Source: Roseiflexus sp. RS-1
GTDB taxonomy: Bacteria > Chloroflexota > Chloroflexia > Chloroflexales > Roseiflexaceae
DNA length: 64,000 bases
Direction of reading: 5' to 3'
Assembly: GCF_000016665.1 (NCBI RefSeq)
Contig: NC_009523.1
Span: 2,604,001-2,668,000 of the forward strand
This document shows positions 1 through 64,000 of this stretch, piece by piece; position 1 is the first letter of the stretch; each line of letters opens with the position of its first letter. The translations under genes and the position numbers were made by a program. The notes below the pieces were generated by a model that saw only the letters and a list, made by a program, of their open reading frames with translations, had not been told where the DNA came from and made no database searches.

Positions 1-110
1 ATCACGGTCAACCGGCGGTGCTCAGCGACCTGCCGGACGCCTATGCTGATGTCTTTTGCGAGATTGCGCGCAAACTGGCGGCGCGCATCAGCGTTATGGA
101 GTATGCCTAA
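1..110 (+). CDS. Mrp/ApbC-like P-loop ATPase, C-terminal end only (5' truncated)
   Basis: Only the last 35 codons lie in the window, ending with TAA. The readable tail starts HGQPAV, continues through a short acidic stretch and ends in an Ala-rich helix (EIARKLAARISV). This is the pattern seen at the end of Mrp/NBP35-type Fe-S cluster carrier ATPases (a G-x-P turn followed by a terminal helix rich in IA and AAR). The Walker motifs would lie upstream of the window, so the family call is inference from the tail alone. The neighbourhood, with moaA 15 bases downstream and an IscA-type protein next, fits an Fe-S or cofactor context. Confidence 0.4.
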   Translation, partial: HGQPAVLSDLPDAYADVFCEIARKLAARISVMEYA

Positions 111-125
111 CGCATCGAGGGGGCT

Positions 126-1196
126 ATGCAGTACGAAGAGGTACGCCGGGGAACTATCCCGCTCTATACCGCCGATCAGATTCGTCAGGCACGACCACTC
201 TATCCAACCGATGCTCCCGCACACGACTCGTATGGCAGACGGATCGATTATCTGCGCATTTCGCTGACCGACCGCTGCAACATGCGGTGTGTCTACTGCA
301 TGCCAGAGATCGGCATGAAGTTCATGCCGCGCCCGGAGTTGTTGACGACCGGTGAATTGCTGCTGGTGGTGCGTGCCGCTGCCAGAGCCGGGTTTCGCAA
401 AATTCGACTGACGGGCGGCGAGCCGACCCTGCGCCCTGATATTGTCGAGATTGTGCGAGAAATCAAGCGCACTCCCGGTATCACCCACGTCGCCATGACA
501 ACCAATGCGCTGCGATTGGAAAAACTCGCCGAACCGCTCAGGGAAGCCGGTCTTGACCGCGTCAACATCAGCATCGATACGCTTGATCCGGACAAGTTCC
601 GTCGCATGACGCGCGGTGGTTCGTTCGAAAAGGTGTGGGCTGGCATCGAGGCTGCCGACCGCGCAGGGTTGCATCCGATTAAACTCAACTCGGTCGTAGT
701 ACGCGGCATGAACGATGATGAGGTTCCACACCTCGCCGCGCTGACGCTCCGTTACCCGTGGGAGATGCGCTTCATCGAAGTCATGCCGCTGGCTGGCGTG
801 GCAGACCTGGCGCAGCACAGTGTGGTGACGAGCGCCGAACTGATCGAGCGCCTGGAATCGGTCTATGGTCCGCTCGAAGACCTTGGTCTGGCGCCGTCTG
901 ACTCGGCGCGACGGTATCGCATTCCCGGCGCACCGGGCAAACTGGGGTTTATCAGTTCGGTGAGTGAGCCGTTCTGCGCAACATGCAATCGCATGCGCCT
1001 GACTTCCGATGGACGATTGCATCTCTGTCTGTTGCGCGATCAGGAAGTCGATCTGCGCGCAGCGATCCGTGGCGGCGCAACGCTGGACGAGATCGAGCAG
1101 ATCATCCGTCATGCGGTGGCGCTCAAACCCTGGGGGCACGGACTGCCCGAAGGCGTGCTGCCGACCCTGCGCGGGATGTCGGAACTGGGGGGATAA
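126..1196 (+). CDS. moaA: GTP 3',8-cyclase MoaA (molybdenum cofactor biosynthesis)
   Basis: Radical-SAM enzyme that with MoaC converts GTP to cyclic pyranopterin monophosphate, the first step of molybdopterin synthesis. Visible signatures: N-terminal CxxxCxxC (C51, C55, C58, in DRCNMRCVYCMPE) for the SAM-binding 4Fe-4S cluster; a GGEPTL motif near residue 97; the second cluster CxxC-x13-C (C284, C287, C301); and the terminal Gly-Gly that MoaA needs for activity. At 356 residues it is slightly longer than usual because of about 25 extra N-terminal residues. The start is supported by GAGGGGG just upstream of the ATG. No other moa genes are in the window. The SAM fold and both clusters are intact, so the call is firm. 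Confidence 0.95.
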   Translation: MQYEEVRRGTIPLYTADQIRQARPLYPTDAPAHDSYGRRIDYLRISLTDRCNMRCVYCMPEIGMKFMPRPELLTTGELLLVVRAAARAGFRKIRLTGGEPTLRPDIVEIVREIKRTPGITHVAMTTNALRLEKLAEPLREAGLDRVNISIDTLDPDKFRRMTRGGSFEKVWAGIEAADRAGLHPIKLNSVVVRGMNDDEVPHLAALTLRYPWEMRFIEVMPLAGVADLAQHSVVTSAELIERLESVYGPLEDLGLAPSDSARRYRIPGAPGKLGFISSVSEPFCATCNRMRLTSDGRLHLCLLRDQEVDLRAAIRGGATLDEIEQIIRHAVALKPWGHGLPEGVLPTLRGMSELGG

Positions 1197-1209
1197 GTTC
1201 GTTTAGATA

Positions 1210-1238
1210 TTGTGTTTCTTGCGTAACTCTGGTATACT
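1210..1238 (+). promoter_or_regulatory. Sigma-70-type promoter of the IscA/HesB gene
   Basis: TTGTGT, a 17-base spacer and TATACT lie just after moaA. The predicted transcription start near 1245 gives a leader of about 107 bases, containing a small 6-bp hairpin (1279-1297) and ending in a CAGGAGG ribosome site before the ATG at 1352. Confidence 0.55.
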
Positions 1239-1351
1239 CCAGCACGAATAGATATGCGGGTTGTGCTGGCAGTGCGATGGCGACCAGGAGTGTCGCCCGG
1301 TGATACACAGACAGGCATTATTCTTCGTGACAGTCAGGAGGCGCACACATT

Positions 1352-1801
1352 ATGGCAACCATTGAGCAGGACGTGGTTCAGCATCATGAGAACGAATTCC
1401 CGCCGGTGCTCGAAATTACGGAAGGCGCATCGCTTCGCCTGCAAAGCATGATGAAGGAGCGCAACCTGGAAGGGTATGGTCTGCGCGTCTTCGTCTCCGG
1501 CGGCGGGTGCTCCGGTTTGCAGTACGGGATGACATTCGACAACGAGGAGCGCTTTGGCGATACGGTGTGGAATGCCCACGGCTTGCGGATTATGGTCGAT
1601 CCGATCAGCGCACGCTATCTGATGGGCGCCACAATCTCGTACCAGCAGGATAACATGCTGGCAGGCGCGTTCAAGATCGATAACCCGAACGCGGTTTCGA
1701 GCTGTGGCTGCGGTCACTCGTTCCGCACCCGCGATCAGCAGGGCGCCGATGATGAGTACGACGGCTACAGCGGTGGCGGCGGTTGCTGCAGCGGTCACTA
1801 G
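1352..1801 (+). CDS. IscA/HesB/ErpA-family Fe-S cluster assembly protein
   Basis: A-type carrier that holds and delivers Fe-S clusters. The three family cysteines are present in the usual spacing: C53 in GGGCSG, then C118 and C120 in CGCG. The core (residues 18-125) matches the HesB fold in length. Two extensions are unusual: about 17 acidic residues at the N-terminus, and a 25-residue tail rich in Asp, Tyr and Gly that ends in GGGGCCSGH, adding a vicinal cysteine pair. Whether the tail binds metal is unknown. It has its own promoter and is followed by a strong hairpin, so it is probably monocistronic. The start is set by CAGGAGG ten bases upstream. Confidence 0.88.
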   Translation: MATIEQDVVQHHENEFPPVLEITEGASLRLQSMMKERNLEGYGLRVFVSGGGCSGLQYGMTFDNEERFGDTVWNAHGLRIMVDPISARYLMGATISYQQDNMLAGAFKIDNPNAVSSCGCGHSFRTRDQQGADDEYDGYSGGGGCCSGH

Positions 1802-1833
1802 GCATCCTTTCTTGCCCGGTTTTTCGAGGTATG

Positions 1834-1856
1834 GAGGCGTTGCGTCGCAACGCCTC
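1834..1856 (+). terminator. Hairpin terminator after the IscA gene
   Basis: A perfect 10-bp stem (GAGGCGTTGC pairing with GCAACGCCTC) around a 3-base loop, 33 bases after the stop codon. The following TCCTTGTTG is only moderately T-rich, so termination may be partial. The stem would act in either direction. Confidence 0.55.
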
Positions 1857-1880
1857 TCCTTGTTGTGATGGCGAACATCT

Positions 1881-2225
1881 ATGCGATCCTTTATGCAGCG
1901 GTCGTATCGCGACCTTACCACCGATCAGGTCAAAGCAAAACTCGACCGGGGGGAGCCGTTTCGCTTCATTGATGTGCGTGAAGCCGAAGAGTACGCGCTT
2001 GCACGTATTGAGGGCGCAGAACTCTTGCCGCTCAGTCGCGCCGCTGAATGGATCGGAACGCTCGATCCCGATCAGGAGTATGTCTTTTTTTGCCATCATG
2101 GGCTGCGTAGCGCGTATGTGGCGGAATATGTCGCTTCCACGCTTGGGTTCGCGCGCGTTGCGAATATGATCGGCGGCATCGAGGAATGGTCGCTGCGTAT
2201 CGATCCATCTGTGCCGCGCTACTGA
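1881..2225 (+). CDS. Single-domain rhodanese-like sulfurtransferase
   Basis: A 114-residue single rhodanese domain of the GlpE/PspE type, which moves sulfane sulfur through an active-site cysteine persulfide. The active loop is C71-H-H-G-L-R-S77, matching the CxxGxRS consensus, so it should be catalytically competent. The DVRE motif (residues 31-34) typical of the fold is also present. The first ATG has no good ribosome site; an internal ATG four codons on is possible. It lies between an Fe-S assembly gene and DUF309, consistent with sulfur handling, though no partner can be named. Confidence 0.88.
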   Translation: MRSFMQRSYRDLTTDQVKAKLDRGEPFRFIDVREAEEYALARIEGAELLPLSRAAEWIGTLDPDQEYVFFCHHGLRSAYVAEYVASTLGFARVANMIGGIEEWSLRIDPSVPRY

Positions 2226-2248
2226 CAGGAATAGACGAAACAGGCGCT

Positions 2249-2638
2249 ATGGACCACTATCTCGAAGGTATTCGCCTGTTCAACGCAGGGGAATACTGGC
2301 ACGCGCACGAAGAATGGGAATGGTGCTGGCGTCGGTCGTCCGAACCGGAGGCGACCTTCTATAAAGGCATCATTCAGGCGGCTGCGGCGCTTGAGAAGTG
2401 GAAGCGCGGTCAACCGCGCGGTATGCGCCTCAACTATGCGAAGAGTCGCCCCAAACTCGTGGCGGTCAGCCCTTCGATGCGCGGTCTTGATGTTGCAGAT
2501 CTGATCGCCGCAATGGATCGGTTCGTGGCTATGGGCGGTCCACCAGCGCCGACGCCACGGATCGTTCTCGATCCGCCCACCGCCGCTGCGCTCGAAGCGC
2601 ATATTCAGACACTCCAGGCGGACCCGCACCATGGATGA
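2249..2638 (+). CDS. DUF309 family protein
   Basis: A 129-residue helical protein with the DUF309 signature at its N-terminus: HAHEEWEW (H18, H20, E21, W23), with a second conserved helix around YKGIIQAAAAL. The His/Glu cluster looks like a metal site, but no biochemical role is established for the family. The ATG follows the rhodanese stop by 23 bases, and the end overlaps the methyltransferase start by 8 bases, so the two are probably translationally coupled. Confidence 0.82.
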   Translation: MDHYLEGIRLFNAGEYWHAHEEWEWCWRRSSEPEATFYKGIIQAAAALEKWKRGQPRGMRLNYAKSRPKLVAVSPSMRGLDVADLIAAMDRFVAMGGPPAPTPRIVLDPPTAAALEAHIQTLQADPHHG

Positions 2639-3461
2639 TGAACTGTTGCCGTCACTGCGCTGCCCGACATGCGCCGGTGCGCTCGATCTGCGCGACCGAC
2701 GCTGCGATACCGGAGGTGAGATTATCTCCGGCGCGCTGCACTGCGCCTGCGGTGCAGTCTACCCCATTCGCGACGGTATTGCCGATTTTCTCGGTCCGCC
2801 CCGACCACCCACGATTGCGCAACTGACGAATGAACTTCCTGCGACCGCCTGGGCATACGAACGTCTCTGGCGTCCATTCGCGCTGACGTTGCTGAGCGGC
2901 GAGTCGTTTCCGTACCAGCGCGAATTGACGCTGGTGACCGATTGGGTCGATGCAGCGCGTGGTGGATTGGTGATCGATGTCGCCTGTTCCAATGGACTGT
3001 ATGCGCGCGCGCTGGCGCGGGCGATGCGTCCGTTCACCGGTCACGTCGTCGGGATCGATCATGCGCTGCCGATGCTTCGTGAAGCGCGCCAGCGTGCGCG
3101 CGCCGCCGGAGTGCGGGTGTCGTATCTGCGCGCCTCAGCGCAGGCGTTGCCGTTTGCCAGCAACGTCGCTCAGGGCGTGACGATTGGCGGCTCGCTCAAT
3201 GAAATCGGCGATCTCGCCGCCTGTCTTCGTGAGGTGCGTCGCGTGCTGGTTGACGATGGTCGCTTTGTGGCAATGACCCTGCTGGCGGCGCAAGGAGTGG
3301 TCGGGCGCGCGGTGCAAATGGCGCTTGCTCCTGGCGGCATCGCGTTCTGGTCGCGTGAGGAGTTGCTGACGCAGTTTCGCACCGCCGGTTTGCGTCTGGA
3401 ACGCTCTGAACAGTACGGCATCGTGATCTTTACACAGTGCAGCAGGGGCAGAGGTGACTGA
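2631..3461 (+). CDS. Trm112-like zinc domain plus class I SAM methyltransferase
   Basis: Residues 11-52 carry C11-x2-C14 and C38-x-C40 followed by YPIRDGI, the small zinc-ribbon-like Trm112 fold often joined to methyltransferases. Residues 80-270 form a Methyltransf_11 domain: motif I IDVACSNGLYARALA near residue 115, then GIDHALPMLREAR, and motif IV near VTIGGSLNEIGD. This architecture occurs in UbiE/rRNA-type and small-molecule methyltransferases, and the substrate cannot be read from sequence. It is tightly coupled, overlapping the upstream gene by 8 bases and the downstream gene by one base (TGATG). Confidence 0.85.
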   Translation: MDDELLPSLRCPTCAGALDLRDRRCDTGGEIISGALHCACGAVYPIRDGIADFLGPPRPPTIAQLTNELPATAWAYERLWRPFALTLLSGESFPYQRELTLVTDWVDAARGGLVIDVACSNGLYARALARAMRPFTGHVVGIDHALPMLREARQRARAAGVRVSYLRASAQALPFASNVAQGVTIGGSLNEIGDLAACLREVRRVLVDDGRFVAMTLLAAQGVVGRAVQMALAPGGIAFWSREELLTQFRTAGLRLERSEQYGIVIFTQCSRGRGD

Positions 3462-4348
3462 TGGCGAAAGCGACGCTGCTGTTTATCGGGACTGATGATG
3501 GACTGGTGCTGCTCAGCGATCCTGCCGGTCAGGGTCGCTGGTTGCGCAGTGCGCACCAGTTGCAGGGCAGCGTTGTGCAGTCGGTATGGGTCGATCCTTC
3601 TCATCCATTGATCACGCTCGCTATCGCCGACAGGCGTGTGCTGCGCAGCAGCGATGGCGGTCAAACCTGGCAGACAGTTCGGCTCGAAAGCGACCTGACC
3701 GCGACCGCCGCTCTGTACGGCGCTCCGCGTCGTCCGGCGCTCGTGTATCTCCTGGCAGACGACGTCCTGCTTGAGAGTCGTGATGCTGGCGTAACCTGGC
3801 GCGCGATTGCGCTGCCCGGACAGTGCAACGGATGTGCGATTGATGGCGCCGGGCGCCTTGTGGTTGCATCGGGCAATCAGGTGTTCATCGATGGTGATCA
3901 GAGCGCACAATGGACACTGCCCGGCTCACCGCTTCCCGGTGTCATTCGTATGCTGGTAACGCCTCCTGGTGGCGCAGGTGCGCTCTGTGCGCTTGCTGGC
4001 GGGGTTGTGTATGTCTTTGCGCAGGATGCCTGGCATCGCGTCGAGAATCTTCCGGGTGAAGCGGCAACCTGCGCTGTGCTGGCGGGCGCTGCGCCGACTC
4101 TGCTGGCAGCCCTGACGGACGGCGGCATCGTGCGTGGTACGCTGCATGCCTGGGAACCGGCAATTGTGGCGCTCCCCTGGGAGAGCGCCACGACCGTCCT
4201 GTCTCCCGCCGGGTATCACATGGATACCGTATTTGCTTCGTCTGCACATGGAGATGTTGCGATCAGCGTGGATCGCGGTCGCTCCTGGACGGTGGTGCGC
4301 CGTGGTCTGGCGCCTGTGCGGAGTATTGCCGCCGCCCGACTCGCGTAA
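3461..4348 (+). CDS. BNR/sialidase-type beta-propeller protein
   Basis: A 295-residue protein built from repeated propeller blades. At least three Asp-box turns are visible (SSDGGQTW, SRDAGVTW and SVDRGRSW), the BNR signature seen in sialidases and photosystem assembly factor YCF48. There is no signal peptide, so it is probably cytoplasmic. Catalytic sialidase residues are not evident. It is likely a binding or scaffold propeller, and its function is unknown. Translation is coupled to the methyltransferase by a TGATG overlap. Confidence 0.72.
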   Translation: MAKATLLFIGTDDGLVLLSDPAGQGRWLRSAHQLQGSVVQSVWVDPSHPLITLAIADRRVLRSSDGGQTWQTVRLESDLTATAALYGAPRRPALVYLLADDVLLESRDAGVTWRAIALPGQCNGCAIDGAGRLVVASGNQVFIDGDQSAQWTLPGSPLPGVIRMLVTPPGGAGALCALAGGVVYVFAQDAWHRVENLPGEAATCAVLAGAAPTLLAALTDGGIVRGTLHAWEPAIVALPWESATTVLSPAGYHMDTVFASSAHGDVAISVDRGRSWTVVRRGLAPVRSIAAARLA

Positions 4349-4361
4349 CGGTACAATGTTG

Positions 4362-4402
4362 CTGTGCAAGGCTTTGACAAGAGGTGTGCGTTGTGCTACT
4401 CT
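4362..4402 (+). promoter_or_regulatory. carH promoter with three 11-bp direct repeats across the -35 box
   Basis: TTGACA (4374-4379), a 17-base spacer and TACTCT (4397-4402) form a near-consensus promoter. Three consecutive 11-base units overlap it: CTGTGCAAGGC (4362), TTTGACAAGAG (4373) and GTGTGCGTTGT (4384). They share T at position 2 and C at position 6, and the middle one carries the -35 box. This matches the arrangement I recall for CarH operators, in which tandem 11-bp repeats cover the -35 box. The repeat match is imperfect, so the operator call is inference; the promoter itself is clear. Confidence 0.5.
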
Positions 4403-4454
4403 ACAGTCTGGAACGAATCAGAAAACTTAACAATTACCGGGGGCTGATACAGCA

Positions 4455-5414
4455 ATGGCGCAACCTCCATCGCTTGGGCAGCTGTCGACCGCGCCCGTTT
4501 TCAACACCAAAGCCGTTGCGCGCGAAACCGGCGTACCGCCCGACACATTTCGCGCCTGGGAGCGGCGCTACGGCATTCCGTGCCCGCAGCGCACGCCGGG
4601 TGGTCATCGCCTGTACTCAGAGCGCGACATCGCCATCATCCGCTGGTTGCGCGACCGCACTGCGGAAGGGGTGAACATCAGTCACGCCATCATGCTGCTC
4701 ACCAGTGTGACCGACCAGCCGCCGTCGCATATCGAGATGGATGCGACGCGGGCAATTGAGCAGATGGCGGAGGAACTCATTACCGCGCTGACAACATTCG
4801 ATGCGCAGAACGCCGAACGGGTGGTTTCCGAGGCATTCGCGCTGTATCCATTCGAGAAGGTGTTGCTGGAACTCATTCAGCCGACGATGGTCGAAGTCGG
4901 TGAGCGCTGGCACCGCGGCGAGATTAATGTCGCAGCGGAGCACTTTGCCACCGAGTTCGTGCGGCGCAAGCTGGCAAGCCTGCTGAATGTGTTCGAGAAC
5001 CAGGTGCAGCGCGATACGATTGTTGTGGGGTGCGCTCCGCAGGAATTGCACGACGTGGGGATCATGTTCGCCAGCCTCTTCCTGGTGCGGCGTGGCTGGC
5101 ACGTTGTGTACCTGGGGGCGCAGGTGCCGCTCGCCGACCTGCTCGAAACCATTCGTAAGGTCAAACCGAAACTCGTCTGTCTCTCGGCATCAACGCTCGA
5201 AACGGCGATGAATCTGCTCGAAGTGGCGCGGGCGGTTCGGCGCGAGTTTCCTGACGTGCATTTCGGGTACGGCGGACGGATCTTCAATGTCAATCCGGAA
5301 CTCTGTGCCGCCATTCCAGGCGTCTTTCTCGGGCAGGATGCACGTGAACTGGTTCAAACGGTCAGTGCGCTCATGTCGAGTAATGGTACATCCACCCCCC
5401 CTCAACGTTCGTAG
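4455..5414 (+). CDS. carH: CarH/LitR-type B12-dependent photoreceptor transcription regulator
   Basis: MerR-type winged helix at residues 14-82 (FNTKAVARETGV, then TFRAWERRYGIP), a helical bundle (95-180) and a cobalamin-binding Rossmann domain (187-305). Both diagnostic motifs are intact: W152-x9-E162-H163, the cap that holds the upper-face adenosyl group and an axial His, and E197-x-H199-x-x-G202, which supplies the lower axial histidine. Known relatives bind adenosylcobalamin, form a DNA-bound tetramer in the dark, and fall apart when light breaks the Co-C bond. Phytoene synthase downstream fits the classic target. Its own promoter overlaps a candidate operator, suggesting autorepression. 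The start is the ATG after GGGGCTGATACAGCA. Confidence 0.88.
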   Translation: MAQPPSLGQLSTAPVFNTKAVARETGVPPDTFRAWERRYGIPCPQRTPGGHRLYSERDIAIIRWLRDRTAEGVNISHAIMLLTSVTDQPPSHIEMDATRAIEQMAEELITALTTFDAQNAERVVSEAFALYPFEKVLLELIQPTMVEVGERWHRGEINVAAEHFATEFVRRKLASLLNVFENQVQRDTIVVGCAPQELHDVGIMFASLFLVRRGWHVVYLGAQVPLADLLETIRKVKPKLVCLSASTLETAMNLLEVARAVRREFPDVHFGYGGRIFNVNPELCAAIPGVFLGQDARELVQTVSALMSSNGTSTPPQRS

Positions 5415-5431
5415 ATACCGATAGAACGTGC

Positions 5432-5463
5432 CTGACAGCGACAAGCGCAAACGGCGCTATAAT
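5432..5463 (+). promoter_or_regulatory. Possible promoter of phytoene synthase
   Basis: A perfect TATAAT at 5458-5463 lies in the 276-base gap before crtB. The best -35 match, CTGACA at 5432, is 20 bases away, longer than ideal, so activity may be weak or need help. A 6-bp inverted repeat (5405-5410 and 5424-5429) precedes it and overlaps the carH stop. The rest of the gap (5464-5690) shows no gene. Confidence 0.35.
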
Positions 5464-5690
5464 GTCGCATAGAATACGCTGCTCTGAGTAAACAATCGGC
5501 CAGCACGCCATGGCGAGGTGCGCGCGTGTTTCTGGTTTGGTGGCAGAGTGTGCCTGCAAACGCTGCACGCGGCATGCGCTGCGGGCAGCGTCTGGCAGGC
5601 TTTGGCTCTGAATCGCGCGTCGTGCGGTGGCAGCGCCTGTAACCGGGCAGCGCATCATGGGAAGAAGGCTCATCTGCACGCGAGGGGGTC

Positions 5691-6704
5691 ATGGCATCGC
5701 TCCAGCATTCTGCCAGCATACCGGTTCAGGCATTCGGCGAGCGTGAGGCGCCAATCCGCGATGCCGCAGCCCTGCTCGCCAGTCTCCGGCATCTGGTCGA
5801 ACCGGATGAGATCGGGCTGGGCGTGCATCCTGTCGATGCACTCCCACCGTTGTCACTCGACGCAGCCTATCGGCAGTGTGTCGAGATCACGCGCATCAAT
5901 TCGCGCAGTTTCTATCTGAGTTCGCAATTGCTGCCGTTCGAGAAGCGCCTGGCGGTACGGGCGCTCTATGCGTTCTGCCGCACCAGCGACGATACGGTTG
6001 ATCGAGCGACCGACGACCCGGCGCGCGCGCTGGCGCAATGGGTGGCGCGTGTGCATGCGCCGCATCCCCCCGCCGATCATCCGGTGCTGCTGGCATGGGA
6101 TGATACGGTGCGACGGTATGCCATCCCGCAATCCCTTGTCGATGAATTGCTCGCCGGTATTGCGATGGATCTCACCTTCCATCGATATGAGACGTTCGAT
6201 GATCTCTGGCTCTACTGCTACCGTGTCGCGTCGGTTGTTGGCTTGCTCTCGATGCATATCATCGGTTATCGCGATGGCGCCGCTCCCTACGCTGTGAAAC
6301 TGGGTGTGGCGCTTCAATTGACGAATATTCTGCGCGATGTTGGCGAAGATGCGCAGCGCGGGCGGATCTATCTGCCGCAGGAGGATTTGCGGCGCTTTGA
6401 TCTGACCGATGATGATATTCTTCAGGGACGGCGCGACGAACGCTTCCGTGCTTTGATGCGTTTCGAGATCGAGCGTACCCATGCGCTGTACGATGAAGCC
6501 TGGCCCGGTATCGCCCTGCTCGATCCGGATGGTCGCATGGCGATCGCGGCGGCGGCGGAGATTTATCGCGGCATCCTGCCGCGCATTGTTGCGAATGACT
6601 ACGACGTGTTCCAGAAACGCGCCTATGTTCCGCTCGCAGGCAAACTGGCTATCCTCTGGCGCACGTACCGCAGACTCAACCGCCTGATCAGAGATAGCCG
6701 GTAG
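5691..6704 (+). CDS. crtB: Squalene/phytoene synthase family (phytoene synthase)
   Basis: Head-to-head prenyl synthase, expected to join two geranylgeranyl diphosphates to phytoene, the first committed carotenoid step. Aspartate-rich motifs are present: TSDDTVD near residue 103, and LTNILRDVGEDAQRGRIYLPQEDL near residue 212 with both Mg-binding Asp. YRVASVVGLLSMHIIG is the substrate-binding helix. The first 50 residues are a variable extension. The start follows a GAGGGGG site. Position directly after carH supports phytoene rather than squalene as product, but the sequence alone does not exclude squalene. The CrtI-like desaturase at 48.9-50.6 kb would act next. Confidence 0.87.
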   Translation: MASLQHSASIPVQAFGEREAPIRDAAALLASLRHLVEPDEIGLGVHPVDALPPLSLDAAYRQCVEITRINSRSFYLSSQLLPFEKRLAVRALYAFCRTSDDTVDRATDDPARALAQWVARVHAPHPPADHPVLLAWDDTVRRYAIPQSLVDELLAGIAMDLTFHRYETFDDLWLYCYRVASVVGLLSMHIIGYRDGAAPYAVKLGVALQLTNILRDVGEDAQRGRIYLPQEDLRRFDLTDDDILQGRRDERFRALMRFEIERTHALYDEAWPGIALLDPDGRMAIAAAAEIYRGILPRIVANDYDVFQKRAYVPLAGKLAILWRTYRRLNRLIRDSR

Positions 6705-6848
6705 TCGGTTCGTTCTACCGGCGTCAATCTTCCGCCCAACCCCGAACTTCACGGTGCGTCTCTGCAACCGGTGGTGTGCGTGCACGTGCACCATTGGCTA
6801 TAATACATATCGCTGACGGGTGTTCCGGCAGCGTCTGGAAAGGTGGAC

Positions 6849-7781
6849 ATGTCGGTACAGAGATCGGTTCTTGTGACCGGGGCGACCGGTCTGATCGGCA
6901 AGGCGCTCTGCCGCCGCCTGATTGCGCGCGGCGACCGTGTGGTGGTGTTTACCCGCAACCCTGCAACTGCGCGCACCATCATGCCAGGCGCTGCGCAGTA
7001 TGTCGCCTGGGACGCAAAGCCCGGCGATTGGGAAGCAGCGCTGGAGACTGTCGATGCAGTCGTGCATCTGGCAGGCGCGTCGATTGCCGGTCGCCGCTGG
7101 ACGCCAGCCTACAAGCGCGAAATCCTTGAGAGTCGCACCCTCAGCACACGCGCGCTGGTTGATGCTATGGCGCGCGCTCGACAACGGCCATCGGTGTTTG
7201 TATGCGCCTCCGGTATCGACTACTACGGTCCACGCGGCGATGAGCCGGTCGATGAAAGCGCTCCGCCCGGGCGCAATTTTCTTGCACAGGTATGCGTGGC
7301 ATGGGAAGGGGAAGCGTGTCGCGCCGCCGACCTTGGTGTGCGCACGGTCATGATCCGCACCGGCATTGTGCTGGATCGGCGCGAGGGGGCACTGGCGCGA
7401 TTGCTGCTGCCGTTTCAATTGTTCGTCGGCGGTCCCATCCTTCCAGGAACGCAGTGGTGGTCGTGGATCCATCTCGATGATGAGGTTGGTCTGATTCTGC
7501 GCTGCATCGACGATGAGCGCGCCAGCGGTCCCTTCAACGGTGTCGCGCCGGAGCCGCAGCGCAACCGCGATTTCAGTGCAACGCTGGGACGGGTGCTTGG
7601 CCGACCGTCGTGGTTGCCATTGCCCGGATTTGTGCTCCGCCTGATTCTCGGCGAAATGGCACCCGCATTGCTCATTGAACGCCAGCGTGCCGTACCGTCA
7701 AAAGCGCTGGCGCTTGGGTATCAGTTTGCGTATCCGACATTAGAACCGGCGTTGCGCGCGGCGCTTGCGCGTTCGTCGTAG
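6849..7781 (+). CDS. TIGR01777-type NAD-dependent epimerase (YfcH/SulA-like SDR)
   Basis: An extended short-chain dehydrogenase fold: GATGLIGKALCRRL Rossmann loop at residues 7-20, LAGASIAGRRWT, the active-site region SGIDYYGPRG, and the family signature QWWSWIHLDDEV near residue 205. The length (310) is typical. The substrate is unknown for the family; cell-division-inhibitor names attached to homologues are historical. The ATG at 6849 is chosen because GGAAAGG lies 6 bases upstream; an in-frame GTG two codons earlier is possible. It precedes htrA by 13 bases, suggesting co-transcription. Confidence 0.83.
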   Translation: MSVQRSVLVTGATGLIGKALCRRLIARGDRVVVFTRNPATARTIMPGAAQYVAWDAKPGDWEAALETVDAVVHLAGASIAGRRWTPAYKREILESRTLSTRALVDAMARARQRPSVFVCASGIDYYGPRGDEPVDESAPPGRNFLAQVCVAWEGEACRAADLGVRTVMIRTGIVLDRREGALARLLLPFQLFVGGPILPGTQWWSWIHLDDEVGLILRCIDDERASGPFNGVAPEPQRNRDFSATLGRVLGRPSWLPLPGFVLRLILGEMAPALLIERQRAVPSKALALGYQFAYPTLEPALRAALARSS

Positions 7782-7794
7782 GAGATAAGACACC

Positions 7795-9051
7795 ATGCGC
7801 CTTACTCTGATGCTTGCCGCAGTGCTGGCAGCGCTCGTGATGACATCCGCGTGCGCGCTGCCATCGATTGAATTGCCCCGCCCGGTGGTCAACGATCCGA
7901 CCGCCGTGCCAACTGCTGTGGTGCAAACGCAGGCGACCCCTCCGCCTGCCACGCCGTCGGCGCCGCTGGCCACATCCGTGCCGCTGCCCACACGGTCGCC
8001 GATCCCGACGCTCCCGCCGGAACTGACCAATCCGCTGGCGGCTGAACAGGAGGCGCTGATCGCCCTCTATCGACGGGTGAACCCGGCAGTCGTCAGCATC
8101 GAAGTTGTTGTTGATCATCCGCCGGTCGGCGGATCGCCATTCAATGTCCCCATCAGTCAGGGGTCTGGCTTTCTCTTCGACGATCAGGGGCATATCGTCA
8201 CCAACAACCACGTTGTTGAAAACGGAGCGAAGTTTCAAGTGCGCTTCTCCGACGGCACGATCCTGCTGGCGCGCCTGATCGGTGGCGATCTGGGGAGCGA
8301 TCTGGCTGTGCTGAAGGTAGACGAGTTGCCGCCGGGAACGGCGCCGTTGCCCCTGGCCGACTCCCGTACTGTTGAGGTTGGTCAGCGCGCAATTGCGATC
8401 GGAAATCCGTTTGGCTTGCGCAACACGCTGACGGTTGGCGTTGTCAGCGGTATTGGTCGCAGTCTCAGCGGTCCAGCGAGCAGCGGCGGCGGAAGGTTCC
8501 GCATTCCGAACATCATCCAGACCGACGCAGCGATCAATCCGGGCAACTCCGGCGGTCCGTTACTCAACATTTATGGCGAGGTCATCGGCGTCAATACCGC
8601 CATCAGCAGCGGCTCAGGGGCGTTCGAGGGCGTCGGGTATGCAGTGCCGTCCAACGCGGTCAGTCGTGTGGTTCCGGCGCTCATCCGTGACGGGCGCTAC
8701 GATCATCCGTGGATGGGGATCGGCATGCGCGATGTTGATCCGATCCTGGCGGAGCAGTTGAATCTGCCAGTGCGTCAGGGTGTGTTGATCACCGAAGTCG
8801 TTCCCGACAGCCCGGCGGCGCGCGCCGGGTTGCGCAGCGGCTCGCAGGTGGTGACGATCGGCGGGCGCGAGGTGCGGGTCGGCGGCGATATTATCATTGC
8901 CATCAACGCGCAACCGGTGCGCAACAGCGATGAACTTGTCAGTTACCTGGAACTCGAAACGTCGGTGGGCGATACGGTGGTGATGACCGTGCAACGCGGC
9001 GACCGCCAGGAACAGATTGAAATGACCCTCGGCGCTCGCCCGCGTGAGTGA
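7795..9051 (+). CDS. DegP/HtrA-family serine protease, lipoprotein, one PDZ domain
   Basis: Envelope quality-control protease. A signal sequence ends in a lipobox (TSAC, Cys20), so the mature protein is probably lipid-anchored, followed by a Pro/Thr-rich linker (25-80). The trypsin-like domain (90-300) has an intact triad: H139 in TNNHVVEN, D169 in GSDLAV and S252 in NPGNSGGP. One PDZ domain (about 310-410) contains PDSPAARAGL. A GGAGATAAGA site precedes the ATG. Its TGA touches the stop of the convergent aat gene with no bases between. Confidence 0.93.
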   Translation: MRLTLMLAAVLAALVMTSACALPSIELPRPVVNDPTAVPTAVVQTQATPPPATPSAPLATSVPLPTRSPIPTLPPELTNPLAAEQEALIALYRRVNPAVVSIEVVVDHPPVGGSPFNVPISQGSGFLFDDQGHIVTNNHVVENGAKFQVRFSDGTILLARLIGGDLGSDLAVLKVDELPPGTAPLPLADSRTVEVGQRAIAIGNPFGLRNTLTVGVVSGIGRSLSGPASSGGGRFRIPNIIQTDAAINPGNSGGPLLNIYGEVIGVNTAISSGSGAFEGVGYAVPSNAVSRVVPALIRDGRYDHPWMGIGMRDVDPILAEQLNLPVRQGVLITEVVPDSPAARAGLRSGSQVVTIGGREVRVGGDIIIAINAQPVRNSDELVSYLELETSVGDTVVMTVQRGDRQEQIEMTLGARPRE

Positions 9052-9645
9052 TTATGCCGGAACATTCCACGTCGCTTCCACCTGGAGCGCCCGCGCCAGG
9101 AGTTGCTTGTAGGTGCGTCGCGGGATTTCGATGAGTCCGAACTGGAGCAGGTGCGGCGATCCGAGGAATTGGGAGTCGAGCAGCACATACCCCCCGCGCC
9201 GCAGTCGCTCGACCAGATGCACCAACGCGACTTTGCTGGCGTCGCGTTCGCGGCTGAACATACTTTCGCCTGCAAACAACCCGCGAATGGCGACGCCATA
9301 CAAGCCGCCGACCAGTCGCCCCTCGCGCCAGGCTTCGACGCTGTGCGCCAGCCCCATCCGGTGGAGCGCAGTATAGGCTTCGATCATCTCCTCCGAAATC
9401 CATGTGCTCTCGCGCCCCGGCGCTGGCGCGGCGCATGCGCGCATCACGTCGGTGAATGCGGTATCGGTGCGGATGGTGAATACGCCCTTGCGCACCGTGC
9501 GTGCCAGGCGATGCGGCACGTGAAAGGCGTCGAGCGGGAGAATGGCGCGAGGATGCGGATCGTACCACGTGATGACGCCACGTTCGTCCGCCATAGGGAA
9601 AATTCCCTGACAGTACCCCGCGATCAGCATCTCTGGGGTGAGCAT
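9052..9645 (-). CDS. aat: Leucyl/phenylalanyl-tRNA-protein transferase
   Basis: Transfers Leu or Phe from tRNA to proteins with N-terminal Lys or Arg, marking them for ClpS/ClpAP in the N-degron pathway. Family hallmarks: YCQGIFPMADERGVITWYDPHPRAILPL at the N-terminus, WISEEMIEAYTALHRMGLAHSVE, and GLYGVAIRGLFAGESMFSRERDASKVAL, the catalytic core. The last stretch before the end, LLDSQFLGSPHLLQFG, corresponds to the usual LIDCQ...HLxSLG. At 197 residues it is slightly short of the E. coli protein. Stops of aat and htrA abut, with no separate terminator visible. Confidence 0.93.
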   Translation of the reverse strand: MLTPEMLIAGYCQGIFPMADERGVITWYDPHPRAILPLDAFHVPHRLARTVRKGVFTIRTDTAFTDVMRACAAPAPGRESTWISEEMIEAYTALHRMGLAHSVEAWREGRLVGGLYGVAIRGLFAGESMFSRERDASKVALVHLVERLRRGGYVLLDSQFLGSPHLLQFGLIEIPRRTYKQLLARALQVEATWNVPA

Positions 9646-9670
9646 AGCGGTAATAGCAGGTCACGAGTCC

Positions 9671-9822
9671 ACTGCAAAAGACTATTTCACCGCAGAGTCG
9701 CAGTGTTCGCAGAGGAAGATGCCATAGCGAGTCGCTCCAATGCATCATGCTTCGCCACGCATATTTTTGAAGTTCTCTGCGCTCTCAGCGTCTCAGCGGT
9801 GCGTTTTTGCAGTAAAGTCAGG
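9671..9822. repeat. Long imperfect inverted repeat between two minus-strand genes
   Basis: The left arm (9671-9715) and the reverse complement of the right arm (9773-9822) align over roughly 45 bases with small gaps. Both contain ACTGCAAAA, an ACCGC core and a CGCAGAG end. About 57 bases separate the arms. It fills the gap between the AAA ATPase stop and the aat start. It could be a miniature mobile element or a large read-through hairpin. Confidence 0.6.
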
Positions 9823-11121
9823 TCACATTTCGACGAAGTACGATTTACACGCAGCAGCCAGCAGTTCGCGCGACATGGTCGGCGGTACGCCGAGGAATCG
9901 GGCATAATCGATCACCTGATCGATCAGGTCGCGCGGATGCACAGCGCGCAGTTCCAGTTTGCGACGCGGATACTCCACTTCCAGCAGGTAGCGCAACCCA
10001 TCGTCGCTGTAGGGCACATTCTTCGCCTTGCACACGCGGCGCATAATCTCGCGGTACTCAGGCGGCGACGGATTGCCGATCTCGATCTTGTAGCGGATGC
10101 GTCGCAGAAATGCTTCATCAACCAGTTGCTTCGGTTCGATGTTGGTCGAGAAAATGATCAACTGATCGAACGGCACCTCGATCTTTTTGCCCGTGTGCAG
10201 CGTCAGATAATCAACCCGCTTTTCCAGCGGCACGATCCAGCGGTTGAGCAGGTCACGCGGGCGCATTTGCTGACGACCGAAGTCATCTATCAGGAACAAT
10301 CCGCCGTTGGCTTTCAATTGAAGCGGCGCTTCATAGAACTTGCTGTACTCATCGTACTCAAGGTCGAGCGAGTCCATGTTCAGTTCGCCGCCGGCAATCA
10401 CCACCGGACGCTTCGAGAGTACCCAGCGCTGGTCGTAGACGTGTTCCTGACCCTGTGGCAGCGGACGGCGTTCGTGGTGGATTGGATCGAAGACACGAAT
10501 GATCTGCCCATCGACCATAATGGCGTGAGGAATGGCAATAGAGTCGGAAAGCAGTCGCGCAGTCGCCTCGGCAATTGATGTTTTGCCATTCCCGGCATGA
10601 CCGAAGAGGAAGATCGAGCGACCGGAGTTGATAGCAGGACCTAACTGCATCAGCAAGGAGTCGTTGATCACCAGGTGCGCGAACGCTTCACGGATTGCCG
10701 CTTCGGTGACCATCAATCCCTGGGTGGTGTACTGACGCATCATCACACTGTAATCGTGCAGGTTGACAGGCGCCGGTCCCAGGTATTGCGTGCGCTCGCC
10801 GATCTCTTTGGCGCGCGTGATCCCTTTGGTCGTCGCCTGGTAGCGGTACGCTTTTTCTCCCAGGCCGCTGCTCCCCTTCACTTCAGCCATCTGCTCGCGT
10901 CGCAGATAGTTCATCGCCTGGTCGAGCACGTTTTCCCACGGCAGGTGCAGCAGTTCCACGAGTTGCACGCCGGTCATCTCACCGACGATGTAGAGTGCGC
11001 GGACGATCTGATCGGCAATGAATGAGAGGGATAGCCCGGTTGCTTCGATACTGCGCGGTCGAAGCGGCAGCAGCGGTTTGTCGGGTTCCGCCGGTGCGGT
11101 TTGGGATACTATCGGTTGCAT
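9823..11121 (-). CDS. AAA ATPase with N-terminal winged-helix-like domain, function unknown
   Basis: A 432-residue protein. Residues 27-110 look like a winged-helix/TrmB-like module (LVELLHLPWENVLDQAMNYL). Residues 135-330 form an AAA core with Walker A GHAGNGKTS (174-182), Walker B LFLIDDFGRQQ and sensor FSTNIEP, where DD replaces the usual DE. A C-terminal helical lid carries arginine-rich turns. It is not Lon, FtsH or MoxR by motif. The start at 11121 is preferred to an in-frame ATG at 11157 because GGGGAAGGG precedes it and the predicted promoter would put the upstream ATG within the first few bases of the mRNA. Its target is unknown. Confidence 0.72.
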   Translation of the reverse strand: MQPIVSQTAPAEPDKPLLPLRPRSIEATGLSLSFIADQIVRALYIVGEMTGVQLVELLHLPWENVLDQAMNYLRREQMAEVKGSSGLGEKAYRYQATTKGITRAKEIGERTQYLGPAPVNLHDYSVMMRQYTTQGLMVTEAAIREAFAHLVINDSLLMQLGPAINSGRSIFLFGHAGNGKTSIAEATARLLSDSIAIPHAIMVDGQIIRVFDPIHHERRPLPQGQEHVYDQRWVLSKRPVVIAGGELNMDSLDLEYDEYSKFYEAPLQLKANGGLFLIDDFGRQQMRPRDLLNRWIVPLEKRVDYLTLHTGKKIEVPFDQLIIFSTNIEPKQLVDEAFLRRIRYKIEIGNPSPPEYREIMRRVCKAKNVPYSDDGLRYLLEVEYPRRKLELRAVHPRDLIDQVIDYARFLGVPPTMSRELLAAACKSYFVEM

Positions 11122-11167
11122 ACCCTTCCCCTGCGTTGAGCGTGACGGTACAGACATCGGTTGAATC

Positions 11168-11195
11168 AGTATAGCATGCCCGGCAAGAACGTGAA
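11168..11195 (-). promoter_or_regulatory. Promoter of the AAA ATPase gene
   Basis: On the minus strand TTCACG, 16 bases, then TATACT. The predicted start of transcription (about 11161) leaves a 40-base leader before the chosen ATG. Confidence 0.45.
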
Positions 11196-11209
11196 TGCAA
11201 TGCATTACA

Positions 11210-11938
11210 TCACAGATAATGTCGCACCATCTCGCGCCAGTGCTCGATGCGGTGCGCTTCGCCCTGCCAGATATGGAGCGTGTGTGGAATATCCTTCTCC
11301 CACAGCGCCGCGCTGAGGGCGCGATTCGTCCAGATAAACGGGTCCTCCTCGCCAATGACCAGGGTGATCTCCATGCGCCGCAGATGCGCCAGGATGGCGG
11401 GATCCTCAAGGCGCGGGATGAAGTGACAGGGGGTGTGAAAATAGATCGTTTCGTCGTAGTAGCCGTCGAAAAGCGCACGAAACGAGCCGATGGCGACCGT
11501 CAGATCGTATCGCCCGCTCAGTGCAACGACTTTACTGAACAGGTGCGGGTGGCGGAAAGCGATATTGACGGCATGGTAGGCGCCCAGACTGCACCCGTGC
11601 GCAATAACGAAAGGGTTGGGATTGAGTTGTCGTGAGAACGACAAGACCTCTTCGAGTATGTACGATTCGTACTGCACGTGGCGCGCAATGCGCTCGTGCG
11701 GCGGTCGGTGAAAAGCATACAGACTTTCGCGATCAATGCTATCGACACAGTAGAGTTGCAGGAATCCCTGTTCGATCGATGGACGTAACGCCTCGACCAA
11801 TCCCCAGTTTTCGTAATCGTAGAACCGTCCTGTGCGGGTTGGAAAGACCAGCGCCCGCGCCCCTGCATGTCCGATGATCAGCATCTCCATATCCCGCTGC
11901 AAGCGGGGACTCCACCAGCAGTAATACTCTCGTTGCAC
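11210..11938 (-). CDS. Alpha/beta-hydrolase, putative esterase
   Basis: A 242-residue hydrolase fold related to D-type esterases. The nucleophile elbow is AHGCSLGAYHA (G-x-S-x-G), followed by RHPHLFSKVVALSGRYD. A likely acid is in GEEDPFIW and the His in QGEAHRIEHW, so the Ser-Asp/Glu-His triad appears complete. There is no signal peptide. A GTG start is used; the ribosome site is weak (GAGTGAACACCT). A TATATA element just upstream (11955-11960, minus strand) may be its -10. The substrate is unknown. Confidence 0.75.
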   Translation of the reverse strand: MQREYYCWWSPRLQRDMEMLIIGHAGARALVFPTRTGRFYDYENWGLVEALRPSIEQGFLQLYCVDSIDRESLYAFHRPPHERIARHVQYESYILEEVLSFSRQLNPNPFVIAHGCSLGAYHAVNIAFRHPHLFSKVVALSGRYDLTVAIGSFRALFDGYYDETIYFHTPCHFIPRLEDPAILAHLRRMEITLVIGEEDPFIWTNRALSAALWEKDIPHTLHIWQGEAHRIEHWREMVRHYL

Positions 11939-12344
11939 AGGTGTTCACTCGCTCTATATATGGTTCTTCTCTGCCGGCACTCATCGTTGGTCCGCCTGTT
12001 TCCGCGTCCTTGCGATCGGTGATGACTCCTCTGCATCTTGCCTGGCGTGGGAATGCGACATTGAACAGGGTGCGCGCCTGCGGGTCTGGTATGCGTCATC
12101 GCACGATACCAGCAGTTCGACATCATCTTTCAAGAACAGGAGATGGCTGCGCTCTGCCCGCCCTGATACCCTGTGGCGCGTTCTCCCGAACTGATGTGTT
12201 GAAACCTCACCCTAAGGATGTACGATACAGTGGTTAAGGATACATTAAGGACATGTACGGATTTGATTGTGATCGTTTGCATGTTTATCACGTGCAGTAC
12301 GCTTTGCTATGCTCACGATGCACGCTCGTGATGACGGGCGCGGT
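11939..12344. other. Intergenic region with no supported gene
   Basis: A 406-base gap between two minus-strand genes. A plus-strand TTGAAA (12199-12204), 16 bases, TACGAT (12221-12226) resembles a promoter, followed by two near-repeats, TTAAGGATACA and TTAAGGACATG. The only following reading frame is short and compositionally unlike a protein. A small RNA cannot be excluded. Confidence 0.35.
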
Positions 12345-12959
12345 TCATCGATCCTTCTCCGCGCCCGCGAGTATGGCGACATATGGGCGCAGAACGTCGC
12401 GCCACAACCGGTACCCCGCGGAACTCAGATGTAAGCCGTCTGCATCGAACAGTTCTGCGCGCGGTCGTCCATCCGCGCCCAGCATGGGTGTATAGACATC
12501 GACATAATATCCGGCAGGACGCTGCTCCATAAGGAGGCGCGCTTCGGCGTTGACGCGTTTTATCCTCTCGCGCAGATTCCAGCGCGCCAGGCTTGGCTTG
12601 ATCGACATGTATGCTACGGGGATAGGTCCAAGCGATGCGTCGATCCTGGCGAGCATGGCGCGCAGCGACCGCACCACATCGTCGGGTGTTCGTCCATCGC
12701 CAAGATCGTTATCTCCGGCGTATAGCACAATTGCACGGGGTGCGCACGGCGGGACGAGTCGATCAAAGAAGTGAACGCATGCTGCAAGCGTGGAACCGCC
12801 AAAGGCGCGATTGACCACGGGCCACGGCGCCATATCGTCGCTCAACGTCGTCCACAGGCGCAGCGATGAACTGCCGTAGAACACAACCGCCCCCGGCTGC
12901 GGCGGCGCCTGTTCGTGCAACTGTTCAATCTGACGAACCTCATCTTCGTACCACTCCAA
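12345..12959 (-). CDS. SGNH/GDSL hydrolase
   Basis: A 204-residue SGNH-fold esterase. Block I is FYGSSSLRLW (catalytic Ser in GSS, replacing GDS), the Gly block is NRAFGGSTL, the Asn block is LYAGDNDLGDG, and block V is FDADGLHLSSAGY with the catalytic Asp and His. There is no signal peptide, so it is likely intracellular or deacylates a soluble substrate. A TTG start is chosen because GGGAGG lies five bases upstream; the longer open frame upstream has unlike composition. It is divergent from the Lon-domain gene. Confidence 0.8.
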   Translation of the reverse strand: MEWYEDEVRQIEQLHEQAPPQPGAVVFYGSSSLRLWTTLSDDMAPWPVVNRAFGGSTLAACVHFFDRLVPPCAPRAIVLYAGDNDLGDGRTPDDVVRSLRAMLARIDASLGPIPVAYMSIKPSLARWNLRERIKRVNAEARLLMEQRPAGYYVDVYTPMLGADGRPRAELFDADGLHLSSAGYRLWRDVLRPYVAILAGAEKDR

Positions 12960-13093
12960 TGCCACCTCCCATATACCCAATCTCGACCCGGTCACTCTGT
13001 CGCTTCTATGCTCAACTCGCTGCGCCGAACGATGGTTTTCGCTGGTATTATAGTAACAAGGCAAGAAACATACGTCGCGCGGAGACCTCGATT

Positions 13094-13723
13094 GTGACCG
13101 ACGCTCACGATGCTTTTCCTGATGAATTGCCGCTCCTGCCATTGCGTGGCATGGTGGTCTTTCCGCCATGCGTCGTGCCGGTCGCCGTAAGTCGTCCGGC
13201 ATCGATCCGCCTGGTGGACGAGGCAGTCGCATCAGGCAGTCTGGTCGTGGTCAGCGCGCAGCGCGACGATGACCCCGCGCAGTGGTATGCTGTCGGTGCG
13301 TCGGCGCTGGTGCATCGCCTGGTGCGCCTGCACGACGGAACGCTCCGTATTGCGCTCCAGGCATTTGATCGCGTCGTCATTGATGGGGTGACGCAGCAGG
13401 AACCGTACCTGCGCGTGCAGGCGCACCGTTTGCCGGATCGTCTCGATAACCCCGATATGACCACCCATATGCATGAGGCGCTGGCGCGGGCGCGTGAACT
13501 GCTCAACGCGCTGCCACCCAACGAGGAGTTGCGCGCTCAACTGGAATCCACCGATGATCCGCGGCATCTTGCAGCGTTGATGGCGTCGATGCTGCTGGTG
13601 CGCGCCACCCTTGCCGAACGCCAGGAACTGCTGGAACTGACCGACGTGGGTGAGCGTCTGGCGCGGATAGGCGCATTGCTGGCGCAGGAACTGGCGATCC
13701 TGCGCGGTCATTTGAGAATGTAG
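13094..13723 (+). CDS. Lon N-terminal (LAN) domain protein
   Basis: A 209-residue stand-alone substrate-binding domain like that of Lon protease: LPLLPLRGMVVFPPCVVPVAVSRP at the N-terminus, then the typical helical second half (LMASMLLVRATLAERQELLELTDVGERL). It has no AAA or protease domain, so it cannot degrade proteins itself. Stand-alone LAN proteins are widespread but poorly understood. A GTG start is supported by GGAGA nine bases upstream. Its 3' end overlaps the convergent AlbA_2 gene by 16 bases. Confidence 0.85.
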   Translation: MTDAHDAFPDELPLLPLRGMVVFPPCVVPVAVSRPASIRLVDEAVASGSLVVVSAQRDDDPAQWYAVGASALVHRLVRLHDGTLRIALQAFDRVVIDGVTQQEPYLRVQAHRLPDRLDNPDMTTHMHEALARARELLNALPPNEELRAQLESTDDPRHLAALMASMLLVRATLAERQELLELTDVGERLARIGALLAQELAILRGHLRM

Positions 13724-15114
13724 TATGCGCCGCGCTTGTCGCCGACGCGCAGCAGCAACCCGCGTTCGACGAGGTCGGCCAGGTCGCGCCGCAACGTTTC
13801 AGCAGAAACATCAGGCGTCAGTTCCTGCATGTCGCGGTTGGTAATGCGTTGATGCGCCGCAAGGAACAGCAGCGCCGCGATCTGTCGCTCGTTGAGCCCC
13901 ATGCGCCGCCAGGCGGCGACATCGGCGCCGCCTGCATCGGCGCGGTCATCTCCGGTATGCCCATACAGCGTCACCATAAACCCGGCGGCAGTTTCGCGGA
14001 ACTCCGGCGGCGGCAGCCCGGCGTCCGCCATCTGGCGCAGCATGCGGTCGATACCATAGCCGAGACGTTCGATCAACCCCAGGTCCGCCAGCGCCTGCAC
14101 CAGCGTTTCGTTGCGACTGAAGCGCTCGTCGACCAGGTTGTGCACTGTGACGTGCCCCGGCAGTCGCCCCGGCGAATAGCATTCCAGACGGTCGCTGAAC
14201 AGCATGATCCGGATGGAGTCGCCGCGGATGGTGTAATCGCGGTGCGCCAGTGCATTGATCAGCGCCTCGCGCACCGCCCCCAGCGGAAACTGCGTCCAGT
14301 CCTCCCGTTCCAGCCCGACCATCCGACTGCCGCGCCGCATATGCTCAACGATCCAGCGCTCGGCGCGGCGCGCCGTCTCGGGCAGCGTGTCGCGGATGTC
14401 TTCACGCAGGAACTCATCGCTCATCTCGCGCCCCTGGTAGCGCACCAGCGTCACTTCCGCCTGCGGAAACCAGCGCTCGACCTCGATGCCAAAGAGAAGT
14501 AGACCGGCATTGGTTGGGATCAGGTCAGGCGTCCCCTTCGCCGGATCGGTCCGTTGCACCAGGCAACCACGTCGCACCAGGAAGGCAAGCGGGTCGGCTT
14601 CGGCGATTGGACCGACACGACGCGCATATGCCGCGATCTTGTCCGGGTCGAGATCGGCGAGGGTCGCGTTTGCCGGGGTCATCCGATCCCAACTGGTTTC
14701 ACCACGTTCGATCAAAAGGTGTCGCAGCATATCAGGAGGAAGTGGCGCATTCGTGGGACCTTCTCGTCGTAGATAGGTTCCATTGACGCTGTAGACATGC
14801 GGCAGCCCTGAAGGAACGGTAACCACCAGCAGCGTTGCACCGTTACAGGTGACAACCGCTGGCAGGGGCAGCACCAGCGGCGGCGTGCATGCCAGCGCTG
14901 CGTCGAGCACCATCGTGCGTGCGGCATCGGCGTCTGCCACCCCTTCCACCTGTCGCCCGCGCATACCGATGACCACCGTTCCGCCTGAACCATTCGCCAT
15001 TGCCGCCAGCGTCTGTGCCAGGTCACCGGGGCGCGTATTCGCCCGCACGAACGCCAGATGCCGATCCTCCGGTTGCGTGAGCAGATCGGCGATTGCCCGT
15101 TCCTGAACATCCAT
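13708..15114 (-). CDS. AlbA_2 (Schlafen-type) domain protein with C-terminal HTH
   Basis: A 468-residue protein of the ATP-dependent DNA helicase RecG-related/transcriptional-regulator type. It has an AlbA_2 domain (10-130) with GSGGTVVIGMRGRQVEGV, an HATPase_c_4-like middle (230-390) with ALINALAHRDYTIRGDSIRIMLFSDRLECYSPGRLP and DLGLIERLGYGIDRM, and a DeoR-like winged helix at the end (ITNRDMQELTPDVSAETLRRDLADLVERGLL). The architecture is common in bacterial regulators and some defence loci; no partner genes are adjacent here. The start follows AGGGCGAGCC. A TACAAT element (15152-15157, minus strand) lies upstream. Confidence 0.8.
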   Translation of the reverse strand: MDVQERAIADLLTQPEDRHLAFVRANTRPGDLAQTLAAMANGSGGTVVIGMRGRQVEGVADADAARTMVLDAALACTPPLVLPLPAVVTCNGATLLVVTVPSGLPHVYSVNGTYLRREGPTNAPLPPDMLRHLLIERGETSWDRMTPANATLADLDPDKIAAYARRVGPIAEADPLAFLVRRGCLVQRTDPAKGTPDLIPTNAGLLLFGIEVERWFPQAEVTLVRYQGREMSDEFLREDIRDTLPETARRAERWIVEHMRRGSRMVGLEREDWTQFPLGAVREALINALAHRDYTIRGDSIRIMLFSDRLECYSPGRLPGHVTVHNLVDERFSRNETLVQALADLGLIERLGYGIDRMLRQMADAGLPPPEFRETAAGFMVTLYGHTGDDRADAGGADVAAWRRMGLNERQIAALLFLAAHQRITNRDMQELTPDVSAETLRRDLADLVERGLLLRVGDKRGAYYILK

Positions 15115-15178
15115 GGCTCGCCCTGTGCCCTTCCTGCGTCGAACTGGCATGATTGTAGCACAAGATTGCGATCGCGTC

Positions 15179-15207
15179 TTGCACACTTCGCATGTATGTG
15201 CTATAGT
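15179..15207 (+). promoter_or_regulatory. Promoter placing transcription start at the VOC ATG
   Basis: TTGCAC, 17 bases, TATAGT. The expected start is 6-7 bases after the -10 box, at or one base before the ATG at 15214. No ribosome site exists in between, so the mRNA may be leaderless. Confidence 0.55.
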
Positions 15208-15213
15208 GGAACT

Positions 15214-15615
15214 ATGAAACCGCCATCGTTCGATCAGTTTGTGACATTCATGTACGTTCGCGATCTGCACATCAGCGCCGCATTCTACGAGAACCTGCTC
15301 GGTTTGCCGCTGGCGCTCGATCAGGGTTCCTGTCGCATCTACCGCGTTGCTGGCGATGCTTTTCTTGGGATCTGTCAACGGAGCGACGCTGGTGATCCAT
15401 CGCCTTCCCGTGCGCTTATCCTGACCCTGGTGACGCACGATGTTGACGAATGGCATCGCTATCTGGCGGAGCGCGGCGTTGTTGTAGAAAAACCTCCTCA
15501 GTACAATCCTGTCTACAATATCTACCACTGCTTTCTGCGCGATCCGGATGGCTACCTGGTCGAGATTCAGCGGTTTCTCGATCCGGCATGGCCCGCTGGC
15601 ATGGGAAAGCAATGA
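15214..15615 (+). CDS. VOC superfamily (glyoxalase/bleomycin-resistance-like) protein
   Basis: A 133-residue protein with two paired beta-alpha-beta-beta-beta modules. It starts FDQFVTFMYVRDLHISAAFYENLLGLPL and ends FLRDPDGYLVEIQRF, the strand holding a metal-ligand Glu. The expected first ligand (a His in most members) is not evident in FVTFMYV, so metal use is uncertain. Function is unassigned: VOC proteins include lyases, dioxygenases and drug-binding proteins. It is probably translated from a leaderless message. Confidence 0.78.
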   Translation: MKPPSFDQFVTFMYVRDLHISAAFYENLLGLPLALDQGSCRIYRVAGDAFLGICQRSDAGDPSPSRALILTLVTHDVDEWHRYLAERGVVVEKPPQYNPVYNIYHCFLRDPDGYLVEIQRFLDPAWPAGMGKQ

Positions 15616-15717
15616 ATGCCGCCGGATGCGATTGCTGCAGATGGTCTTCTCTATAGAAGAGGGTGACGTCGCCAGGTAACCCGACACCACGAAGCGCCGC
15701 CTGCTGAAGGAAGCGGT

Positions 15718-16290
15718 ATGCCAGACACGCGAACGCACGACATCATCACTGTTGCGACCGGCGCTCTTCTGGCGCCTGCCGCCTATGTCCTGCTGGAGTC
15801 GGGCGGTCGTGACGATGCGGCGGCTGGCGCAGCCGTGCTGACCGGCGCTCACCTGATCTCCGGTCTCCTCTTTTCTCCCGATCTCGACATTGACTCGGCC
15901 ATCGACAATCGCTGGGGTTTCTTCTTCTGGATATGGCGCCCGTACATGTGGATTATTCCGCACCGTCACTTCTGGAGTCACAGCCTGGTTCTCGCGCCGC
16001 TGCTGCGCCTGGTCTATTTCTATCTTGTCACGCTGCTGATCGTCGTGTGGGGGGCGTGGATCCTGGGGAGGATCGGTGTTGGTGTTCCCGATCTGCACGC
16101 GCAGGCATCGGCGTGGCTCTTCGACGCGATGCGGCGCAACCCGGATATGGTGCGCCTGTTCATTTTCGGTTTCATCAGTGGAAGTGCGGCGCACACCATC
16201 GCCGACTGGCTTGTGACCGGGGGAAAGCGCTATATGCGCATGGCAGGCATTCGCCTGCGCCGCGACTATCGCAACCACGATCTAAAATAG
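15718..16290 (+). CDS. DUF2227 membrane protein (putative metal-binding)
   Basis: A 190-residue protein matching the DUF2227 pattern: an N-terminal THD, PDLDIDS in the first third, and PHRHFWSHSLVLAPLLRL, where His residues sit beside a membrane segment. At least two hydrophobic segments are visible (about 100-125 and 145-165). HTIADW near the end adds another His/Asp pair. The arrangement resembles YdjM/LexA-regulated membrane metal-dependent hydrolases, though no activity is known. It is followed by a strong terminator. Confidence 0.75.
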   Translation: MPDTRTHDIITVATGALLAPAAYVLLESGGRDDAAAGAAVLTGAHLISGLLFSPDLDIDSAIDNRWGFFFWIWRPYMWIIPHRHFWSHSLVLAPLLRLVYFYLVTLLIVVWGAWILGRIGVGVPDLHAQASAWLFDAMRRNPDMVRLFIFGFISGSAAHTIADWLVTGGKRYMRMAGIRLRRDYRNHDLK

Positions 16291-16315
16291 AGGGGACCCT
16301 CGCCAGGTCCCCCTC
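16290..16315. terminator. Hairpin terminator between convergent genes
   Basis: GAGGGGACC pairs with GGTCCCCCTC around a short loop, directly at the DUF2227 stop and ten bases from the end of the convergent minus-strand gene. It serves both directions. Confidence 0.6.
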
Positions 16316-16324
16316 GTGCGCGTT

Positions 16325-16729
16325 TTAGATGACCGGTCCCCTTCCCGTCAGCAGCAGAGTGACGAAGAGCATAATGGCGATCACGCCGCACACCAGCAGT
16401 GCGCCGATTATCGCGTGACGCCCCGGCATCGGTATGGGATAGTCGAGCGGTACGTCCTTGCGTGGGGCGCGCCGACTACCGCTCAGTTCGTTCAACCGGT
16501 CGGGCTGGCGCTCTTCTGCGGATGGCGCCTGGTTCCCGGTCTCTTCGTTCATTCCAAAGGTGTCAGACGGTCGCCCGGTCGTTACTGTCGCAGTATCATC
16601 GAGCACCACCGGTTGGAGGATGAATCGTGGTTGGGAAGGTCGTCTACCGCTTCGCTGCGAGGCGAGTCTGTCCGTGCTGCCTGGCCGGTCGGTCTGCTGA
16701 TCGTGGCCCTGTGAGTTGATCGATGTCAT
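16325..16729 (-). CDS. Small protein with single C-terminal membrane segment, unknown
   Basis: About 134 residues. The N-terminal two thirds are polar and likely disordered (rich in Gln, Arg, Ser, Pro). The end is one clear membrane helix (IIGALLVCGVIAIMLFVTLLLTG), so it may be tail-anchored with the bulk in the cytoplasm. No family recognised. The start is uncertain: an ATG at 16729 is used, and a TTG seven codons upstream is possible. Composition suits a real gene with a terminator behind it, but confidence is moderate. Confidence 0.5.
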   Translation of the reverse strand: MTSINSQGHDQQTDRPGSTDRLASQRSGRRPSQPRFILQPVVLDDTATVTTGRPSDTFGMNEETGNQAPSAEERQPDRLNELSGSRRAPRKDVPLDYPIPMPGRHAIIGALLVCGVIAIMLFVTLLLTGRGPVI

Positions 16730-16877
16730 GGTTGTTCGAGTCCACTCCAATCATCAAAATGCCTTAACCTGAACCCCATACAATAGTACGCTGTCAGGGT
16801 TACCGGGTCATTACCAGGTTGGACGACAATATGATTGTTGTGTCAGATATGCCTCATCGGTTTGTGACCTGCTGCTA

Positions 16878-16886
16878 TGCTACAAT
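16878..16886 (+). promoter_or_regulatory. Extended -10 promoter of the propeller lipoprotein
   Basis: TGC directly followed by TACAAT, an extended -10 without a good -35. Transcription would begin near 16893, so the heptamer array that follows makes up almost the whole 5' leader. Confidence 0.45.
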
Positions 16887-16899
16887 GTCCATAAACCCT

Positions 16900-16948
16900 G
16901 GCTCTCAGTTCTCAGTTCTCAGTTCTCGGTTCTTGGTTCTCAGTTCTC
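16900..16948 (+). repeat. Seven-unit heptanucleotide array in the leader, abutting the ATG
   Basis: Units in order: GGCTCTC, AGTTCTC (three times), GGTTCTT, GGTTCTC, AGTTCTC, then one A and the ATG. No ribosome-binding sequence separates the array from the start codon. The consensus is the same as the 41-unit array at 26468. Confidence 0.9.
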
Positions 16949-16949
16949 A

Positions 16950-18413
16950 ATGATGATACACCCCATGCGCTTCTTCGCAACCATCGTCCTGTCTACCGCC
17001 CTCACCTTACTGCTGGCAGCATGCGGCGGTGCGCCACCCCCGCCAGCTGCGCTTCCCACGTCGCTGCCGGAAACGCCGACTGCGGCGCCTTCGCCGACGC
17101 CGATTCCCCTCCCCACAGCGCTCCCGTCGCCGACGCCGGAAGCGGCGCAGCCGCAACCAACGAGCCTGCCTGAACCGACGCCGCTTCCGTCCTCGTCTCC
17201 TGCGCCAGCGACGGTCACGCCGCTCCCGACGCCCGAAACGGCGACTGCTTCACCGCTTCCGCCCACGCCATCACGTCCGTCGGAAGGGTCGTTTACCGGC
17301 GCGCTGATCTTCCTGCGTGATGGTGCGCTCTGGCTCTTCGATGCGAATGGTGAGCGCCTGCTTGTTGATCGGGCATACGAGTTCGCTTCTAGCGCTGATG
17401 GCAATCTGATCGCAGTCACGCGCGAAACCGATCAGTTCGATATCTGGATCGTGTCGCGTGATGGCAGCGCACTCCGGCGGATCACCAATGATCGTGATAT
17501 CGAGTCCTCGCTTTCCTGGGCGCCCGATGGGTCGGCGCTGGTTTTTGCCGCTGCCGATGCCAGCGAACCATTGCCGCAACTCTGGCCCGATTGGGCGTTG
17601 TGGTGCGGTGCAAGCCAGGTCTCTGTCATTGATCTCGCCAGCGGGCAGCGTCAGACGCTTGCGCGCGGCTGCGACCCGGCAGTGTCGCCCGATGGTCGAC
17701 GCATTGCATACAGCGCACCTCCGACTGCTCGTGATACGGGAATGGCGGGGGGAGCGCCGGTGTTCGGGAATGCCCTGCGCCTGATCAATCGGCGCGGTGA
17801 GAATGGCTGGAACTTTGCCAGTGCCGATGGCGCCGATGCTCCGCTGCCCAACACCGGCATGCTGGTCTACGGACCCGCCTGGTCGCCCGATGGCGCATCG
17901 GTGACCTACCATCGGTATCTCGGCATGCAGGTCGAAGTCGATATTAATCTGAGCGAGATCGGCGGGTCGTTTGAGGGCAAGGGGCGTCCATTCGCCGAGG
18001 GAGCAGGATGGTTGTTGCCGGTGCGCTTTGCGTCGGATGGACGGCGCGCGGCGATTATTGAACATAACTACAGCGATGCGCGCGGGTTTGGCGGCTATGA
18101 TGCCTGGTCGGTGCAGGTGGTGACATTCGATGGCTCGCGTACCGTCGATCTTCCCCAGGGTCCAATGACAATGATTGGCGGCAGTGCGACGCGCCTGCCG
18201 CGCGCCGCCAGCGCCGCCTGGTCACCCGATGGGACGCGCCTGGCTGTCCTGCTTCCACCCGGATGGCGGCCCGATGCGTCGCTGAATGAGCCGTTCGATC
18301 CGACAGGCGCAGAACGTCCGGGTGAGGTGTGGTTGTGGCAACCCGACGCAGCTCCGTCAGTTCGTCTCATCAGCAACGTTGACTTTGCCTCGCCGCTCGC
18401 CTGGTTGCCTTAG
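16950..18413 (+). CDS. WD40-like (TolB/PD40-type) beta-propeller lipoprotein
   Basis: A signal sequence with lipobox LLAAC (Cys25 from the first ATG) predicts an exported, lipid-anchored protein. Then comes a roughly 85-residue low-complexity linker of Pro, Thr, Ser and Glu, followed by a propeller (residues 110-487) with PD40-style blades: SADGNLIAVTRE, SWAPDGSALVF, AVSPDGRRIAYS, AWSPDGASVTYHR, FASDGRRAAII and AWSPDGTRLAVL. It probably acts as an extracellular binding protein; no enzyme motif is seen. Two adjacent ATGs (16950, 16965) are possible, and neither has a ribosome site because the heptamer array runs up to the first. Confidence 0.8.
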   Translation: MMIHPMRFFATIVLSTALTLLLAACGGAPPPPAALPTSLPETPTAAPSPTPIPLPTALPSPTPEAAQPQPTSLPEPTPLPSSSPAPATVTPLPTPETATASPLPPTPSRPSEGSFTGALIFLRDGALWLFDANGERLLVDRAYEFASSADGNLIAVTRETDQFDIWIVSRDGSALRRITNDRDIESSLSWAPDGSALVFAAADASEPLPQLWPDWALWCGASQVSVIDLASGQRQTLARGCDPAVSPDGRRIAYSAPPTARDTGMAGGAPVFGNALRLINRRGENGWNFASADGADAPLPNTGMLVYGPAWSPDGASVTYHRYLGMQVEVDINLSEIGGSFEGKGRPFAEGAGWLLPVRFASDGRRAAIIEHNYSDARGFGGYDAWSVQVVTFDGSRTVDLPQGPMTMIGGSATRLPRAASAAWSPDGTRLAVLLPPGWRPDASLNEPFDPTGAERPGEVWLWQPDAAPSVRLISNVDFASPLAWLP

Positions 18414-18461
18414 CCTGGCGATGGAAATCGCGGCTCTCCGTGCACAGCCCGTCGGCGCGGG

Positions 18462-18590
18462 CTCTTGCCGTCGGGCTGATGGAGATTGAGAATTTATTCC
18501 GCTATCCCGCGCTAGCCGTGGGGCTAAAGCCCTCGGCTATGCAAGGCGAAGCCCGCCTGCGCGGGCTAGAGCGGAATAATTACTCAAAGA
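18462..18590. repeat. Dispersed palindromic repeat, copy 1
   Basis: About 129 bases running from CTCTTGCCGTCGGG to TACTCAAAGA and containing nested inverted repeats (TAGCCG...CGGCTA, GGGCT...AGCCC, and AGCCCGC...GCGGGCT). A second copy begins at 19608. The two flank the IS element. Confidence 0.8.
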
Positions 18591-18682
18591 CCATTATTTC
18601 GGTCATCGCGTGGGGCGCGCCATTCCCAGGAGTATTCAACCCTGTTCATCAGGTTCAACCTTTGTGAGAGCGTGATCAAAAA

Positions 18683-19123
18683 CTAACACCTCGGATAAAG
18701 CCTATTCAGGAGCATTGCAATAGAACCGAGATAAAGAAAGGCTTCGCTTGATTCTGGATTGCGGTTGTTGCGGCGAATAATTATTCGCCGCAACAACCGA
18801 TTGCGTCCCGCCCACGCAATCGAGCGTTCCACCACCCATCGCTTCGGGATGACGGCAAATCCCTTTTGTCCAGGCGGTTTTTCGATGACATTCAGGCGTA
18901 TCGTCGTGTTCTGTTGCATCCATTCATTTAACCCTTGTTTGTATCCTTCATCCACCCGAATTTCTTGCATCCGAGGAAACGATTGATGATGCGCGGCGAG
19001 AAGCCACTCAGCGCCTTCAGTATCCGAAATATCGGCGGGATGGACCAACACGCGCAACAAAAACCCATTGGTGTCAACCCAGAACTGCCGTTTGCGCCCG
19101 TTGACCTTTTTTTCCCCCATCAT
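18683..19123 (-). CDS. IS5-family transposase, C-terminal frame (orfB)
   Basis: A 146-residue frame carrying the second half of a DDE transposase: KVNGRKRQFWVDTNGFLL, where the Asp is the second catalytic acid, then VDEGYKQGL, and the C-terminal ERSIAWAGRNRLLRR with the DDE-family Glu and Tyr-equivalent region. It overlaps orfA by 50 bases. Its own ATG has no ribosome site, so a functional protein would need a frame change from orfA at the A7 run. Confidence 0.8.
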   Translation of the reverse strand: MMGEKKVNGRKRQFWVDTNGFLLRVLVHPADISDTEGAEWLLAAHHQSFPRMQEIRVDEGYKQGLNEWMQQNTTIRLNVIEKPPGQKGFAVIPKRWVVERSIAWAGRNRLLRRIIIRRNNRNPESSEAFLYLGSIAMLLNRLYPRC

Positions 19124-19508
19124 AGCCGCGTTCTCCGCCTGCTTCGGTCGTTTTGACGGATTGGGAGTCCAGGACGCTGATGGACGGCTCCGGGTCGCGG
19201 TTCAGCGCCTGTCGCGCCAGTTTCCGCAGCGTATCATTGATTTTGATAAAGGTTCCATCACGATTCCATTTGTCGAAAGAGTACCGAACGGAGCTCATTG
19301 GCGGAACATCTTTCGGACGCATGCGCCATTGACAGCCCGTGCGATTTTTGGAGAGCAGCGCGTTGACGATCGCGCGGCGATCGATTTCGGTCGGACGCCC
19401 GCCGTTGGGCGACGGGGTGATGACGAGTGGCGCGATGGCGGCCCATTGCGCATCGGTCAGATCGGTCGCATACTTGGTTGGATAGGATCGAAGTGCACGT
19501 CGTGGCAT
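19074..19508 (-). CDS. IS5-family transposase, N-terminal frame (orfA)
   Basis: A 144-residue frame starting MPRRALRSYPTKY, with the DUF4096-like N-terminal domain (LTDAQWAAIAPLV, GGRPTEIDRRAIVNALL, GCQWRMRP) and the first catalytic Asp in SVLDSQSVK. After GGERGYDGGKK it leaves the conserved frame and ends ten residues on. A homopolymer of seven A (plus-strand T at 19107-19113) lies exactly at the switch; removing one A joins orfA to orfB as GGKKVNGRKR. Confidence 0.82.
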   Translation of the reverse strand: MPRRALRSYPTKYATDLTDAQWAAIAPLVITPSPNGGRPTEIDRRAIVNALLSKNRTGCQWRMRPKDVPPMSSVRYSFDKWNRDGTFIKINDTLRKLARQALNRDPEPSISVLDSQSVKTTEAGGERGYDGGKKGQRAQTAVLG

Positions 19509-19607
19509 ATGAGATTGCTCCTCATCAGAACGGCATGGTCGCCATCATGATACCACAAATCCGGTTTTCTGATCGCCCTCTGAGAACTGCTATAATCCGG
19601 TATGCGC

Positions 19608-19788
19608 CTCTTGCCGTCGGGCTGATGAAGATTGAGAAATAAATCCGCTATACTGCGCTAGCCGTGGGGCTGAAGCCCTCGGCTATCCAGGGCAAAGCCC
19701 GCCTGCGCGGGCTAGAGCGGAGTAATTGTTCAAAGATCATAAGCCCTCGGCTATGCAAGGCGAAGCCCGCCCGCGCGGGCTGGACCGG
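19608..19788. repeat. Dispersed palindromic repeat, copy 2 plus partial third copy
   Basis: 19608-19736 repeats 18462-18590 with scattered changes. 19741-19788 repeats only the right-hand palindromic part (from AAGCCCTCGG through the GCGGGCT arm). There is no coding signal. Confidence 0.8.
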
Positions 19789-19815
19789 ACGAATTCAAAC
19801 GTATCGAATCCGTGT

Positions 19816-19976
19816 TGATCCGTCATATCCGTGCCGATCCGTGTTCTATTCCAGCGTCCGGGGCGCACCCGCCTGCGCGGGCTATTCCCGACAAACCTTC
19901 ATCCGCGCTGATCCGTCGCATCCGTGCCGATCCGTGTTCTATTCCAGCGTCCGGGGCGCACCCGCCTGCACGGGCT
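19816..19976. repeat. Two 68-base direct copies at 93-base spacing
   Basis: TGATCCGTC...GCGGGCT at 19816-19883 recurs at 19909-19976 with very few differences; the intervening 25 bases differ. The segment contains ATCCGTG repeats. From 19977 to the sixA end no gene is seen, apart from a 24-base block at 20057-20080 that recurs at 33901 and 34089. Confidence 0.75.
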
Positions 19977-20146
19977 GGAGCAGATCAATTTCTCAACCGC
20001 CATCAATCGCAGATTGCGACCACTCGTTCACCAACGCGGACGGGGACGAAAGGAAAGCGTCCACGCAGGTGGTCGCCCGGCTCAAAGCCCATCCCATCTC
20101 TGGCGCGACTTTCGTCGCCGCCCCATGTTCGGTTGAACGCAGATCC

Positions 20147-20626
20147 CTATTTTCCAAGCGCCCGCAACACACGCGGCGGCAACACCCACAGCAGCGATCC
20201 AGCGCCGAGATCGAGTGATGAGAGGTCGATCAGCGCCAGACCGCCCTTCTTCATCACGACCCGACTACCGCCTGTCAGGTCGGCGACGATGCCGCTGAGG
20301 TCTGGTTCATGCCCGACGATCATAACGCTCTTCGCGCGGGGCATATCCGCCAGCAGGTCGAGTAACGTCGCCGCATTGCATCCCGGCGCCAGTGCGCCAA
20401 CCGTTTCAGGAGCGATGTTCAGCGCTGCGCCAACGATATCGGCAGTTTCACGGGCGCGGGTCAGCGGACTGGTCAGCAACCGGTCGAGATGCACGCCAAG
20501 TCGCTGAAGTCCACGTGCGCCAATGCGCATCTTTTCAGCCCCTTCGGGGGTCAAGGCGCGTGCCGAGTCGCTGCCGTCGTTTGAGCGTTCTTCCGCAATT
20601 GCGTGGCGGAGCAGATAGAGGTCCAT
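20147..20626 (-). CDS. sixA: SixA-type phosphohistidine phosphatase
   Basis: A 159-residue histidine-phosphatase-superfamily protein. It starts MDLYLLRHAIAEE, the RHG-type motif whose His forms the phosphoenzyme. LLTSPLTRARETADIV and VGHEPDLS carry the other conserved Arg and His. The size is typical of SixA, which dephosphorylates histidine phosphotransfer proteins. The start follows AAGGAG seven bases upstream. It is divergent from guaA. Confidence 0.85.
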   Translation of the reverse strand: MDLYLLRHAIAEERSNDGSDSARALTPEGAEKMRIGARGLQRLGVHLDRLLTSPLTRARETADIVGAALNIAPETVGALAPGCNAATLLDLLADMPRAKSVMIVGHEPDLSGIVADLTGGSRVVMKKGGLALIDLSSLDLGAGSLLWVLPPRVLRALGK

Positions 20627-20652
20627 CGTGTCACTCCTTCGGAATGGTATAA

Positions 20653-20690
20653 TGGATCAACGGTGATCCACAAGGGTCTTCCAGTATAAT
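20653..20690 (+). promoter_or_regulatory. guaA promoter with inverted repeat
   Basis: TATAAT at 20685-20690 gives a short leader before the guaA ATG. A 7-bp inverted repeat (TGGATCA, four bases, TGATCCA; 20653-20670) covers the -35 zone and could be an operator. A second TATAAT overlaps at 20648. No consensus -35 is present. Confidence 0.35.
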
Positions 20691-20716
20691 TCAATGTACC
20701 GCCTTCCGTATTCATC

Positions 20717-22255
20717 ATGCACGAATCAATTCCTGTCCTTGACTTTGGATCGCAAACGGCGCAACTGATCGTTCGTCGGTTGCGCGAACTTGGCGTCTAC
20801 AGCGAACTTGTGCCGCACGATGCGCCAAAAGAGGACGTGCTGGCGCTGCAACCACGCGGCATCGTTCTTTCTGGCGGTCCGGCCAGCGTCTATGAGCCGG
20901 GCGCGCCGCAACTGCCGTTATGGCTTCGCGAAAGCGATCTCCCCGTGCTTGGCGTCTGTTATGGCATGCAGGTGCAGGCGCACGCGCTCGGCGGGCGTGT
21001 CGAGGGTATGCAGAGCCGCGAGTTCGGTCCGGCTGAGATCACGGTGGTCGATCCCGGTCTGCTCTTCGCCGACACCCCGATGCACCAGCAGGTGTGGATG
21101 AGCCATGGGGATCACATCGCTGCGCTGCCCGCCGGCTTCCGCGTGATGGCGCACAGCTCTGGCGCGCCGTTTGCCGCTGCCGGCGACGATCAACGGCGCT
21201 GGTACGGCATCCAGTTCCATCCCGAAGTGGTTCATACCCGTTTCGGGCGCGACATACTGCGCAATTTCGCATTCCGCATCTGCGGATGTCGCGGCGACTG
21301 GCAACCGGCGAGTTTCATTGCTGAGGCGATTGCGCGAGTACGAGATCAGGTTGGTAATGGACGGGTGATCTGCGCCCTCTCTGGTGGGGTCGACTCGGCG
21401 GTGGCGGCATTGATCGTTCACCGGGCGATTGGTGATCGCCTGACCTGCGTGTTTGTCGATAACGGGCTGCTGCGCCAGGGTGAAGCCGAACAGGTTGTCG
21501 CCACATTCCGCGAGCATTTTCATATTCCGCTGATCGCAGTCGATGCGGCGGATGAGTTCCTCGACGCTCTTGCCGGTGTCGCCGACCCTGAGCAGAAACG
21601 GAAGATCATCGGTGAAAAATTCGTGCGCATCTTCGAGCGCGAGGCGCGGCGCATCGAAGGCGCGCGCTTTCTGGCGCAGGGAACGCTCTATCCCGATGTC
21701 ATCGAGAGCAAGGCGCCGGATCGTCAGAAGGGCGTGACGATCAAAACTCATCACAACGTCGGCGGGCTGCCAGCCGATATGCAGTTGACCCTGGTCGAGC
21801 CGCTGCGTTACCTGTTCAAAGATGAAGTGCGCGCCGCCGGTCTTGCACTGGGTTTGCCGGAAGAGTGGGTCTGGCGACATCCTTTCCCCGGTCCCGGTCT
21901 GGCGGTGCGTGTGCTTGGTCCGGTCACGCGGGAACGCCTGGCAACCCTGCGCGCCGCCGATGCCATTTTTATGCACGAGTTGCGCACCGCCGGGCTGTAC
22001 CGCGCAACGCAACAGGCATTCGCCGTGCTGCTGCCGGTTCGCAGCGTCGGCGTGATGGGCGATGGACGCACCTATGCCGACGTGATCGCGCTGCGCGCCG
22101 TCACAACCGAGGATTATATGACAGCAGATTGGGCGCGTCTGCCCGCCGATGTGCTGGCGCGTGTCAGCAGTCGGATCGTGAATGAAGTCCCCGGCGTCAA
22201 TCGCGTGGTCTACGACATTTCCTCCAAGCCTCCCGCAACGATTGAATGGGAATAG
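20717..22255 (+). CDS. guaA: GMP synthase (glutamine-hydrolysing)
   Basis: Converts XMP, glutamine and ATP to GMP. Class I amidotransferase domain (1-195): GVCYGMQ with the nucleophilic Cys, and the His-Glu pair in QFHPEV. ATP-pyrophosphatase domain: PP-loop [15 protein letters not shown] near residue 222. C-terminal dimerisation domain: [14 protein letters not shown] and the ending [13 protein letters not shown]. Both domains are complete at 512 residues. No ribosome site is obvious before the ATG. Confidence 0.97.
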
Positions 22256-22298
22256 CCTCCGGTTATCACTTCTTTACTGCAACGCGTCATGTTAATCC

Positions 22299-22326
22299 TT
22301 GCATGGCGCGCTGTGTTTGTTATCCT
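22299..22326 (+). promoter_or_regulatory. Promoter of the PocR-domain regulator
   Basis: TTGCAT, 16 bases, TATCCT. Transcription would start near 22333, immediately before three 10-base direct repeats. Confidence 0.45.
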
Positions 22327-22340
22327 TTTCTCAAATACTA

Positions 22341-22370
22341 TTGCATCCTATTGCAACCTGTTGCAACGTC
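22341..22370 (+). repeat. Three 10-base direct repeats in the leader of the PocR-domain gene
   Basis: TTGCATCCTA, TTGCAACCTG and TTGCAACGTC follow one another without gaps. One-turn spacing suggests a protein-binding array on one face of the helix. Confidence 0.65.
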
Positions 22371-22376
22371 GCACAC

Positions 22377-23147
22377 GTGAACGATTTATTGACCACCCGA
22401 GAAGTACAGGACCTGCTGAAACTGGATCGAACCACCGTCTATCGCATGCTCAAAGAAGGACGACTGACGGGGGTGAAGGTCGGGCAGCAGTGGCGTTTCC
22501 ACCGTCGAGAAGTCGAGGCGTTGATCCAGGGCGCTTCATCCGCTGCGGCGGATCGTCCCGCTCCAACCATTGATCCTCGCACCAGATCACCGCTCACCCC
22601 TGTGCCGCTGCCACTCCATTGCGTGCAGGCAATCCAGGATGTCTTCGCCGATCTTGCGCGGGTCGGCGTGATTACCACCACGACCGATGGGGCGCCGTTG
22701 ACACAGGTCAGCAATGGGTGTCGGTTCTGCGCATTGGTGCAGGCGACCGACGCAGGTCGAGCCGCCTGCCGCGCTTCGTGGCGCGCGCTCGCAGCGCGGA
22801 GCGACCGCACGCCGCGCATTGCGACATGCCACGCAGGGTTGAAGTACATTCACGCGCGCATCGAGATAGGCGAGCAACCGGCAGCCATGCTGATCGCTGG
22901 TCAGTTCCGCGTGGATGATGCGCCGCTCGACACCCGGCGTCTTGCTCATGACTTCGGCATCGATCCCGGCGAACTCGATGCTGCGCTAGGCGAGGTGACG
23001 ATCCTGGATGACCGGATGCGCGCGCAACTGGGGTCCTGGTTGCAGAAAGTCGCGCATACGTTCGAGGAAATCGGGCGCGAACGCGCCGCAATGATCGGTC
23101 GGCTGCGGGCGATCAGCGACCTGGCTGTCATTGATCGCTCGCATTGA
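22377..23147 (+). CDS. Regulator with excisionase-type HTH and PocR sensory domain
   Basis: About 256 residues. Residues 3-52 are a MerR/excisionase-like helix-turn-helix (TTREVQDLLKLDRTTVYRMLKEGRLTGVKVGQQWRFHRREVE). Residues 78-235 match the PocR ligand-binding domain: FADLARVGVITTTTDGAPLTQ, then NGCRFCALV, AACRASW and TCHAGLKYI, with conserved cysteines. PocR domains sense small molecules such as hydrocarbon derivatives or act in redox control. A GTG start is chosen because the HTH begins there. The oxidoreductase 52 bases downstream is a plausible target. Confidence 0.8.
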   Translation: MNDLLTTREVQDLLKLDRTTVYRMLKEGRLTGVKVGQQWRFHRREVEALIQGASSAAADRPAPTIDPRTRSPLTPVPLPLHCVQAIQDVFADLARVGVITTTTDGAPLTQVSNGCRFCALVQATDAGRAACRASWRALAARSDRTPRIATCHAGLKYIHARIEIGEQPAAMLIAGQFRVDDAPLDTRRLAHDFGIDPGELDAALGEVTILDDRMRAQLGSWLQKVAHTFEEIGRERAAMIGRLRAISDLAVIDRSH

Positions 23148-23198
23148 ACGTCTGGTGTCCGTGTTGACAGCTCCGCAGCGTTGCGGGGGAGACAAACA

Positions 23199-26100
23199 AT
23201 GAACTCACACAACCTGTCCTTCCTCCACCGGTTTGGCGAGCGAGTCTCATTTGATCGCATCGAACGCAAACTCTACAGTCACGACATCGCCGCCATTCCC
23301 GGTCTCATCGCCCCACTGCTGGGCGATGCCATTCCCGATGCCGTGGTGCAACCACAGAACGAAGAGGAACTGGTCGAACTGGCGCGCTGGGCGTCTGCGC
23401 ACCGTATTCCGCTGACGCCGCGCGGCAAGGCGTCCTCCGGCTACGGCGGCGCCGTGCCGGTCAGGAAAGGAGTGGTCATCGATTTCTACCGCATGCGCAA
23501 GGTGCTGCGCATCGATGCGGCGGCGCAGGTCGTCACGGTCGAGCCGGGCATCACCTGGGAGCAACTCGACAGGGCGCTGCAACGAGAGGGACTGACCCTG
23601 CGTCTCTATCCCACCAGTTATCCATCGTCAACGGTGGGTGGATGGCTGGCGCAGGGCGGTGCTGGCATCGGCAGTTACGAGTTCGGCTACTTCCGCGAAA
23701 ACGTCGTTGCCGCGCGTCTTGTGCTGCCGTCGGGTGAGGTGCGCGAACTGCGCGACGCCGATCTCGATCTGGTTGCCGATGCAGAGGGCATTACTGGCAT
23801 GATCAGCCAGGTAACGCTGAGGGTGATGCCGTTGACCGGCGTTCAGACGCTGGCGCTCGCGGTGCATGACACCCGCGCGTTTCAGGCGTTGCTGGAGGCG
23901 TTGATCACCCGCAGGCTGCCGATCTGGTCGATGAGTTTCATCAACCCGAAGATGGCGGAGATGAAGAACGAAGCGCCGCTGCGCGAACATCATGGTCATG
24001 TCGTCGAGCATCGCATTGTTCTGCCAAAAGCGTACATTCTGACCCTTGCCTTCCGTGATGCCGATGCTGCTGCGGTGCAGACCGCCATTCCAGTACTGGC
24101 GGCATCATACGGCGCTGAGATCCTGAGCGACGAGATCGCCCGGCACGAGTGGGACGGGCGGTTCAAACTGATGACGATCAAGCGTCTTGGTCCGTCGCTG
24201 GTTCCGGCGGAAGTGATTGTGCCGCTTGATCGTCTGGCGGATACACTCGATGAATACAGCCGCAGCGTTGCGCAACCACTGGTGAAAGAAGGCGTGCTGG
24301 TGCGGCATGGCGTCGATGGCAAGCCGGAAGTCGTCATTCTCGGCTTCATCCCTGCCGATCAGCGCACCTTCCGCTACAACCTGGTCTTTGGGTTGGCGCT
24401 CACCGTCATGCAGATCGCGCTCAGGCATGGTGGACGCCCATATGCGACTGGCATCTACTTCGCCCGCAAAGCGGAACAGGTGTTGGGCAGAGAACGCGCC
24501 GCAAGGTTGAAAGCCTTCAAATCGCAGGTCGATCCGGCAGGCGTCATGAATCCGGGAAAGGTCTTCGGCGGCGGTCTGGTCAGTGCGTTCATCGATCTGG
24601 CATCGCGTTTCGAGCCGCTGGCGCGTCGTTTTGGCAACGCCGCCCCGGTTGCAATCGGCGAGCGACCAACCGCACCGGTGCGCGATATTCCCGCTGATGT
24701 CGCCTGGTACGCCTATGCCTGTTCGCAGTGCGGCTACTGCATCGACGAGTGCGATCAGTTCTATGGTCGCGGATGGGAGAGCCAGAGTCCGCGCGGCAAG
24801 TGGTACTGGCTGCGTGAGTACATGGAGGGGCGCGAGCAGTGGAATCAGAAAATGGTGGACACTTTCCTCGCCTGCACGACCTGCGAGATGTGCAACCTGC
24901 GCTGCTCCGCCAACCTGCCGATTGAACCGTCGTGGATGAAACTGCGTGGTCAGTTGATCAACGAAGAGAAGAAGATGACCTTCCCGCCGTTCGAGATGAT
25001 GAGTGCGGCTCTTACCGAACAGGGCAACATCTGGGCTGGCTACCGCGAGCGACGCGACGCCTGGTTCCCCGAAGACCTGAAAGACCGGCACGGTCCCGAC
25101 CATCGCTCGAAGAACGTCTACTTCGCCGGATGCACCGCCAGTTACGTTGAGCAGGACATCGGCATCGCCAGTGTGCGCCTGCTTGATGCCGCAGGCGTCG
25201 ATTTCACCTATCTGGGACCGAAGGAACACTGTTGTGCCACGCCGATGCTGGTCGCCGGTCGCTGGGACCTCTTTGTTGAGACGATGAAGAAGAACATCGC
25301 GGCAGTGAAAGCGGCAGGCGCCGATACGGTGATCAGTTCCTGCCCGGCATGCGATATGATGTGGCGGCATGTCTACCCGGCGTGGGCGAAGAAGGTTGGC
25401 ATCGAGTACAATATCACGGCGAAGCACTACTCTGAGATCGTGGCGGAGAAGATCCATGCCGGTGAGTTTGCGTTCCCGCAAACGGACAAAGCGCCGGTTA
25501 CCGTCACCTGGCACGACTCGTGCCACATCGGGCGGGTATCGGGCGTCTACGAGCCGCCGCGCGATCTGATCAGAGCCATTCCAAATGTCAACTTCGTCGA
25601 AATGGCAAACAACCGCGACTGTGGGAGATGCTGCGGTTCGGTGCTGACCCTGATCAAAGAGCCGGATGTCGCCGCCGAACTGGGCAAGGTTCGCATCGAT
25701 GAGGCGATCGAGGCAGGTGCAGAGAAGGTGCTGGCGCTCTGTCCGTGCTGCGAATTCCAGTTGCGGGTGAGCGCCGAAAAGAAGCGTTTGCCGGTCGAAG
25801 TTGTCGATCTGGCGCACTTTGCCGCGGAAGCGCTCGGATACGAGTTGCCCGATCCCAATCCGGAGGTGCGTGCGCAGTGGGCGGTGTTCGAGGCGATGAT
25901 CAAACTGATGACGCCGGAGGGCTTCGCCAATCTGATGACGACTATGTGGCCCGAGATCATCGACGCTATGCCGTTGGGTATGGGACGGATGATGCGGGCG
26001 ATGGGCAGGGTTCCCGGCGCGCTCGAAGCGATGAAGCCGCTGTTCCCGGCGCTCTTCCCGCGTCTGTTGCCGCTTATGATGCCCAAACTGATGCCGACCA

Positions 26101-26273
26101 TGCTGGCGCGGGTTGGGGAGATGATCCCGATGCCGGATTATATGGCGGAACAAATGCCGGTTCTGATGCCGAAAGTCGTCGACCGGTTGATGCCGCACAT
26201 GATCGGCGACGTTGTGCCGCTCGTGACGCAACCGCTGATCGACTACCTGCACGAACAGGCGCGGCTGAACTGA
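23199..26273 (+). CDS. GlcD/HdrD-type fusion: FAD oxidase, Fe-S and CCG domains with Met/Pro-rich tail
   Basis: A 1024-residue protein. Residues 45-480 are a FAD_binding_4 domain and C-terminal cap, as in glycolate/D-lactate oxidases (TPRGKASSGYGG, PSSTVGGWLAQGG, VDPAGVMNPGK). Near 515-590 are two 4Fe-4S motifs, CSQCGYCIDEC and CTTCEMCNLRC. Next come two CCG domains (HCCATPM/CPAC, then HDSCHIGR/CGRCCGS/CPCC), as in GlpC and HdrD. The last ~110 residues repeat Met-Pro-Leu units and resemble no catalytic domain. It likely oxidises a 2-hydroxyacid and passes electrons to a membrane carrier. The start follows GGGGGAG. Confidence 0.85.
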   Translation: MNSHNLSFLHRFGERVSFDRIERKLYSHDIAAIPGLIAPLLGDAIPDAVVQPQNEEELVELARWASAHRIPLTPRGKASSGYGGAVPVRKGVVIDFYRMRKVLRIDAAAQVVTVEPGITWEQLDRALQREGLTLRLYPTSYPSSTVGGWLAQGGAGIGSYEFGYFRENVVAARLVLPSGEVRELRDADLDLVADAEGITGMISQVTLRVMPLTGVQTLALAVHDTRAFQALLEALITRRLPIWSMSFINPKMAEMKNEAPLREHHGHVVEHRIVLPKAYILTLAFRDADAAAVQTAIPVLAASYGAEILSDEIARHEWDGRFKLMTIKRLGPSLVPAEVIVPLDRLADTLDEYSRSVAQPLVKEGVLVRHGVDGKPEVVILGFIPADQRTFRYNLVFGLALTVMQIALRHGGRPYATGIYFARKAEQVLGRERAARLKAFKSQVDPAGVMNPGKVFGGGLVSAFIDLASRFEPLARRFGNAAPVAIGERPTAPVRDIPADVAWYAYACSQCGYCIDECDQFYGRGWESQSPRGKWYWLREYMEGREQWNQKMVDTFLACTTCEMCNLRCSANLPIEPSWMKLRGQLINEEKKMTFPPFEMMSAALTEQGNIWAGYRERRDAWFPEDLKDRHGPDHRSKNVYFAGCTASYVEQDIGIASVRLLDAAGVDFTYLGPKEHCCATPMLVAGRWDLFVETMKKNIAAVKAAGADTVISSCPACDMMWRHVYPAWAKKVGIEYNITAKHYSEIVAEKIHAGEFAFPQTDKAPVTVTWHDSCHIGRVSGVYEPPRDLIRAIPNVNFVEMANNRDCGRCCGSVLTLIKEPDVAAELGKVRIDEAIEAGAEKVLALCPCCEFQLRVSAEKKRLPVEVVDLAHFAAEALGYELPDPNPEVRAQWAVFEAMIKLMTPEGFANLMTTMWPEIIDAMPLGMGRMMRAMGRVPGALEAMKPLFPALFPRLLPLMMPKLMPTMLARVGEMIPMPDYMAEQMPVLMPKVVDRLMPHMIGDVVPLVTQPLIDYLHEQARLN

Positions 26274-26280
26274 CGAGCCG

Positions 26281-26436
26281 ATAGCCGATGGTCGATAGCC
26301 GATGGTCGATAGCCGATAGCCGATAGCCGATAGCCGATAGCCGATGGTCGATAGTCGAGGAACAATGAGCGTGACCGGTCAGGGGTGGAAGGTGGTAGGA
26401 GATAGCCGATAGCCAATAGCCGATAGCCGATAGTGG
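26281..26436. repeat. Heptanucleotide array ATAGCCG in two blocks
   Basis: Eleven units at 26281-26357 (mostly ATAGCCG, with ATGGTCG variants) begin eight bases after the oxidoreductase stop. A second block of about five units lies at 26402-26436. The 44 bases between contain no gene. Confidence 0.9.
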
Positions 26437-26467
26437 AAGGTCTGACAACCCCTGACCCCTGACCTCC

Positions 26468-26753
26468 GGTTCCTGGTTCTCGGTTCCTGGTTCTCGGTTC
26501 CTGGTTCTCGGTTCCTGGTTCTCAGTTCCTGGTTCCTGGTTCTCAGTTCCTGGTTCTTGGTTCTTGGTTCCTGGTTCTTGGTTCTCAGTTCTTGGTTCCT
26601 GGTTCTCAGTTCCTGGTTCTCGGTTCCTGGTTCTCAGTTCCTGGTTCTCGGTTCTCGGTTCTCAGTTCTCGGTTCTCGGTTCTCAGTTCTCGGTTCTCGG
26701 TTCTCAGTTCTCAGTTCTCGGTTCTCGGTTCTCAGTTCTCAGTTCTCGGTTCT
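26468..26753 (+). repeat. 41-unit heptanucleotide array RGTTCYY running into the mevalonate kinase ATG
   Basis: Forty complete 7-base units plus one of six bases. The first ~25 units alternate GGTTCCT and GGTTCTC with occasional AGTTCCT and GGTTCTT; the last 16 are only GGTTCTC or AGTTCTC. No stop codon occurs in any plus-strand frame within the array. It ends GGTTCT, immediately followed by ATG. Confidence 0.95.
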
Positions 26754-27698
26754 ATGCACGCATCCGCTCCCGGCAAAATCATTCTCTGTGGCGAACATGC
26801 CGTCGTCTACGGTCGCCCGGCGATTGCCATCCCGCTGAACGATGTGCGCGCGCGGGTCAGTATCATCCCCGGTGCGCCGGGCAGCGGCGTTTGCTTCGAC
26901 GCGCCCGATCTTGGGCGGCGCTGGTTGATCACATCCGCTCCGCACGATCCTCTCTCTGAACTGACGCTGGCGATTCTGCGACAGTTTGGCGTACAGCGTA
27001 TGCCAGACATCGAGATAGCCATCACATCGGACATCCCGATTGCAAGCGGGATGGGAAGCGGTGCTGCAATTGCGACCGCCATCGTGCGGGCGCTGGCATC
27101 GGCGTATGGGCGCAACCTGAGTGCGGCTGAGGTCTCGGCGCTGGTGTACGAGAGTGAGCAGCGCTTTCATGGGACGCCCAGCGGCATTGACAACACGGTG
27201 ATTGCGTATGAACAGGTAATCTGGTTCCAGCGGCGCAGCGAGCCGCCACACCAGATCGAGCCGATCGCGATTGCTGAGCCGTTCACGCTGCTCATCGGCG
27301 ATACCGGCGTGCGCAGCGCGACGCGCCTGCCGGTCGGCGAGGTGCGGCGACGCTGGGAGAGAGACCCATCGCGCTATGAGATGCTGTTCGACGCAGTGGC
27401 GGACGTGGTGTATCAGGCGCGGCGTGCGCTGGCTGAGGGTGATCGTGCCGCGTTAGGACCATTGCTCGACCGCAATCAGGCGTTACTGGAGGAAATCGGC
27501 GTATCATCCCCAGAACTGGAGCGTCTGATCACCGCTGCGCGCAGTGCCGGCGCAGGGGGCGCAAAACTCTCCGGCGGCGGTTGGGGCGGGGTGATGATTG
27601 CGCTGGTTGAACCGGAGACCGCGCAACAGGTGCGGCAGGCATTACAGGCGGCGGGAGCGACGCGCGTGCTGGAGACCATTGTTCAGGCTGCCGCCTGA
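26754..27698 (+). CDS. mvk: Mevalonate kinase (GHMP kinase)
   Basis: A 314-residue GHMP kinase. Motif 1 is APGKIILCGEHAVVYGRPA at the very start, motif 2 (ATP loop) is IPIASGMGSGAAIATA near residue 100, and motif 3 is AGAGGAKLSGGGWGG near 270. GEHAVVYG is characteristic of mevalonate kinase rather than galactokinase or homoserine kinase. It phosphorylates mevalonate for isoprenoid synthesis; I recall that Roseiflexus uses a modified mevalonate pathway. The ATG chosen begins the conserved fold. The heptamer array upstream is open in the same frame, so an N-terminal repeat extension (VLGSRFS-type) is formally possible. No ribosome site is present. Confidence 0.88.
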   Translation: MHASAPGKIILCGEHAVVYGRPAIAIPLNDVRARVSIIPGAPGSGVCFDAPDLGRRWLITSAPHDPLSELTLAILRQFGVQRMPDIEIAITSDIPIASGMGSGAAIATAIVRALASAYGRNLSAAEVSALVYESEQRFHGTPSGIDNTVIAYEQVIWFQRRSEPPHQIEPIAIAEPFTLLIGDTGVRSATRLPVGEVRRRWERDPSRYEMLFDAVADVVYQARRALAEGDRAALGPLLDRNQALLEEIGVSSPELERLITAARSAGAGGAKLSGGGWGGVMIALVEPETAQQVRQALQAAGATRVLETIVQAAA

Positions 27699-27711
27699 GA
27701 ACCGGACAATA

Positions 27712-27720
27712 TGCTATACT
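27712..27720 (+). promoter_or_regulatory. Extended -10 upstream of mnmA
   Basis: TGC followed by TATACT, with no -35 match. The predicted RNA start (about 27727) is only a few bases before a terminator-like hairpin. Confidence 0.35.
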
Positions 27721-27730
27721 TATTGGTGAG

Positions 27731-27752
27731 AAGCGGCGGCAGGCCGCTTTTT
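27731..27752 (+). terminator. Intrinsic terminator between mevalonate kinase and mnmA
   Basis: AAGCGGC pairs with GCCGCTT around GGCAG, followed by a run of five T (27748-27752). It is a textbook intrinsic terminator 33 bases after the kinase stop. Because a -10 box lies just upstream, it could also work as an attenuator. Confidence 0.7.
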
Positions 27753-27810
27753 GTTAAACGACGGTTGTGAGGTTTGTTCATAAAACCGGGCGTCTAGAAA
27801 CACGTAAGCA

Positions 27811-28932
27811 ATGGCAAAGATCATGGTTGCAATGAGCGGCGGCGTCGATAGTTCACTGGCGGCGGCGCTGCTCCACGAAGCCGGGCATGATGTCACCGGC
27901 GTGACCCTGCACCTGTGGGAAGGGGACGATGACCGCCTGGCGGAGAGTCTCTGCTGCTCACAGGAAATGACCGAGAGCGCGCGGCGTGTCTGCGCGCAAC
28001 TCGGCATACCCTACTATGTCTTCAATTACCAGCGTGAGTTTCGGCGCTATGTGATCGAGTATTTCTTGCGCGAATACGCCAGCGGCTTCACGCCGAACCC
28101 GTGCCTGGAGTGCAACCGCGAGATCAAGTTTCGCGCCCTGCTGGCGCGCGCCCGCACCCTCGGCTTCGACTACGTCGCCACCGGACATTACGCCCGGATC
28201 CGTGCCGATGAGACGCGCCACAATGGAGAAGACGCCGGATTGCCGCCAGCGGAGCGTGCGCAGCGCACCACCTACCGCCTGTTGCGCGCCGTTGATCGTG
28301 AAAAGGATCAGTCATACATGCTCTACATGCTCGGTCAGGACGACCTGGCGCGGCTGATCTTCCCGATTGGCGAGTACACCAAGGCGGAAGTGCGTGCTAT
28401 GGCCGCCGCACGCGGACTGGCAAGCGCCAACCGACCGGAGAGCCAGGACATCTGCTTCGTTCCCGGCGGCGACTATCGCAACCTGCTGCGCGAAGAGCGC
28501 CCCGATGCGCTGCGCCCCGGACCGATCCTCGATCTCGAAGGGCGCGAAGTCGGGCGGCACCAGGGGCTGCCGCTCTACACCATCGGGCAGCGACGCGGTC
28601 TCGGGATCGCAACCGGTCAACCGATGTATGTCACAGCGCTCGATGTTGCACGCAACGCCGTGATTGTCGGTCCTGAATCGGCGCTCAGACGCGAATCGCT
28701 GCGCGCCGAATGGGTGACGTTCGTCAGCGGCATGTGGCCCGAAGCGCCCTTCGATTGCCTGGCGCAGATACGCGCCCATGCCGATGCCGTTCCTGCCCGC
28801 GTCATACCTGGAGAGGCAGGAACGGTCGATGTGCATTTCTCACGTCCACAGCGCGCCGTCACGCCAGGGCAGGCGATCGTCTTCTACGATGGTGACGTCG
28901 TTCTGGGGGGCGGGCGGATCGCGCGTGACTGA
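27811..28932 (+). CDS. mnmA: tRNA-specific 2-thiouridylase MnmA
   Basis: Installs the 2-thio group of wobble uridine-34 in Lys, Glu and Gln tRNAs. The PP-loop MSGGVDSSLAA is at residues 8-18. The catalytic cysteine is in NPCLECNREIKF, the second in SQDICFVPGGDY. RRGLGIATGQPMYV and the C-terminal beta-barrel are complete. The length of 373 is standard. The start is immediately before the PP-loop strand. Confidence 0.95.
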   Translation: MAKIMVAMSGGVDSSLAAALLHEAGHDVTGVTLHLWEGDDDRLAESLCCSQEMTESARRVCAQLGIPYYVFNYQREFRRYVIEYFLREYASGFTPNPCLECNREIKFRALLARARTLGFDYVATGHYARIRADETRHNGEDAGLPPAERAQRTTYRLLRAVDREKDQSYMLYMLGQDDLARLIFPIGEYTKAEVRAMAAARGLASANRPESQDICFVPGGDYRNLLREERPDALRPGPILDLEGREVGRHQGLPLYTIGQRRGLGIATGQPMYVTALDVARNAVIVGPESALRRESLRAEWVTFVSGMWPEAPFDCLAQIRAHADAVPARVIPGEAGTVDVHFSRPQRAVTPGQAIVFYDGDVVLGGGRIARD

Positions 28933-28950
28933 CGAGCCGGATGGTTGTTT

Positions 28951-29199
28951 ATGCCGCCAGCGCTTCTGCTGCTTCTGCTGATCGTGACTGCCAGCGCGGC
29001 GCTGGCGCACGTACTGTGGGGGCGTCGGTGGGTGCAGATTCCGATATTCTGGCTTGCTGCCGCCGGTGGGGCGCTCATTGCCCTGGCGATTGGCGTGCGA
29101 CTGCCGCTGCGCCTGATTACCCCGGCGGGCGTTCCGATTCTGGAAACGACCCTCGGCGCCTGGATCATGCTGATCGTTGCTTCACGATTGCGCCTGTGA
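28951..29199 (+). CDS. Small three-helix membrane protein, unknown
   Basis: 82 residues, almost all hydrophobic: segments at about 3-20, 31-52 and 65-80, separated by Arg-rich turns. The start lies 18 bases after the mnmA stop, suggesting co-transcription. No family recognised. The promoter of the next gene lies inside its last codons. Confidence 0.55.
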   Translation: MPPALLLLLLIVTASAALAHVLWGRRWVQIPIFWLAAAGGALIALAIGVRLPLRLITPAGVPILETTLGAWIMLIVASRLRL

Positions 29200-29205
29200 T
29201 ATAAT
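29177..29205 (+). promoter_or_regulatory. Promoter of the 29262 membrane gene
   Basis: TTGCTT, 17 bases, TATAAT, a near-consensus promoter within and just past the end of the preceding small gene. Confidence 0.6.
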
Positions 29206-29261
29206 CAGCGCCGCTCTGCGGCATCCGAATGGCTGTCGCGCCTGGAAGAAGGAGATGCGCT

Positions 29262-29705
29262 GTGGGTAAATGGATCGGCATCGGACTGACCGTTGTGCTG
29301 CTGATCGTTGTCGGGTTCATCATCGGCGCGTACCTGTCCCCTGATTTTCGCGTCGCCTCACGCGACATTGCGCTTGTCATACTGGCGATCTTTCAGATGA
29401 TCTCAGCGCTGATCTCGATTGCGCTGCTGCTTGTGCTGGTTTATGCCGTGCGAACGCTGACGCGCGTATCGCGCACGACGCTGATCCCCAAACTGGAGGA
29501 AGTGTCGGTCAAACTCGATCAGGTGCTGGAACAGGGGCGGGGTGTAGCAGCCAATTTGCGTGATACGACCAGCACTGTCAGCGGCACAACATCGTTCCTG
29601 GCAGATCGCGCGATTGCGCCGGTCATTCGGGTGTCCGGTCTCATGGCGGGAGTGCGCGCTGCGGCGGCATACCTTGCCAGGCGTGATGAGGATCAGACGT
29701 CCTAG
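29262..29705 (+). CDS. Small membrane protein with two helices and amphipathic tail, unknown
   Basis: 147 residues. Two membrane helices (about 5-27 and 42-68) are followed by a soluble amphipathic segment (KLEEVSVKLDQVLEQGRGVAANLRDTTSTVSGT) resembling DUF948-type proteins, which have a membrane anchor and a coiled-coil-like region. A GTG start is supported by AAGGAG seven bases upstream. Function unknown; there is no obvious operon partner. Confidence 0.6.
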   Translation: MGKWIGIGLTVVLLIVVGFIIGAYLSPDFRVASRDIALVILAIFQMISALISIALLLVLVYAVRTLTRVSRTTLIPKLEEVSVKLDQVLEQGRGVAANLRDTTSTVSGTTSFLADRAIAPVIRVSGLMAGVRAAAAYLARRDEDQTS

Positions 29706-29751
29706 TGCATCCGGGGCGATATACCCACTCCGCGTCGGTACCGGTGCACTA

Positions 29752-29780
29752 TTGTCGTTCACTACGCTCCGTGGTATCAT
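29752..29780 (+). promoter_or_regulatory. Promoter of the DUF1385 gene
   Basis: TTGTCG, 17 bases, TATCAT. Transcription would begin near 29787 with a leader of about 80 bases. Confidence 0.5.
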
Positions 29781-29865
29781 ACGTCAACAGGTGGTTACGC
29801 GCGTCTGTTGTCTGTTAATCAACAGGTTTTGAACAGTCTGTATTGTGCGGTGCGCCGGGTAGGGA

Positions 29866-30807
29866 ATGAGCGAGCGAACATTTTCGTATGGCGGTCAGGC
29901 GGTGCTCGAAGGGGTCATGATGCGCGGTTTGCGGCAGGCGACTGTCGCCGTGCGCACGCCTTCGGGAGAGATTGTCTTTCGTCACGAACCACTGAATGTC
30001 GAGCGTCGCCGCATGTGGGAGAATCTACCATTTCTGCGCGGTATTCTCATGCTATGGGATACGCTCAACCTGGGGGTGCGGGCGCTCAATTTCTCCGCCA
30101 GCGCTGCTCTCGGTGAAGAAGAACAACCGCAGTCGAAAGGCGCGGTGGCACTGACCCTGATCATCGCACTGGCATTCGCATTTGGGCTGTTCTTCGTTGT
30201 GCCGTTGTTGATCGCCAGTTTGCTGGAGCGGGTGGGCGCCACGCCGCTGATGCGCGATGCAGCCGAGGGTTTTATTCAACTTGGCATCTTCATCGGCTAT
30301 CTGACACTGATCGGGCGGATGCCGGATATTCAGCGCACGTTTGGGTATCACGGCGCGGAGCACAAAACGATCAACGCCTACGAAGCCGGTGCGCCGCTCA
30401 CGGTCGAATCGGTGCGCTCATTCACGTTGCTGCATCCCCGCTGCGGCACCAGTTTCTTGCTGGTTGTCGTTGTGCTGAGTATTCCTTTCTTCGCACTGTT
30501 CGGGGGATTGCCGCTTGGTGAACGGTTACTGTCACGCATCATCCTGGTACCGGTGATTGCAGCTGTCTCATATGAACTGCTCCGCCTGTCGGCGGCGCAT
30601 TTCCATCGCGGTTGGGTCCGGCGCCTGGTTGCGCCATCCCTGGCATTGCAGCGCCTGACAACCCGTGAGCCTGATGATACAATGATCGCCGTGGCGATAG
30701 CCGCATTGATACCGGTGCTTGCTGCCGATGGTGTTGTTCCTGCCGCCTTCGACGAATCGCTGGCGCACGGCGTGGCGCGCCCGCCTGTTGATGCCGCGCT
30801 TGCATAA
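29866..30807 (+). CDS. DUF1385 membrane protein (YqhQ-like)
   Basis: A 313-residue protein with the DUF1385 signature at the N-terminus (YGGQAVLEGVMMRG) and the conserved middle FGYHGAEHKTINAYEAGAPLTVE, followed by HPRCGTSFLLVV. Four hydrophobic segments are visible, around 97-121, 137-150, 200-220 and 230-250. The AEHKT and RCGTSF motifs suggest metal or cofactor binding, but no activity is known. The C-terminal 40 residues are variable. Confidence 0.85.
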   Translation: MSERTFSYGGQAVLEGVMMRGLRQATVAVRTPSGEIVFRHEPLNVERRRMWENLPFLRGILMLWDTLNLGVRALNFSASAALGEEEQPQSKGAVALTLIIALAFAFGLFFVVPLLIASLLERVGATPLMRDAAEGFIQLGIFIGYLTLIGRMPDIQRTFGYHGAEHKTINAYEAGAPLTVESVRSFTLLHPRCGTSFLLVVVVLSIPFFALFGGLPLGERLLSRIILVPVIAAVSYELLRLSAAHFHRGWVRRLVAPSLALQRLTTREPDDTMIAVAIAALIPVLAADGVVPAAFDESLAHGVARPPVDAALA

Positions 30808-30836
30808 CCCTCGCACGCTGCGAGTGGAGGAAACCC

Positions 30837-31658
30837 ATGCCGCTGGTCGGTAACATTCGTGATTTTGGTCTCTCGGATTTTCTGTACCTTGTTGATCGAG
30901 GCTACAAGACAGGCTGTCTGCACCTGAGTCGCACCGATGAGATGGCGTCGCTCTATTTCGAGAAGGGCAAACTGCTCACGGCAACGCGCAAGGACGACAA
31001 TGTTCCGGTGACCGATCTGCTGGTTCGCAAGGGGAAGTTGACGCCAGTACAGGCGGAGCAGGCAGCACAGGCGCATCAGAATCAGAACGGCGCAAGCATG
31101 TCGCAGGTGTTGATCGATCTCAACCTGATCGGGCGTGATGAGTTGCAACGGGTGCTGCAACAGCATATCGAAGAGTCGGTGTATGCGCTGTTCGGCTGGA
31201 ATGAGGGTGAGTTTCGCTTTGAGCAGGGGCAGCGTCCTGAACCGACGGCGCCGATCATGCCGACGCCGCTGCCCGTCGAGCACCTGATCATGGAGGGGGT
31301 GCGGCGTATCGATGAGTGGGGGCGGATCAAAGACCGCATTCCCAGCACCGATATGGTGGTGAAGTTCATTGAGCAGCCTATCGAGCGTGCCAAGGGGATC
31401 AATCTCGCCGCCGATGAGTGGCGCGTGTTTGCGCGTATCAATGGCAAAGACACGCTGGCGGAAATTGCCCGCAAGACGGGTATGAGCGAGTTCGATGTCT
31501 GTCGGATTGTCTATGGCTTTCTCACCGCCGGGTTGGTCGATGTCATCCGCAAGCCGGCGCCGGTGCCGATGCTGGCCACGGGCCGACCCCTGGCTGAGGC
31601 GCCACGTATCAAAAAGAGCCTGGTAACCCGCATTATCAACCGCATTCGTGGTATGTAG
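30837..31658 (+). CDS. DUF4388 (PATAN) domain protein
   Basis: A 273-residue protein. The N-terminal PATAN/DUF4388 domain runs to about residue 125 (SDFLYLVDRGYKTGCLHLSR, LYFEKGKLLTA, ALFGWNEGEFRFEQG). The C-terminal part (190-245) looks like a winged helix (EWRVFARINGKDTLAEIARKTGMSEFDVCRIVYGFLTAGLVDV). PATAN proteins connect response regulators and small GTPases in gliding or surface-motility control. A ras-like GTPase follows 26 bases later, so the two probably work together. Confidence 0.8.
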   Translation: MPLVGNIRDFGLSDFLYLVDRGYKTGCLHLSRTDEMASLYFEKGKLLTATRKDDNVPVTDLLVRKGKLTPVQAEQAAQAHQNQNGASMSQVLIDLNLIGRDELQRVLQQHIEESVYALFGWNEGEFRFEQGQRPEPTAPIMPTPLPVEHLIMEGVRRIDEWGRIKDRIPSTDMVVKFIEQPIERAKGINLAADEWRVFARINGKDTLAEIARKTGMSEFDVCRIVYGFLTAGLVDVIRKPAPVPMLATGRPLAEAPRIKKSLVTRIINRIRGM

Positions 31659-31684
31659 CGGCGCAGTCAGCACGGAGGACCGGT

Positions 31685-32215
31685 GTGCAGACGGTAAAAA
31701 TGGTCATCAGCGGCGCAGTCAACGCCGGTAAAACTGAGTTCATCAAGACGATCAGCGAGATCGAGGTGGTTTCGACTGAACGTCGCGCGACTGACGATAC
31801 CCGCCTGATTAAGAAGGAAACCACGGTTGCAATGGACTTTGGTCGCATTGCAATCGGTGATGACCTGGTGTTGCACCTGTTCGGCACGCCAGGGCAGAAG
31901 CGCTTCGATTTCATGTGGGAGATTCTGTCGGAAGGAATGCTGGGGCTGGTTATCCTTGTCGATAGCACCCGCCCCGAGACGTTCCGCGAAACGAACCGCA
32001 TCATCGATTTCTTTATGTCCTACCGCGAAACCCCCTACGTGGTAGCAGCCAACAAGCAGGATCGCCCCAATGCATGGTCGCCGGAAGAGTTGCGCCTGGC
32101 GCTGCGCCTTCCGGCGCATATCAAAGTGTTGCCATGCATGGCGACCGATCGCGAGAGCGTCAAGAATGTGTTGCTCGAACTCCTCGATGTGATCATGCAG
32201 CGGAGCGAGGATTAG
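31685..32215 (+). CDS. Small Ras-like GTPase (MglA/CvnD-type)
   Basis: A 176-residue GTPase. P-loop GAVNAGKTEF (10-19), switch-I region RLIKKETTVAMDFG, G3 LFGTPGQKRFDF and G4 NKQD. The usual DxxG Asp is replaced within LHLFGTPGQ, as in MglA-type and conservon GTPases. A GTG start follows GGAGG. The DUF4388 partner lies immediately upstream. A separate roadblock or GAP gene is not adjacent. Likely role: switch for polarity or motility, by analogy with Myxococcus MglA. Confidence 0.85.
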   Translation: MQTVKMVISGAVNAGKTEFIKTISEIEVVSTERRATDDTRLIKKETTVAMDFGRIAIGDDLVLHLFGTPGQKRFDFMWEILSEGMLGLVILVDSTRPETFRETNRIIDFFMSYRETPYVVAANKQDRPNAWSPEELRLALRLPAHIKVLPCMATDRESVKNVLLELLDVIMQRSED

Positions 32216-32546
32216 CCGTTGTCCCTGGAGGGGTGACAGCACGAGATCGACATAATGTTCTGAGTGCGTCTGCGTGATTGTTGTAAGCATCGTCGGTACA
32301 GCGGCATGTCATGCAGGATGCGTCCTTGCCGCTGCAAAGGACGGATTTGTTCAGTTCTCCGCAGTTCTCTCGCTCCGCATAAGCCTCCTGGCGATGCGCC
32401 GGTTGCACCGTTCAGCTTCCACCGATAGCGGCAGGGCGCTCGCTTCAGCCCGGATTGCGCTGTGTTTGAGTGATACCAGTAACCATCTCCGGTATCATAG
32501 AAGCCTGGAACAAGCATTTCCCTGAAATGAAACGGAGCGTGCCCGC
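32216..32546. other. Intergenic region, nothing recognised
   Basis: 331 bases with no convincing reading frame on either strand. A TATCAT (32493-32498) near the end may be the -10 of the MBL gene but lacks a properly spaced -35. Confidence 0.4.
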
Positions 32547-33473
32547 ATGACCGACGACCGTTATGGATTGCCGGAGAACATCGCGCTGGTCGATGATTAT
32601 CACCTCGGACGCCCCCAGGTGGTCGGAACGTACGTGTTGTTGGGGGAGAATCCGGTGATTGTCGATCCCGGTCCTGCCAGTGTGCTGCCGAATCTCGAAA
32701 CCGGATTGAGACAGATCGGTCTGGAGTTCAGCGATCTGCACGGCATTGTCCTGTCGCATATCCACCTGGACCATGCGGGCGCCACCGGATCGCTGGTGCG
32801 CTATTTTCCGCACCTGAAAGTCTATGTTCATCATCGTGGCGCTCCGCATCTGATTGCGCCGGATAAGTTGTTACGCAGCGCGACGCGCATCTACGGGGGG
32901 CAGATGGATTATCTGTGGGGCGAGTTCCTGCCGGTTCCGGTGGAGGCGGTTGTGACCCTCGGCGGCGGTGAGACTATCCGCGTCGCCGGTCGAACCCTGC
33001 GGGTCTTCGATGCGCCGGGACATGCGTCTCATCACCTGATCTATCTCGATGAGGCGACCGGTGCGGCATGGGTGGGCGATACAACCGGTCTGCGGATGCC
33101 GGGGTATACCTATGTGCGTCCAGCCACGCCGCCGCCGGACATTGATCTGGAAGCGTGGCGGCGCACGCTGGATATGCTGCTGGCGCTCAAGCCGCGTATG
33201 CTGCTGCTGACCCATTTTGGTCCGGCGCACGATCCGGAGCGGCACATTGCCGAAATGTGGGAACATACGATGCGTTGGGCTGAAACAGTGCGCGCGGGTC
33301 TCGAGCGCGGCGATGACGAGGCGACTGCGGCAGCGCAACTTGCGGCGCTTGCCGATGCCGAGATGGGCGCCGAAGCGAACGAAGCGGTGCGTCAGCAGTA
33401 TGCGCAGGCTGGCGCGGTCGAGATGAGCTGGCACGGTCTGGCGCGCTACTGGCGCAAAAAGATGGAGGCGTGA
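32547..33473 (+). CDS. Metallo-beta-lactamase-fold hydrolase
   Basis: A 308-residue MBL protein: SHIHLDHAGATG (the HxHxDH zinc motif), a later His in FDAPGHASHH, and Asp in VGDTTGLRMPG, completing a binuclear site. The C-terminal region (210-300) is helical, with LTHFGPAHDPERH holding the last His. Relatives include glyoxalase II and lactonase-like hydrolases; the substrate is unassigned. A GGAGCGTGCCCGC sequence precedes the ATG. Confidence 0.88.
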   Translation: MTDDRYGLPENIALVDDYHLGRPQVVGTYVLLGENPVIVDPGPASVLPNLETGLRQIGLEFSDLHGIVLSHIHLDHAGATGSLVRYFPHLKVYVHHRGAPHLIAPDKLLRSATRIYGGQMDYLWGEFLPVPVEAVVTLGGGETIRVAGRTLRVFDAPGHASHHLIYLDEATGAAWVGDTTGLRMPGYTYVRPATPPPDIDLEAWRRTLDMLLALKPRMLLLTHFGPAHDPERHIAEMWEHTMRWAETVRAGLERGDDEATAAAQLAALADAEMGAEANEAVRQQYAQAGAVEMSWHGLARYWRKKMEA

Positions 33474-33487
33474 AGAACGCCGTAGGG

Positions 33488-33511
33488 TTGATGAAGATTG
33501 AGCAATATAGC
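33488..33511. repeat. Short third occurrence of the dispersed repeat 5' part
   Basis: TTGATGAAGATTGAG and the following AATATAGCGG resemble the start of the repeats at 18470 and 19620 (CTGATGAAGATTGAG). The rest of that repeat is absent. The region 33512-33790 carries no gene. Confidence 0.45.
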
Positions 33512-33794
33512 GGTTCTCACAGAGGTTGAATCGTACCGTCACGGTTCTGATCCTTCCGCGTGCTCCGCGTCTCCGCGTGCACTGGACGGGCTCACATGGA
33601 GGCGCAGCGGTGCGGAGACGCCGATGCTACGTCAGACCAGAAGATCGTGCGTTCGTCGTTCCCGGTGCGCGTGTATCTCCCGCTGACAATCAGGTAGGCG
33701 CGGAGACGACCGCGCGTACTTCCAGTTGGGCGAAACACGTGTGATGCCGGTTGCACGCAGCAATTCCCCTGCCCCTGTGGTATACTGATACGCG

Positions 33795-33814
33795 GGTGCG
33801 GTTCGAACCGCACC
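33795..33814. repeat. Perfect 20-base palindrome
   Basis: GGTGCGGTTC is followed directly by its reverse complement GAACCGCACC. It lies nine bases after a TATACT (33781-33786), close to where transcription from it would begin, so operator or repeat-element roles are both possible. Confidence 0.7.
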
Positions 33815-33847
33815 AAATTTGTTGTGTTTGCGTAACTGCTCAGGCAT

Positions 33848-34211
33848 GCGGTTGAAACCGCGCCTGAGAGGACGCTTCGCGCCGGGCGGGCGCCGTGGCG
33901 GCGTCCACGCAGGTGGACGCCCGGCGAAAAGCCTTCCAGAGGCGATTTCAATCGCTGAATGCTGAGTTGTTTGCAGGCGCGCGTTTATGGAATATCAACC
34001 CGATCTGAAGCGTATAACCGGCGGCGGTTGAAACCGCGCCTGAGAGGACGCTTCGCGCCGGGCGACCGCCCAGGCGGGCGCCGTGGCAGCGTCCACGCAG
34101 GTGGACGCCCGGCGAAAAGCCTTCCAGAGGCGATTTCAATCGCTGAATGCTGAGTTGTTTGCAGGCGCGCGTTTATGGAATATCAACCCGATCTGAAGCG
34201 TATAACCGGCG
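33848..34211 (+). repeat. Tandem duplication (176 and 188 bases) including the start of the DUF512 gene
   Basis: Copy A (33848-34023) and copy B (34024-34211) are adjacent and nearly identical; B has 12 extra bases after the CGCCGGGCG block. Each includes GC-rich inverted repeats (GCGTCCAC...GTGGACGC) and ends with ATG and the first 12 codons of the downstream gene. Confidence 0.92.
33987..34031 (+). CDS. Duplicated 14-codon mini-ORF copying the DUF512 N-terminus
   Basis: Copy A of the duplication contains the original start context: ATG then EYQPDLKRITGGG and TGA. It shares its first 12 codons with the DUF512 protein and then stops in the next repeat copy. If transcribed, it would be an upstream ORF with the same ribosome-binding context as the real gene. 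Whether it is translated is unknown. Confidence 0.45.
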   Translation: MEYQPDLKRITGGG

Positions 34212-35680
34212 AAGGTGGCGAGATCGCCGCCGTCGCCCCTGGCAGCATCGCCGCCGAACTCGGATTGCAACCGGGCGATGTGGTGCTGGCGGTGGGTGAT
34301 CTCCGTCTGCGTGACGTGATCGATTACCGTTTTGCTATTGCCGAAGAGACTATCGAGTTGCTGGTGCGTCGCGGTGATGAGGAGTTCATCTACGAGATCG
34401 AGAAAGACCCTGATGACGATCTGGGGATCGAGTTCGTCGAGCCGCTCTTTGACCGTCTGCGCACCTGCAACAACAAATGCCCGTTCTGCTTTCTGACCCA
34501 GATGCCGAAAGGGTTGCGCCGTTCGCTCTACCTGAAGGACGATGACTATCGTCTCGGCTTTCTGTACGGCAATTTTGTGACCTTTACCAACCTGACGGAG
34601 GCGGACTGGCAGCGGATCGAGCAGCAGCGCCTCAGCCCGCAGTACATTTCCGTCCACGCGACCGACCGCGCGTTGCGGGCGGTGCTGCTGGGGAAACCCG
34701 ATGTGCCGGATGTCCTGGAACAGATCAGGCGTCTTGGTCGGATCGGCGTGACGGTGCATACCCAGATCGTTGCGCTGCCGCAGATTAACGATGGTGAGGC
34801 GCTCCATCAGAGTATTCGCGACCTGGCGGCGCTCTATCCGATTGTGCAGACGATTGCAGTGGTGCCGGTTGGGTTGACGAAGTATCGCTTCGAGGGAAAG
34901 CGACCGCAAACGATCAAAACCGCGATCCAGATCCACGAGACGCCGGAATGGATCGATGCGACCTGGGAACGGCAACCACGCTGGGACGATGCGCTGCATC
35001 CGCACGAACGACAGGTGGCGAACCTGGGGTATTGCGCACGTCAGATCGTCGCCGCCGATGTGCCGATGCGCTGCTACCGCTCTGACGAAGCGCCGCGCAT
35101 TATCGATCTCGTTGAAGCGTACCAGGCGGATTTTCGTCGGCGCTACGGCATCGGTCTCGTGTATGCGTCCGACGAGTTCTACCTGCTCTGTGGGCGTGAC
35201 CTGCCGCCGGCTGCCGATTATGATGGCATGCCCCAGTATTCGAATGGGGTCGGTATGACGCGCGACTTCCTGGATGGATGGGCGAAAGCGCAACGTCGTC
35301 TGCCCGCCCGTCTGCCGCAACCCGCCGAACTGACAATTGTCTGCGGGACGTTGATCGCTCCCATTCTTCAGCGTGTCATCGACCGTCTGAACCGGATCGT
35401 CAATCTGCACGCCCGCCTGTTGCCGGTCGTCAACCGGTTCTTCGGCGAAACGGTGACCGTCTCCGGGTTGCTGATGGGTCAGGATGTCGCACCGGCTATT
35501 CGTGCGGCGGGGGCCCGCCGGGTGCTGTTGCCGCGGGTTATGTTCGATCATACCGGTGCACGCACCATCGATGAGTACACCATCGAGCGCATTGGCGCCG
35601 AAAGCGGCGCCGTGGTTGCCGTCGCTGGCGAACCGGACGATATTGTGCGCTATGTGCGCGCCTTGAGCGTCGCGCCCTGA
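34175..35680 (+). CDS. DUF512 protein: PDZ-like domain plus Fe-S radical-SAM-like domain
   Basis: A 501-residue protein of the family first noted as an FeS-containing oxidoreductase in cyanobacteria. Residues 14-60 are a PDZ-like domain (APGSIAAELGLQPGDVVLAVGD). C98-NNK-C102-PF-C105 is a CxxxCxxC cluster motif, followed by FLYGNFVTFTNL. The C-terminal half is DUF512 (NGVGMTRDFLDGW, TIVCGTLIAP, VTVSGLLMGQDV). Reaction unknown. The first 12 codons are within the duplicated segment. The next gene begins 33 bases downstream. Confidence 0.88.
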   Translation: MEYQPDLKRITGEGGEIAAVAPGSIAAELGLQPGDVVLAVGDLRLRDVIDYRFAIAEETIELLVRRGDEEFIYEIEKDPDDDLGIEFVEPLFDRLRTCNNKCPFCFLTQMPKGLRRSLYLKDDDYRLGFLYGNFVTFTNLTEADWQRIEQQRLSPQYISVHATDRALRAVLLGKPDVPDVLEQIRRLGRIGVTVHTQIVALPQINDGEALHQSIRDLAALYPIVQTIAVVPVGLTKYRFEGKRPQTIKTAIQIHETPEWIDATWERQPRWDDALHPHERQVANLGYCARQIVAADVPMRCYRSDEAPRIIDLVEAYQADFRRRYGIGLVYASDEFYLLCGRDLPPAADYDGMPQYSNGVGMTRDFLDGWAKAQRRLPARLPQPAELTIVCGTLIAPILQRVIDRLNRIVNLHARLLPVVNRFFGETVTVSGLLMGQDVAPAIRAAGARRVLLPRVMFDHTGARTIDEYTIERIGAESGAVVAVAGEPDDIVRYVRALSVAP

Positions 35681-35713
35681 GCAACGGTTTCAGGATCGAG
35701 CGGAGGGAATAAC

Positions 35714-37411
35714 ATGCCAGTGCACACCCTGAGTATTCAACGTATCCTGAACGTGGTGCAGCGCGCCACCCAGACGGCTGCGCAGGCGAATCTGGCGGCG
35801 CTGCTCGATCGGACGCTTGACCTGTTCGTTGAAGAAGCCCGCGCCGAAGCTGGCACGCTCTACCTGTACGACCCGGAGCGCGATGAACTGGTGTTCCACG
35901 TGGTCAAAGGCGACGAGACGAGCCAGCGTCTGCTCGGCATGCGCATCCCGGCGAACCGTGGCGTGGCGGGAGCGGCGCTGCGCACCCGTGAACCGATCTT
36001 TGTCAGCGATGTTACCAGCGATTCGCGCTGGGATCGCAGCATCGGCGAACTGGCATCCATCCGCCTGCGCACCATGTATTGCCTTCCGCTGATGATCGAA
36101 GAGCGCCCGGTTGGCGTGGTGCAGGTCTTCAACCTGCCCGACGATGCGGTCGATGCTGAAGAAGAACTGGCGCTGTTACGCATCCTCGGCAACACGATGG
36201 TCAGCGTGATCGACAAAACCCGCCTGCTTGAAGAGACGTATCGCCGCGAACGGCGCCAGCGCGCCCTGGCGGATATTGCCGCCCGCCTGACGACCACGCT
36301 CGACCGCCAGCAGTTGTTGACCCTGATCATGGACTACGCCCGCGATCTGCTCAACTGCGAAGCAACGTCGGTGTGGGAGATCGACGATAGCGATGAGACC
36401 AATCCGGTGGTGCGATCCCACGTCGCCACCGGTTCGCGCGGCGAGCAGGTCACCGGCATCACAGTGCCGCTTGGTCAGGGGATCATCGGGCATGTCGTGG
36501 CGACCGGTCAGATCGTTCGGGTGGACAATGTGCGCGAGGATGCGCGCCACTACCAGGCGGTCGATCAGCAGAGCGGGTTTGTGACGCGCTCGATCCTGTG
36601 CGTGCCACTTCGTGCGCCGGGTATCGAACTCGGCGCCGGGCGCGGGCGGGTCGAGGCGCGCATTATCGGCGGCGCTCAGGCGCTCAACAAAATCGATGGT
36701 GCGTTCACCGATGATGATGTAAGCCTGTTTGAGTCGTTCGCCAACCTCTCGGCAACGGTGCTGCAACTATCGCGCCTCTACGCCGATACGCAGAACCTGC
36801 TGCTGGGCATGATCAAGGCGCTCGTTGAAGCGGTGGACGCGCGCGACCGCAACAATCGGCAGCACTCGCGCCGCGTCTCAGATTTTTCGATTGCGATTGC
36901 GGAAGAATTGGAGCTTTCGGACGAGCAGATATTCCATGTGCGCATCGGCAGTCTGCTGCACGATATTGGCAAGATCGGCGTACCGGACTCCATCCTCGAT
37001 AAGCCGGGGCGTCTGACCGAAGAAGAACTGATTGAGATGCGCAGCCATACGGTCAAGGGGTACGAGATCATGAGCCAGGAGGAACTGAGGCGTCTGCTGC
37101 GTGTTGAACTGCCAGCGTTGCTTCAGCATCACGAACGACTCGACGGCAATGGGTATCCGCACCGCATCGCCGGCGACCAGATTTCGTGGATCGCGCGCAT
37201 CGTCGCGGTCGCCGATGTATTCGATGCGCTGACCAGCGTTCGACCGTACAAAGAACCGTGGAGCGCTGAACAGGCGATTGCCTATCTTCGTGAGCGAAAA
37301 GGGATAGAGTTCGATGCCGCGTGCGTTGAGGCGCTGGCGCGCGCCCGCGCAAAGGGGCATCCGCTCGTGAAGACGCAGGGAGAGCGCACTGCCGTGAGTC
37401 TGGAGGGATGA
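35714..37411 (+). CDS. GAF-GAF-HD-GYP domain protein (cyclic-di-GMP phosphodiesterase-like)
   Basis: A 565-residue protein. GAF 1 covers about 25-165 (EAGTLYLYDPERDELVFHVVKG), GAF 2 about 185-350 (EATSVWEIDDS, GQGIIGHVVATGQ). HD-GYP runs from 375: HSRRVSDFSIAIAEE, LLHDIGKIGVPDSIL (HD), LQHHERLDGNGYP (H-H and GYP), then DVFDALTSVRPYK. All metal residues expected for c-di-GMP hydrolysis are present. It is soluble, with no membrane segment. It sits four bases ahead of der. Confidence 0.9.
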   Translation: MPVHTLSIQRILNVVQRATQTAAQANLAALLDRTLDLFVEEARAEAGTLYLYDPERDELVFHVVKGDETSQRLLGMRIPANRGVAGAALRTREPIFVSDVTSDSRWDRSIGELASIRLRTMYCLPLMIEERPVGVVQVFNLPDDAVDAEEELALLRILGNTMVSVIDKTRLLEETYRRERRQRALADIAARLTTTLDRQQLLTLIMDYARDLLNCEATSVWEIDDSDETNPVVRSHVATGSRGEQVTGITVPLGQGIIGHVVATGQIVRVDNVREDARHYQAVDQQSGFVTRSILCVPLRAPGIELGAGRGRVEARIIGGAQALNKIDGAFTDDDVSLFESFANLSATVLQLSRLYADTQNLLLGMIKALVEAVDARDRNNRQHSRRVSDFSIAIAEELELSDEQIFHVRIGSLLHDIGKIGVPDSILDKPGRLTEEELIEMRSHTVKGYEIMSQEELRRLLRVELPALLQHHERLDGNGYPHRIAGDQISWIARIVAVADVFDALTSVRPYKEPWSAEQAIAYLRERKGIEFDAACVEALARARAKGHPLVKTQGERTAVSLEG

Positions 37412-37415
37412 CCTT

Positions 37416-38897
37416 ATGAAACCGATCGTTGCACTGGTAGGGCGCCCGAATGTCGGGAAATCGACATTGTTCAACCGACTGATCGGTGAGCGCCGCGCAA
37501 TTGTTGAAGATATTCCCGGCACTACCCGCGACCGGTTGTATGGTGACACCGAATGGAACGGTCGCGTGTTCACCGTTGTCGATACCGCCGGTCTGCTCCT
37601 CGATGAAGATGATCTGACGCCGGGCACGCCACAACTGGAAATTGCCCGGCGCGTGCGCGAACAGGCGGAAATCGCAATCGAAGAAGCTGACGCGATCATC
37701 TTCATTGTTGATAGCCGCGAAGGGTTGACCGCTGCCGACGCCGCTGTTGCCGAAGTGTTGCGTCGCGCCAGCAAACCGGTCGTGCTTGCCGCCAACAAAG
37801 CCGACAACCGCGAACGCGCGCTTGATGCGGTTGAGTTTTACGCGCTGAACCTGGGTGAACCCATCCCGATGAGCGCCTACCACGGGATTGGCGTTGGCGA
37901 TGTGCTCGACCGGGTGACCGACGTGTTGCCGATCATCGAAGCGGAGGAAGATGATGCTGCGGTCAAGATCGCAATTGTTGGGCGTCCAAACGTTGGCAAG
38001 TCGTCGCTGCTCAACCGGTTGATCGGTCAGGAGCGCAGTGTCGTGAGCGATGTTCCCGGCACAACGCGCGACAGTATTGATACGCCGGTTGAGATCGACG
38101 GCATCAAAGCATTGCTGATCGACACTGCCGGAATCCGTCGTCGCGGCAAGATTGAACGCGGACTCGAACGCTACAGCGTGATGCGCGCCCTGCGCGCCAT
38201 CGAACGTGCTGATGTCGCTCTGCTTCTCATCGACGCGACCGAAGGGGTGACTGCGCAGGATACGCATATCGCTGGCATGATCCTCGAATCGCTCAAAGGG
38301 GTGGCAATCCTGGTCAACAAATGGGATCTGGTGGTGAAGGACAACACAACCTTCGATGCCTTCAGCCGTCATGTTCGTGAAGCGTTCAAGTTCATTTCCT
38401 ACGCGCCGCTGCTGTTCATTTCGGCAAAGACCGGGCAGCGTGTCGATAAGGTCTTGCCGCTGGCGCTGGAGATCGCCAGCAACCGTCAGCGCCGCATCCC
38501 AACCTCTGAACTCAACACGCTGCTCCGTCGTGCCACATATGAGCATCCTCCGACTGCTGTTCACAAGGGTGCACATCTGCGGATCTACTATGCAACCCAA
38601 CCGCAGGTTGCGCCGCCGGTCTTTCTGTTCTTCGCCAATCAGGCGGAACAGGTGCACTGGGGGTATGCGCGCTATCTGGAAAACCGCATTCGTGAGCGTT
38701 ACGACTTCACCGGTACGCCGATCAAGATCGTTTTCCGCAGTCGCCCCAGGCGTGATGAGCGCGACAAGCCAGCAGTCGCCCGGACGCGTGCTGCGCCTGC
38801 AACGCGCGCTCACAGTGCGGCGCCGGAAGAGCGCATCGAAACCTGGGAGAGCGACGATTTCGACGAAGAAGCCGAGGTTTACTGGACGAACGAGTAG
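37416..38897 (+). CDS. der: GTPase Der (EngA), ribosome assembly
   Basis: A 493-residue double-GTPase that helps assemble the 50S subunit. G1 occurs twice as GRPNVGKS (residues 8-15 and about 188-195), with matching DTAG, ANKAD/NKWD and G5 motifs, plus a C-terminal KH-like domain. After residue 445 it carries an extra Arg/Ala-rich then acidic tail (ETWESDDFDEEAEVYW) not found in the E. coli protein. A GGAGGGATGACCTT site precedes the ATG. Confidence 0.97.
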   Translation: MKPIVALVGRPNVGKSTLFNRLIGERRAIVEDIPGTTRDRLYGDTEWNGRVFTVVDTAGLLLDEDDLTPGTPQLEIARRVREQAEIAIEEADAIIFIVDSREGLTAADAAVAEVLRRASKPVVLAANKADNRERALDAVEFYALNLGEPIPMSAYHGIGVGDVLDRVTDVLPIIEAEEDDAAVKIAIVGRPNVGKSSLLNRLIGQERSVVSDVPGTTRDSIDTPVEIDGIKALLIDTAGIRRRGKIERGLERYSVMRALRAIERADVALLLIDATEGVTAQDTHIAGMILESLKGVAILVNKWDLVVKDNTTFDAFSRHVREAFKFISYAPLLFISAKTGQRVDKVLPLALEIASNRQRRIPTSELNTLLRRATYEHPPTAVHKGAHLRIYYATQPQVAPPVFLFFANQAEQVHWGYARYLENRIRERYDFTGTPIKIVFRSRPRRDERDKPAVARTRAAPATRAHSAAPEERIETWESDDFDEEAEVYWTNE

Positions 38898-38899
38898 CG

Positions 38900-39313
38900 T
38901 CAATCCGGCAGCGCAACCGTCTTCAGCGCGGCAACTGATGTCGGCGACCCTGGTGCGTGGTACGAGACGGTGTATGGACCAATCGTGCAGAACATGCCGT
39001 CGGTCAGTAAATGGGGTTTGTGGGGCGTCAGGCGGTGACCGTCAACGAAGGTGCCGTTGGCGCTGCCGACATCCACAACCATCACCCCTTCCGGGCAGGG
39101 ATGGAACTCGGCGTGGCGACGTGAGACTCCCTCGTAACTCAACACCAGGTCGTTGCTCAGCGCCCGTCCGGCTGTCACAGCAACCTCTCCCAACACGATC
39201 CGTCGTTCAATCACGCCATCGCGACGGACGATCAGGCGCGCAGCTGGCGAAAGCCCGATGAAGGACGTACTGCTGTGCGCTTCTGAAGGTTGTTGATCTG
39301 AACCGCTGTTCAT
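38900..39313 (-). CDS. FHA-domain protein
   Basis: A 137-residue single FHA domain: GRALSNDLVLSYEGVSRRHAEFHPCPEGVMVVDVGSANGTFVDG, with the phosphothreonine-binding Arg (GR), Ser and SRRH, and NGT loop. It binds phosphothreonine peptides; a Ser/Thr kinase is not adjacent. Ends convergently two bases from der. A TGC plus TACAAT extended -10 lies upstream (39347-39355, minus strand). Confidence 0.88.
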   Translation of the reverse strand: MNSGSDQQPSEAHSSTSFIGLSPAARLIVRRDGVIERRIVLGEVAVTAGRALSNDLVLSYEGVSRRHAEFHPCPEGVMVVDVGSANGTFVDGHRLTPHKPHLLTDGMFCTIGPYTVSYHAPGSPTSVAALKTVALPD

Positions 39314-39377
39314 GATTGCTCCTGAATGTTTCGGTTACTCCGTATGATTGTAGCAGATCATGGATCGTGGGTGTGTG

Positions 39378-40370
39378 TCATGATCGCTTGAAAATCGATG
39401 TACGCAGATGCAGGTCTGCGCCACAACAGGTGCAGCGTCCATCCTGGACACCCGTCATACGTGCGATCCGACCGCTGCGCTCGATCACCACCGATGCGCA
39501 CGACGGGCATATCGTCTCCTGTCCTGGTTCCGGTCCGTACACATAGAACAGTCCTGCTTCGGCGCCGGTGCGACGCGCGCGTGCAACCGCCGCTGCCGCC
39601 GCCGCGCCTGCGTCGCCCGGCAAAACGTGCCAGGGGGTGAACGGGCTGAGCGCGGATCGGATCCAGCGGGCAAGTTCATGGATCTGGTCGGCGGCATCAT
39701 TCACGCCGGGGTGCAGGCGGGTCACCACTTCGACATGGCAGTGCCAGCGATGAAAGGCATGTTCCGCCACCTCCAGAATGCCCCGCCATTGCTCAACGCC
39801 AGCGAGACGCCGGTAGGCGGCATCATCGAATGCGCGCAATTCCAGGCAGATACCGTCGAGATAATGCCCGATCTGATCGAGCGCTTCAATCGTCAGGAAC
39901 CCGCTGGTGATCAGCGCCGTGTATCGGCTGGCGGCGCGCGCGGTGCGCAGCAGATCGAAGACATACTCATGCGCCACTGAAGGGTCGCTGTGCCCCCAGA
40001 CAATGCCGCGGCACAGGCGCTCCAGCGCGAATGTGGCAGCACGCTCCGGCGCAAGCCGCCGTCGATGCTGATCATCGGGAGGTATGCTGCCATACTGACC
40101 ACGATGGCCGTCCTCAGGGAAGGCGTAGCCCCACCCCCCAAGCGTCAACACCTGGGTGCCGGGAAAGAAGTGCCACAACCGGTGCTCATCAATCGGTCCG
40201 ACTGTCGCTACGCTAATAAGACCATCGTTATGCACCGCAAGACCGTTATTGTCGCGCACACGCACTCTGCAACGCCCTGCCTGGCGTGGTTTCAACGCGC
40301 ACCGCCACTGACAGACATTGCAACGCAACGTTTCATCATCGAGCGCGTCAACGAGACCGGTGTAGCGCAT
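39378..40370 (-). CDS. AmrS-like protein lacking the radical-SAM cysteine motif
   Basis: A 330-residue relative of AmrS (AmmeMemoRadiSam radical-SAM subunit). The N-terminal CNVCQWRCALKPRQAGRC and the family's next region are recognisable. At the expected cluster site the family's GGxGCxFxCPxCQN reads LGGWGYAFPEDGHRGQYG (residues 76-93): all three cysteines are replaced, by Tyr, Glu and His. The barrel parts (SGFLTIEALDQIG, LELRAFDDAAYRRLAG, TRLHPGVND) remain. A C-terminal zinc ribbon is present (CPSC...CTCCGADL). It is therefore probably unable to bind the SAM cluster. The start after AGGTGAACCC is preferred to an ATG six codons earlier. Confidence 0.75.
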   Translation of the reverse strand: MRYTGLVDALDDETLRCNVCQWRCALKPRQAGRCRVRVRDNNGLAVHNDGLISVATVGPIDEHRLWHFFPGTQVLTLGGWGYAFPEDGHRGQYGSIPPDDQHRRRLAPERAATFALERLCRGIVWGHSDPSVAHEYVFDLLRTARAASRYTALITSGFLTIEALDQIGHYLDGICLELRAFDDAAYRRLAGVEQWRGILEVAEHAFHRWHCHVEVVTRLHPGVNDAADQIHELARWIRSALSPFTPWHVLPGDAGAAAAAAVARARRTGAEAGLFYVYGPEPGQETICPSCASVVIERSGRIARMTGVQDGRCTCCGADLHLRTSIFKRS

Positions 40371-40518
40371 GGGTTCACCTGCTAGCATTCTTGTTCCTGA
40401 TCAGGTATAATCCTGACGCATGGTGCGTATGGCGCCATGCATTGCCGATCGTCATCAATTCCTGAAAATCTGGCGCATCACCCTGTGCGCCAGCACAATC
40501 TGGTCTGGTACAGAAGAT

Positions 40519-41250
40519 ATGGACGAAACACCACTCCGTCGCCGCCTTGGTCTTGATCGACCATCAATCGCCGATCATCCGGTCGAAACGACCGACGTCG
40601 CAACCGCCGCCCCGCACCCGATGCCTGCTGTTCGCAGTGTGGTGCGGGAAATGCTGGAAACCGCCGTCTTCATTCTCCTGGTTTTTCTGATTGTGCGCGG
40701 CGCGATCCAGAACTTCAAGATCGAAGGGCAAAGCATGGAGCCGAATCTGCACAGCGGGCAGTATATTCTGGTCAACAAACTGATCTTCTTTCACTTCGAC
40801 CTGAATGCGCCCCTGCGCCTGTTGCCCGGCAATGCCGATCTGCCGCCGCGCGTCGTCTATCCTTTTCGCACCCCGCGTCGCGGCGATGTGGTGGTGTTCG
40901 AGTATCCGCGTGATATGAGCAAAGATTATATCAAGCGCGTGATCGCCCTGCCGGGAGAGTCGGTCGAGATCCGGGAGGGGCGCGTGTATATCAATGGCGT
41001 TCTGCTCGATGAGCCGTACCTTCAGGGAATCACCACTACGTGCCGCCTGGAAGACCCGTGCGCGCGCGGTCCCGTCGTGGTCGATCCAGGCACGGTGTTC
41101 GTGATGGGGGACAACCGCGCCAACAGCAGCGACTCGCGCGAGTGGAGCAGTTTGCCGCTGGATCGGATCATCGGGCAGGCGTGGATTTCGTACTGGCCGC
41201 GTGAGCATTGGGGCGTTATTCCTTCGCCGACGTATGCTGCATTGCCTTAA
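40519..41250 (+). CDS. lepB: Signal peptidase I
   Basis: Cleaves signal peptides at the outer face of the membrane. One membrane anchor (residues 43-62). Catalytic Ser72 is in GQSMEPNLHSGQ and general-base Lys139 in YIKRVIALPGE. Box E is GDNRANSSDSREW. The N-terminal 40 residues are cytoplasmic and variable. The ATG used is the last before the anchor with moderately good context. The glycosyltransferase follows 21 bases on. Confidence 0.93.
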   Translation: MDETPLRRRLGLDRPSIADHPVETTDVATAAPHPMPAVRSVVREMLETAVFILLVFLIVRGAIQNFKIEGQSMEPNLHSGQYILVNKLIFFHFDLNAPLRLLPGNADLPPRVVYPFRTPRRGDVVVFEYPRDMSKDYIKRVIALPGESVEIREGRVYINGVLLDEPYLQGITTTCRLEDPCARGPVVVDPGTVFVMGDNRANSSDSREWSSLPLDRIIGQAWISYWPREHWGVIPSPTYAALP

Positions 41251-41271
41251 TCTATTATAAACGAACCCTGC

Positions 41272-42465
41272 ATGCATATTGCTGTCAATGCGCATCTTCT
41301 TGCCCATACGCGCACCTTCCGCCGCGCAGGGGTCTCGAACTATGTCGAGGCGCTGCTGATCCATCTGGGTGGTATCGACAGGGAGAATCGTTATACGATC
41401 TACACCACTCGCGGTCTCGATGGCGCTGCGCTGGGGTTGCCGACCAATTTTCGAGTCAAACCCAGTCGTTTGCCGACCATCAATCCGCGTGTGCGCATTC
41501 CATGGGAACAACTGCTGGCGCCGTTGCTGCTGCGTCTCGAAGGCGCAAACGTGTATCATGGCGTGCTCAATGTCGTTCCGCTGGCATGCCCGGTTCCATC
41601 GGTAGTGACGATCCACGATCTGAGTGCATTTCTGTTCCCGCAGACGTTTCGCCGGGTCAATCGGGCGTACACGCAGTGGGCGATCCGGGTTGCAGCGCGA
41701 CGCGCCCGCTATCTGCTGGCGGTATCGGAGTTTACCAGACGCGAGATTGTGCGCTGGCTCCACGTTCCGCCGGATCGCGTGGTGGTGACGCCCAACGCCG
41801 CTGATGCACGCTTCGCACCGCCCGATCCTGTCCGGCTCGAAGCCTTTCGCCGGCGCACTGGCCTGCCCGATCGATTCATCCTGTTTCTCGGCACGCTCGA
41901 ACCGCGCAAGAACCTGCCACTGCTGCTCGAGGCGTATGCCCGGATTGCGCGCGATGTCGATGCGCCGCTGATCATCGGCGGTGCAAAAGGCTGGCTGTAC
42001 GAGCCGATCCTGAAGCGCGCCGAACAACTCGATCTCGGAGACCGGCTCCGCTTTGCCGGTTACATCGATCAGGACGATCAGGCGCTCTGGTACGCCGCTG
42101 CCACGATGTTCGTCTTTCCCTCGCTCTACGAAGGGTTTGGCATGCCGCCGCTGGAAGCCATGGCGTGCGGTACGCCGGTCATCGTCAGCAACAGCAGCAG
42201 TCTCCCTGAAGTCGTCGGTGCGACACAGGGATCGCTGGATCGGGCGGCAGCATTGATCGTTCCGCCTGACGACGCCGATGTACTGGCGCAGGCGATGCTG
42301 CGTCTCCTCGCTGACGCCGACCTGCGCGCCGAGTTGCGGGCACGCGGGCTGGCGCGCGCGCGCTGCTTCTCCTGGCGCACGACCGCAGAGCGAACACTGG
42401 CGGTGTATCGCGCTGCGGCGATGGGGACGCCGCTGCATATCGAATACGGGTATGCTGAACGTTGA
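41272..42465 (+). CDS. GT4-family glycosyltransferase
   Basis: A 397-residue GT-B enzyme. N-terminal domain MHIAVNAHLLAHTRTFRRAGVSNYVEALL; TIHDLSAFLFP; and a C-terminal nucleotide-sugar site GTLEPRKNLPLLLEAY then EGFGMPPLEAMACGTPVIVSN with the E-x7-E catalytic motif. It resembles mannosyl/glucosyltransferases of capsule or glycolipid synthesis; donor and acceptor are unknown. The ribosome site is poor. It overlaps the next gene by 14 bases, indicating coupling. Confidence 0.9.
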   Translation: MHIAVNAHLLAHTRTFRRAGVSNYVEALLIHLGGIDRENRYTIYTTRGLDGAALGLPTNFRVKPSRLPTINPRVRIPWEQLLAPLLLRLEGANVYHGVLNVVPLACPVPSVVTIHDLSAFLFPQTFRRVNRAYTQWAIRVAARRARYLLAVSEFTRREIVRWLHVPPDRVVVTPNAADARFAPPDPVRLEAFRRRTGLPDRFILFLGTLEPRKNLPLLLEAYARIARDVDAPLIIGGAKGWLYEPILKRAEQLDLGDRLRFAGYIDQDDQALWYAAATMFVFPSLYEGFGMPPLEAMACGTPVIVSNSSSLPEVVGATQGSLDRAAALIVPPDDADVLAQAMLRLLADADLRAELRARGLARARCFSWRTTAERTLAVYRAAAMGTPLHIEYGYAER

Positions 42466-43363
42466 ACGCTCCAGGCGATCCACGAAACTGCGGCATTCCG
42501 TTGCGCGCCCCCTGCTTTTCGGTTTCAGACTGCTGGTTTTCATCATACTGACCACGTTGCTCGCCAGCGCTTTGACGGCATCCGTTACCGTTCCAGCACA
42601 CCCGCAACCCTTCGTGCGACCGGCGTTTGCGCGGCAGATGGAAGCATTGCGCCCGGTGATCATCAATGCAGCGGCGCGTCACAACGATCCAACAATTTCC
42701 GGGATGGATGACGCTGCATTTGCGGAAGTGATTGCGCTGGTGCTCTACAACGAGCATTTTGGATGGCTGGAGGAAGCGGTGCCGCCGTTGCGCCCGTTGA
42801 CGCCGTGGTATCAGGCGGCGCAGATGGTGATCAACGCCTGCGGCGCAAACCTGACAGTCTGGCCCAGCAACATTCGTCCTTCGGTGGCGCTCGAAATGCT
42901 GCGTGGCGAACTTCCGGTCAAAGGCGTATCGGGACACCTCTTCATGCCGCTGCGCATCGAGGGGAGCCGGATTGATCCGGAACGCTACCGCACGCAGACG
43001 GAGTTGTACGCCGCGATCAACCGTGAATTGATCCAGCCGGCGCTGGCGGTCGAATACCTTGCCGCCAACCTGGAGCGTGGCGTCCATCGCGCGCGGCACG
43101 AAGGCGTGCCGGTGACCTGGCAGGCGCTCGCCGCCTGGCACAACCAGGGGATCGTCGCTCCGGAGGATATCGCCGCCAACCCGACCGCGCGCGACTATGT
43201 GCGACGGGCCGCTGTCTATCGCGATCTCGCGCGCGCGTTTATCGCCGCAGATCCGGCGGTACAGCATAGTCGCGCACAGCCCAGTAGATCGCCTTCGGCG
43301 TTCCGTCCGCCGCCACAAAATTCCAGTTATCCTGGTAGGTGCGCGCCTGCCAGGGCGTGCTGA
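42452..43363 (+). CDS. Membrane-anchored protein of unknown function (possible lysozyme-like fold)
   Basis: About 303 residues. One membrane segment (22-48) and then a periplasmic domain. The stretch VIALVLYNEHFGWLEEA and, later, LAVEYLAANLERGVHRARHEG...AWHNQGI resemble the spacing of a catalytic Glu and a helical repeat in lytic transglycosylases, but the match is weak and no family is claimed. The last 42 residues run antisense through the glycosidase gene, and the final ~30 are unlike the rest. Start set by overlap with the glycosyltransferase. Confidence 0.6.
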   Translation: MLNVERSRRSTKLRHSVARPLLFGFRLLVFIILTTLLASALTASVTVPAHPQPFVRPAFARQMEALRPVIINAAARHNDPTISGMDDAAFAEVIALVLYNEHFGWLEEAVPPLRPLTPWYQAAQMVINACGANLTVWPSNIRPSVALEMLRGELPVKGVSGHLFMPLRIEGSRIDPERYRTQTELYAAINRELIQPALAVEYLAANLERGVHRARHEGVPVTWQALAAWHNQGIVAPEDIAANPTARDYVRRAAVYRDLARAFIAADPAVQHSRAQPSRSPSAFRPPPQNSSYPGRCAPARAC

Positions 43364-44417
43364 ATTGCCACAGGCACATCGCTTCCAGCCACGTCCACTC
43401 CAGCGCCATCCGGTACGCGCCAATCGTCCAGCGCACGCGCTGCGCCGGACGCACCGCCGCCGACCAGCGCGGGTGATCGTTCCATCCCCCTTCGGTGATG
43501 AAGATTGGTTTGTGGCGATCACCCAGGTATGTCAGCAGATCACGGATCAGTTCGACACGTCGGAAGTTGACTTCTTCCGGGGCAGGCGGAGCGTCGTGCG
43601 GTTGTTGCGCCCCGTAGTTGTGCACCGCCCAGGCGTCGAACCAGGGAGCGGCGCCAGCGGCGTATAGTTCGGTGATGTAGCGCAAATCCCCCATCCGCAC
43701 TTCAGCCTGGTCACCCAGGTCGCCGCCCGGCGAAAGCGCCCCGGCGATCACCACAGCGTCGGGCACGGTAGCCTTGACGCGCGGGTACACTGCCTTCAGC
43801 AGCGCGGCATACCCGGCGGGATCGGGGGGGCGCCGCCCCCACTCGAATGCCAGATTTGGCTCGTTCCAGACAATGATATGCCGCACTCCATCGGCGCGGT
43901 AGCGCTGGAGGAACGCTGCTGCATAACTGGCAAAGTCGGCGTAGTGCGCTTCATCGAGATACCGGTCGCTCGAATTGCGGGGACGCGCCCACTGTGGGAC
44001 GATGTCGAGCCGGGCAATAACCTGCAATCCCTGGCGCACTGCGTGGCGCACGACCATATCGGCGCCTGCCCAGTCGTACCCGAAGCGCGAGCGCGGCTGA
44101 ACATACGCCCACGGAAACAGATCAACGACCCAGCGCGCCCCCATTTCACGCACCTGTTCCAGCGTTCGCTGGATGTACCCCTCGTCACCGATACCGGTGA
44201 GACGGGTATGGATGCCGATCTTCGGGTTGATCGTGACGACCTGCTGCTGTGGGGGAAGGTGGAGCGACCGCGGTGCACGCAGCGCCCAGAACTCAGCTGC
44301 CGCAGCGCCAATCACGAGCGGTGCGCCGATCAACAACCGGCGTTGACGCCGCCAGGCGGAGTCGCTGATGTCGCGGCGCTTCCCGCTCACAGGGTTATTC
44401 TGGTGTTCATCTGTCAT
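43239..44417 (-). CDS. Membrane-anchored glycoside-hydrolase-like protein (TIM barrel)
   Basis: A 392-residue protein. N-terminal signal anchor (28-46). The (beta/alpha)8 clan-A glycosidase pattern shows HIIVWNEPN with acid/base E186, HNYG near 266, and FITEGGWN with nucleophile E309. Its place among GH families cannot be fixed by eye. It lies opposite the preceding gene's 3' end (125-base overlap). It faces away from the L,D-transpeptidase, so both may serve the envelope. Confidence 0.8.
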   Translation of the reverse strand: MTDEHQNNPVSGKRRDISDSAWRRQRRLLIGAPLVIGAAAAEFWALRAPRSLHLPPQQQVVTINPKIGIHTRLTGIGDEGYIQRTLEQVREMGARWVVDLFPWAYVQPRSRFGYDWAGADMVVRHAVRQGLQVIARLDIVPQWARPRNSSDRYLDEAHYADFASYAAAFLQRYRADGVRHIIVWNEPNLAFEWGRRPPDPAGYAALLKAVYPRVKATVPDAVVIAGALSPGGDLGDQAEVRMGDLRYITELYAAGAAPWFDAWAVHNYGAQQPHDAPPAPEEVNFRRVELIRDLLTYLGDRHKPIFITEGGWNDHPRWSAAVRPAQRVRWTIGAYRMALEWTWLEAMCLWQFSTPWQARTYQDNWNFVAADGTPKAIYWAVRDYAVPPDLRR

Positions 44418-44429
44418 AAACCTGCATGC

Positions 44430-44457
44430 TTGACATCGCGTGATTGGACGTTATAAT
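44430..44457 (+). promoter_or_regulatory. Consensus promoter of the L,D-transpeptidase gene
   Basis: TTGACA, 16 bases, TATAAT: both boxes match perfectly. Transcription near 44464, leader about 75 bases. Confidence 0.75.
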
Positions 44458-44538
44458 CGGCTCAGGCGTCTTCGCAACAATCCATCCTCTCCGTTTTCAA
44501 TCGTCCATGCCGACGACGGCAGCCGCCGGGGAACATCT

Positions 44539-45735
44539 ATGATGCGCCACGTTGCTCGCTCGACCATCATTGTCCTGCTGATCGTCGCTCTGGCGACAAC
44601 AGATGCAGCAACACCGGCGTTCGCCCAGGCGGGTGCACTCTATTTTCCACGCACGGGTCATCACCTGACCGATGATCACGGTTTCCTGAGTTTCTGGCGC
44701 AGCCACGATGGACCGCGCCTGCTCGGTTTCCCTGTGACCGAGACGTTGACCGTCGAAGGGATCGGTCCGACGCAATACTTCGAGAAGGGTCGTCTGGAGC
44801 GCGTTGCTGCCGCCGACGGAACGCCAGTCGTGCGAACCGGCGCTGTGGTTGCTGAGTATGTTGCTGCGCTCTACCGCACCTTCCCGCCGCGTCCTGATCG
44901 CCAGCCGGTGGAAGGTGAACTGCTCTTTGCGGAAACCGGGCACAGTGTGCGTGAGCCGTTCATCGGTTTCTGGCAGGCAGCCGGTGGCGTCGAGTTCTTT
45001 GGGATGCCGATCAGCGAACCGCTGTGGGAACAGACCGTCGCCGGATTGCGTCAGGTGCAGTACTTCGAGCGCGCCCGCCTGGAGCGTGTTCCAACGCTTG
45101 CAGGCGCTCCCGATGAGATTCAGGTCAGCGATCTCGGGCGCGCGCTGGCGGAATTGCGCGGATTGGACACTGCCCCTGTGCCCAACCGTGGATTCGAGAT
45201 CTTCGGACCACCTGCGCCTGCTGCGCCGGATGTCGCTCCGCTCAACGCACCATCCGGCGCACCCACCCCGCCGCCTGCGGCGCGTCCTTCGCCTTCACCG
45301 CGCACTCCTGCGCCGTCCCCGCCCGCCAATCGCGCCAGCGTTCCCGCTCCGCGTTCTGCGGGCAAAGCCAAACGGATCGTCGTCAACCTGAGCAAACAGT
45401 GGCTTTACGCATACGAGGACGATCGTCTCGTGTTCGATGCGCCGGTTGCGACCGGGCGCGACGGCATGAATACGCCCACTGGCAACTTTCAGATTTACGC
45501 CAAATTGCCGGTGCAGACGATGGATGGCGTTACCGATGGCAAATACTGGGTTGTGCCGAACGTGCCGCACGTCATGTATTTCTCCGGCGGCGTCGCGCTC
45601 CACGGAACCTACTGGCACAATCTCTTCGGCACCGGCGCGCGTCCTTCGCACGGGTGTGTGAACCTGCCGTTGAAATCGGCAGCGTGGCTCTATGAGTGGG
45701 CGCCGGTTGGCACGCCGGTGCGTGTGACCTACTAA
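44539..45735 (+). CDS. L,D-transpeptidase (YkuD) with two N-terminal repeats
   Basis: A 398-residue exported protein. Signal peptide to about residue 30 (ending PAFAQAG). Two repeats of ~75 residues follow (LYFPRTGHHLTDDHGFLSFW...QYFEKGRLERV and LLFAETGHSVREPFIGFW...QYFERARLERV), then a Pro/Ala/Ser linker, then YkuD (270-398): KRIVVNLSKQWLYAYED, HGTYWHNLFG and SHGCVNLP with the catalytic Cys. It cross-links peptidoglycan or attaches proteins to it. The repeats may bind the wall. A GGGGAA site precedes the ATG pair. Confidence 0.9.
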   Translation: MMRHVARSTIIVLLIVALATTDAATPAFAQAGALYFPRTGHHLTDDHGFLSFWRSHDGPRLLGFPVTETLTVEGIGPTQYFEKGRLERVAAADGTPVVRTGAVVAEYVAALYRTFPPRPDRQPVEGELLFAETGHSVREPFIGFWQAAGGVEFFGMPISEPLWEQTVAGLRQVQYFERARLERVPTLAGAPDEIQVSDLGRALAELRGLDTAPVPNRGFEIFGPPAPAAPDVAPLNAPSGAPTPPPAARPSPSPRTPAPSPPANRASVPAPRSAGKAKRIVVNLSKQWLYAYEDDRLVFDAPVATGRDGMNTPTGNFQIYAKLPVQTMDGVTDGKYWVVPNVPHVMYFSGGVALHGTYWHNLFGTGARPSHGCVNLPLKSAAWLYEWAPVGTPVRVTY

Positions 45736-45740
45736 TTCGC

Positions 45741-48700
45741 TCATGACGACCCGGCGCGCACGGCGCGATAAATGGTGACACCGGCGTCCCGACCGGCTGC
45801 CGCCAGTTGCACCCCGTCGGGACTGAACGCCAGCGCCAGAATGCCGAACTGCTGCTCAACGCGCCCCATCTCCGCGCCGCTTGCCGGGTTCCAGAATTGC
45901 ATGACGCCGGTAGGGGTGCCGGTTGCGAGAAGCGCACCATCCGGCGAGAATGCCAGCGCAGTAAACCAGCCATCCTCCGGCGCGGCGCGAATATTGCGTT
46001 CGGATACGCCTGTCCGATAGTTCCACATCCGCAACACCCCATCGGTTCCTGTGGCGGCAAACAACGTTCCGCCCGGCTGAAACGCGATGCTGGTAATCGC
46101 ATTCTGCATGCCGCTCAGCGTTTGCACCCGCTGACCATCCGAAACACGCCAGATCTCGATCCGTGGATCGTTCGGCGTCCCGGCTGCTGCCACAAACTCA
46201 CCATCGGAACTGAGCGCCACCAGAAACACGGCTGGCAGATCGGTCTTGAGCGAACGCACCAATCGACCGGTCGAACCTTCCCACAGCACCACCGTCCCAT
46301 CGCTTGCACCGACTGCCACAACCGATCCGCCGGGATCGGCTGCGATGCAGAGCGGTGTTCCTGTCATCCCCCGCAGATCACTGGTCGTTTCCTGAACGAA
46401 ATCGATCAGTCTCACCGTATCCTGCTCGGTGAGCGTCGCCAGGCGGCCATTGGGCAGGAAAGCCAGTGATTGAACCGATGTGGCTGAGCCAGCGAATTGA
46501 CGCACCTGGTCATTCGCCAGCAGTCGCAACTGAATGATCCCGTTGTAGCCGACCGAGCCAAGCACCTCGCTATCTGGCGAAAAAACGAGCGACGTGATCA
46601 ATCCAAGACCGATTCGCAGGTTCAGGTCGGGACGCTGCTGCATCAGATCCCAGACAATGACGCGCCCTTCCTGGTCGCTGACCGAAGCCAGGCGCTCACC
46701 GTCGGGGCTGATGGCAATACTGAAAATATCAAGCCGATGCACATCGAGCATTGCGGTCTGCACGCCACGCTCCACATCCCAGATGCGCACGGTGGCATCC
46801 AGCCCCGCCGAATAGAGCGTTTTCCCATCCGGCGAAAATGCCAGTCCACGGATGACGATCCAGTTGGTATGACCGCGTAGCTGATGGATGATCTGACCAC
46901 TCGTGGCATCGATCAGGTAGACCACCCCTTCAGTCGAACCGACCGCCAGGGTCTTGCCGTCGGGCGAGAATGTGACGCCCGTCGCCCAGTAACGCAGATT
47001 AGTGGTTGGGTCAAGAGCCGTGCGGAAACTGAAGCCGCTGATTTCTTTCCCCGATGCCACATCCCACAGACGGACGCTTCCATCACGCGAGGCAGATGCC
47101 AGCGTCGCGCTGTCGGGTGAGAACGCCACGCCGCCGATAAAACCGGTGTGACCACGAAGTGTCGCCAGCAGTTGACCGGTAGCGGCATCCCATATGCGCA
47201 CCGTCTGATCGGTACTCCCTGAAGCCAGCAATGTTCCGTCGGGGGCGAAGGCGAGACTGCGGATCCAGCCGGTGTGCCCGCTCAGACGTCGGATGACCGT
47301 ACCGGTTGATACATCCCAGATTCGGATATCGTTATCATCGCTGGCGCCCGATGCGAGGAGCGTGCTATCGGCAGACCAGGCGAGCGACGTGATCTTCCCC
47401 GTATGGTCGAACCACGTGCCGCGATCATCGAGGGTGGTCGCATCGTGCAGGCTCACCGCTTCACTCACCCCCACCGCCAGCAAACGACCATCGGGCGAAT
47501 AGGCGACTGGACCGAGCACCGACATCGATAATTGACGGGTTGCAGTAATTGCAGCGACGTTCCGGGGTGAAATCGCGTTCGGACTGAGCGTCGTCGATCC
47601 GTCAACCGGGATCGGTGTGGGAGGCGGAACAGTTGGTTCGGCGCTTGCGCCACTCTCTTCGGTTGGCGTGGCTGTCGCTGCGGGAGTCGCATCAACGGGC
47701 GCCGCAGTCGAGGCGGGGGCAGACCCGGCAATGCCGAGCATCTGGCGCAACGGACTTCCCGGCAGAAACACCGCAATTGCCAGGCACACACCGATCGCCG
47801 CGACAGTCAGCAGGACTGCCGAGGTGATCAGGCACCCGGTGCTCAACCCCTGTCGCTGCGGGACGGGGGCATAACCAGGGGGATAGGCGACTGGCTGCGG
47901 GTATGGTGGAGGTGCGACAGGCGCAGGAGCGGGTGCAACCGGTGGAGCGGCTGGCGGGGGTGCAATGTTCGGTGGTGCAACCGATGTTACCGATGTTTCG
48001 GGCGGAGCGGCGACCGGCTCTGGCGCTGCCTGAGCCTCGGCAGTGGTCACCTGGGTGAGCACATCGGGACCGAGACCAAGCGAACGTCCGCCCATCATCT
48101 GCGCCGTTTCCAGCGCGATCCGCATTTCACGCGCCTGCTGAAACCGATTGACCGGTTTCAGTTGCAGTGCGCGCAACAATACCTGTTCAACCAGCGGAGA
48201 GATCTGCGGGTTGAGCGTCCGTGGTCCCGGCAGCGGCATGCCTGCGTTCTGCTGCTCCGGCGTCGGCGGCGCCCAACCCGTCAATGCATGGTACATCAGC
48301 GCGCCGATGGTGTAGACATCGCTCACTGTCGTCGGTTCCGCATCGGCGCGTGCCAGTTCAGGCGCACGGTAGGGCGATGGACCCTGCCCAATCGGTATCG
48401 CCAGCGTGAACGGGGTCACCATCCAGGCGCCCCGATCAGTGATCCAGACATCAGTCACTGCCAGGTCGCCGAGGAACAGGGGCGGACGCTGACTGTGCAG
48501 ATGTTCCAGAAGCAGGAGTAAACGGTTCGCCTGCGCCAGAACATCGGCTTCCGGCAGTGGACCGCCACGCGCCCGGATCGACCGCTCCAGGTCCTGACCG
48601 CCGGGATCGGCGCACACCATGAAGTAGTGTGAGTCCCCGGCGAAATGATCGCGCAGCGGCAGCAGCGCTTCGTGACTCACCGCCGCGATCTGCTTTGCGA

Positions 48701-48866
48701 GAATTGCCAGATCGCTCCGTGCCTCATCATCAACTGTGAACTCCGCAACCAGCGTCAACTCGCCGCTCTGTTCATCGCGACACCGATATGTTTTCACGCC
48801 GGGTCGCTCGTCGATCGTGTAGATCGTGCGGTAGCGATCATGGATAACCTTCTCGCCTGAACTCAT
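45741..48866 (-). CDS. Pseudokinase joined by a membrane helix to two WD40 propellers
   Basis: A 1041-residue protein. The kinase-like domain (10-260) lacks key residues: the beta-3 VAxK motif reads VAEF, the HRD loop reads FLGDLAVTD, and DFG reads PFT. APE is kept (YRAPELA), as is the lobe with SDVYTIGALMYHALTGW, so it is a pseudokinase. A Pro/Ala-rich linker and a membrane helix (about 345-370) follow, then a Thr/Pro linker. Fourteen WD40 blades (residues 435-1041; SPDGxxLA and xIWD units) suggest two seven-bladed propellers outside the membrane. Likely a receptor or scaffold rather than an enzyme. Confidence 0.85.
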   Translation of the reverse strand: MSSGEKVIHDRYRTIYTIDERPGVKTYRCRDEQSGELTLVAEFTVDDEARSDLAILAKQIAAVSHEALLPLRDHFAGDSHYFMVCADPGGQDLERSIRARGGPLPEADVLAQANRLLLLLEHLHSQRPPLFLGDLAVTDVWITDRGAWMVTPFTLAIPIGQGPSPYRAPELARADAEPTTVSDVYTIGALMYHALTGWAPPTPEQQNAGMPLPGPRTLNPQISPLVEQVLLRALQLKPVNRFQQAREMRIALETAQMMGGRSLGLGPDVLTQVTTAEAQAAPEPVAAPPETSVTSVAPPNIAPPPAAPPVAPAPAPVAPPPYPQPVAYPPGYAPVPQRQGLSTGCLITSAVLLTVAAIGVCLAIAVFLPGSPLRQMLGIAGSAPASTAAPVDATPAATATPTEESGASAEPTVPPPTPIPVDGSTTLSPNAISPRNVAAITATRQLSMSVLGPVAYSPDGRLLAVGVSEAVSLHDATTLDDRGTWFDHTGKITSLAWSADSTLLASGASDDNDIRIWDVSTGTVIRRLSGHTGWIRSLAFAPDGTLLASGSTDQTVRIWDAATGQLLATLRGHTGFIGGVAFSPDSATLASASRDGSVRLWDVASGKEISGFSFRTALDPTTNLRYWATGVTFSPDGKTLAVGSTEGVVYLIDATSGQIIHQLRGHTNWIVIRGLAFSPDGKTLYSAGLDATVRIWDVERGVQTAMLDVHRLDIFSIAISPDGERLASVSDQEGRVIVWDLMQQRPDLNLRIGLGLITSLVFSPDSEVLGSVGYNGIIQLRLLANDQVRQFAGSATSVQSLAFLPNGRLATLTEQDTVRLIDFVQETTSDLRGMTGTPLCIAADPGGSVVAVGASDGTVVLWEGSTGRLVRSLKTDLPAVFLVALSSDGEFVAAAGTPNDPRIEIWRVSDGQRVQTLSGMQNAITSIAFQPGGTLFAATGTDGVLRMWNYRTGVSERNIRAAPEDGWFTALAFSPDGALLATGTPTGVMQFWNPASGAEMGRVEQQFGILALAFSPDGVQLAAAGRDAGVTIYRAVRAGSS

Positions 48867-48898
48867 GGAAGCCTCGTTGTGATGCAGATGATCCGCCG

Positions 48899-50560
48899 CT
48901 ACCGTATCGCCTGCAATGACTCCGGCGCACGGTGCATGATCGACTCAGGAATGCCATAGTCCTGCGCGATAATCCGCGCCGTCATCTTCGCCGACATCAT
49001 TACCGATGGCGTGCCGCCGCCTGGTTGGACGCTTGCACCGACCAGGTAGAGGCGTTCGATATCTTCGCTCCGATTGTGTGGGCGGAAGTACGCTGACTGG
49101 ATCAGCAGCGGTTCGACGCCAAATCCGTTCCCCAGCCAGCTGTTGAGCGTGCGCTCGAAATAGTCAGGCGTGATGTAACTCTTATGCACCAGACGATACA
49201 TCAGACCCGGCAGATAGCCGCGCTCATCGAGAAACCGCAGCACCCGATCCACGAATGGTTCTGCGATCTGCGACCAGTTCAAGCCAGAACCATTGTGGGG
49301 AACCGGCACAAGGGTGTATGCCGCATGGTGACCGGGAGGCGCCAGACCTGGATCGGTGAGCGTCGGGATGTGCAGATACTGCGAGAAATCGTCCGCCAGC
49401 GTCTTACGATTGAAAATATCCTCCAGCAACCCCTCGTAGCGCGGACCGAGGATGATATTGTGATGCCGCAACTGCGCATCACGCGGATCGGCGCGGAAAC
49501 CGAAGTAGATGACGATCAGCGACATCGACTGACGCGCCAGGCGCACCCGCAGGTCGTTATTGATCCGCCGGTGCGGGCGATCGATCAGGCGGAGATAGGT
49601 CATCGCATAATCGCCGTTCGACACGACCACGTCCGCTTCAATGTGGGTTCCATCAGCCAGTTCGACGCCGCGGGCAATGCGCCGCGCGCGCAGACCGCGC
49701 GGTTCACGACCATGCTCATCGGTCACAAGAATGCGCCGCACCTCGCTGTTGTATCGCATGACCCCGCCCAATTCCTCGAACTTCCGCACCAGACCCTGCA
49801 CCAGTGCGCCGGTGCCGCCGCGCGCGAAGTGGATGCCCCACGTCTTTTCGACAAAGTGGATCATGGCATAGATCGCCGGAACCTGCAATGGATTGCCCCC
49901 GATCAGCAGCGGCTCGAAACTGAACACCTGCTGCATCTTGGGATTACGGAAGTAGCGCTTGACGAACGAAAAGAGCGGGCGCACCGCATCGAGACGCAGC
50001 AGATCGGGCACGACCCGTAGCATCGTTCCGAGGTCGCCGAAGTAGGTGTACCCCAGTTCGAGAAAACCGCGCTTGAAGATCGCCTCAGCAGCGGCATGGA
50101 ACTGTTCGTACCCCTCGAGGTCTTCTGGCGCCAGCCGACGAATCTGCTCGCGGGTGTGTTCGGGATCGCCGTCGTAATCGAAGAAGGTCCCATCATCAAA
50201 GTAGATCCGGTAGAAAGGAATGATTGGCGTGAGCGTCACATATTTCGATGTAGCGGGACCGCTGCTGACGCCGCGTGTGACGCGCGCCCCCGGCGCAAGC
50301 ACGTCTGGCGGAAAATCCGGCGCGGCAAGGTTCGCCGCGTCGCGTTCGAGCGCAAACAGTTCCTCAATGAAGTGCGGCACGGTAATGACTGTCGGACCCA
50401 TATCGAAGGTAAAACCATCGACGCGCTTCACATACGCGCGTCCCCCGGGTCCGTCCAGTTTCTCGACGATGATGGTGTCGAAGCCAAGGCTTTGCAGGCG
50501 AATACCCATCGCCAGACCGCCAAAACCGGCGCCGATAACCACTGCGCGTTTGCGTTGCAT
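48899..50560 (-). CDS. CrtI-family phytoene/carotenoid desaturase-like FAD oxidoreductase
   Basis: A 553-residue member of the CrtI/amine-oxidase family. Dinucleotide fold [39 protein letters not shown] at the start, [30 protein letters not shown], and C-terminal [24 protein letters not shown], the FAD-binding end of CrtI. Could be phytoene desaturase, CrtD or CrtO-like; sequence alone does not decide. The start is the ATG before the Rossmann strand. Upstream on the minus strand lies CTGTGTACAG (50579-50588), similar to the TGTGCA core of the proposed CarH operator. Confidence 0.85.
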
Positions 50561-50712
50561 AGGCGTTCTATATTCTTTCTGTACACAGGCAACAGGTGGA
50601 GACCAGGCAAACCGGGGTCTCCTGCACCTTCCATACGCGCCCTGCACCATCCTGGATGCGATGGGTGAATCATACCACGAAATGCGGTTGGTGCGCTGTG
50701 CCCGGCAGTATC

Positions 50713-50721
50713 TGGTACAAT
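50713..50721 (+). promoter_or_regulatory. Extended -10 of the redoxin gene
   Basis: TGG followed by TACAAT, no good -35. The leader is about 90 bases and ends with a CAGGAGG site. Confidence 0.4.
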
Positions 50722-50818
50722 ACTATTCGGAAACCATTGCTGCGAAGGTTTATGTCGCTGCCGGGCGCCTCACGGCGCGCTGAGCGGTCTGTCTGTTGAT
50801 ATCTTCAGGAGGAGTGCC

Positions 50819-51382
50819 ATGCCCGCAACATCCGAAGCATCGACCGTGCTGAAGCCGGGTGCGACCGCGCCCGATTTTACGCTGACCGATACCGTTTCGG
50901 GGCGGCAGATGTCGCTGAGCGAACTGAAATCGTCGAAAGCGACGGTGGTCATGTTCATCTGCAATCACTGCCCATACGTCAAGCATGTCGATCAGGCGCT
51001 TGTTCGTCTGGCGAAGGACTACATGCCGCAGGGCGTGTCGTTCATCGCAATCAGTTCCAACGATCCCGTCCAGTACCCCGAAGATGCACCCGATAAGATG
51101 CGTGAAGAAGCGTTGCGCGTCGGCTACCCCTTCCCCTATCTCTTCGACGAAACCCAGGATGTCGCACGCGCATATGGCGCCGCCTGCACCCCCGACACCT
51201 TCATCTTCGACGGCGACCTGCGCCTGGCGTACCGTGGTCAACTGGATGACACCCGCCCGAACAGCGGCAGGGAAGCAACCGCAGCCGATGTGCGCGCAGC
51301 GCTCGATGCCATTCTGGCGGGTCAGCCGGTGAACCCCGTGCAGAAACCGAGTGTTGGTTGCAGTATTAAGTGGAAACGGTAG
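50819..51382 (+). CDS. Thioredoxin-like redoxin (AhpC/TSA type)
   Basis: A 187-residue cytoplasmic thioredoxin-fold protein. The active site is CNHCPYVKH (CxxC-type, with Cys at both ends), and the fold starts [20 protein letters not shown] ends the protein, a signature of this redoxin subgroup (CxxC and GCSIKWK). The family is associated with disulfide reduction and peroxide defence; the reductant is unknown. AGGAGG precedes the ATG. The YjbQ gene follows 20 bases later. Confidence 0.88.
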
Positions 51383-51402
51383 AACGACGGAGGCATGCGC
51401 CT

Positions 51403-51822
51403 ATGCGCTCATACCGTGAGGAACTCTGGTTCAACACACCAACCCGGGTTGCATTCGTGCGCATTACCGATCAGGTCGCTGCCGCAGTGCGCAAATCGGG
51501 GGTGCGCGAAGGATTGTGTCTGGTGAATGCCATGCACATTACTGCCAGCGTCTTCGTGAACGACAATGAATCGGGTTTGTGGCACGACTTCGAGCGCTGG
51601 CTGGAAAAACTCGCGCCGCACGCACCGGTGTCGCAGTATCGCCACAACGATACCGGCGAGGACAATGCCGATGCACATCTGAAGCGCACCATCATGGGGC
51701 GCGAGGTGGTGCTGGCGATCACCGACGGCAAACTCGACCTTGGACCGTGGGAAGAGGTGTTCTACGGCGAGTTCGACGGTCAACGGCGCAAGCGCGTGCT
51801 GATCAAAATCATTGGGGAGTAA
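51403..51822 (+). CDS. YjbQ/UPF0047 family protein
   Basis: A 139-residue protein: [68 protein letters not shown]. The HND and DAHLK histidines match the UPF0047 metal-binding site; some homologues have weak thiamine-phosphate synthase activity. The ATG is set by ACGGAGG nine bases before. A 12-bp terminator stem follows. Confidence 0.88.
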
Positions 51823-51827
51823 ACATC

Positions 51828-51865
51828 GGGGAGGAGCGATATTGGTGGCAACGTCGCTCCTCCCC
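51828..51865. terminator. Bidirectional terminator between YjbQ and DUF1501
   Basis: GGGGAGGAGCGA (51828-51839) pairs perfectly with TCGCTCCTCCCC (51854-51865) across a 14-base loop. No T-run on either side. Confidence 0.6.
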
Positions 51866-51896
51866 CTCACCTGACACTACTGCGCTCCGTGACTGA

Positions 51897-53216
51897 TCAG
51901 CGGATCACGAGCGGCAGGTTCACCCGGTTTGGACGTTCGATCGTTTCGCCGGGGGAGTAGGCGAGTCCGAGCGGTGATCCGCGAAAGCCGGGAAAGACCT
52001 GATCGACCGTCTGAAGCGCACCGCGCTTGATCAGGACCTCTGCCAGCACTGTGCGATAATCGGTGGTGATCGCCAGATCCACGCCATTATCGAGTTGCTC
52101 GGTCGCCAGTCCGGGCCAGACGCCGTACATCTTCCCGCCGCGGATCCCCTCGCCAAGCACGAGCATGACATTGCCGTGCCCGTGATCGGTGCCGCCACTG
52201 CGGTTGGACTTGAGCCGCCGCCCGAATTCGCTCATAACCACCACCGTCAACCGATCATGGTACCGCCAGAGATCGTTGTAGAATGCGTACAACCCTTCTG
52301 CAAGCCCTGCAACCAGTTCGGGAAAAATCCATCCCTGCCCTTCGTGCGTATCCCACCCGCCATAATCGACCGTTGCAGCAAGCAGACCGACATCCATTTT
52401 GATCAGGCTTGCGACCGTGCGCAGGGCATTGCCGAGACTGGCGCCGCGCCCGCCCGGATATCTGACCCCTATCTCCGGCGTGTAGGGAATGACCCTGCCC
52501 TGCGAGTCACGCGGCAGACGCTCGTTGATCCTGGCAATCGTCGTCAGCGTGGTGCGGCCCGCCTGCTGGACGGGCGAATCGCCAGAGTAGAACGCATCGA
52601 GCGCCTGGTTGAGTTGTGAGCGATAACGCCACGAGTTCCAGCTCAGGCTAAATGAAGCCGGATCGGTCAGCGCAGCAGCGCCGTTGAAGCCGACCATCGA
52701 GAACGGCACGCGTGTTCCGGCTGCAACTGCCGGAAGATAGCCACTGGCGCTGATACTGTTCAGATAGCGGGCAAGCCAGCCATTCGCCGGTACGCCACTC
52801 TCTGGAATCCCGCCTTCCATGTAGTCCATCGCTTCAAAGTGGCTGCGTGTGCCATTTCTCAGACCACATGCGTGGACAATTGCCAGTGAGCGGTTGATGT
52901 ACAGCGACTGAAGCAGCGTGGCACGCGGGTGCAGGCGAAAATCTGCGCCAGGAATGGTGTTGCTTAGCAACAGTCCGGCGTTCTGCCCGCTTTCTTCGAC
53001 CCGCAGTTCGCCGCGCGCTCCCTTGTAGAATGGGTCATTCACCGGCGCGACGAGGCTCAGACCGTCGCAACCGCCGCGCAGGAACACCACAACCAGAATA
53101 TCGCGGCGGGTGGTATCGCCGGGTTGGGCAAACGCAAGCCCGCGAACCGCGCCACCGGTCATTGCTGCAATCGCAGCGCTGCACCCAACGATGAAGGTAC
53201 GTCGTGAAACAGTCAT
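51897..53216 (-). CDS. DUF1501 protein, Tat-exported
   Basis: A 439-residue protein. Twin-arginine motif SRRTFIVG in the signal region (4-30). DUF1501 features: VVFLRGGCDGLSLVAPVND, GGWDTHEGQG, MSEFGRRLKSNRSGGTDHGHGNVMLVLG. The fold is related to alkaline-phosphatase/sulfatase proteins, with His/Asp residues in GGTDHGHG. It nearly always pairs with DUF1800, as here (eight bases apart). Activity unknown; the pair is exported in folded form. Confidence 0.9.
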   Translation of the reverse strand: MTVSRRTFIVGCSAAIAAMTGGAVRGLAFAQPGDTTRRDILVVVFLRGGCDGLSLVAPVNDPFYKGARGELRVEESGQNAGLLLSNTIPGADFRLHPRATLLQSLYINRSLAIVHACGLRNGTRSHFEAMDYMEGGIPESGVPANGWLARYLNSISASGYLPAVAAGTRVPFSMVGFNGAAALTDPASFSLSWNSWRYRSQLNQALDAFYSGDSPVQQAGRTTLTTIARINERLPRDSQGRVIPYTPEIGVRYPGGRGASLGNALRTVASLIKMDVGLLAATVDYGGWDTHEGQGWIFPELVAGLAEGLYAFYNDLWRYHDRLTVVVMSEFGRRLKSNRSGGTDHGHGNVMLVLGEGIRGGKMYGVWPGLATEQLDNGVDLAITTDYRTVLAEVLIKRGALQTVDQVFPGFRGSPLGLAYSPGETIERPNRVNLPLVIR

Positions 53217-53224
53217 AGTCTCCT

Positions 53225-54922
53225 CTAGCGCAGTTGAAACTCAGGCGTCATCGCAATCAACGTCACAACACTCTTGATGCGGTCGACAATCTCGTCGGTG
53301 CTGCCGGTCGGCGGGGCGTCCGCCGAACCGTTCTGGCGCATCAGGTCGATCAGGCGATTCATGGTTGATGTTGGAGGTGGCACAGCCAGCAGACGCCCGA
53401 CCCAGAACTCCACGATCTGCCGTGCCGTCAAGCCTGGTGGCGTCTGCCCTGGCAGATCGAACGTTGCAGCCTTGAGCCAGGTGCTCTGCAACTGGTTGAT
53501 GATATTCCAGCGCCGGAGCATGCCATTCGTGCTCAGCCACGCCGCGCTCTCCTCCGGGTGTCCGGTTGGCGGTCCCCAGTTGAACATCCGATACCCCATC
53601 TCCTGCAACTGCCAGAAGAGATCGCGGTTGGGCGTGACCTCCGCATTCGTGGCACGCAGGAATGAAACCACCACTTCAAACGGTCGTTTCACCTTTCTGC
53701 CGAACGTGCTGGCGAATTCGTCCGACAGGAGGAGCGCGCGAACGGTTCTGGCGATCTGATCGGGTGCGTCCTTGTTGGTGAGCCAGATGTTCGCCAGCGT
53801 GTTCACCAGCGAGGCGGGCGGATCGTCGGCGAGCAGGCGACGGCAGAGTTTGCGGCAGATGTATCGCGCCGTGCCGGGATGCTGGCTGACCAGGCGAATC
53901 ACATCCTCGCCGTCCGCAAGTGGCGGTCGGTTGGGGTCGATCTCAAAAGCCAGCACTCTCTTTTGTGCGTTGTCGTGCCAGAGATCGACATACGCAAACT
54001 CACCCGTATCCGGCAGACGCAGACTGCCGCTGATCGTCTGACCGTGGGCAATCGTCCATCCGGTAAATGCACGCGCCGCCTCGTACACATCCTGATCGAT
54101 GTAGCCGATCGGATTTCCTTCAAGCGCGCCGGGAACATCGCGCCAGCGGTTGTACAGGTGGTTGAGATAGTTCTCCTGCCCCAGCGTATGCAACTCGAAC
54201 AGTTCGCGGGCATAATTCTCATTCGCTGGACCGTCGCGGCTGAAGGCGTTATCAAGGTAGAACCCCATGGCGATGCTTTTCGCCACATCCCGCACCATGT
54301 TCCGAAAATTGCCCAGACAGTGCCGCCGGATGACATCACGGTCGTACAGGGGCCAGGTTGCGCTAATGCGGGTGTCAGAGTAGGCATCGACATTGAAGTG
54401 GTTGTGCCAGAACTCGACCAGCACCTCACGCAGCTGCCATTTGCTGTAGACGGCGCGGATCAGCGTGGCAGCGCGCACCTCCTCAACGGGACGGATGCGC
54501 TCCTGATAAGCTGGATGCTTTGTGAGGGGCCAGAGTTGTGCCAGTCCCCAGTTTTCGATGATCGTGCGCAGCGAGCGCATTTCATCGACTGCCGGATAGC
54601 CCATGCCAGCGTCGTACTGGATGCGCAGACGTGCACTGACAAGTTTCGATGCACATAGCGCATCGTCCGCATCGTTGGGGTTGAGTTGTTCATCAACATA
54701 TGCGGTCAATCCCATCTGTTGGACACGCGCGACATCGCCGGGTCGAGGTCCGTACGCCATTCGGTTGAGCGCGATCAGTTCGATGGGAGGGTTTGCCGCT
54801 GGATCTGCCTGCGAATGTGTCCGAAAGGTGATGCTGCTGGTGTGTTTTCCGGGAAAATCAACTATCCCTGCGCCTGCCATGGTTGCGCTGGCGCCAAGGA
54901 AGCGACGCCGTGAAAACGTCAT
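53225..54922 (-). CDS. DUF1800 protein, Tat-exported
   Basis: A 565-residue protein. Tat motif FSRRRFLGASATM at the N-terminus. DUF1800 signatures: LNRMAYGPRPGD, WLAQLWPLTKHP..., EFWHNHFNVD, NENYARELFELHTLG, ARAFTGWTIA, and HHDNAQKR-like WHDNAQKRVLAFE. Good GAAGGAG site before the ATG. It forms an operon with DUF1501, which follows. The biological role is unestablished. Confidence 0.9.
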   Translation of the reverse strand: MTFSRRRFLGASATMAGAGIVDFPGKHTSSITFRTHSQADPAANPPIELIALNRMAYGPRPGDVARVQQMGLTAYVDEQLNPNDADDALCASKLVSARLRIQYDAGMGYPAVDEMRSLRTIIENWGLAQLWPLTKHPAYQERIRPVEEVRAATLIRAVYSKWQLREVLVEFWHNHFNVDAYSDTRISATWPLYDRDVIRRHCLGNFRNMVRDVAKSIAMGFYLDNAFSRDGPANENYARELFELHTLGQENYLNHLYNRWRDVPGALEGNPIGYIDQDVYEAARAFTGWTIAHGQTISGSLRLPDTGEFAYVDLWHDNAQKRVLAFEIDPNRPPLADGEDVIRLVSQHPGTARYICRKLCRRLLADDPPASLVNTLANIWLTNKDAPDQIARTVRALLLSDEFASTFGRKVKRPFEVVVSFLRATNAEVTPNRDLFWQLQEMGYRMFNWGPPTGHPEESAAWLSTNGMLRRWNIINQLQSTWLKAATFDLPGQTPPGLTARQIVEFWVGRLLAVPPPTSTMNRLIDLMRQNGSADAPPTGSTDEIVDRIKSVVTLIAMTPEFQLR

Positions 54923-55349
54923 AGCGTGTCTTCTCCTTCACCGTTTGCGTTGATGTAAAACTGGTACGTTATCGAATGCACGCACGCCGGGACAGATCGA
55001 GCGAGATCCCATCCGGTCGTAACAGTGGCGATACTTAGTGTAAGGTACGACTCGTGCAGCGTGGATTACAGATGTATCACAAGGTAGCATAGTGCTTGTG
55101 ATGCCTCAAGAACCCACCAGGCCTATTCGATTGTGTGCTATGCTCATGCTGTATGAAGAACATGGATGCCTGCTGTTTGAATCGCCCATTCGATGACCTT
55201 CGTTAGCCCCGTGGCACAAGGTCGAGCACTGGTTCATATTTTCAATCTTCATAACGCGGTCGTTTTCCGTGCCTGTGCTATAATCGTCACTGTTTCCTGT
55301 CAGTAGTCCATTGTGTTCAACAATGCAAACGCGCGAAGGAGGGCGGGTC
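54923..55349. other. Intergenic region upstream of the STAS gene
   Basis: A 427-base gap between divergent transcripts. Its only clear element is an extended -10 on the plus strand at 55276-55284 (TGC plus TATAAT), about 65 bases ahead of the STAS ATG. No gene is supported. Confidence 0.45.
55276..55284 (+). promoter_or_regulatory. Extended -10 promoter of the STAS/SpoIIE operon
   Basis: TGC followed directly by TATAAT; a -35 is not apparent. The leader contains GAAGGAGGG before the first ATG. Confidence 0.5.
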
Positions 55350-55700
55350 ATGGAGATCACGCACAAACGGCTCAACCGTGTCGATCTGCTGACGATCAAG
55401 GGACGACTCGATGCGATGAATGCGCCGCAACTCAAGCAGAAGTTCGAAGAACTGTTCGACCAGAATCGCTATCGAATCGTGCTCGATCTCGCCGGGCTTG
55501 AATATGTGGCCAGCCCCGGGCTGCGCGTGTTGATCGAGGCGCGCAAGCGAGCGCGTGACTGGAAACTGACCGACCTGGAAGGGGGCGATGTGCGGATTGC
55601 CAACCTGCCGCCACGGATTAAGGAGGTCTTCGATCTGACCGGCTTTACCTCGCTGTTCGAGATCTATCCCGACACTGTCGAAGCAGTCGGCTCCTTCTGA
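55350..55700 (+). CDS. STAS-domain anti-sigma-factor antagonist
   Basis: A 116-residue single STAS domain like RsbV/SpoIIAA: VDLLTIKGRLDAMNAPQLKQKFEEL, RIVLDLAGLEYVASPGLRVLIEARK. The Ser in ASPGL is in the place where RsbW-type kinases phosphorylate (usually DSSGL). GAAGGAGGG is a strong ribosome site. First gene of a three-gene partner-switching cluster. Confidence 0.9.
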   Translation: MEITHKRLNRVDLLTIKGRLDAMNAPQLKQKFEELFDQNRYRIVLDLAGLEYVASPGLRVLIEARKRARDWKLTDLEGGDVRIANLPPRIKEVFDLTGFTSLFEIYPDTVEAVGSF

Positions 55701-55806
55701 AAACAGACCGACGTCAGCAGCGCTGCACATGCTGCTCATGTCGCCCGATCCGGCTCTGGCGCCTGTTCGACGCGCGTCGATTGCGCGTAACGCCTGATGA
55801 CTGGCG

Positions 55807-56559
55807 ATGCCAATGAAATCTCTGACAGTCCCGGCCACTCTCGAATCTCTGGCGCAGATCAGCGCTTTTGTCAACGAGGCGTCTCAATGCGCCGGTCTTG
55901 ACGATCATACCGCCTGGCAGGTCGAACTGGCGGTGGATGAGGCGGCGACGAACATTATTCAGCATGGGTATGCCCCCGATCATCCGGGAATCATCGAACT
56001 GACGTGGCGGATCGAGGACGGTCGCCTGGTCATTACGCTGCGCGACTACGGACGACGTTTCAACCCGGATGATGTTCCGCCGCCCGATGTGTCATCGCCG
56101 CTGGAAGAACGTCAGCCAGGCGGTCTGGGACTGTACCTGATGAATCGGTTGATGGATCAGGTGCGATTCGACTTCGACGATACCAACGGGAACCTCCTGA
56201 CCATGGTGAAGTATATTATTCAACCGCGTGTCAGCGTCGAGGTGCGAGAGTTTTGCCTGAGCGGCAGGCTCGACGCGGTTGGAGCAGCGTCGGCGCTCGC
56301 ACCGGTCCATCAGGCGATCGCCGATGGCGCTGCATATGTCTTGATCGATTTCGGCAATGTCACATTCCTCAGCAGCACGGCGCTGCGTTCGCTCTTGCTA
56401 GCACGGAAAGACCTGCTGGAGCGTAACGGTGAACTGCGTCTCTGCAATCTGCGCCCGCAGGTGCGCGAAGTGTTTGAATTGACCGGTTTTACTCAGGTGT
56501 TTGCCATTCATTCCTCGCGCGCCGAAGCGCTGGCGGCATTCGGTCAGGAACACGTGTGA
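55807..56559 (+). CDS. HATPase (RsbW-like) fused to a STAS domain
   Basis: A 250-residue fusion. Residues 1-140 are a GHKL/HATPase anti-sigma kinase domain: VDEAATNIIQHGY (N-box), DYGRRFNPDD (G1), and GGLGLYLMNRLMD (G2). Residues 145-250 are a STAS domain with VLIDFGNVTFLSSTALRSLLL, having a target Ser in SSTAL. Kinase and substrate-like domains are normally separate. Start is ATG at 55807 or 55813. It overlaps the next gene by four bases. Confidence 0.88.
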   Translation: MPMKSLTVPATLESLAQISAFVNEASQCAGLDDHTAWQVELAVDEAATNIIQHGYAPDHPGIIELTWRIEDGRLVITLRDYGRRFNPDDVPPPDVSSPLEERQPGGLGLYLMNRLMDQVRFDFDDTNGNLLTMVKYIIQPRVSVEVREFCLSGRLDAVGAASALAPVHQAIADGAAYVLIDFGNVTFLSSTALRSLLLARKDLLERNGELRLCNLRPQVREVFELTGFTQVFAIHSSRAEALAAFGQEHV

Positions 56560-59500
56560 ATCGTGAGCGGCAGCTCATTCTTTACTGTCTGGTCGTGGGC
56601 GTAGCTGGCTGGACTGCGCTCATCCTCAGCAACCCTGGTGTTGCGTCCTGGGGTGTACTTGCGTTGTTCGTCGTTCTGGCATTGCTGATCGAAGCAGCAG
56701 CATTTCGGGTTCCGCCAGCCGATCCACACAGTCTGACCGGCATCGTCATTCTGGCTGCGGCGCTGGCGCTTGGTCCTGCTGACGGGGCGCTGGTCGCTGC
56801 GGTGGCAGGTTTGATCTTCGGCGTGTTGCTGCCGTTGATCTATCGCCGTCCACGCACCTTCTACCTGCTGGCGGCGCGTCCGCTCCTGCGCAGCGGCGTG
56901 CGCGCTGGCGCGGTTCTAGCAGGCGGAGCGCTGGCGTGGCTCCTTGCCGATGATACACCCGGCGAGGCGCTGTCGCTCATGGCGCTGATCCTGTGCTATC
57001 CAACGCTCATTCAACTGAATCGCGCCGTCCGTGAATACATTCAGGGCGGCTCGACCGGCGTCCTGACATGGTGGCAGTCATCCTGGATGCCCGTCCTGGC
57101 GGCGGAAATTGCGCCGTTGCCGCTGGCGGCGCTCTTCGCCGCCATTTACACCCGCCTGGGGATCGGCTACTTCGTGTTTGCAGCAGCCGGGTTGTTTGCT
57201 GCCAGCATTGCCGTGCGCCAGGCGGCGATGAACCTGCGCAACCAGGGCGCTTCCATCCGTGAGTTGGGGTTGCTGAACGAAGCCAGTCGCGAGATTATCC
57301 GCGCTGAACTCGATGTCGATGCGCTGAGCGAATTGATCTACCGCGCCGCCAGCAAAGTCGTCGATACGTCTTCGTTTCACCTGGGGCTGTTCGATCCGGA
57401 GAGCGACCGTTATACGCTGGTCGTGCGTGTGCAGGATCGGGTGCGCCTGCCGCCGCTCACGGTCGATCTGCCGAGCGGCGATGGGCTGGTCGGCTGGATG
57501 CGCCAGACCGGGCGCTCGTTGCTGGTGGAGGACTTCGCCACTGAGATGGATCGCTTGCCGGCACGTCCACGCTATCAGAGTGAACGACCGCCGCGCTCCG
57601 GCATCTATGTGCCGTTGCTCGATGGCGGCAGGGTGATCGGGACGATCTCGATCCAGAGTTACCAGCCCTACGCTTTCGATGCCGATGATCTGCGCATGCT
57701 GTCGCTGCTGGCGGATCAGGCGGCAGTCGCAATTTCAAAGGCGCGCGCCTTTGCCGCCGCCAACGAACGTGCGGTGCAACTCCAGGCGATCCAGGACGTC
57801 AGTGAGCGCATCACTGCGATCCTCGAACTGGACCAACTCCTCTCTTCCGTCGTTCGCCTGATCCGTGAGCGCTTCGGATACCATACGGTTCACATTTTCC
57901 TTATCGGTGAAGATGGACGGCTGCACTTCGGCGCCAGCACCGTTGAGGGACAGTCGCTCGAACGCCTGCGGCGGATGGTGCTGCAACCGGGCGAGGGCAT
58001 CGTTGGCAGTGTGGCGTTGACCGGTCAACCGGCTCTGGTGAATGATGTGCGCACCGATCCACGTTACATCAGCGACGACTCAAGCACCCGCGCTGAACTT
58101 GCGGTACCGCTGCGCTATGCCGAAAAGGTCATCGGCGTGCTCGATATTCAAAGCGCCGAGGCGGGGCGCTTCCAGCGCAGCGACCTGTTCGTCACCCGAA
58201 CGCTGGCGGATCAGGTGGCGGTTGCGGTGGAGCGTGCGCGCGCATTCCAGGCGCAGCGCGAAGAAGCCTGGACACTGAATGCGCTGTTGCAGGTTGCCGA
58301 AAACCTGTCACGCGCAACATCGCTCGATGTGCTGCTGCCAGCAGTGGTGCGCCTGCCGCCGCTGCTCCTCGGATGCGTCCGCTGTACCTGCCTGATCTGG
58401 GACCGACAGGCGGCTTCGTTTACGCCACTTGCCGCGTATGGCTTGAGTCCTGCCGATCGCGCGACATTCGTCGGATGCCCGATTGCCGAACGGGATGCAC
58501 CGCTGCTGGCGGAAGTGGTGCGCACGGTTGCGCCGCTGGCGCTCGACTCTGCCAGGGGGCACGGGCATCTCTGCGCGCCGATTATCGAACGTTTCGGCAG
58601 TGCGTCGCTGCTGGCAACGCCGCTCTGGACGCGCGGCGCTGCCCTGGGAGTGCTGGTGATCGACTATGGACCGGCAGAACACCGTTTCACCGCGCGCGAC
58701 CTGATCCTGGCAAATGGGTTTGCCTCACAGATCGCCGGAGCGCTCGAAAGCGCACTGCTGGCGCAGGAGGCAGCACAGGCGGCGCGGCTGGAAGAAGAAC
58801 TGCGCGTTGCCCGCGATATTCAGCGCACCCTGCTGCCGTCGCGCGCGCCCAACCTGCCCGGCTGGGAAACGGCTGCCGACTGGCGCTCGGCGCGCATGGT
58901 CGGCGGAGATTTTTTCGATTACTGGTACCTTCCGCCTCCACAAGAACCATACGATGGCGGTGGTCGATCCGGCATCCGCACCACACCGGACCATAACGGC
59001 GCCGTCTGTCAACCGCTCGGTTTTGTGATTGCTGATGTCAGTGATAAAGGCGTGCCGGCGGCGTTGTTCATGGCACTGGCGCGCAGTCTGGTGCGCGCCG
59101 CAGCGCTCGACGGATCGTCGCCTGCGGCGGCGCTTACCCGCGCCAATCGCTGGATTACGCGCGACACCGAAGCTGGCATGTTTGTGACCGTTTTCTACGG
59201 CGTGCTCGAACCGCACACCGGACGCCTGCGCTACTGTTGCGCCGGGCACAACCCGCCGCTGCTGTTCCGCGCCGACGGCGGCGTCATCCCCTTGCAGACG
59301 CCGGGGATTGCGCTTGGCGTGCTCGAAGAAGTTGCATTGACTGAAGACGATGTGTCGATGAGCGATGGCGACGTGCTGGTATGCTATACCGATGGCGTCA
59401 CTGAAGCGATCAATGCCGCCGAAGAACCTTTCGGCGTCGAACGACTGATTGAGAAGGTCGCCGCCGTGCGCACCGGCAGCGCTGCCGCCATCCTTGACGC

Positions 59501-59609
59501 CATTAACGACGCCCTCGGTCGCCACGCCGAGGGAGCGCTCTACGACGATGTCACCCTGGTCATCATCAAACGTGTGGCGGCGCCGTTGAGTGTTGACACG
59601 ATGCCCTGA
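56556..59609 (+). CDS. Membrane GAF-SpoIIE (PP2C) phosphatase
   Basis: A 1017-residue sensor phosphatase. The N-terminal membrane domain (5-225) has several hydrophobic segments. Then three GAF-like domains (about 235-400, 415-565, 580-745) and a coiled linker (EEAAQAARLEEELRVARDIQRTLLP) leading to SpoIIE/PP2C (790-1010) with MVGGDFFDYW and VIADVSDKGVPAALFMALARS, and later YTDGVTEA; metal-binding Asp residues are intact. It would dephosphorylate the STAS proteins upstream. GTG start in a GTGA overlap. Confidence 0.9.
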   Translation: MNRERQLILYCLVVGVAGWTALILSNPGVASWGVLALFVVLALLIEAAAFRVPPADPHSLTGIVILAAALALGPADGALVAAVAGLIFGVLLPLIYRRPRTFYLLAARPLLRSGVRAGAVLAGGALAWLLADDTPGEALSLMALILCYPTLIQLNRAVREYIQGGSTGVLTWWQSSWMPVLAAEIAPLPLAALFAAIYTRLGIGYFVFAAAGLFAASIAVRQAAMNLRNQGASIRELGLLNEASREIIRAELDVDALSELIYRAASKVVDTSSFHLGLFDPESDRYTLVVRVQDRVRLPPLTVDLPSGDGLVGWMRQTGRSLLVEDFATEMDRLPARPRYQSERPPRSGIYVPLLDGGRVIGTISIQSYQPYAFDADDLRMLSLLADQAAVAISKARAFAAANERAVQLQAIQDVSERITAILELDQLLSSVVRLIRERFGYHTVHIFLIGEDGRLHFGASTVEGQSLERLRRMVLQPGEGIVGSVALTGQPALVNDVRTDPRYISDDSSTRAELAVPLRYAEKVIGVLDIQSAEAGRFQRSDLFVTRTLADQVAVAVERARAFQAQREEAWTLNALLQVAENLSRATSLDVLLPAVVRLPPLLLGCVRCTCLIWDRQAASFTPLAAYGLSPADRATFVGCPIAERDAPLLAEVVRTVAPLALDSARGHGHLCAPIIERFGSASLLATPLWTRGAALGVLVIDYGPAEHRFTARDLILANGFASQIAGALESALLAQEAAQAARLEEELRVARDIQRTLLPSRAPNLPGWETAADWRSARMVGGDFFDYWYLPPPQEPYDGGGRSGIRTTPDHNGAVCQPLGFVIADVSDKGVPAALFMALARSLVRAAALDGSSPAAALTRANRWITRDTEAGMFVTVFYGVLEPHTGRLRYCCAGHNPPLLFRADGGVIPLQTPGIALGVLEEVALTEDDVSMSDGDVLVCYTDGVTEAINAAEEPFGVERLIEKVAAVRTGSAAAILDAINDALGRHAEGALYDDVTLVIIKRVAAPLSVDTMP

Positions 59610-59625
59610 CGCAGTGTGTTATAAT
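59593..59625 (+). promoter_or_regulatory. Possible promoter of the PhaR-like gene
   Basis: TTGACA (59593-59598) and TATAAT (59620-59625) both match consensus, but the 21-base spacing is long. It lies in the end of the phosphatase gene. Confidence 0.4.
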
Positions 59626-59651
59626 AGGTATGTGTGATCTGGAGAGCATGC

Positions 59652-60161
59652 ATGCAAACCATCAAAAAGTACGCCAATCGCAAACTGTACCACATCGATC
59701 GCAAACAGTACATTACCCTCGAAGGCATTGCTGCACTGGTTCAGGCAGGCGAGCAGGTACGGGTGGTGGACAATGAAACCGGTGAAGATATTACTGCACA
59801 GATCCTGGCGCAGGTTGCACTCCAGACACGCGGCGATCAGGGGCGATTGCCAACCTCGTTGCTGACCAGCCTGATCCGCGCTGGCGAAGGGACGTTGAGC
59901 GGGCTGCAACGCTCGCTCCTGGGGGTATTTGGAGGCGCCGGATTCGTCAATGCCGAGATCGAACGCCGTCTGGCGCATCTCCGCGATACGGGCAAACTCA
60001 ACGATCAAGAGGTTCAGCGATTACGCACGTTGCTGGTGGACGAGTACCAGTCAACAACGGCGCCCGATCTCCCCAGCAAGAGCGACATTGATCGGCTTCA
60101 CGAACAGGTCGATGAACTGACCCGACTCGTTGAGCAACTCCTGGCACAACGGAAGCAGTAA
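59652..60161 (+). CDS. PhaR-type polyhydroxyalkanoate regulator
   Basis: A 169-residue protein. The N-terminal PHB_acc_N DNA-binding domain is clear: IKKYANRKLYHIDRKQYITLEGIAALVQAGEQVRVVDNETGEDIT. The second half (60-169) is a long helix region probably binding granules or other partners. Chloroflexi with photoheterotrophic growth store PHA, so the role is plausible; no pha genes are adjacent. ATG used just before the conserved domain. Confidence 0.85.
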   Translation: MQTIKKYANRKLYHIDRKQYITLEGIAALVQAGEQVRVVDNETGEDITAQILAQVALQTRGDQGRLPTSLLTSLIRAGEGTLSGLQRSLLGVFGGAGFVNAEIERRLAHLRDTGKLNDQEVQRLRTLLVDEYQSTTAPDLPSKSDIDRLHEQVDELTRLVEQLLAQRKQ

Positions 60162-60300
60162 GCGTTCTACCTGACATCCGCTTGCTACAGGCTCTGCAAC
60201 CGGCAGAGAGGGTGGGTGATTTTCGGATGGACGTCGGTTCCCAGGACTGATACATGTGAACTACCACGCGGTCGTTGCCGCCGCATATAGAGGAGTACAT

Positions 60301-61497
60301 ATGAGCGACAGGGGTGTCAAAGCGCAGCGGAGCAAAACGGCGTTGGTACTGGCGGGCGGCGGAGTGACAGGTGCGGCATACGAAATCGGCGCACTGCGCG
60401 CGCTCGATGATCTTCTTCATCACTTCAGCGTCAACGACTTCGATGTTTTTATCGGCACCAGCGCCGGAGCGCTGGTCGCCGCCTGTCTGGCGAATGGGTT
60501 GACGCCGCACGAACTGATGCGGCACCTCGAAGTGCCGCTCGATGGCATCGCGCCGCTCAATACCGGCGATCTGTTCACCCTCAATGGGCGCGACATTCTG
60601 ACGCAGGGGATGCATCTGCCGCAGGCGATACTACGCGCGGTGCAGGCGCTCATCTTTTCGCGGAAGCATCTCTCGCTGCTCGACCTGATCGAATCGTTTG
60701 CACTGGCGCTCCCCGGCGGACTGTACGATATCAGTTCGCTTGATCGCTATCTCAGCGCCGTGCTCTCCCGCCCCGGTCTGACCAACGATTTCCGCGCCCT
60801 CTCGCGTGAACTGGTGATCATTGCGACCGATCTCGATACCGGTGCGCGCGTGGTGTTCGGCACCCCGCCGTATGACACGGTGCCGATTTCGCGCGCCGTG
60901 GCTGCGTCTTCAGCAATGCCGCTGGTCTACCGTCCGGTGCGGATCGACGGGCGCGATTACATCGATGGTGGCGTGCGCGGTAATGCCAGCCTCGATCTGG
61001 CGATCGAACGCGGGGCGCGCCTGATCGTCTGCGTCAATCCGCTTGTGCCCTACGATTTAGATGAGGCGGAGGAGGAGAAGTTGCACATTCGCGATATGGG
61101 GGCGCCTGGCATCGCCAACCAGGTCTTCCGCACCCTCTTCCACTCGGCGCTGCATTACCACCTGAAACAGATCCATCGCCGGCATCCCGATGTCGATATT
61201 ATTCTGATCGAACCGGCACGCGATGACGTTCGTATGTTCTCCGAAATGCCGATGCGCTACTCCAGTCGCACCGAAGTCGCACGGCACGGTTTCGAGACGG
61301 TAGCGCGTTTCCTGAGCGACCGGTACGAGAGTTATCGCAATATCTTCGCGCGGCACGGCATTGCGCTTCAGCCGCAACAGGCTGCCAGACGCCTGACAGC
61401 CGTCGCCCATCGCGCGAATACGCCACACCCCGGTCCGCGTGAACTGCGCCAGACGCTTGCCAGTCTGGAGCAGTTGCTGAACCAATCAAATCGCTAG
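60301..61497 (+). CDS. Patatin-like phospholipase
   Basis: A 398-residue patatin. Oxyanion loop VLAGGGVTGAAYEIG, nucleophile GTSAGAL (Ser54), and DGG in YIDGGVRGNASLDLAI (Asp about 222) give the Ser-Asp dyad. A lid-like helical region (95-150) and a C-terminal helix pair follow. No signal peptide. The AGAGGAG site nine bases before the ATG fits. It overlaps the convergent VWA gene by four bases. Confidence 0.9.
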   Translation: MSDRGVKAQRSKTALVLAGGGVTGAAYEIGALRALDDLLHHFSVNDFDVFIGTSAGALVAACLANGLTPHELMRHLEVPLDGIAPLNTGDLFTLNGRDILTQGMHLPQAILRAVQALIFSRKHLSLLDLIESFALALPGGLYDISSLDRYLSAVLSRPGLTNDFRALSRELVIIATDLDTGARVVFGTPPYDTVPISRAVAASSAMPLVYRPVRIDGRDYIDGGVRGNASLDLAIERGARLIVCVNPLVPYDLDEAEEEKLHIRDMGAPGIANQVFRTLFHSALHYHLKQIHRRHPDVDIILIEPARDDVRMFSEMPMRYSSRTEVARHGFETVARFLSDRYESYRNIFARHGIALQPQQAARRLTAVAHRANTPHPGPRELRQTLASLEQLLNQSNR

Positions 61498-62699
61498 GTT
61501 CCAATCCGCTGGCGTCGCTCAGGGCGGCGCGCGCCAAGCATCGCCAGTTTTGCGCCGAGTTGCTCCAGGCTTACCAGGTTGTGCACCGGCAAAAAGTCAT
61601 CGACAAACGGCAGCGCCGCCTGCATCCCCTGGGTGAGCGGTTGATAGCGCGGGTTCCCCAGCAACGGGTTCAACCAGATCAGGCGGTAGCATGAACGTTG
61701 CAGCCGCGCCATTTCACGCCCCAGCAACTGCGGATCGCCGCGATCCCATCCGTCGCTGATGAGCAACACCACCGGACCGCGCCCCAGCACCCGGCGCGAC
61801 CAGTAGTAATTGAAGTGCCTGACCGCCTCGCCAATCCGCGTCCCGCCCGACCAGTCCACCACATGTTTGCTGACGGCTGCGATGGCTTCATCGATATCGC
61901 GTTCACGCAACAGACGGGTAATGCGCGTCAGGCGCGTGCCGAATACGAACGCTTCCACGTCACGCAAGCCGTTCGAGATAGTATGCACGAATTGAAGCAG
62001 GATACGACTGTAGCGATCCATCGAACCGCTGATGTCGCACAGCACGACGAGCGGACGCTGCCGATAGCGCGGCTCGCGGAAGGTCAACTCAATCGGGTCG
62101 CCGCCGTGGCGCAGGTTGCGGCGCAGGATGCGGCGCATATCGATCTCGCCGGCGCGCACTGCCGGGCGACGACGACGGGTGCGACGCGGCTCGATGCGCC
62201 ACTCGAGTGTGCGTAGCAACTCCTTGCACGCCTGCACCTCTTCGTAACTGAAGTTGCCGAAGTCTTTGGTGCGCAACGTCTCAGCAGCCGTAAAGGTGAG
62301 CGTAAAGCCAACCTTCTCTTCCTGCTGTTCTTCATGACGATCCGGCTCATTGTGTCCATCGCCCTGGCTGCGCGGTCGGCGCGGCAGACGCAGCGGTTTC
62401 GGCGGCATCTTGACCACCGGGATCGCCAGCATCAACGGATCAAACCCTGACTGCGTGCGCCAGTAGAAATCGAACGCAGCATCGAACATCGGCAGATCTT
62501 CGCGTCGGCAGATCAGGGTACAGCGCGCAGCTGCGCGAAAATCCCCACGCGCCACAATCGGCACATGCTCCAGCGCCCGCGCCAGATCGATGGTCTGTTC
62601 GCTGCTGACTTTGATGCCGGTGCTGCGCAGCAGGTGCACGAACGCAACCACATGCGTCATCAGGTTCCCGTGGGGAATCAGTGGTTCTAACTCGTCCAT
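61494..62699 (-). CDS. VWA-domain CoxE-like protein
   Basis: A 401-residue protein of the VWA/CoxE group. The N-terminal region (1-190) is helical. The VWA domain (200-390) has a MIDAS site: VVLCDISGSMDRYS (DxSxS), DWSGGTRIGEA (Thr), and LLISDGWDRGDP (Asp). It pairs with the MoxR ATPase immediately upstream (24 bases), as in coxD/coxE-like modules that insert metals or activate oxidoreductases; the client is not adjacent. Confidence 0.9.
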   Translation of the reverse strand: MDELEPLIPHGNLMTHVVAFVHLLRSTGIKVSSEQTIDLARALEHVPIVARGDFRAAARCTLICRREDLPMFDAAFDFYWRTQSGFDPLMLAIPVVKMPPKPLRLPRRPRSQGDGHNEPDRHEEQQEEKVGFTLTFTAAETLRTKDFGNFSYEEVQACKELLRTLEWRIEPRRTRRRRPAVRAGEIDMRRILRRNLRHGGDPIELTFREPRYRQRPLVVLCDISGSMDRYSRILLQFVHTISNGLRDVEAFVFGTRLTRITRLLRERDIDEAIAAVSKHVVDWSGGTRIGEAVRHFNYYWSRRVLGRGPVVLLISDGWDRGDPQLLGREMARLQRSCYRLIWLNPLLGNPRYQPLTQGMQAALPFVDDFLPVHNLVSLEQLGAKLAMLGARRPERRQRIGT

Positions 62700-62723
62700 A
62701 ACAGCAACGCGAATCCCTGTCGT

Positions 62724-63614
62724 CTACACGCCCACTTTCTCCAGCAACGAACGCACCCCCTGTCCACGCACCTGCGCAATATCGTCCTGATACTTCAGAA
62801 TGGCGCCCAGCGTATCCTCCACCATTTCAGGGGTGAGTTCGCGCGCATCGAGCGCCGTGAGCGCCGTTGTCCAGTCGAGAGTCTCCGCAACGCCGGGGAG
62901 TTTGAAGAGATCGAGTTTGCGCAATTCGTGAACGAATGCCACGACCTGGCGCGACAGACGGTCAGACGCGCCGGGAACTCTGGCATTCACGATTCGCAGT
63001 TCTTTGTCGAGCGACGGATAATCGATCCAGTAAAACAGGCAACGTCGCTTCAGCGCATCATGGATTTCGCGCGTGCGGTTGCTGGTGATAATGACTGTCG
63101 GCGGCTGGCTGGCGCGGATGGTTCCGATTTCAGGAATGCTGATCTGCCAGTCGGAGAGCAGTTCGAGCAGGAATGCCTCAAACTCCTCATCGGCGCGGTC
63201 GATCTCGTCGATCAACAGCACCGGCGGGCGTTCCCAACTCTCCTCGATGGCTTGCAACAGCGGACGCTTGATCAGAAACTCCGGGCTGAAGATTTCATTC
63301 AGCGCCGCGTGCGCATCGCTGCCGCCGAGCGCCTCGATCAGGCGGATCTGCAACATCTGCCGGGTGTAGTTCCACTCGTATATGGTGGTGTTGACGTCGA
63401 GACCTTCGTAGCATTGCAGGCGGATCAGGTGACGATCCTGCATACGCGCCAGTGTTTTGGCAATTTCGGTCTTCCCAACCCCTGCCTCGCCTTCGAGCAG
63501 CAACGGTTTCTGCAACTTGAGCGCCAGAAAGATCGCCGTTGCCAGCGGGCGGTCTGCAATGTAGTTGTGCGCGGCAAGCGCCTGCTGTAAATCGTCAATG
63601 GTTGCAAACTGCAT
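62724..63614 (-). CDS. MoxR-family AAA ATPase
   Basis: A 296-residue ATPase. Walker A GEAGVGKTE (42-50), Walker B PPVLLIDEIDRADEEFEAFLLE, sensor 1 IITSNRTREIHDALKRRC, and the C-terminal helical lid. It partners with the VWA protein downstream; such pairs act as chaperones for specific enzymes. ATG chosen before the conserved N-terminus. An extended -10 (TGC plus TACAAT) lies at 63649-63657 on the minus strand. Confidence 0.9.
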   Translation of the reverse strand: MQFATIDDLQQALAAHNYIADRPLATAIFLALKLQKPLLLEGEAGVGKTEIAKTLARMQDRHLIRLQCYEGLDVNTTIYEWNYTRQMLQIRLIEALGGSDAHAALNEIFSPEFLIKRPLLQAIEESWERPPVLLIDEIDRADEEFEAFLLELLSDWQISIPEIGTIRASQPPTVIITSNRTREIHDALKRRCLFYWIDYPSLDKELRIVNARVPGASDRLSRQVVAFVHELRKLDLFKLPGVAETLDWTTALTALDARELTPEMVEDTLGAILKYQDDIAQVRGQGVRSLLEKVGV

Positions 63615-63649
63615 AGGTGTTGATCCTGTCGGACGGGTGTATAGAATTA

Positions 63650-63677
63650 TTGTAGCACAGGCAGCGTGTGCTATAAT
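63650..63677 (+). promoter_or_regulatory. Divergent promoter for the DUF4870 gene
   Basis: TTGTAG, 16 bases, TATAAT (with TGC extension) on the plus strand; the TTGTAG overlaps the minus-strand -10 box of the MoxR gene. The two promoters share DNA, so firing of one may hinder the other. Confidence 0.5.
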
Positions 63678-63718
63678 CGCCAGTACAACGCATAAATGAA
63701 CGATGAGTGTGTCGACCG

Positions 63719-64000
63719 ATGGCTCTACCCGATGAAGATGAGCGATTGACCGCAGCAATGGCGCACGCCAGCGTCGTTGCCAATGTCGCAGGATTGACCG
63801 GTTTGATCCTGGCGGTTCTGCTCTGGGCGACTCAGCGCAGGCGGTCGCGCTTCGTGCGGGCGCATATTGTGCAGGCGATCGTTTATCAGATCGGCACGCT
63901 CCTGGGCGTTATCGCGCTGATGCTGCTGTGGTCTGGATGTTTGCTGCTATCGCTGCTGCCTGCTGCATTGCGACCAGATCTCTACCGCGACGGCACCCTG
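63719..64000 (+). CDS. DUF4870 membrane protein, 5' part (truncated by window end)
   Basis: 94 codons remain open at the window edge. MAHASVVANVAGLTGLILAVLLWATQRRRSRFVRAHIVQAIVYQIGT matches DUF4870: a first helix, then xxSRFVRxHxxQA and a second helix. Function unknown; related to Tic20-like small membrane proteins. A short out-of-frame ATG-initiated ORF (63696-63749) overlaps the start. The start is uncertain and the ribosome site weak. Confidence 0.65.
   Translation, partial: MALPDEDERLTAAMAHASVVANVAGLTGLILAVLLWATQRRRSRFVRAHIVQAIVYQIGTLLGVIALMLLWSGCLLLSLLPAALRPDLYRDGTL

Follow-up and report, generated by a model that had tools for sequence, protein, structure and literature searches.

Polar GTTCTYR heptamer arrays abut start codons and opposite-strand stop codons in Roseiflexus

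The window, a stretch of 64,000 nucleotides from the genome of Roseiflexus sp. RS-1, contains a lipoprotein gene and a GHMP kinase gene that are each immediately preceded by an array of GTTCTYR heptamers (Table 1). The original prediction, that two genes carry this repeat at the same position relative to their start, was borne out, the arrays ending directly at ATG 16950 and at ATG 26754. The array before the lipoprotein gene is real: TRF, run on the window, returned it with a period of 7, 6.7 copies, a 90% match and a score of 73, and its sequence reads TCTCA-GTTCTCA-GTTCTCA-GTTCTCG-GTTCTTG-GTTCTCA-GTTCTCA. The single A said to separate it from the ATG exists in one phase of the repeat only, and no gap is left when the unit is read as GTTCTCA. 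The lipoprotein ORF that begins at this ATG is 487 amino acids long; translation could instead begin at the ATG at 16953 or at the one at 16965, which our gene caller favoured.

Table 1. Features at the two array-bearing loci, in window coordinates
Feature	Position	Strand	Basis and remarks
Conserved block TGTCAGATATGCCTCATCGG (TGTCAGA...TCATCGG) upstream of the promoter	16841..16860	+	By-eye alignment with L262, L263, L264 and L265 (G001, G004, G005 and G003)
Extended -10 promoter element TG-C-TACAAT	16878..16886	+	Sequence; TGG/C-TACAAT at the same place in G001, G003, G004 and G005
Heptamer array (GTTCTYR)~6.7	16903..16949	+	TRF and sequence; makes up most of the predicted 5' leader and abuts ATG 16950
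Lipoprotein gene with PD40 (WD40-like beta-propeller) repeats; lipobox LLAACGG	16950..18413	+	ORF; Pfam PF07676, E=3e-15
Two arrays of another heptamer (AGCCGAT; CGGCTAT on the other strand)	26276..26433	+	TRF; recurrent family in the genome; same intergenic region as the large array
Large GTTCTYR array, ~41 units	26467..26753	+	TRF and sequence; ends directly at ATG 26754
GHMP kinase (mevalonate-kinase type) gene	26754..27698	+	Pfam GHMP_kinases_N and _C

The extended -10 element proposed upstream of the lipoprotein array is also present (TG at 16878-16879, TACAAT at 16881-16886), at a distance of 16 nt from the array and not the predicted 14. Five Roseiflexus genomes have in common, upstream of this gene, both TGSTACAAT and the TGTCAGA...TCATCGG block, which is possibly an operator or a -35 region. 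The number of GTTCT-type units in the orthologous leaders is 6.7 here, about 2-4 in G001, G003 and G004, one in G005 (followed by unrelated sequence) and zero in the outgroup G327. Because related Roseiflexus genomes keep the promoter and have repeat units following it, the prediction that the lipoprotein mRNA begins just before the array is strengthened and, as far as sequence can tell, well supported. At this locus the array would have come to fill the space from an old conserved promoter to the ATG as the transcribed leader of the gene, which would be translated without a Shine-Dalgarno sequence. Directly 3' of the lipoprotein gene lies a dispersed repeat of about 130 bp (~18467-18594 in the window), with dozens of copies in G001 and copies also in G327. 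The only Rfam match, to CRISPR-DR28 at 18545-18568, falls inside this repeat and is probably spurious. Farther along, downstream of a split transposase-like ORF pair (18683-19508), a 93-bp tandem duplication with 93% match occupies positions 19808-19976 of the window.

At the border in G001 that matches the 41-unit array, a single GGTTCT unit abuts the same GHMP kinase ATG. A second array, at genome position 3865476, has 10 units here and two in G001, with both flanks alignable. In both cases the difference from G001, judged by alignment, is expansion or contraction in place. The neighbourhood of the GHMP kinase gene differs as well: in G001, the kinase gene begins 12 nt after guaA, with one GGTTCT unit in between, while in the window (22256-26753) the two genes are parted by two ORFs and by arrays of three heptamer families (AGCCGAT, ACCCCTG and GTTCTYR). 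Relative to G001, this separation is a rearrangement bordered by arrays.

A search of the single-contig genome (5,801,598 bp) with a three-unit pattern gave 464 matches, against 4 for a reversed-pattern control, and about 85 dispersed GTTCTYR arrays are present in it. Loci were chosen around arrays, and approximately 1 Mb surrounding them was analysed with a simple codon-score gene caller of our own (760 genes, 80% coding); the commonest tandem period that TRF found in this sample was 7. We classified 88 composite arrays of at least three units, 87 of them with neighbours on both sides. All 87 were intergenic, and the number of units per array ranged from 3 to 41. Six variants (GTTC followed by TCA, TCG, CTG, TTG, CCG or TTA) make up almost all units, and this set is common to all arrays. 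Throughout the unit spectrum, a C at position 5 is accompanied by a G at position 7: no GTTCCTA unit occurs and only 5 GTTCCCA units do, where independence of sites would give roughly 40 and 60. Arrays of the same type occur in named Roseiflexus metagenome-assembled genomes. Among 400 sampled genomes of the phylum, a four-unit pattern was found in quantity only in the genus Roseiflexus, with a few matches in one related genus, and viral contigs yielded only 8 stretches with a five-unit pattern. A limited literature search found no published description of the Roseiflexus arrays.

To score placement, each array was read 5' to 3' along its pyrimidine-rich GTTCTYR strand, and a cut-off of 20 nt from a gene border was applied. 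The 3' end lay within this distance of a CDS border in 48 of the 87 arrays, as against 6 for the 5' end (binomial p=3e-9). When arrays were placed at random in the same gaps, 10.6 +/- 2.7 were border-near, with a maximum of 22 in 2000 trials. The 48 flush 3' ends comprise 29 same-strand start codons and 19 stop codons of opposite-strand genes, the latter codons often overlapping the array. Compared with random intergenic positions, the excess of 3' ends is significant for starts (p=2e-14) and for stops (p=1e-12), and no excess is seen at the 5' end. The arrays are thus strongly enriched next to start codons, the outcome of the genome scan that left the original prediction standing on this point. 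The special relation to starts that it had also proposed is not supported, given the use of the two kinds of border in proportion to their supply (29 of 465 starts, 19 of 379 stops, Fisher p=0.46). A regulatory start-codon switch is not favoured, and starts are not preferred as such.

Several arrays counted as non-flush end beside starts overlooked by the gene caller, one ends at a -10 element (genome 4229119) and one adjoins the 3' end of a tRNA-Ser gene (genome 4655528), so that the true flush fraction is higher than counted. A strong -10 element just downstream of non-flush arrays was found in 7 of 35 cases, against a background of about 9%, which is suggestive only; upstream of arrays, a strict -10 list revealed no general promoter enrichment. 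A general pyrimidine bias at gene borders was rejected as the cause of the placement, as none was found at array-free borders. In whole genomes, the ratio of arrays with an ATG no more than 8 nt from their 3' end to the mirror case was 29:6 in this genome (G000), 17:7 in G001, 16:9 in G002, 14:8 in G003 and 19:10 in G004; G005, at 34:42, is not polar, its count probably being inflated by a MITE edge. Outside the lineage, in records mostly from other phyla, the same heptamer showed no start polarity (12 versus 12 of 100 arrays). We therefore reject universality of polarity for this heptamer and conclude that something lineage-specific is involved.

Most start-flush arrays (22 of 29) precede genes that have no Shine-Dalgarno sequence and end 0-8 nt before the ATG, the lipoprotein array being an exception, at 15 nt, if the later ATG is used. 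In the other seven, the array stops just before the Shine-Dalgarno sequence, 13-18 nt from the start. A frequency of 7 in 29, compared with 44% of genes generally (p=0.052), is the chief reason for regarding a translational role at start-flush genes as possible. Such a role would be explained if the pyrimidine-rich 5' untranslated region recruited ribosomes to genes lacking a Shine-Dalgarno sequence, with S1 or a cold-shock protein as a possible mediator. The precedent is the proposal made for the TAACTGA repeats of Beggiatoaceae (PMC4679880), and the explanation also draws on the recurrence of promoter and repeat-bearing leader at the lipoprotein locus of other Roseiflexus genomes. The starts in question are kept in species without an array, and we therefore take the flush ATGs for genuine starts. 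Against recruitment of ribosomes, opposite-strand stops, at which nothing is initiated, are used equally commonly, unit number is not conserved, and some orthologous starts have no array. Nor is a single GTTCTYR unit enriched before array-free starts, which also counts against the special relation to starts and led us to reject the idea that one unit alone is a general translation signal. The average array RNA is somewhat more highly structured than its dinucleotide-shuffled counterparts (mean z -2.1); an explanation by unstructured RNA was rejected on the ground that they are not less structured. All in all, we consider a functional leader unlikely, though likelier than the other rivals.

Orthologous borders were taken from G001 (mostly about 85-99% identity in probe pieces), G003, G004 and G005, all of them draft genomes with possible misassembly of arrays. 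At least two units within 60 nt were present at 29 of 36 borders in G001, 11 of 20 in G004, 7 of 19 in G005 and 5 of 20 in G003. Unit number was equal in only 3 of 34 pairs between G000 and G001 (Spearman -0.07), and orthologous arrays were no more alike in unit order than unrelated ones, with no order in common; these differences, too, tell against the supposed tie to starts. Comparison of unit decay beyond the 5' edge with that beyond the 3' edge gave a trend only (2.90 versus 2.45, p=0.11), and the decay gradient was for this reason dropped as a sign of growth at the 3' end.

The wide differences in unit number between orthologues, as seen in comparison between species, are what a contingency locus might produce, where slippage in unit number tunes or switches the downstream gene. 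At the lipoprotein locus the array also sits between promoter and ATG, like the repeats of Moraxella uspA1/uspA2 in the passage of PMC4679880 that cites them. The affected genes, however, are housekeeping ones, among them those for enolase, argininosuccinate lyase, indole-3-glycerol phosphate synthase, an NADH dehydrogenase subunit and asparagine synthase, and ordinary housekeeping or general-metabolism genes are the rule beside start-flush arrays. The units are moreover heterogeneous, which slows slippage, and arrays at stops cannot switch translation. Phase variation is accordingly quite improbable.

It had also been proposed that the repeat is an inserted element with a target preference for start codons. 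The many dispersed copies with one set of units in common would suit a mobile element, as would the recurrent 5' neighbour described below, which has the same orientation in 16 cases. However, neither fixed ends nor inverted repeats nor an encoded recombinase were seen, and the ends vary with the neighbour; some relatives have 1-2 units at the same border and not an empty site, and no common inserted unit emerged. Strings of units common to different loci, even long ones, stayed within second- or third-order Markov expectation, and on this evidence copy-paste of whole arrays between loci was rejected. With stops being used as often as starts, we regard a start-seeking mobile element as very unlikely, and this part of the original prediction as unsustained.

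The polarity rule extends to a second family, GGTTGAA/GTTGAAC, which reads CTTCAAC/GTTCAAC on its pyrimidine strand. Of 55 arrays of this family, 25 have the 3' end of that strand, and 4 the opposite end, no more than 20 nt from a gene border; the family abuts stops too, with the same polarity, a further point against a preference for starts. In 16 cases one gap holds arrays of both families in the same orientation, with the GTTCTYR array just downstream of the other. Throughout the genome the junction of the two recurs as GGTTGAACCCGGTTC or GGTTGAACGGTTC (for example in L043, L082 and L062); its centre is a near-palindromic GAACC/GGTTC, from which the two pyrimidine strands diverge towards the gene borders. 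At some borders, inspected by eye, another species carries a different heptamer, such as CACCTCT or CCCCTAA, in the same orientation.

Comparable heptamers have been described elsewhere. The GGGAATC repeats of Xanthomonas and the GGGGAYT repeats of Nostoc lie almost exclusively nearer to the 5' neighbouring ORF, whatever the orientation of that ORF, being on the non-coding strand near starts and on the coding strand near or over stops, and they have been discussed in connection with G-quadruplexes (PMC4692102). The Roseiflexus arrays follow the same placement rule, one strand-defined end lying near an ORF in either orientation (48 versus 6 of 87). Like them, the Xanthomonas and Nostoc repeats are dispersed (about 90% intergenic in Xanthomonas), mostly keep their place between genes from one related genome to the next while varying in length and sequence, and accompany genes mainly of general metabolism. 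In contrast, those repeats are G-rich, capable of forming G-quadruplexes and preferentially four units long, whereas the common Roseiflexus units contain no G-tracts, a run of three G being found only in the minor unit GTTCCCG, on the other strand. The Roseiflexus arrays further differ in reaching about 41 units, in their six interchangeable variants, and in the presence of a second family with the same polarity in the same gaps. We read them as being of the same kind as the Xanthomonas and Nostoc polar heptamers by placement rule, and not as a quadruplex repeat. Since the common units lack G-tracts, the polarity rule needs no G-quadruplexes.

The TAACTGA arrays of Beggiatoaceae usually end about 1 nt before the start codon, mostly in genes without a Shine-Dalgarno sequence, and 147 of 170 point toward a start codon (PMC4679880, Table 1). 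They resemble the arrays described here in being heptameric, in mostly preceding starts without a Shine-Dalgarno sequence, in occasionally stopping just upstream of one, and in showing no functional gene class. They differ in unit (GTTCTYR here) and in having 2-6 copies, and their strong preference for starts is not shared by the Roseiflexus arrays, whose 29 starts and 19 opposite-strand stops are proportional to supply. Short tandemly repeated repetitive (STRR) sequences and long simple sequence repeats (LSSR) with 7-nt units, known from cyanobacteria and other bacteria, likewise have period 7, are intergenic, occur sporadically across phyla and have been attributed to polymerase slippage; they are a generic class, however, whose definition does not include a flush, polar border rule.

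A spacer acting at the DNA level and selected on either side of a gene, for instance as a barrier in replication-transcription conflicts or as a non-B-DNA element, would account for starts and stops being used symmetrically under a single strand polarity, and the similar placement of heptamers in Xanthomonas and Nostoc points the same way. But the lack of G-tracts leaves no G-quadruplex, no clear association of the arrays with a replication strand was apparent by eye, and the array is absent from the same border in many orthologues. A DNA-level spacer is, to our mind, highly improbable.

The arrays are probably a heptamer satellite of Roseiflexus non-coding DNA that is driven by slippage and recombination, bounded by selection, and polar. 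Unit number and order would turn over by replication slippage and by recombination among the ~85 arrays, and purifying selection on the neighbour would set the flush edge. The 3' edge of an array tends to stop at the first essential sequence encountered: a start codon, a Shine-Dalgarno sequence or an opposite-strand stop and, in single cases, a -10 promoter element or the 3' end of a tRNA. Polarity would follow from extension in one direction on one strand, which is our guess, and any effect on expression would be a by-product or mild modulation and not the reason for the placement. A satellite with a selection-set edge is the simplest account because starts, Shine-Dalgarno sequences, stops and occasionally a promoter or tRNA all act as the edge, and also because edges persist while contents are rewritten. 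Against it, growth that is neutral and limited only by selection would be expected to be symmetric in the absence of a polar process, and the scarcity of Shine-Dalgarno sequences at start-flush genes (p=0.052) could hint at a role independent of such sequences. A bolder version of the satellite, which we hold to be doubtful, is an active process in Roseiflexus that writes the six variants one way along the pyrimidine strand, 5' to 3', until it reaches a selected sequence, that rewrites arrays while coding DNA diverges by roughly 10%, and that is also responsible for the polar heptamers in Xanthomonas, Nostoc and Beggiatoaceae.

The same placement rule, with unrelated heptamers, is now seen in Chloroflexota in addition to Xanthomonas and Nostoc; the quadruplex explanation therefore does not hold in general, and it becomes possible to test whether the polarity has one shared cause, mutational or selective. 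For annotation, the arrays serve as markers of true gene borders and account for spurious low-complexity extensions at N-termini. A start-flush array should be accepted as a regulatory site only with a stop-codon control.

Some arrays are interrupted by other elements. Four (L035, L074, L104 and L056, at genome positions ~254700-255030, 2165710-2166567, 4352195-4352536 and 5056225-5056565, respectively) are split by an IS- or MITE-like insert with the ends AGAGCCTATCCGAA...TTCGGATAGGCTCT, which suggests that arrays are insertion hot spots. Another MITE-like element, with the terminal repeat GATAGAGCGATCAAC, lies inside GTTCTYR arrays in L275 (G005), and a recurrent GTATCAGTTCT edge is found in other arrays of G004 and G005, including L301 (G004).

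Follow-up and report, generated by a model that had tools for sequence, protein, structure and literature searches.

The cluster cysteines of a protein homologous to AmrS, the radical-SAM member of the AmrS-Memo-AMMECR1 triad, were lost a single time, in an ancestor of the Chloroflexia families covered here, and strong purifying selection has acted on the gene ever since. The cysteine-less protein very probably does no radical-SAM chemistry; it is interpreted here, with moderate confidence, as a repurposed AmrS: the radical-SAM fold has persisted in a non-radical role, that of a binding or adaptor protein with a presumed target discussed below. For radical-SAM systems with Memo and AMMECR1, a passage of PMC7159879 refers to Burroughs et al. 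2019. Literature searches on AmmeMemoRadiSam, on AMMECR1 with MEMO1 and on radical-SAM pseudoenzymes yielded nothing that describes a cysteine-less clade.

The window is the whole stretch of DNA that was analysed, 64,000 nucleotides of Roseiflexus sp. RS-1, the genome of which is a single contig of 5.80 Mb. The minus-strand orf at 39378-40370 is an open frame, located as in the preliminary description. Another in-frame ATG lies 18 bases upstream, at 40388 (MLAGEP-MRYT), and translation more likely begins there, since the Roseiflexus orthologues L002 and L006 have isoleucine (IRYT) in place of the methionine of MRYT; the gene (39378..40388, minus strand) encodes a protein of 330-336 amino acids. 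The NCBIfam model TIGR04337 (AmmeMemoRadiSam radical SAM enzyme) covers residues 8-320 with an E-value of 1e-42 and a score of 146 bits, below its curated cut-off of 220 bits; other cysteine-less copies score 134-195 bits and an intact relative (L018) 294, while Pfam Radical_SAM does not match the window protein. As with AmrS, homology extends over the whole length and comprises an N-terminal Cys4 module, the barrel and a C-terminal Cys4 module, with 37-42% identity to AmrS of Dehalococcoidia; unlike AmrS, the protein lacks CxxxCxxC, the SAM lysine and the TRFxP segment, scores below the cut-off, and usually has neither Memo nor AMMECR1 beside it. Judged from the sequence, homology to AmrS is clear and equivalence to AmrS is not.

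The former cluster loop comprises residues 82-94 (YAFPEDGHRGQYG; 40089..40127, minus strand). Intact relatives read GWGCNFHCxHCQNW at this place, and in an alignment with them the three cysteines coincide exactly with Y82, E86 and H89, which agrees with the replacement of cysteine by Tyr, Glu and His given in the preliminary description. The loop could be read in 51 distinct orthologous sequences from seven Chloroflexia family-level groups (f1, f2, f3, f4, f5, f6 and f8); CxxxCxxC is absent from all of them as it is from the window protein, and a single cysteine near the loop is kept in L066 only. Every readable AmrS locus in the sample from Chloroflexota outside Chloroflexia has CxxxCxxC. The particular Y/E/H pattern is not conserved among relatives: Tyr82 is common (36 of 51 sequences) but positions 86 and 89 vary freely, and Y/E/H was therefore rejected as an alternative set of ligands.

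A class-wide search found a relative of the gene in 70 of 158 Chloroflexia genomes, and by our count it is of the cysteine-less type in 68 of these 70, that of G038 being a fragment; G055 and G068 have intact-type matches only. Intact cysteines in sister species would have pointed to recent decay or sequence error, and none were found: the sisters also lack them. A second cysteine-less copy in one genome (L088, G040:C528) has an N-terminal half that is not AmrS-like and a long branch in the tree; it is possibly a decaying duplicate or an assembly break, and its unreadable N-terminal half places it outside the counts. With the trait columns removed from the alignment, trees place the cysteine-less copies together on one side of a branch, with support 99 (106 rows); rooted on distant AmrS, these copies are a clade with support 100/100, recovered in 200/200 bootstrap trees and separate from the 54 sampled intact AmrS. 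Between pairs of sequences, dN/dS is 0.04-0.10 within Roseiflexus plus a sister genus and 0.03-0.06 in genus g12 of f2, the largest sister family of Roseiflexaceae; these ratios are near saturation where dS exceeds ~1.5, but closely related pairs (dS 0.25-1.0) lead to an unchanged conclusion. The values are similar to those of lepB (0.05-0.12) and no higher than those of the intact AmrS paralogue (0.08-0.14).

Both cysteine modules flanking the barrel are retained, as the preliminary description had it, and from their Cys4 pattern the metal of both is presumably zinc. The N-terminal module (C17-C20-C24-C34, CNVCQWRC...GRC; 40269..40322, minus strand) is invariant, present as CxxCxxxC...C in 51/51 cysteine-less sequences and 53/53 intact relatives. 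The C-terminal module, which resembles a zinc ribbon (C288, C291, C313, C316; 39423..39509, minus strand), is kept in the window protein and in 49/49 cysteine-less copies. An AlphaFold model of the window protein (pLDDT 89, pTM 0.89) has a radical-SAM barrel, and its best Foldseek matches are radical-SAM proteins, the top one being the pyruvate formate-lyase (PFL)-activating enzyme (PDB 3c8f, TM 0.74 on the target); according to the model, the partial TIM-barrel radical-SAM fold is retained. Disorder of the old loop was rejected as a sign of cluster loss, the loop being equally uncertain in the model of the intact AmrS L018. The PFL-activating enzyme (3c8f, 3cb8) is the closest solved fold and its SAM-site positions align over residues 118-241, but it possesses the cluster motif, is shorter (245 amino acids), lacks the Cys4 modules and is 16-18% identical.

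In a profile alignment, residues 129 and 177/179 fall on the GGE and D-x-K positions of that enzyme. Residues 128-130 (SDP; 39981..39989, minus strand) occupy the place of the SAM-binding GGE/NEP motif, and residues 177-179 (ELR; 39834..39842, minus strand) that of D-x-K. The SAM lysine is gone from every cysteine-less copy read (mostly R, else Y, N or others), and the TRFxP segment that follows PWH has been deleted. E135 is kept, and R104 and R121, variable in intact AmrS, are invariant in 51/51 cysteine-less sequences. The preliminary suggestion of a pseudo-enzyme of the AmrS family is well supported by one ancient loss, class-wide retention, purifying selection and the loss of further catalytic parts.

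The chief rival to the adaptor reading, though an unlikely one, is a non-radical ligand sensor, in which SAM, another adenosyl compound or the former substrate of AmrS would be bound by the barrel but left uncleaved, and its presence signalled to a partner. Such a role would be consistent with the positions that the alignment assigns to SAM motifs of the PFL-activating enzyme, among which the acid at 129, where the amino group of SAM would bind, is kept as D or E in 51/51 sequences, Pro130 in 50/51, T155 and G157 of T155-x-G157 in most and D/E177 in 46/51, and with H212 and E214, invariant within the barrel. In radical-SAM enzymes, however, SAM is anchored through its methionine moiety by the iron of the cluster, and the ligands of that cluster are gone; the equivalent of K131 is lost in all copies, Herpetosiphonaceae have T, M, R or I at position 177, and the residues that are kept may be structural.

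The gene neighbourhood preserves traces of an older operon. As had been noted, neither memo nor AMMECR1 is adjacent to the gene in the window, where an FHA-domain gene (38900..39313, minus strand) lies directly downstream on the same strand, a neighbour in Roseiflexus-like genomes only. In Herpetosiphonaceae (f3), AMMECR1 directly follows the cysteine-less gene with a gap of 7-123 bp, and in G087 Memo lies 54 bp downstream, so the cysteine-less gene descends from an AmrS-Memo-AMMECR1 operon; intact AmrS of the Dehalococcoidia type is mostly followed by Memo and/or AMMECR1. At four loci (L007, L010, L012, L020) intact AmrS is directly beside AMMECR1 with no Memo between, so the AmrS-AMMECR1 pair can exist without an adjacent Memo. 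The next genes downstream vary: lplA in f4 and, in parts of f1, gcvT, either alone or together with lplA. In Herpetosiphonaceae loci L005 and L058-L062, the cysteine-less gene and AMMECR1 are followed by lplA-gcvT-gcvH (lipoylation and glycine cleavage), and in L066-L072 (f5, f6, f8) genes for a Ser/Thr kinase, a PP2C phosphatase and a VWA protein lie downstream. The AMMECR1 hallmark RGCIG reads RGSVG in L059 and L062 of the Herpetosiphonaceae group; serine in place of the conserved cysteine was considered as correlated decay and set aside as not general, being absent from L058, L060 and L061. Elsewhere in the window, a gene at 34175-35680 (plus strand), two genes from der (EngA), encodes a PDZ - Radical_SAM_2 - DUF512 protein with a CNNKCPFCF motif, in a gene order conserved in relatives of Roseiflexus.

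Upstream and transcribed divergently is lepB (40519..41250, plus strand), encoding signal peptidase I (Peptidase_S26). It is found divergently upstream of 42 of 52 cysteine-less copies (41 within 600 bp and one at 660 bp), in f1, f2, f3, f4, f6, f8 and one f5 genome, and at 0/54 intact AmrS loci. Its occurrence across families suggests that the two genes were probably already paired when the cysteines were lost, although a gene order kept so long may reflect inheritance rather than function. A promoter scan around the two genes gave nothing above chance.

These remnants bear on the proposal, made in the preliminary description, that the protein is a binding partner or regulator of an active AmrS, of Memo or of AMMECR1, a reading that we extend to a decoy of AmrS. 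The partner idea holds locally, in Herpetosiphonaceae and in G087, where the gene adjoins AMMECR1 and Memo respectively, and Roseiflexus has both an intact AmrS (G000:C1:3001209-3002165) and Memo elsewhere in the genome, AMMECR1 not having been found there. That paralogue belongs to the same family (33% identity) but has the motif GCNLGCRFCQN and sits on a distant AmrS branch. As a general role the proposal is improbable: Memo and AMMECR1 occur in 11/158 Chloroflexia genomes each, about 50 of the 68 carriers of the cysteine-less gene have neither by our count, and an intact AmrS was not seen in most f2 genomes, three of which (G006, G007, G009) are single contigs that show no other AmrS.

In 36 sequences of Roseiflexaceae and f2, the remodelled loop has the form Y-A-x-x-x-D-Q-x-R-G-x-Y, and over residues 82-94 it is more conserved than the rest of the protein (mean entropy 0.91 bits versus 1.14). 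Y82, D87, R90 and Y93 are invariant in these 36 sequences, which would be consistent with an enzyme with new chemistry, also raised in the preliminary description, where another metal or these loop residues would catalyse a different reaction. The loops of f3, f4, f5, f6 and f8 differ from one another and do not share the four residues; the motif is thus not common to the whole clade and there is no class-wide catalytic set, making this explanation quite improbable. In favour of recent decay, a pseudogene or a sequencing error there is nothing besides the missing cysteines, and these explanations are refuted: independent genomes from seven family-level groups share the loss, the frames are open and dN/dS is about 0.05.

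A repurposed AmrS acting as an adaptor could have arisen and functioned as follows. After the single loss of the [4Fe-4S] site in an ancestor of these Chloroflexia families, the protein would have been retained for a non-radical job, its two Cys4 modules and the barrel surface holding a protein or RNA target. The loop Y-A-x-x-x-D-Q-x-R-G-x-Y would take over from the cluster, serving as a binding element at the mouth of the barrel, and the barrel may still accommodate a small ligand, for example SAM or the former substrate of AmrS. AMMECR1 is the probable partner in Herpetosiphonaceae; outside that family the AMMECR1 gene was lost and the protein would act without it. Against the adaptor reading, retention of the SAM-pocket acid, T155-x-G157, E214 and (mostly) H248 seems to exceed what a pure scaffold requires, and the neighbourhood names no single partner, with lepB upstream and downstream genes that differ by family. 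No match came from two genera of Roseiflexaceae (g3 and g9, with 13 genomes listed), so the job of the gene is dispensable there. A more specific version, in which AmrS became, early in Chloroflexia, an adaptor that binds SAM or a substrate without radical chemistry, carries a conserved loop motif of its own and is tied functionally to the neighbouring signal peptidase I or to protein or RNA handling, is advanced only tentatively.

The labelling of cysteine-less genes as radical-SAM enzymes would be a misleading annotation. Radical-SAM proteins that survive cluster loss seem to be rare, the literature search on radical-SAM pseudoenzymes having given nothing relevant. Two members of the AmrS-Memo-AMMECR1 triad have human homologues, and the triad is not known to have an assigned function. 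A constrained, class-wide case with intact outgroups and operon remnants offers a clean route to asking what AmrS does besides, because chemistry and binding come apart in a lineage that lacks the radical step but keeps the protein; with both Chloroflexus and Herpetosiphon in culture, the cysteine-less protein is open to testing. If the more specific version, tied to signal peptidase I or to protein or RNA handling, is true, a radical-SAM enzyme would have left, throughout Chloroflexia, a descendant that works without radical chemistry and whose function is new.
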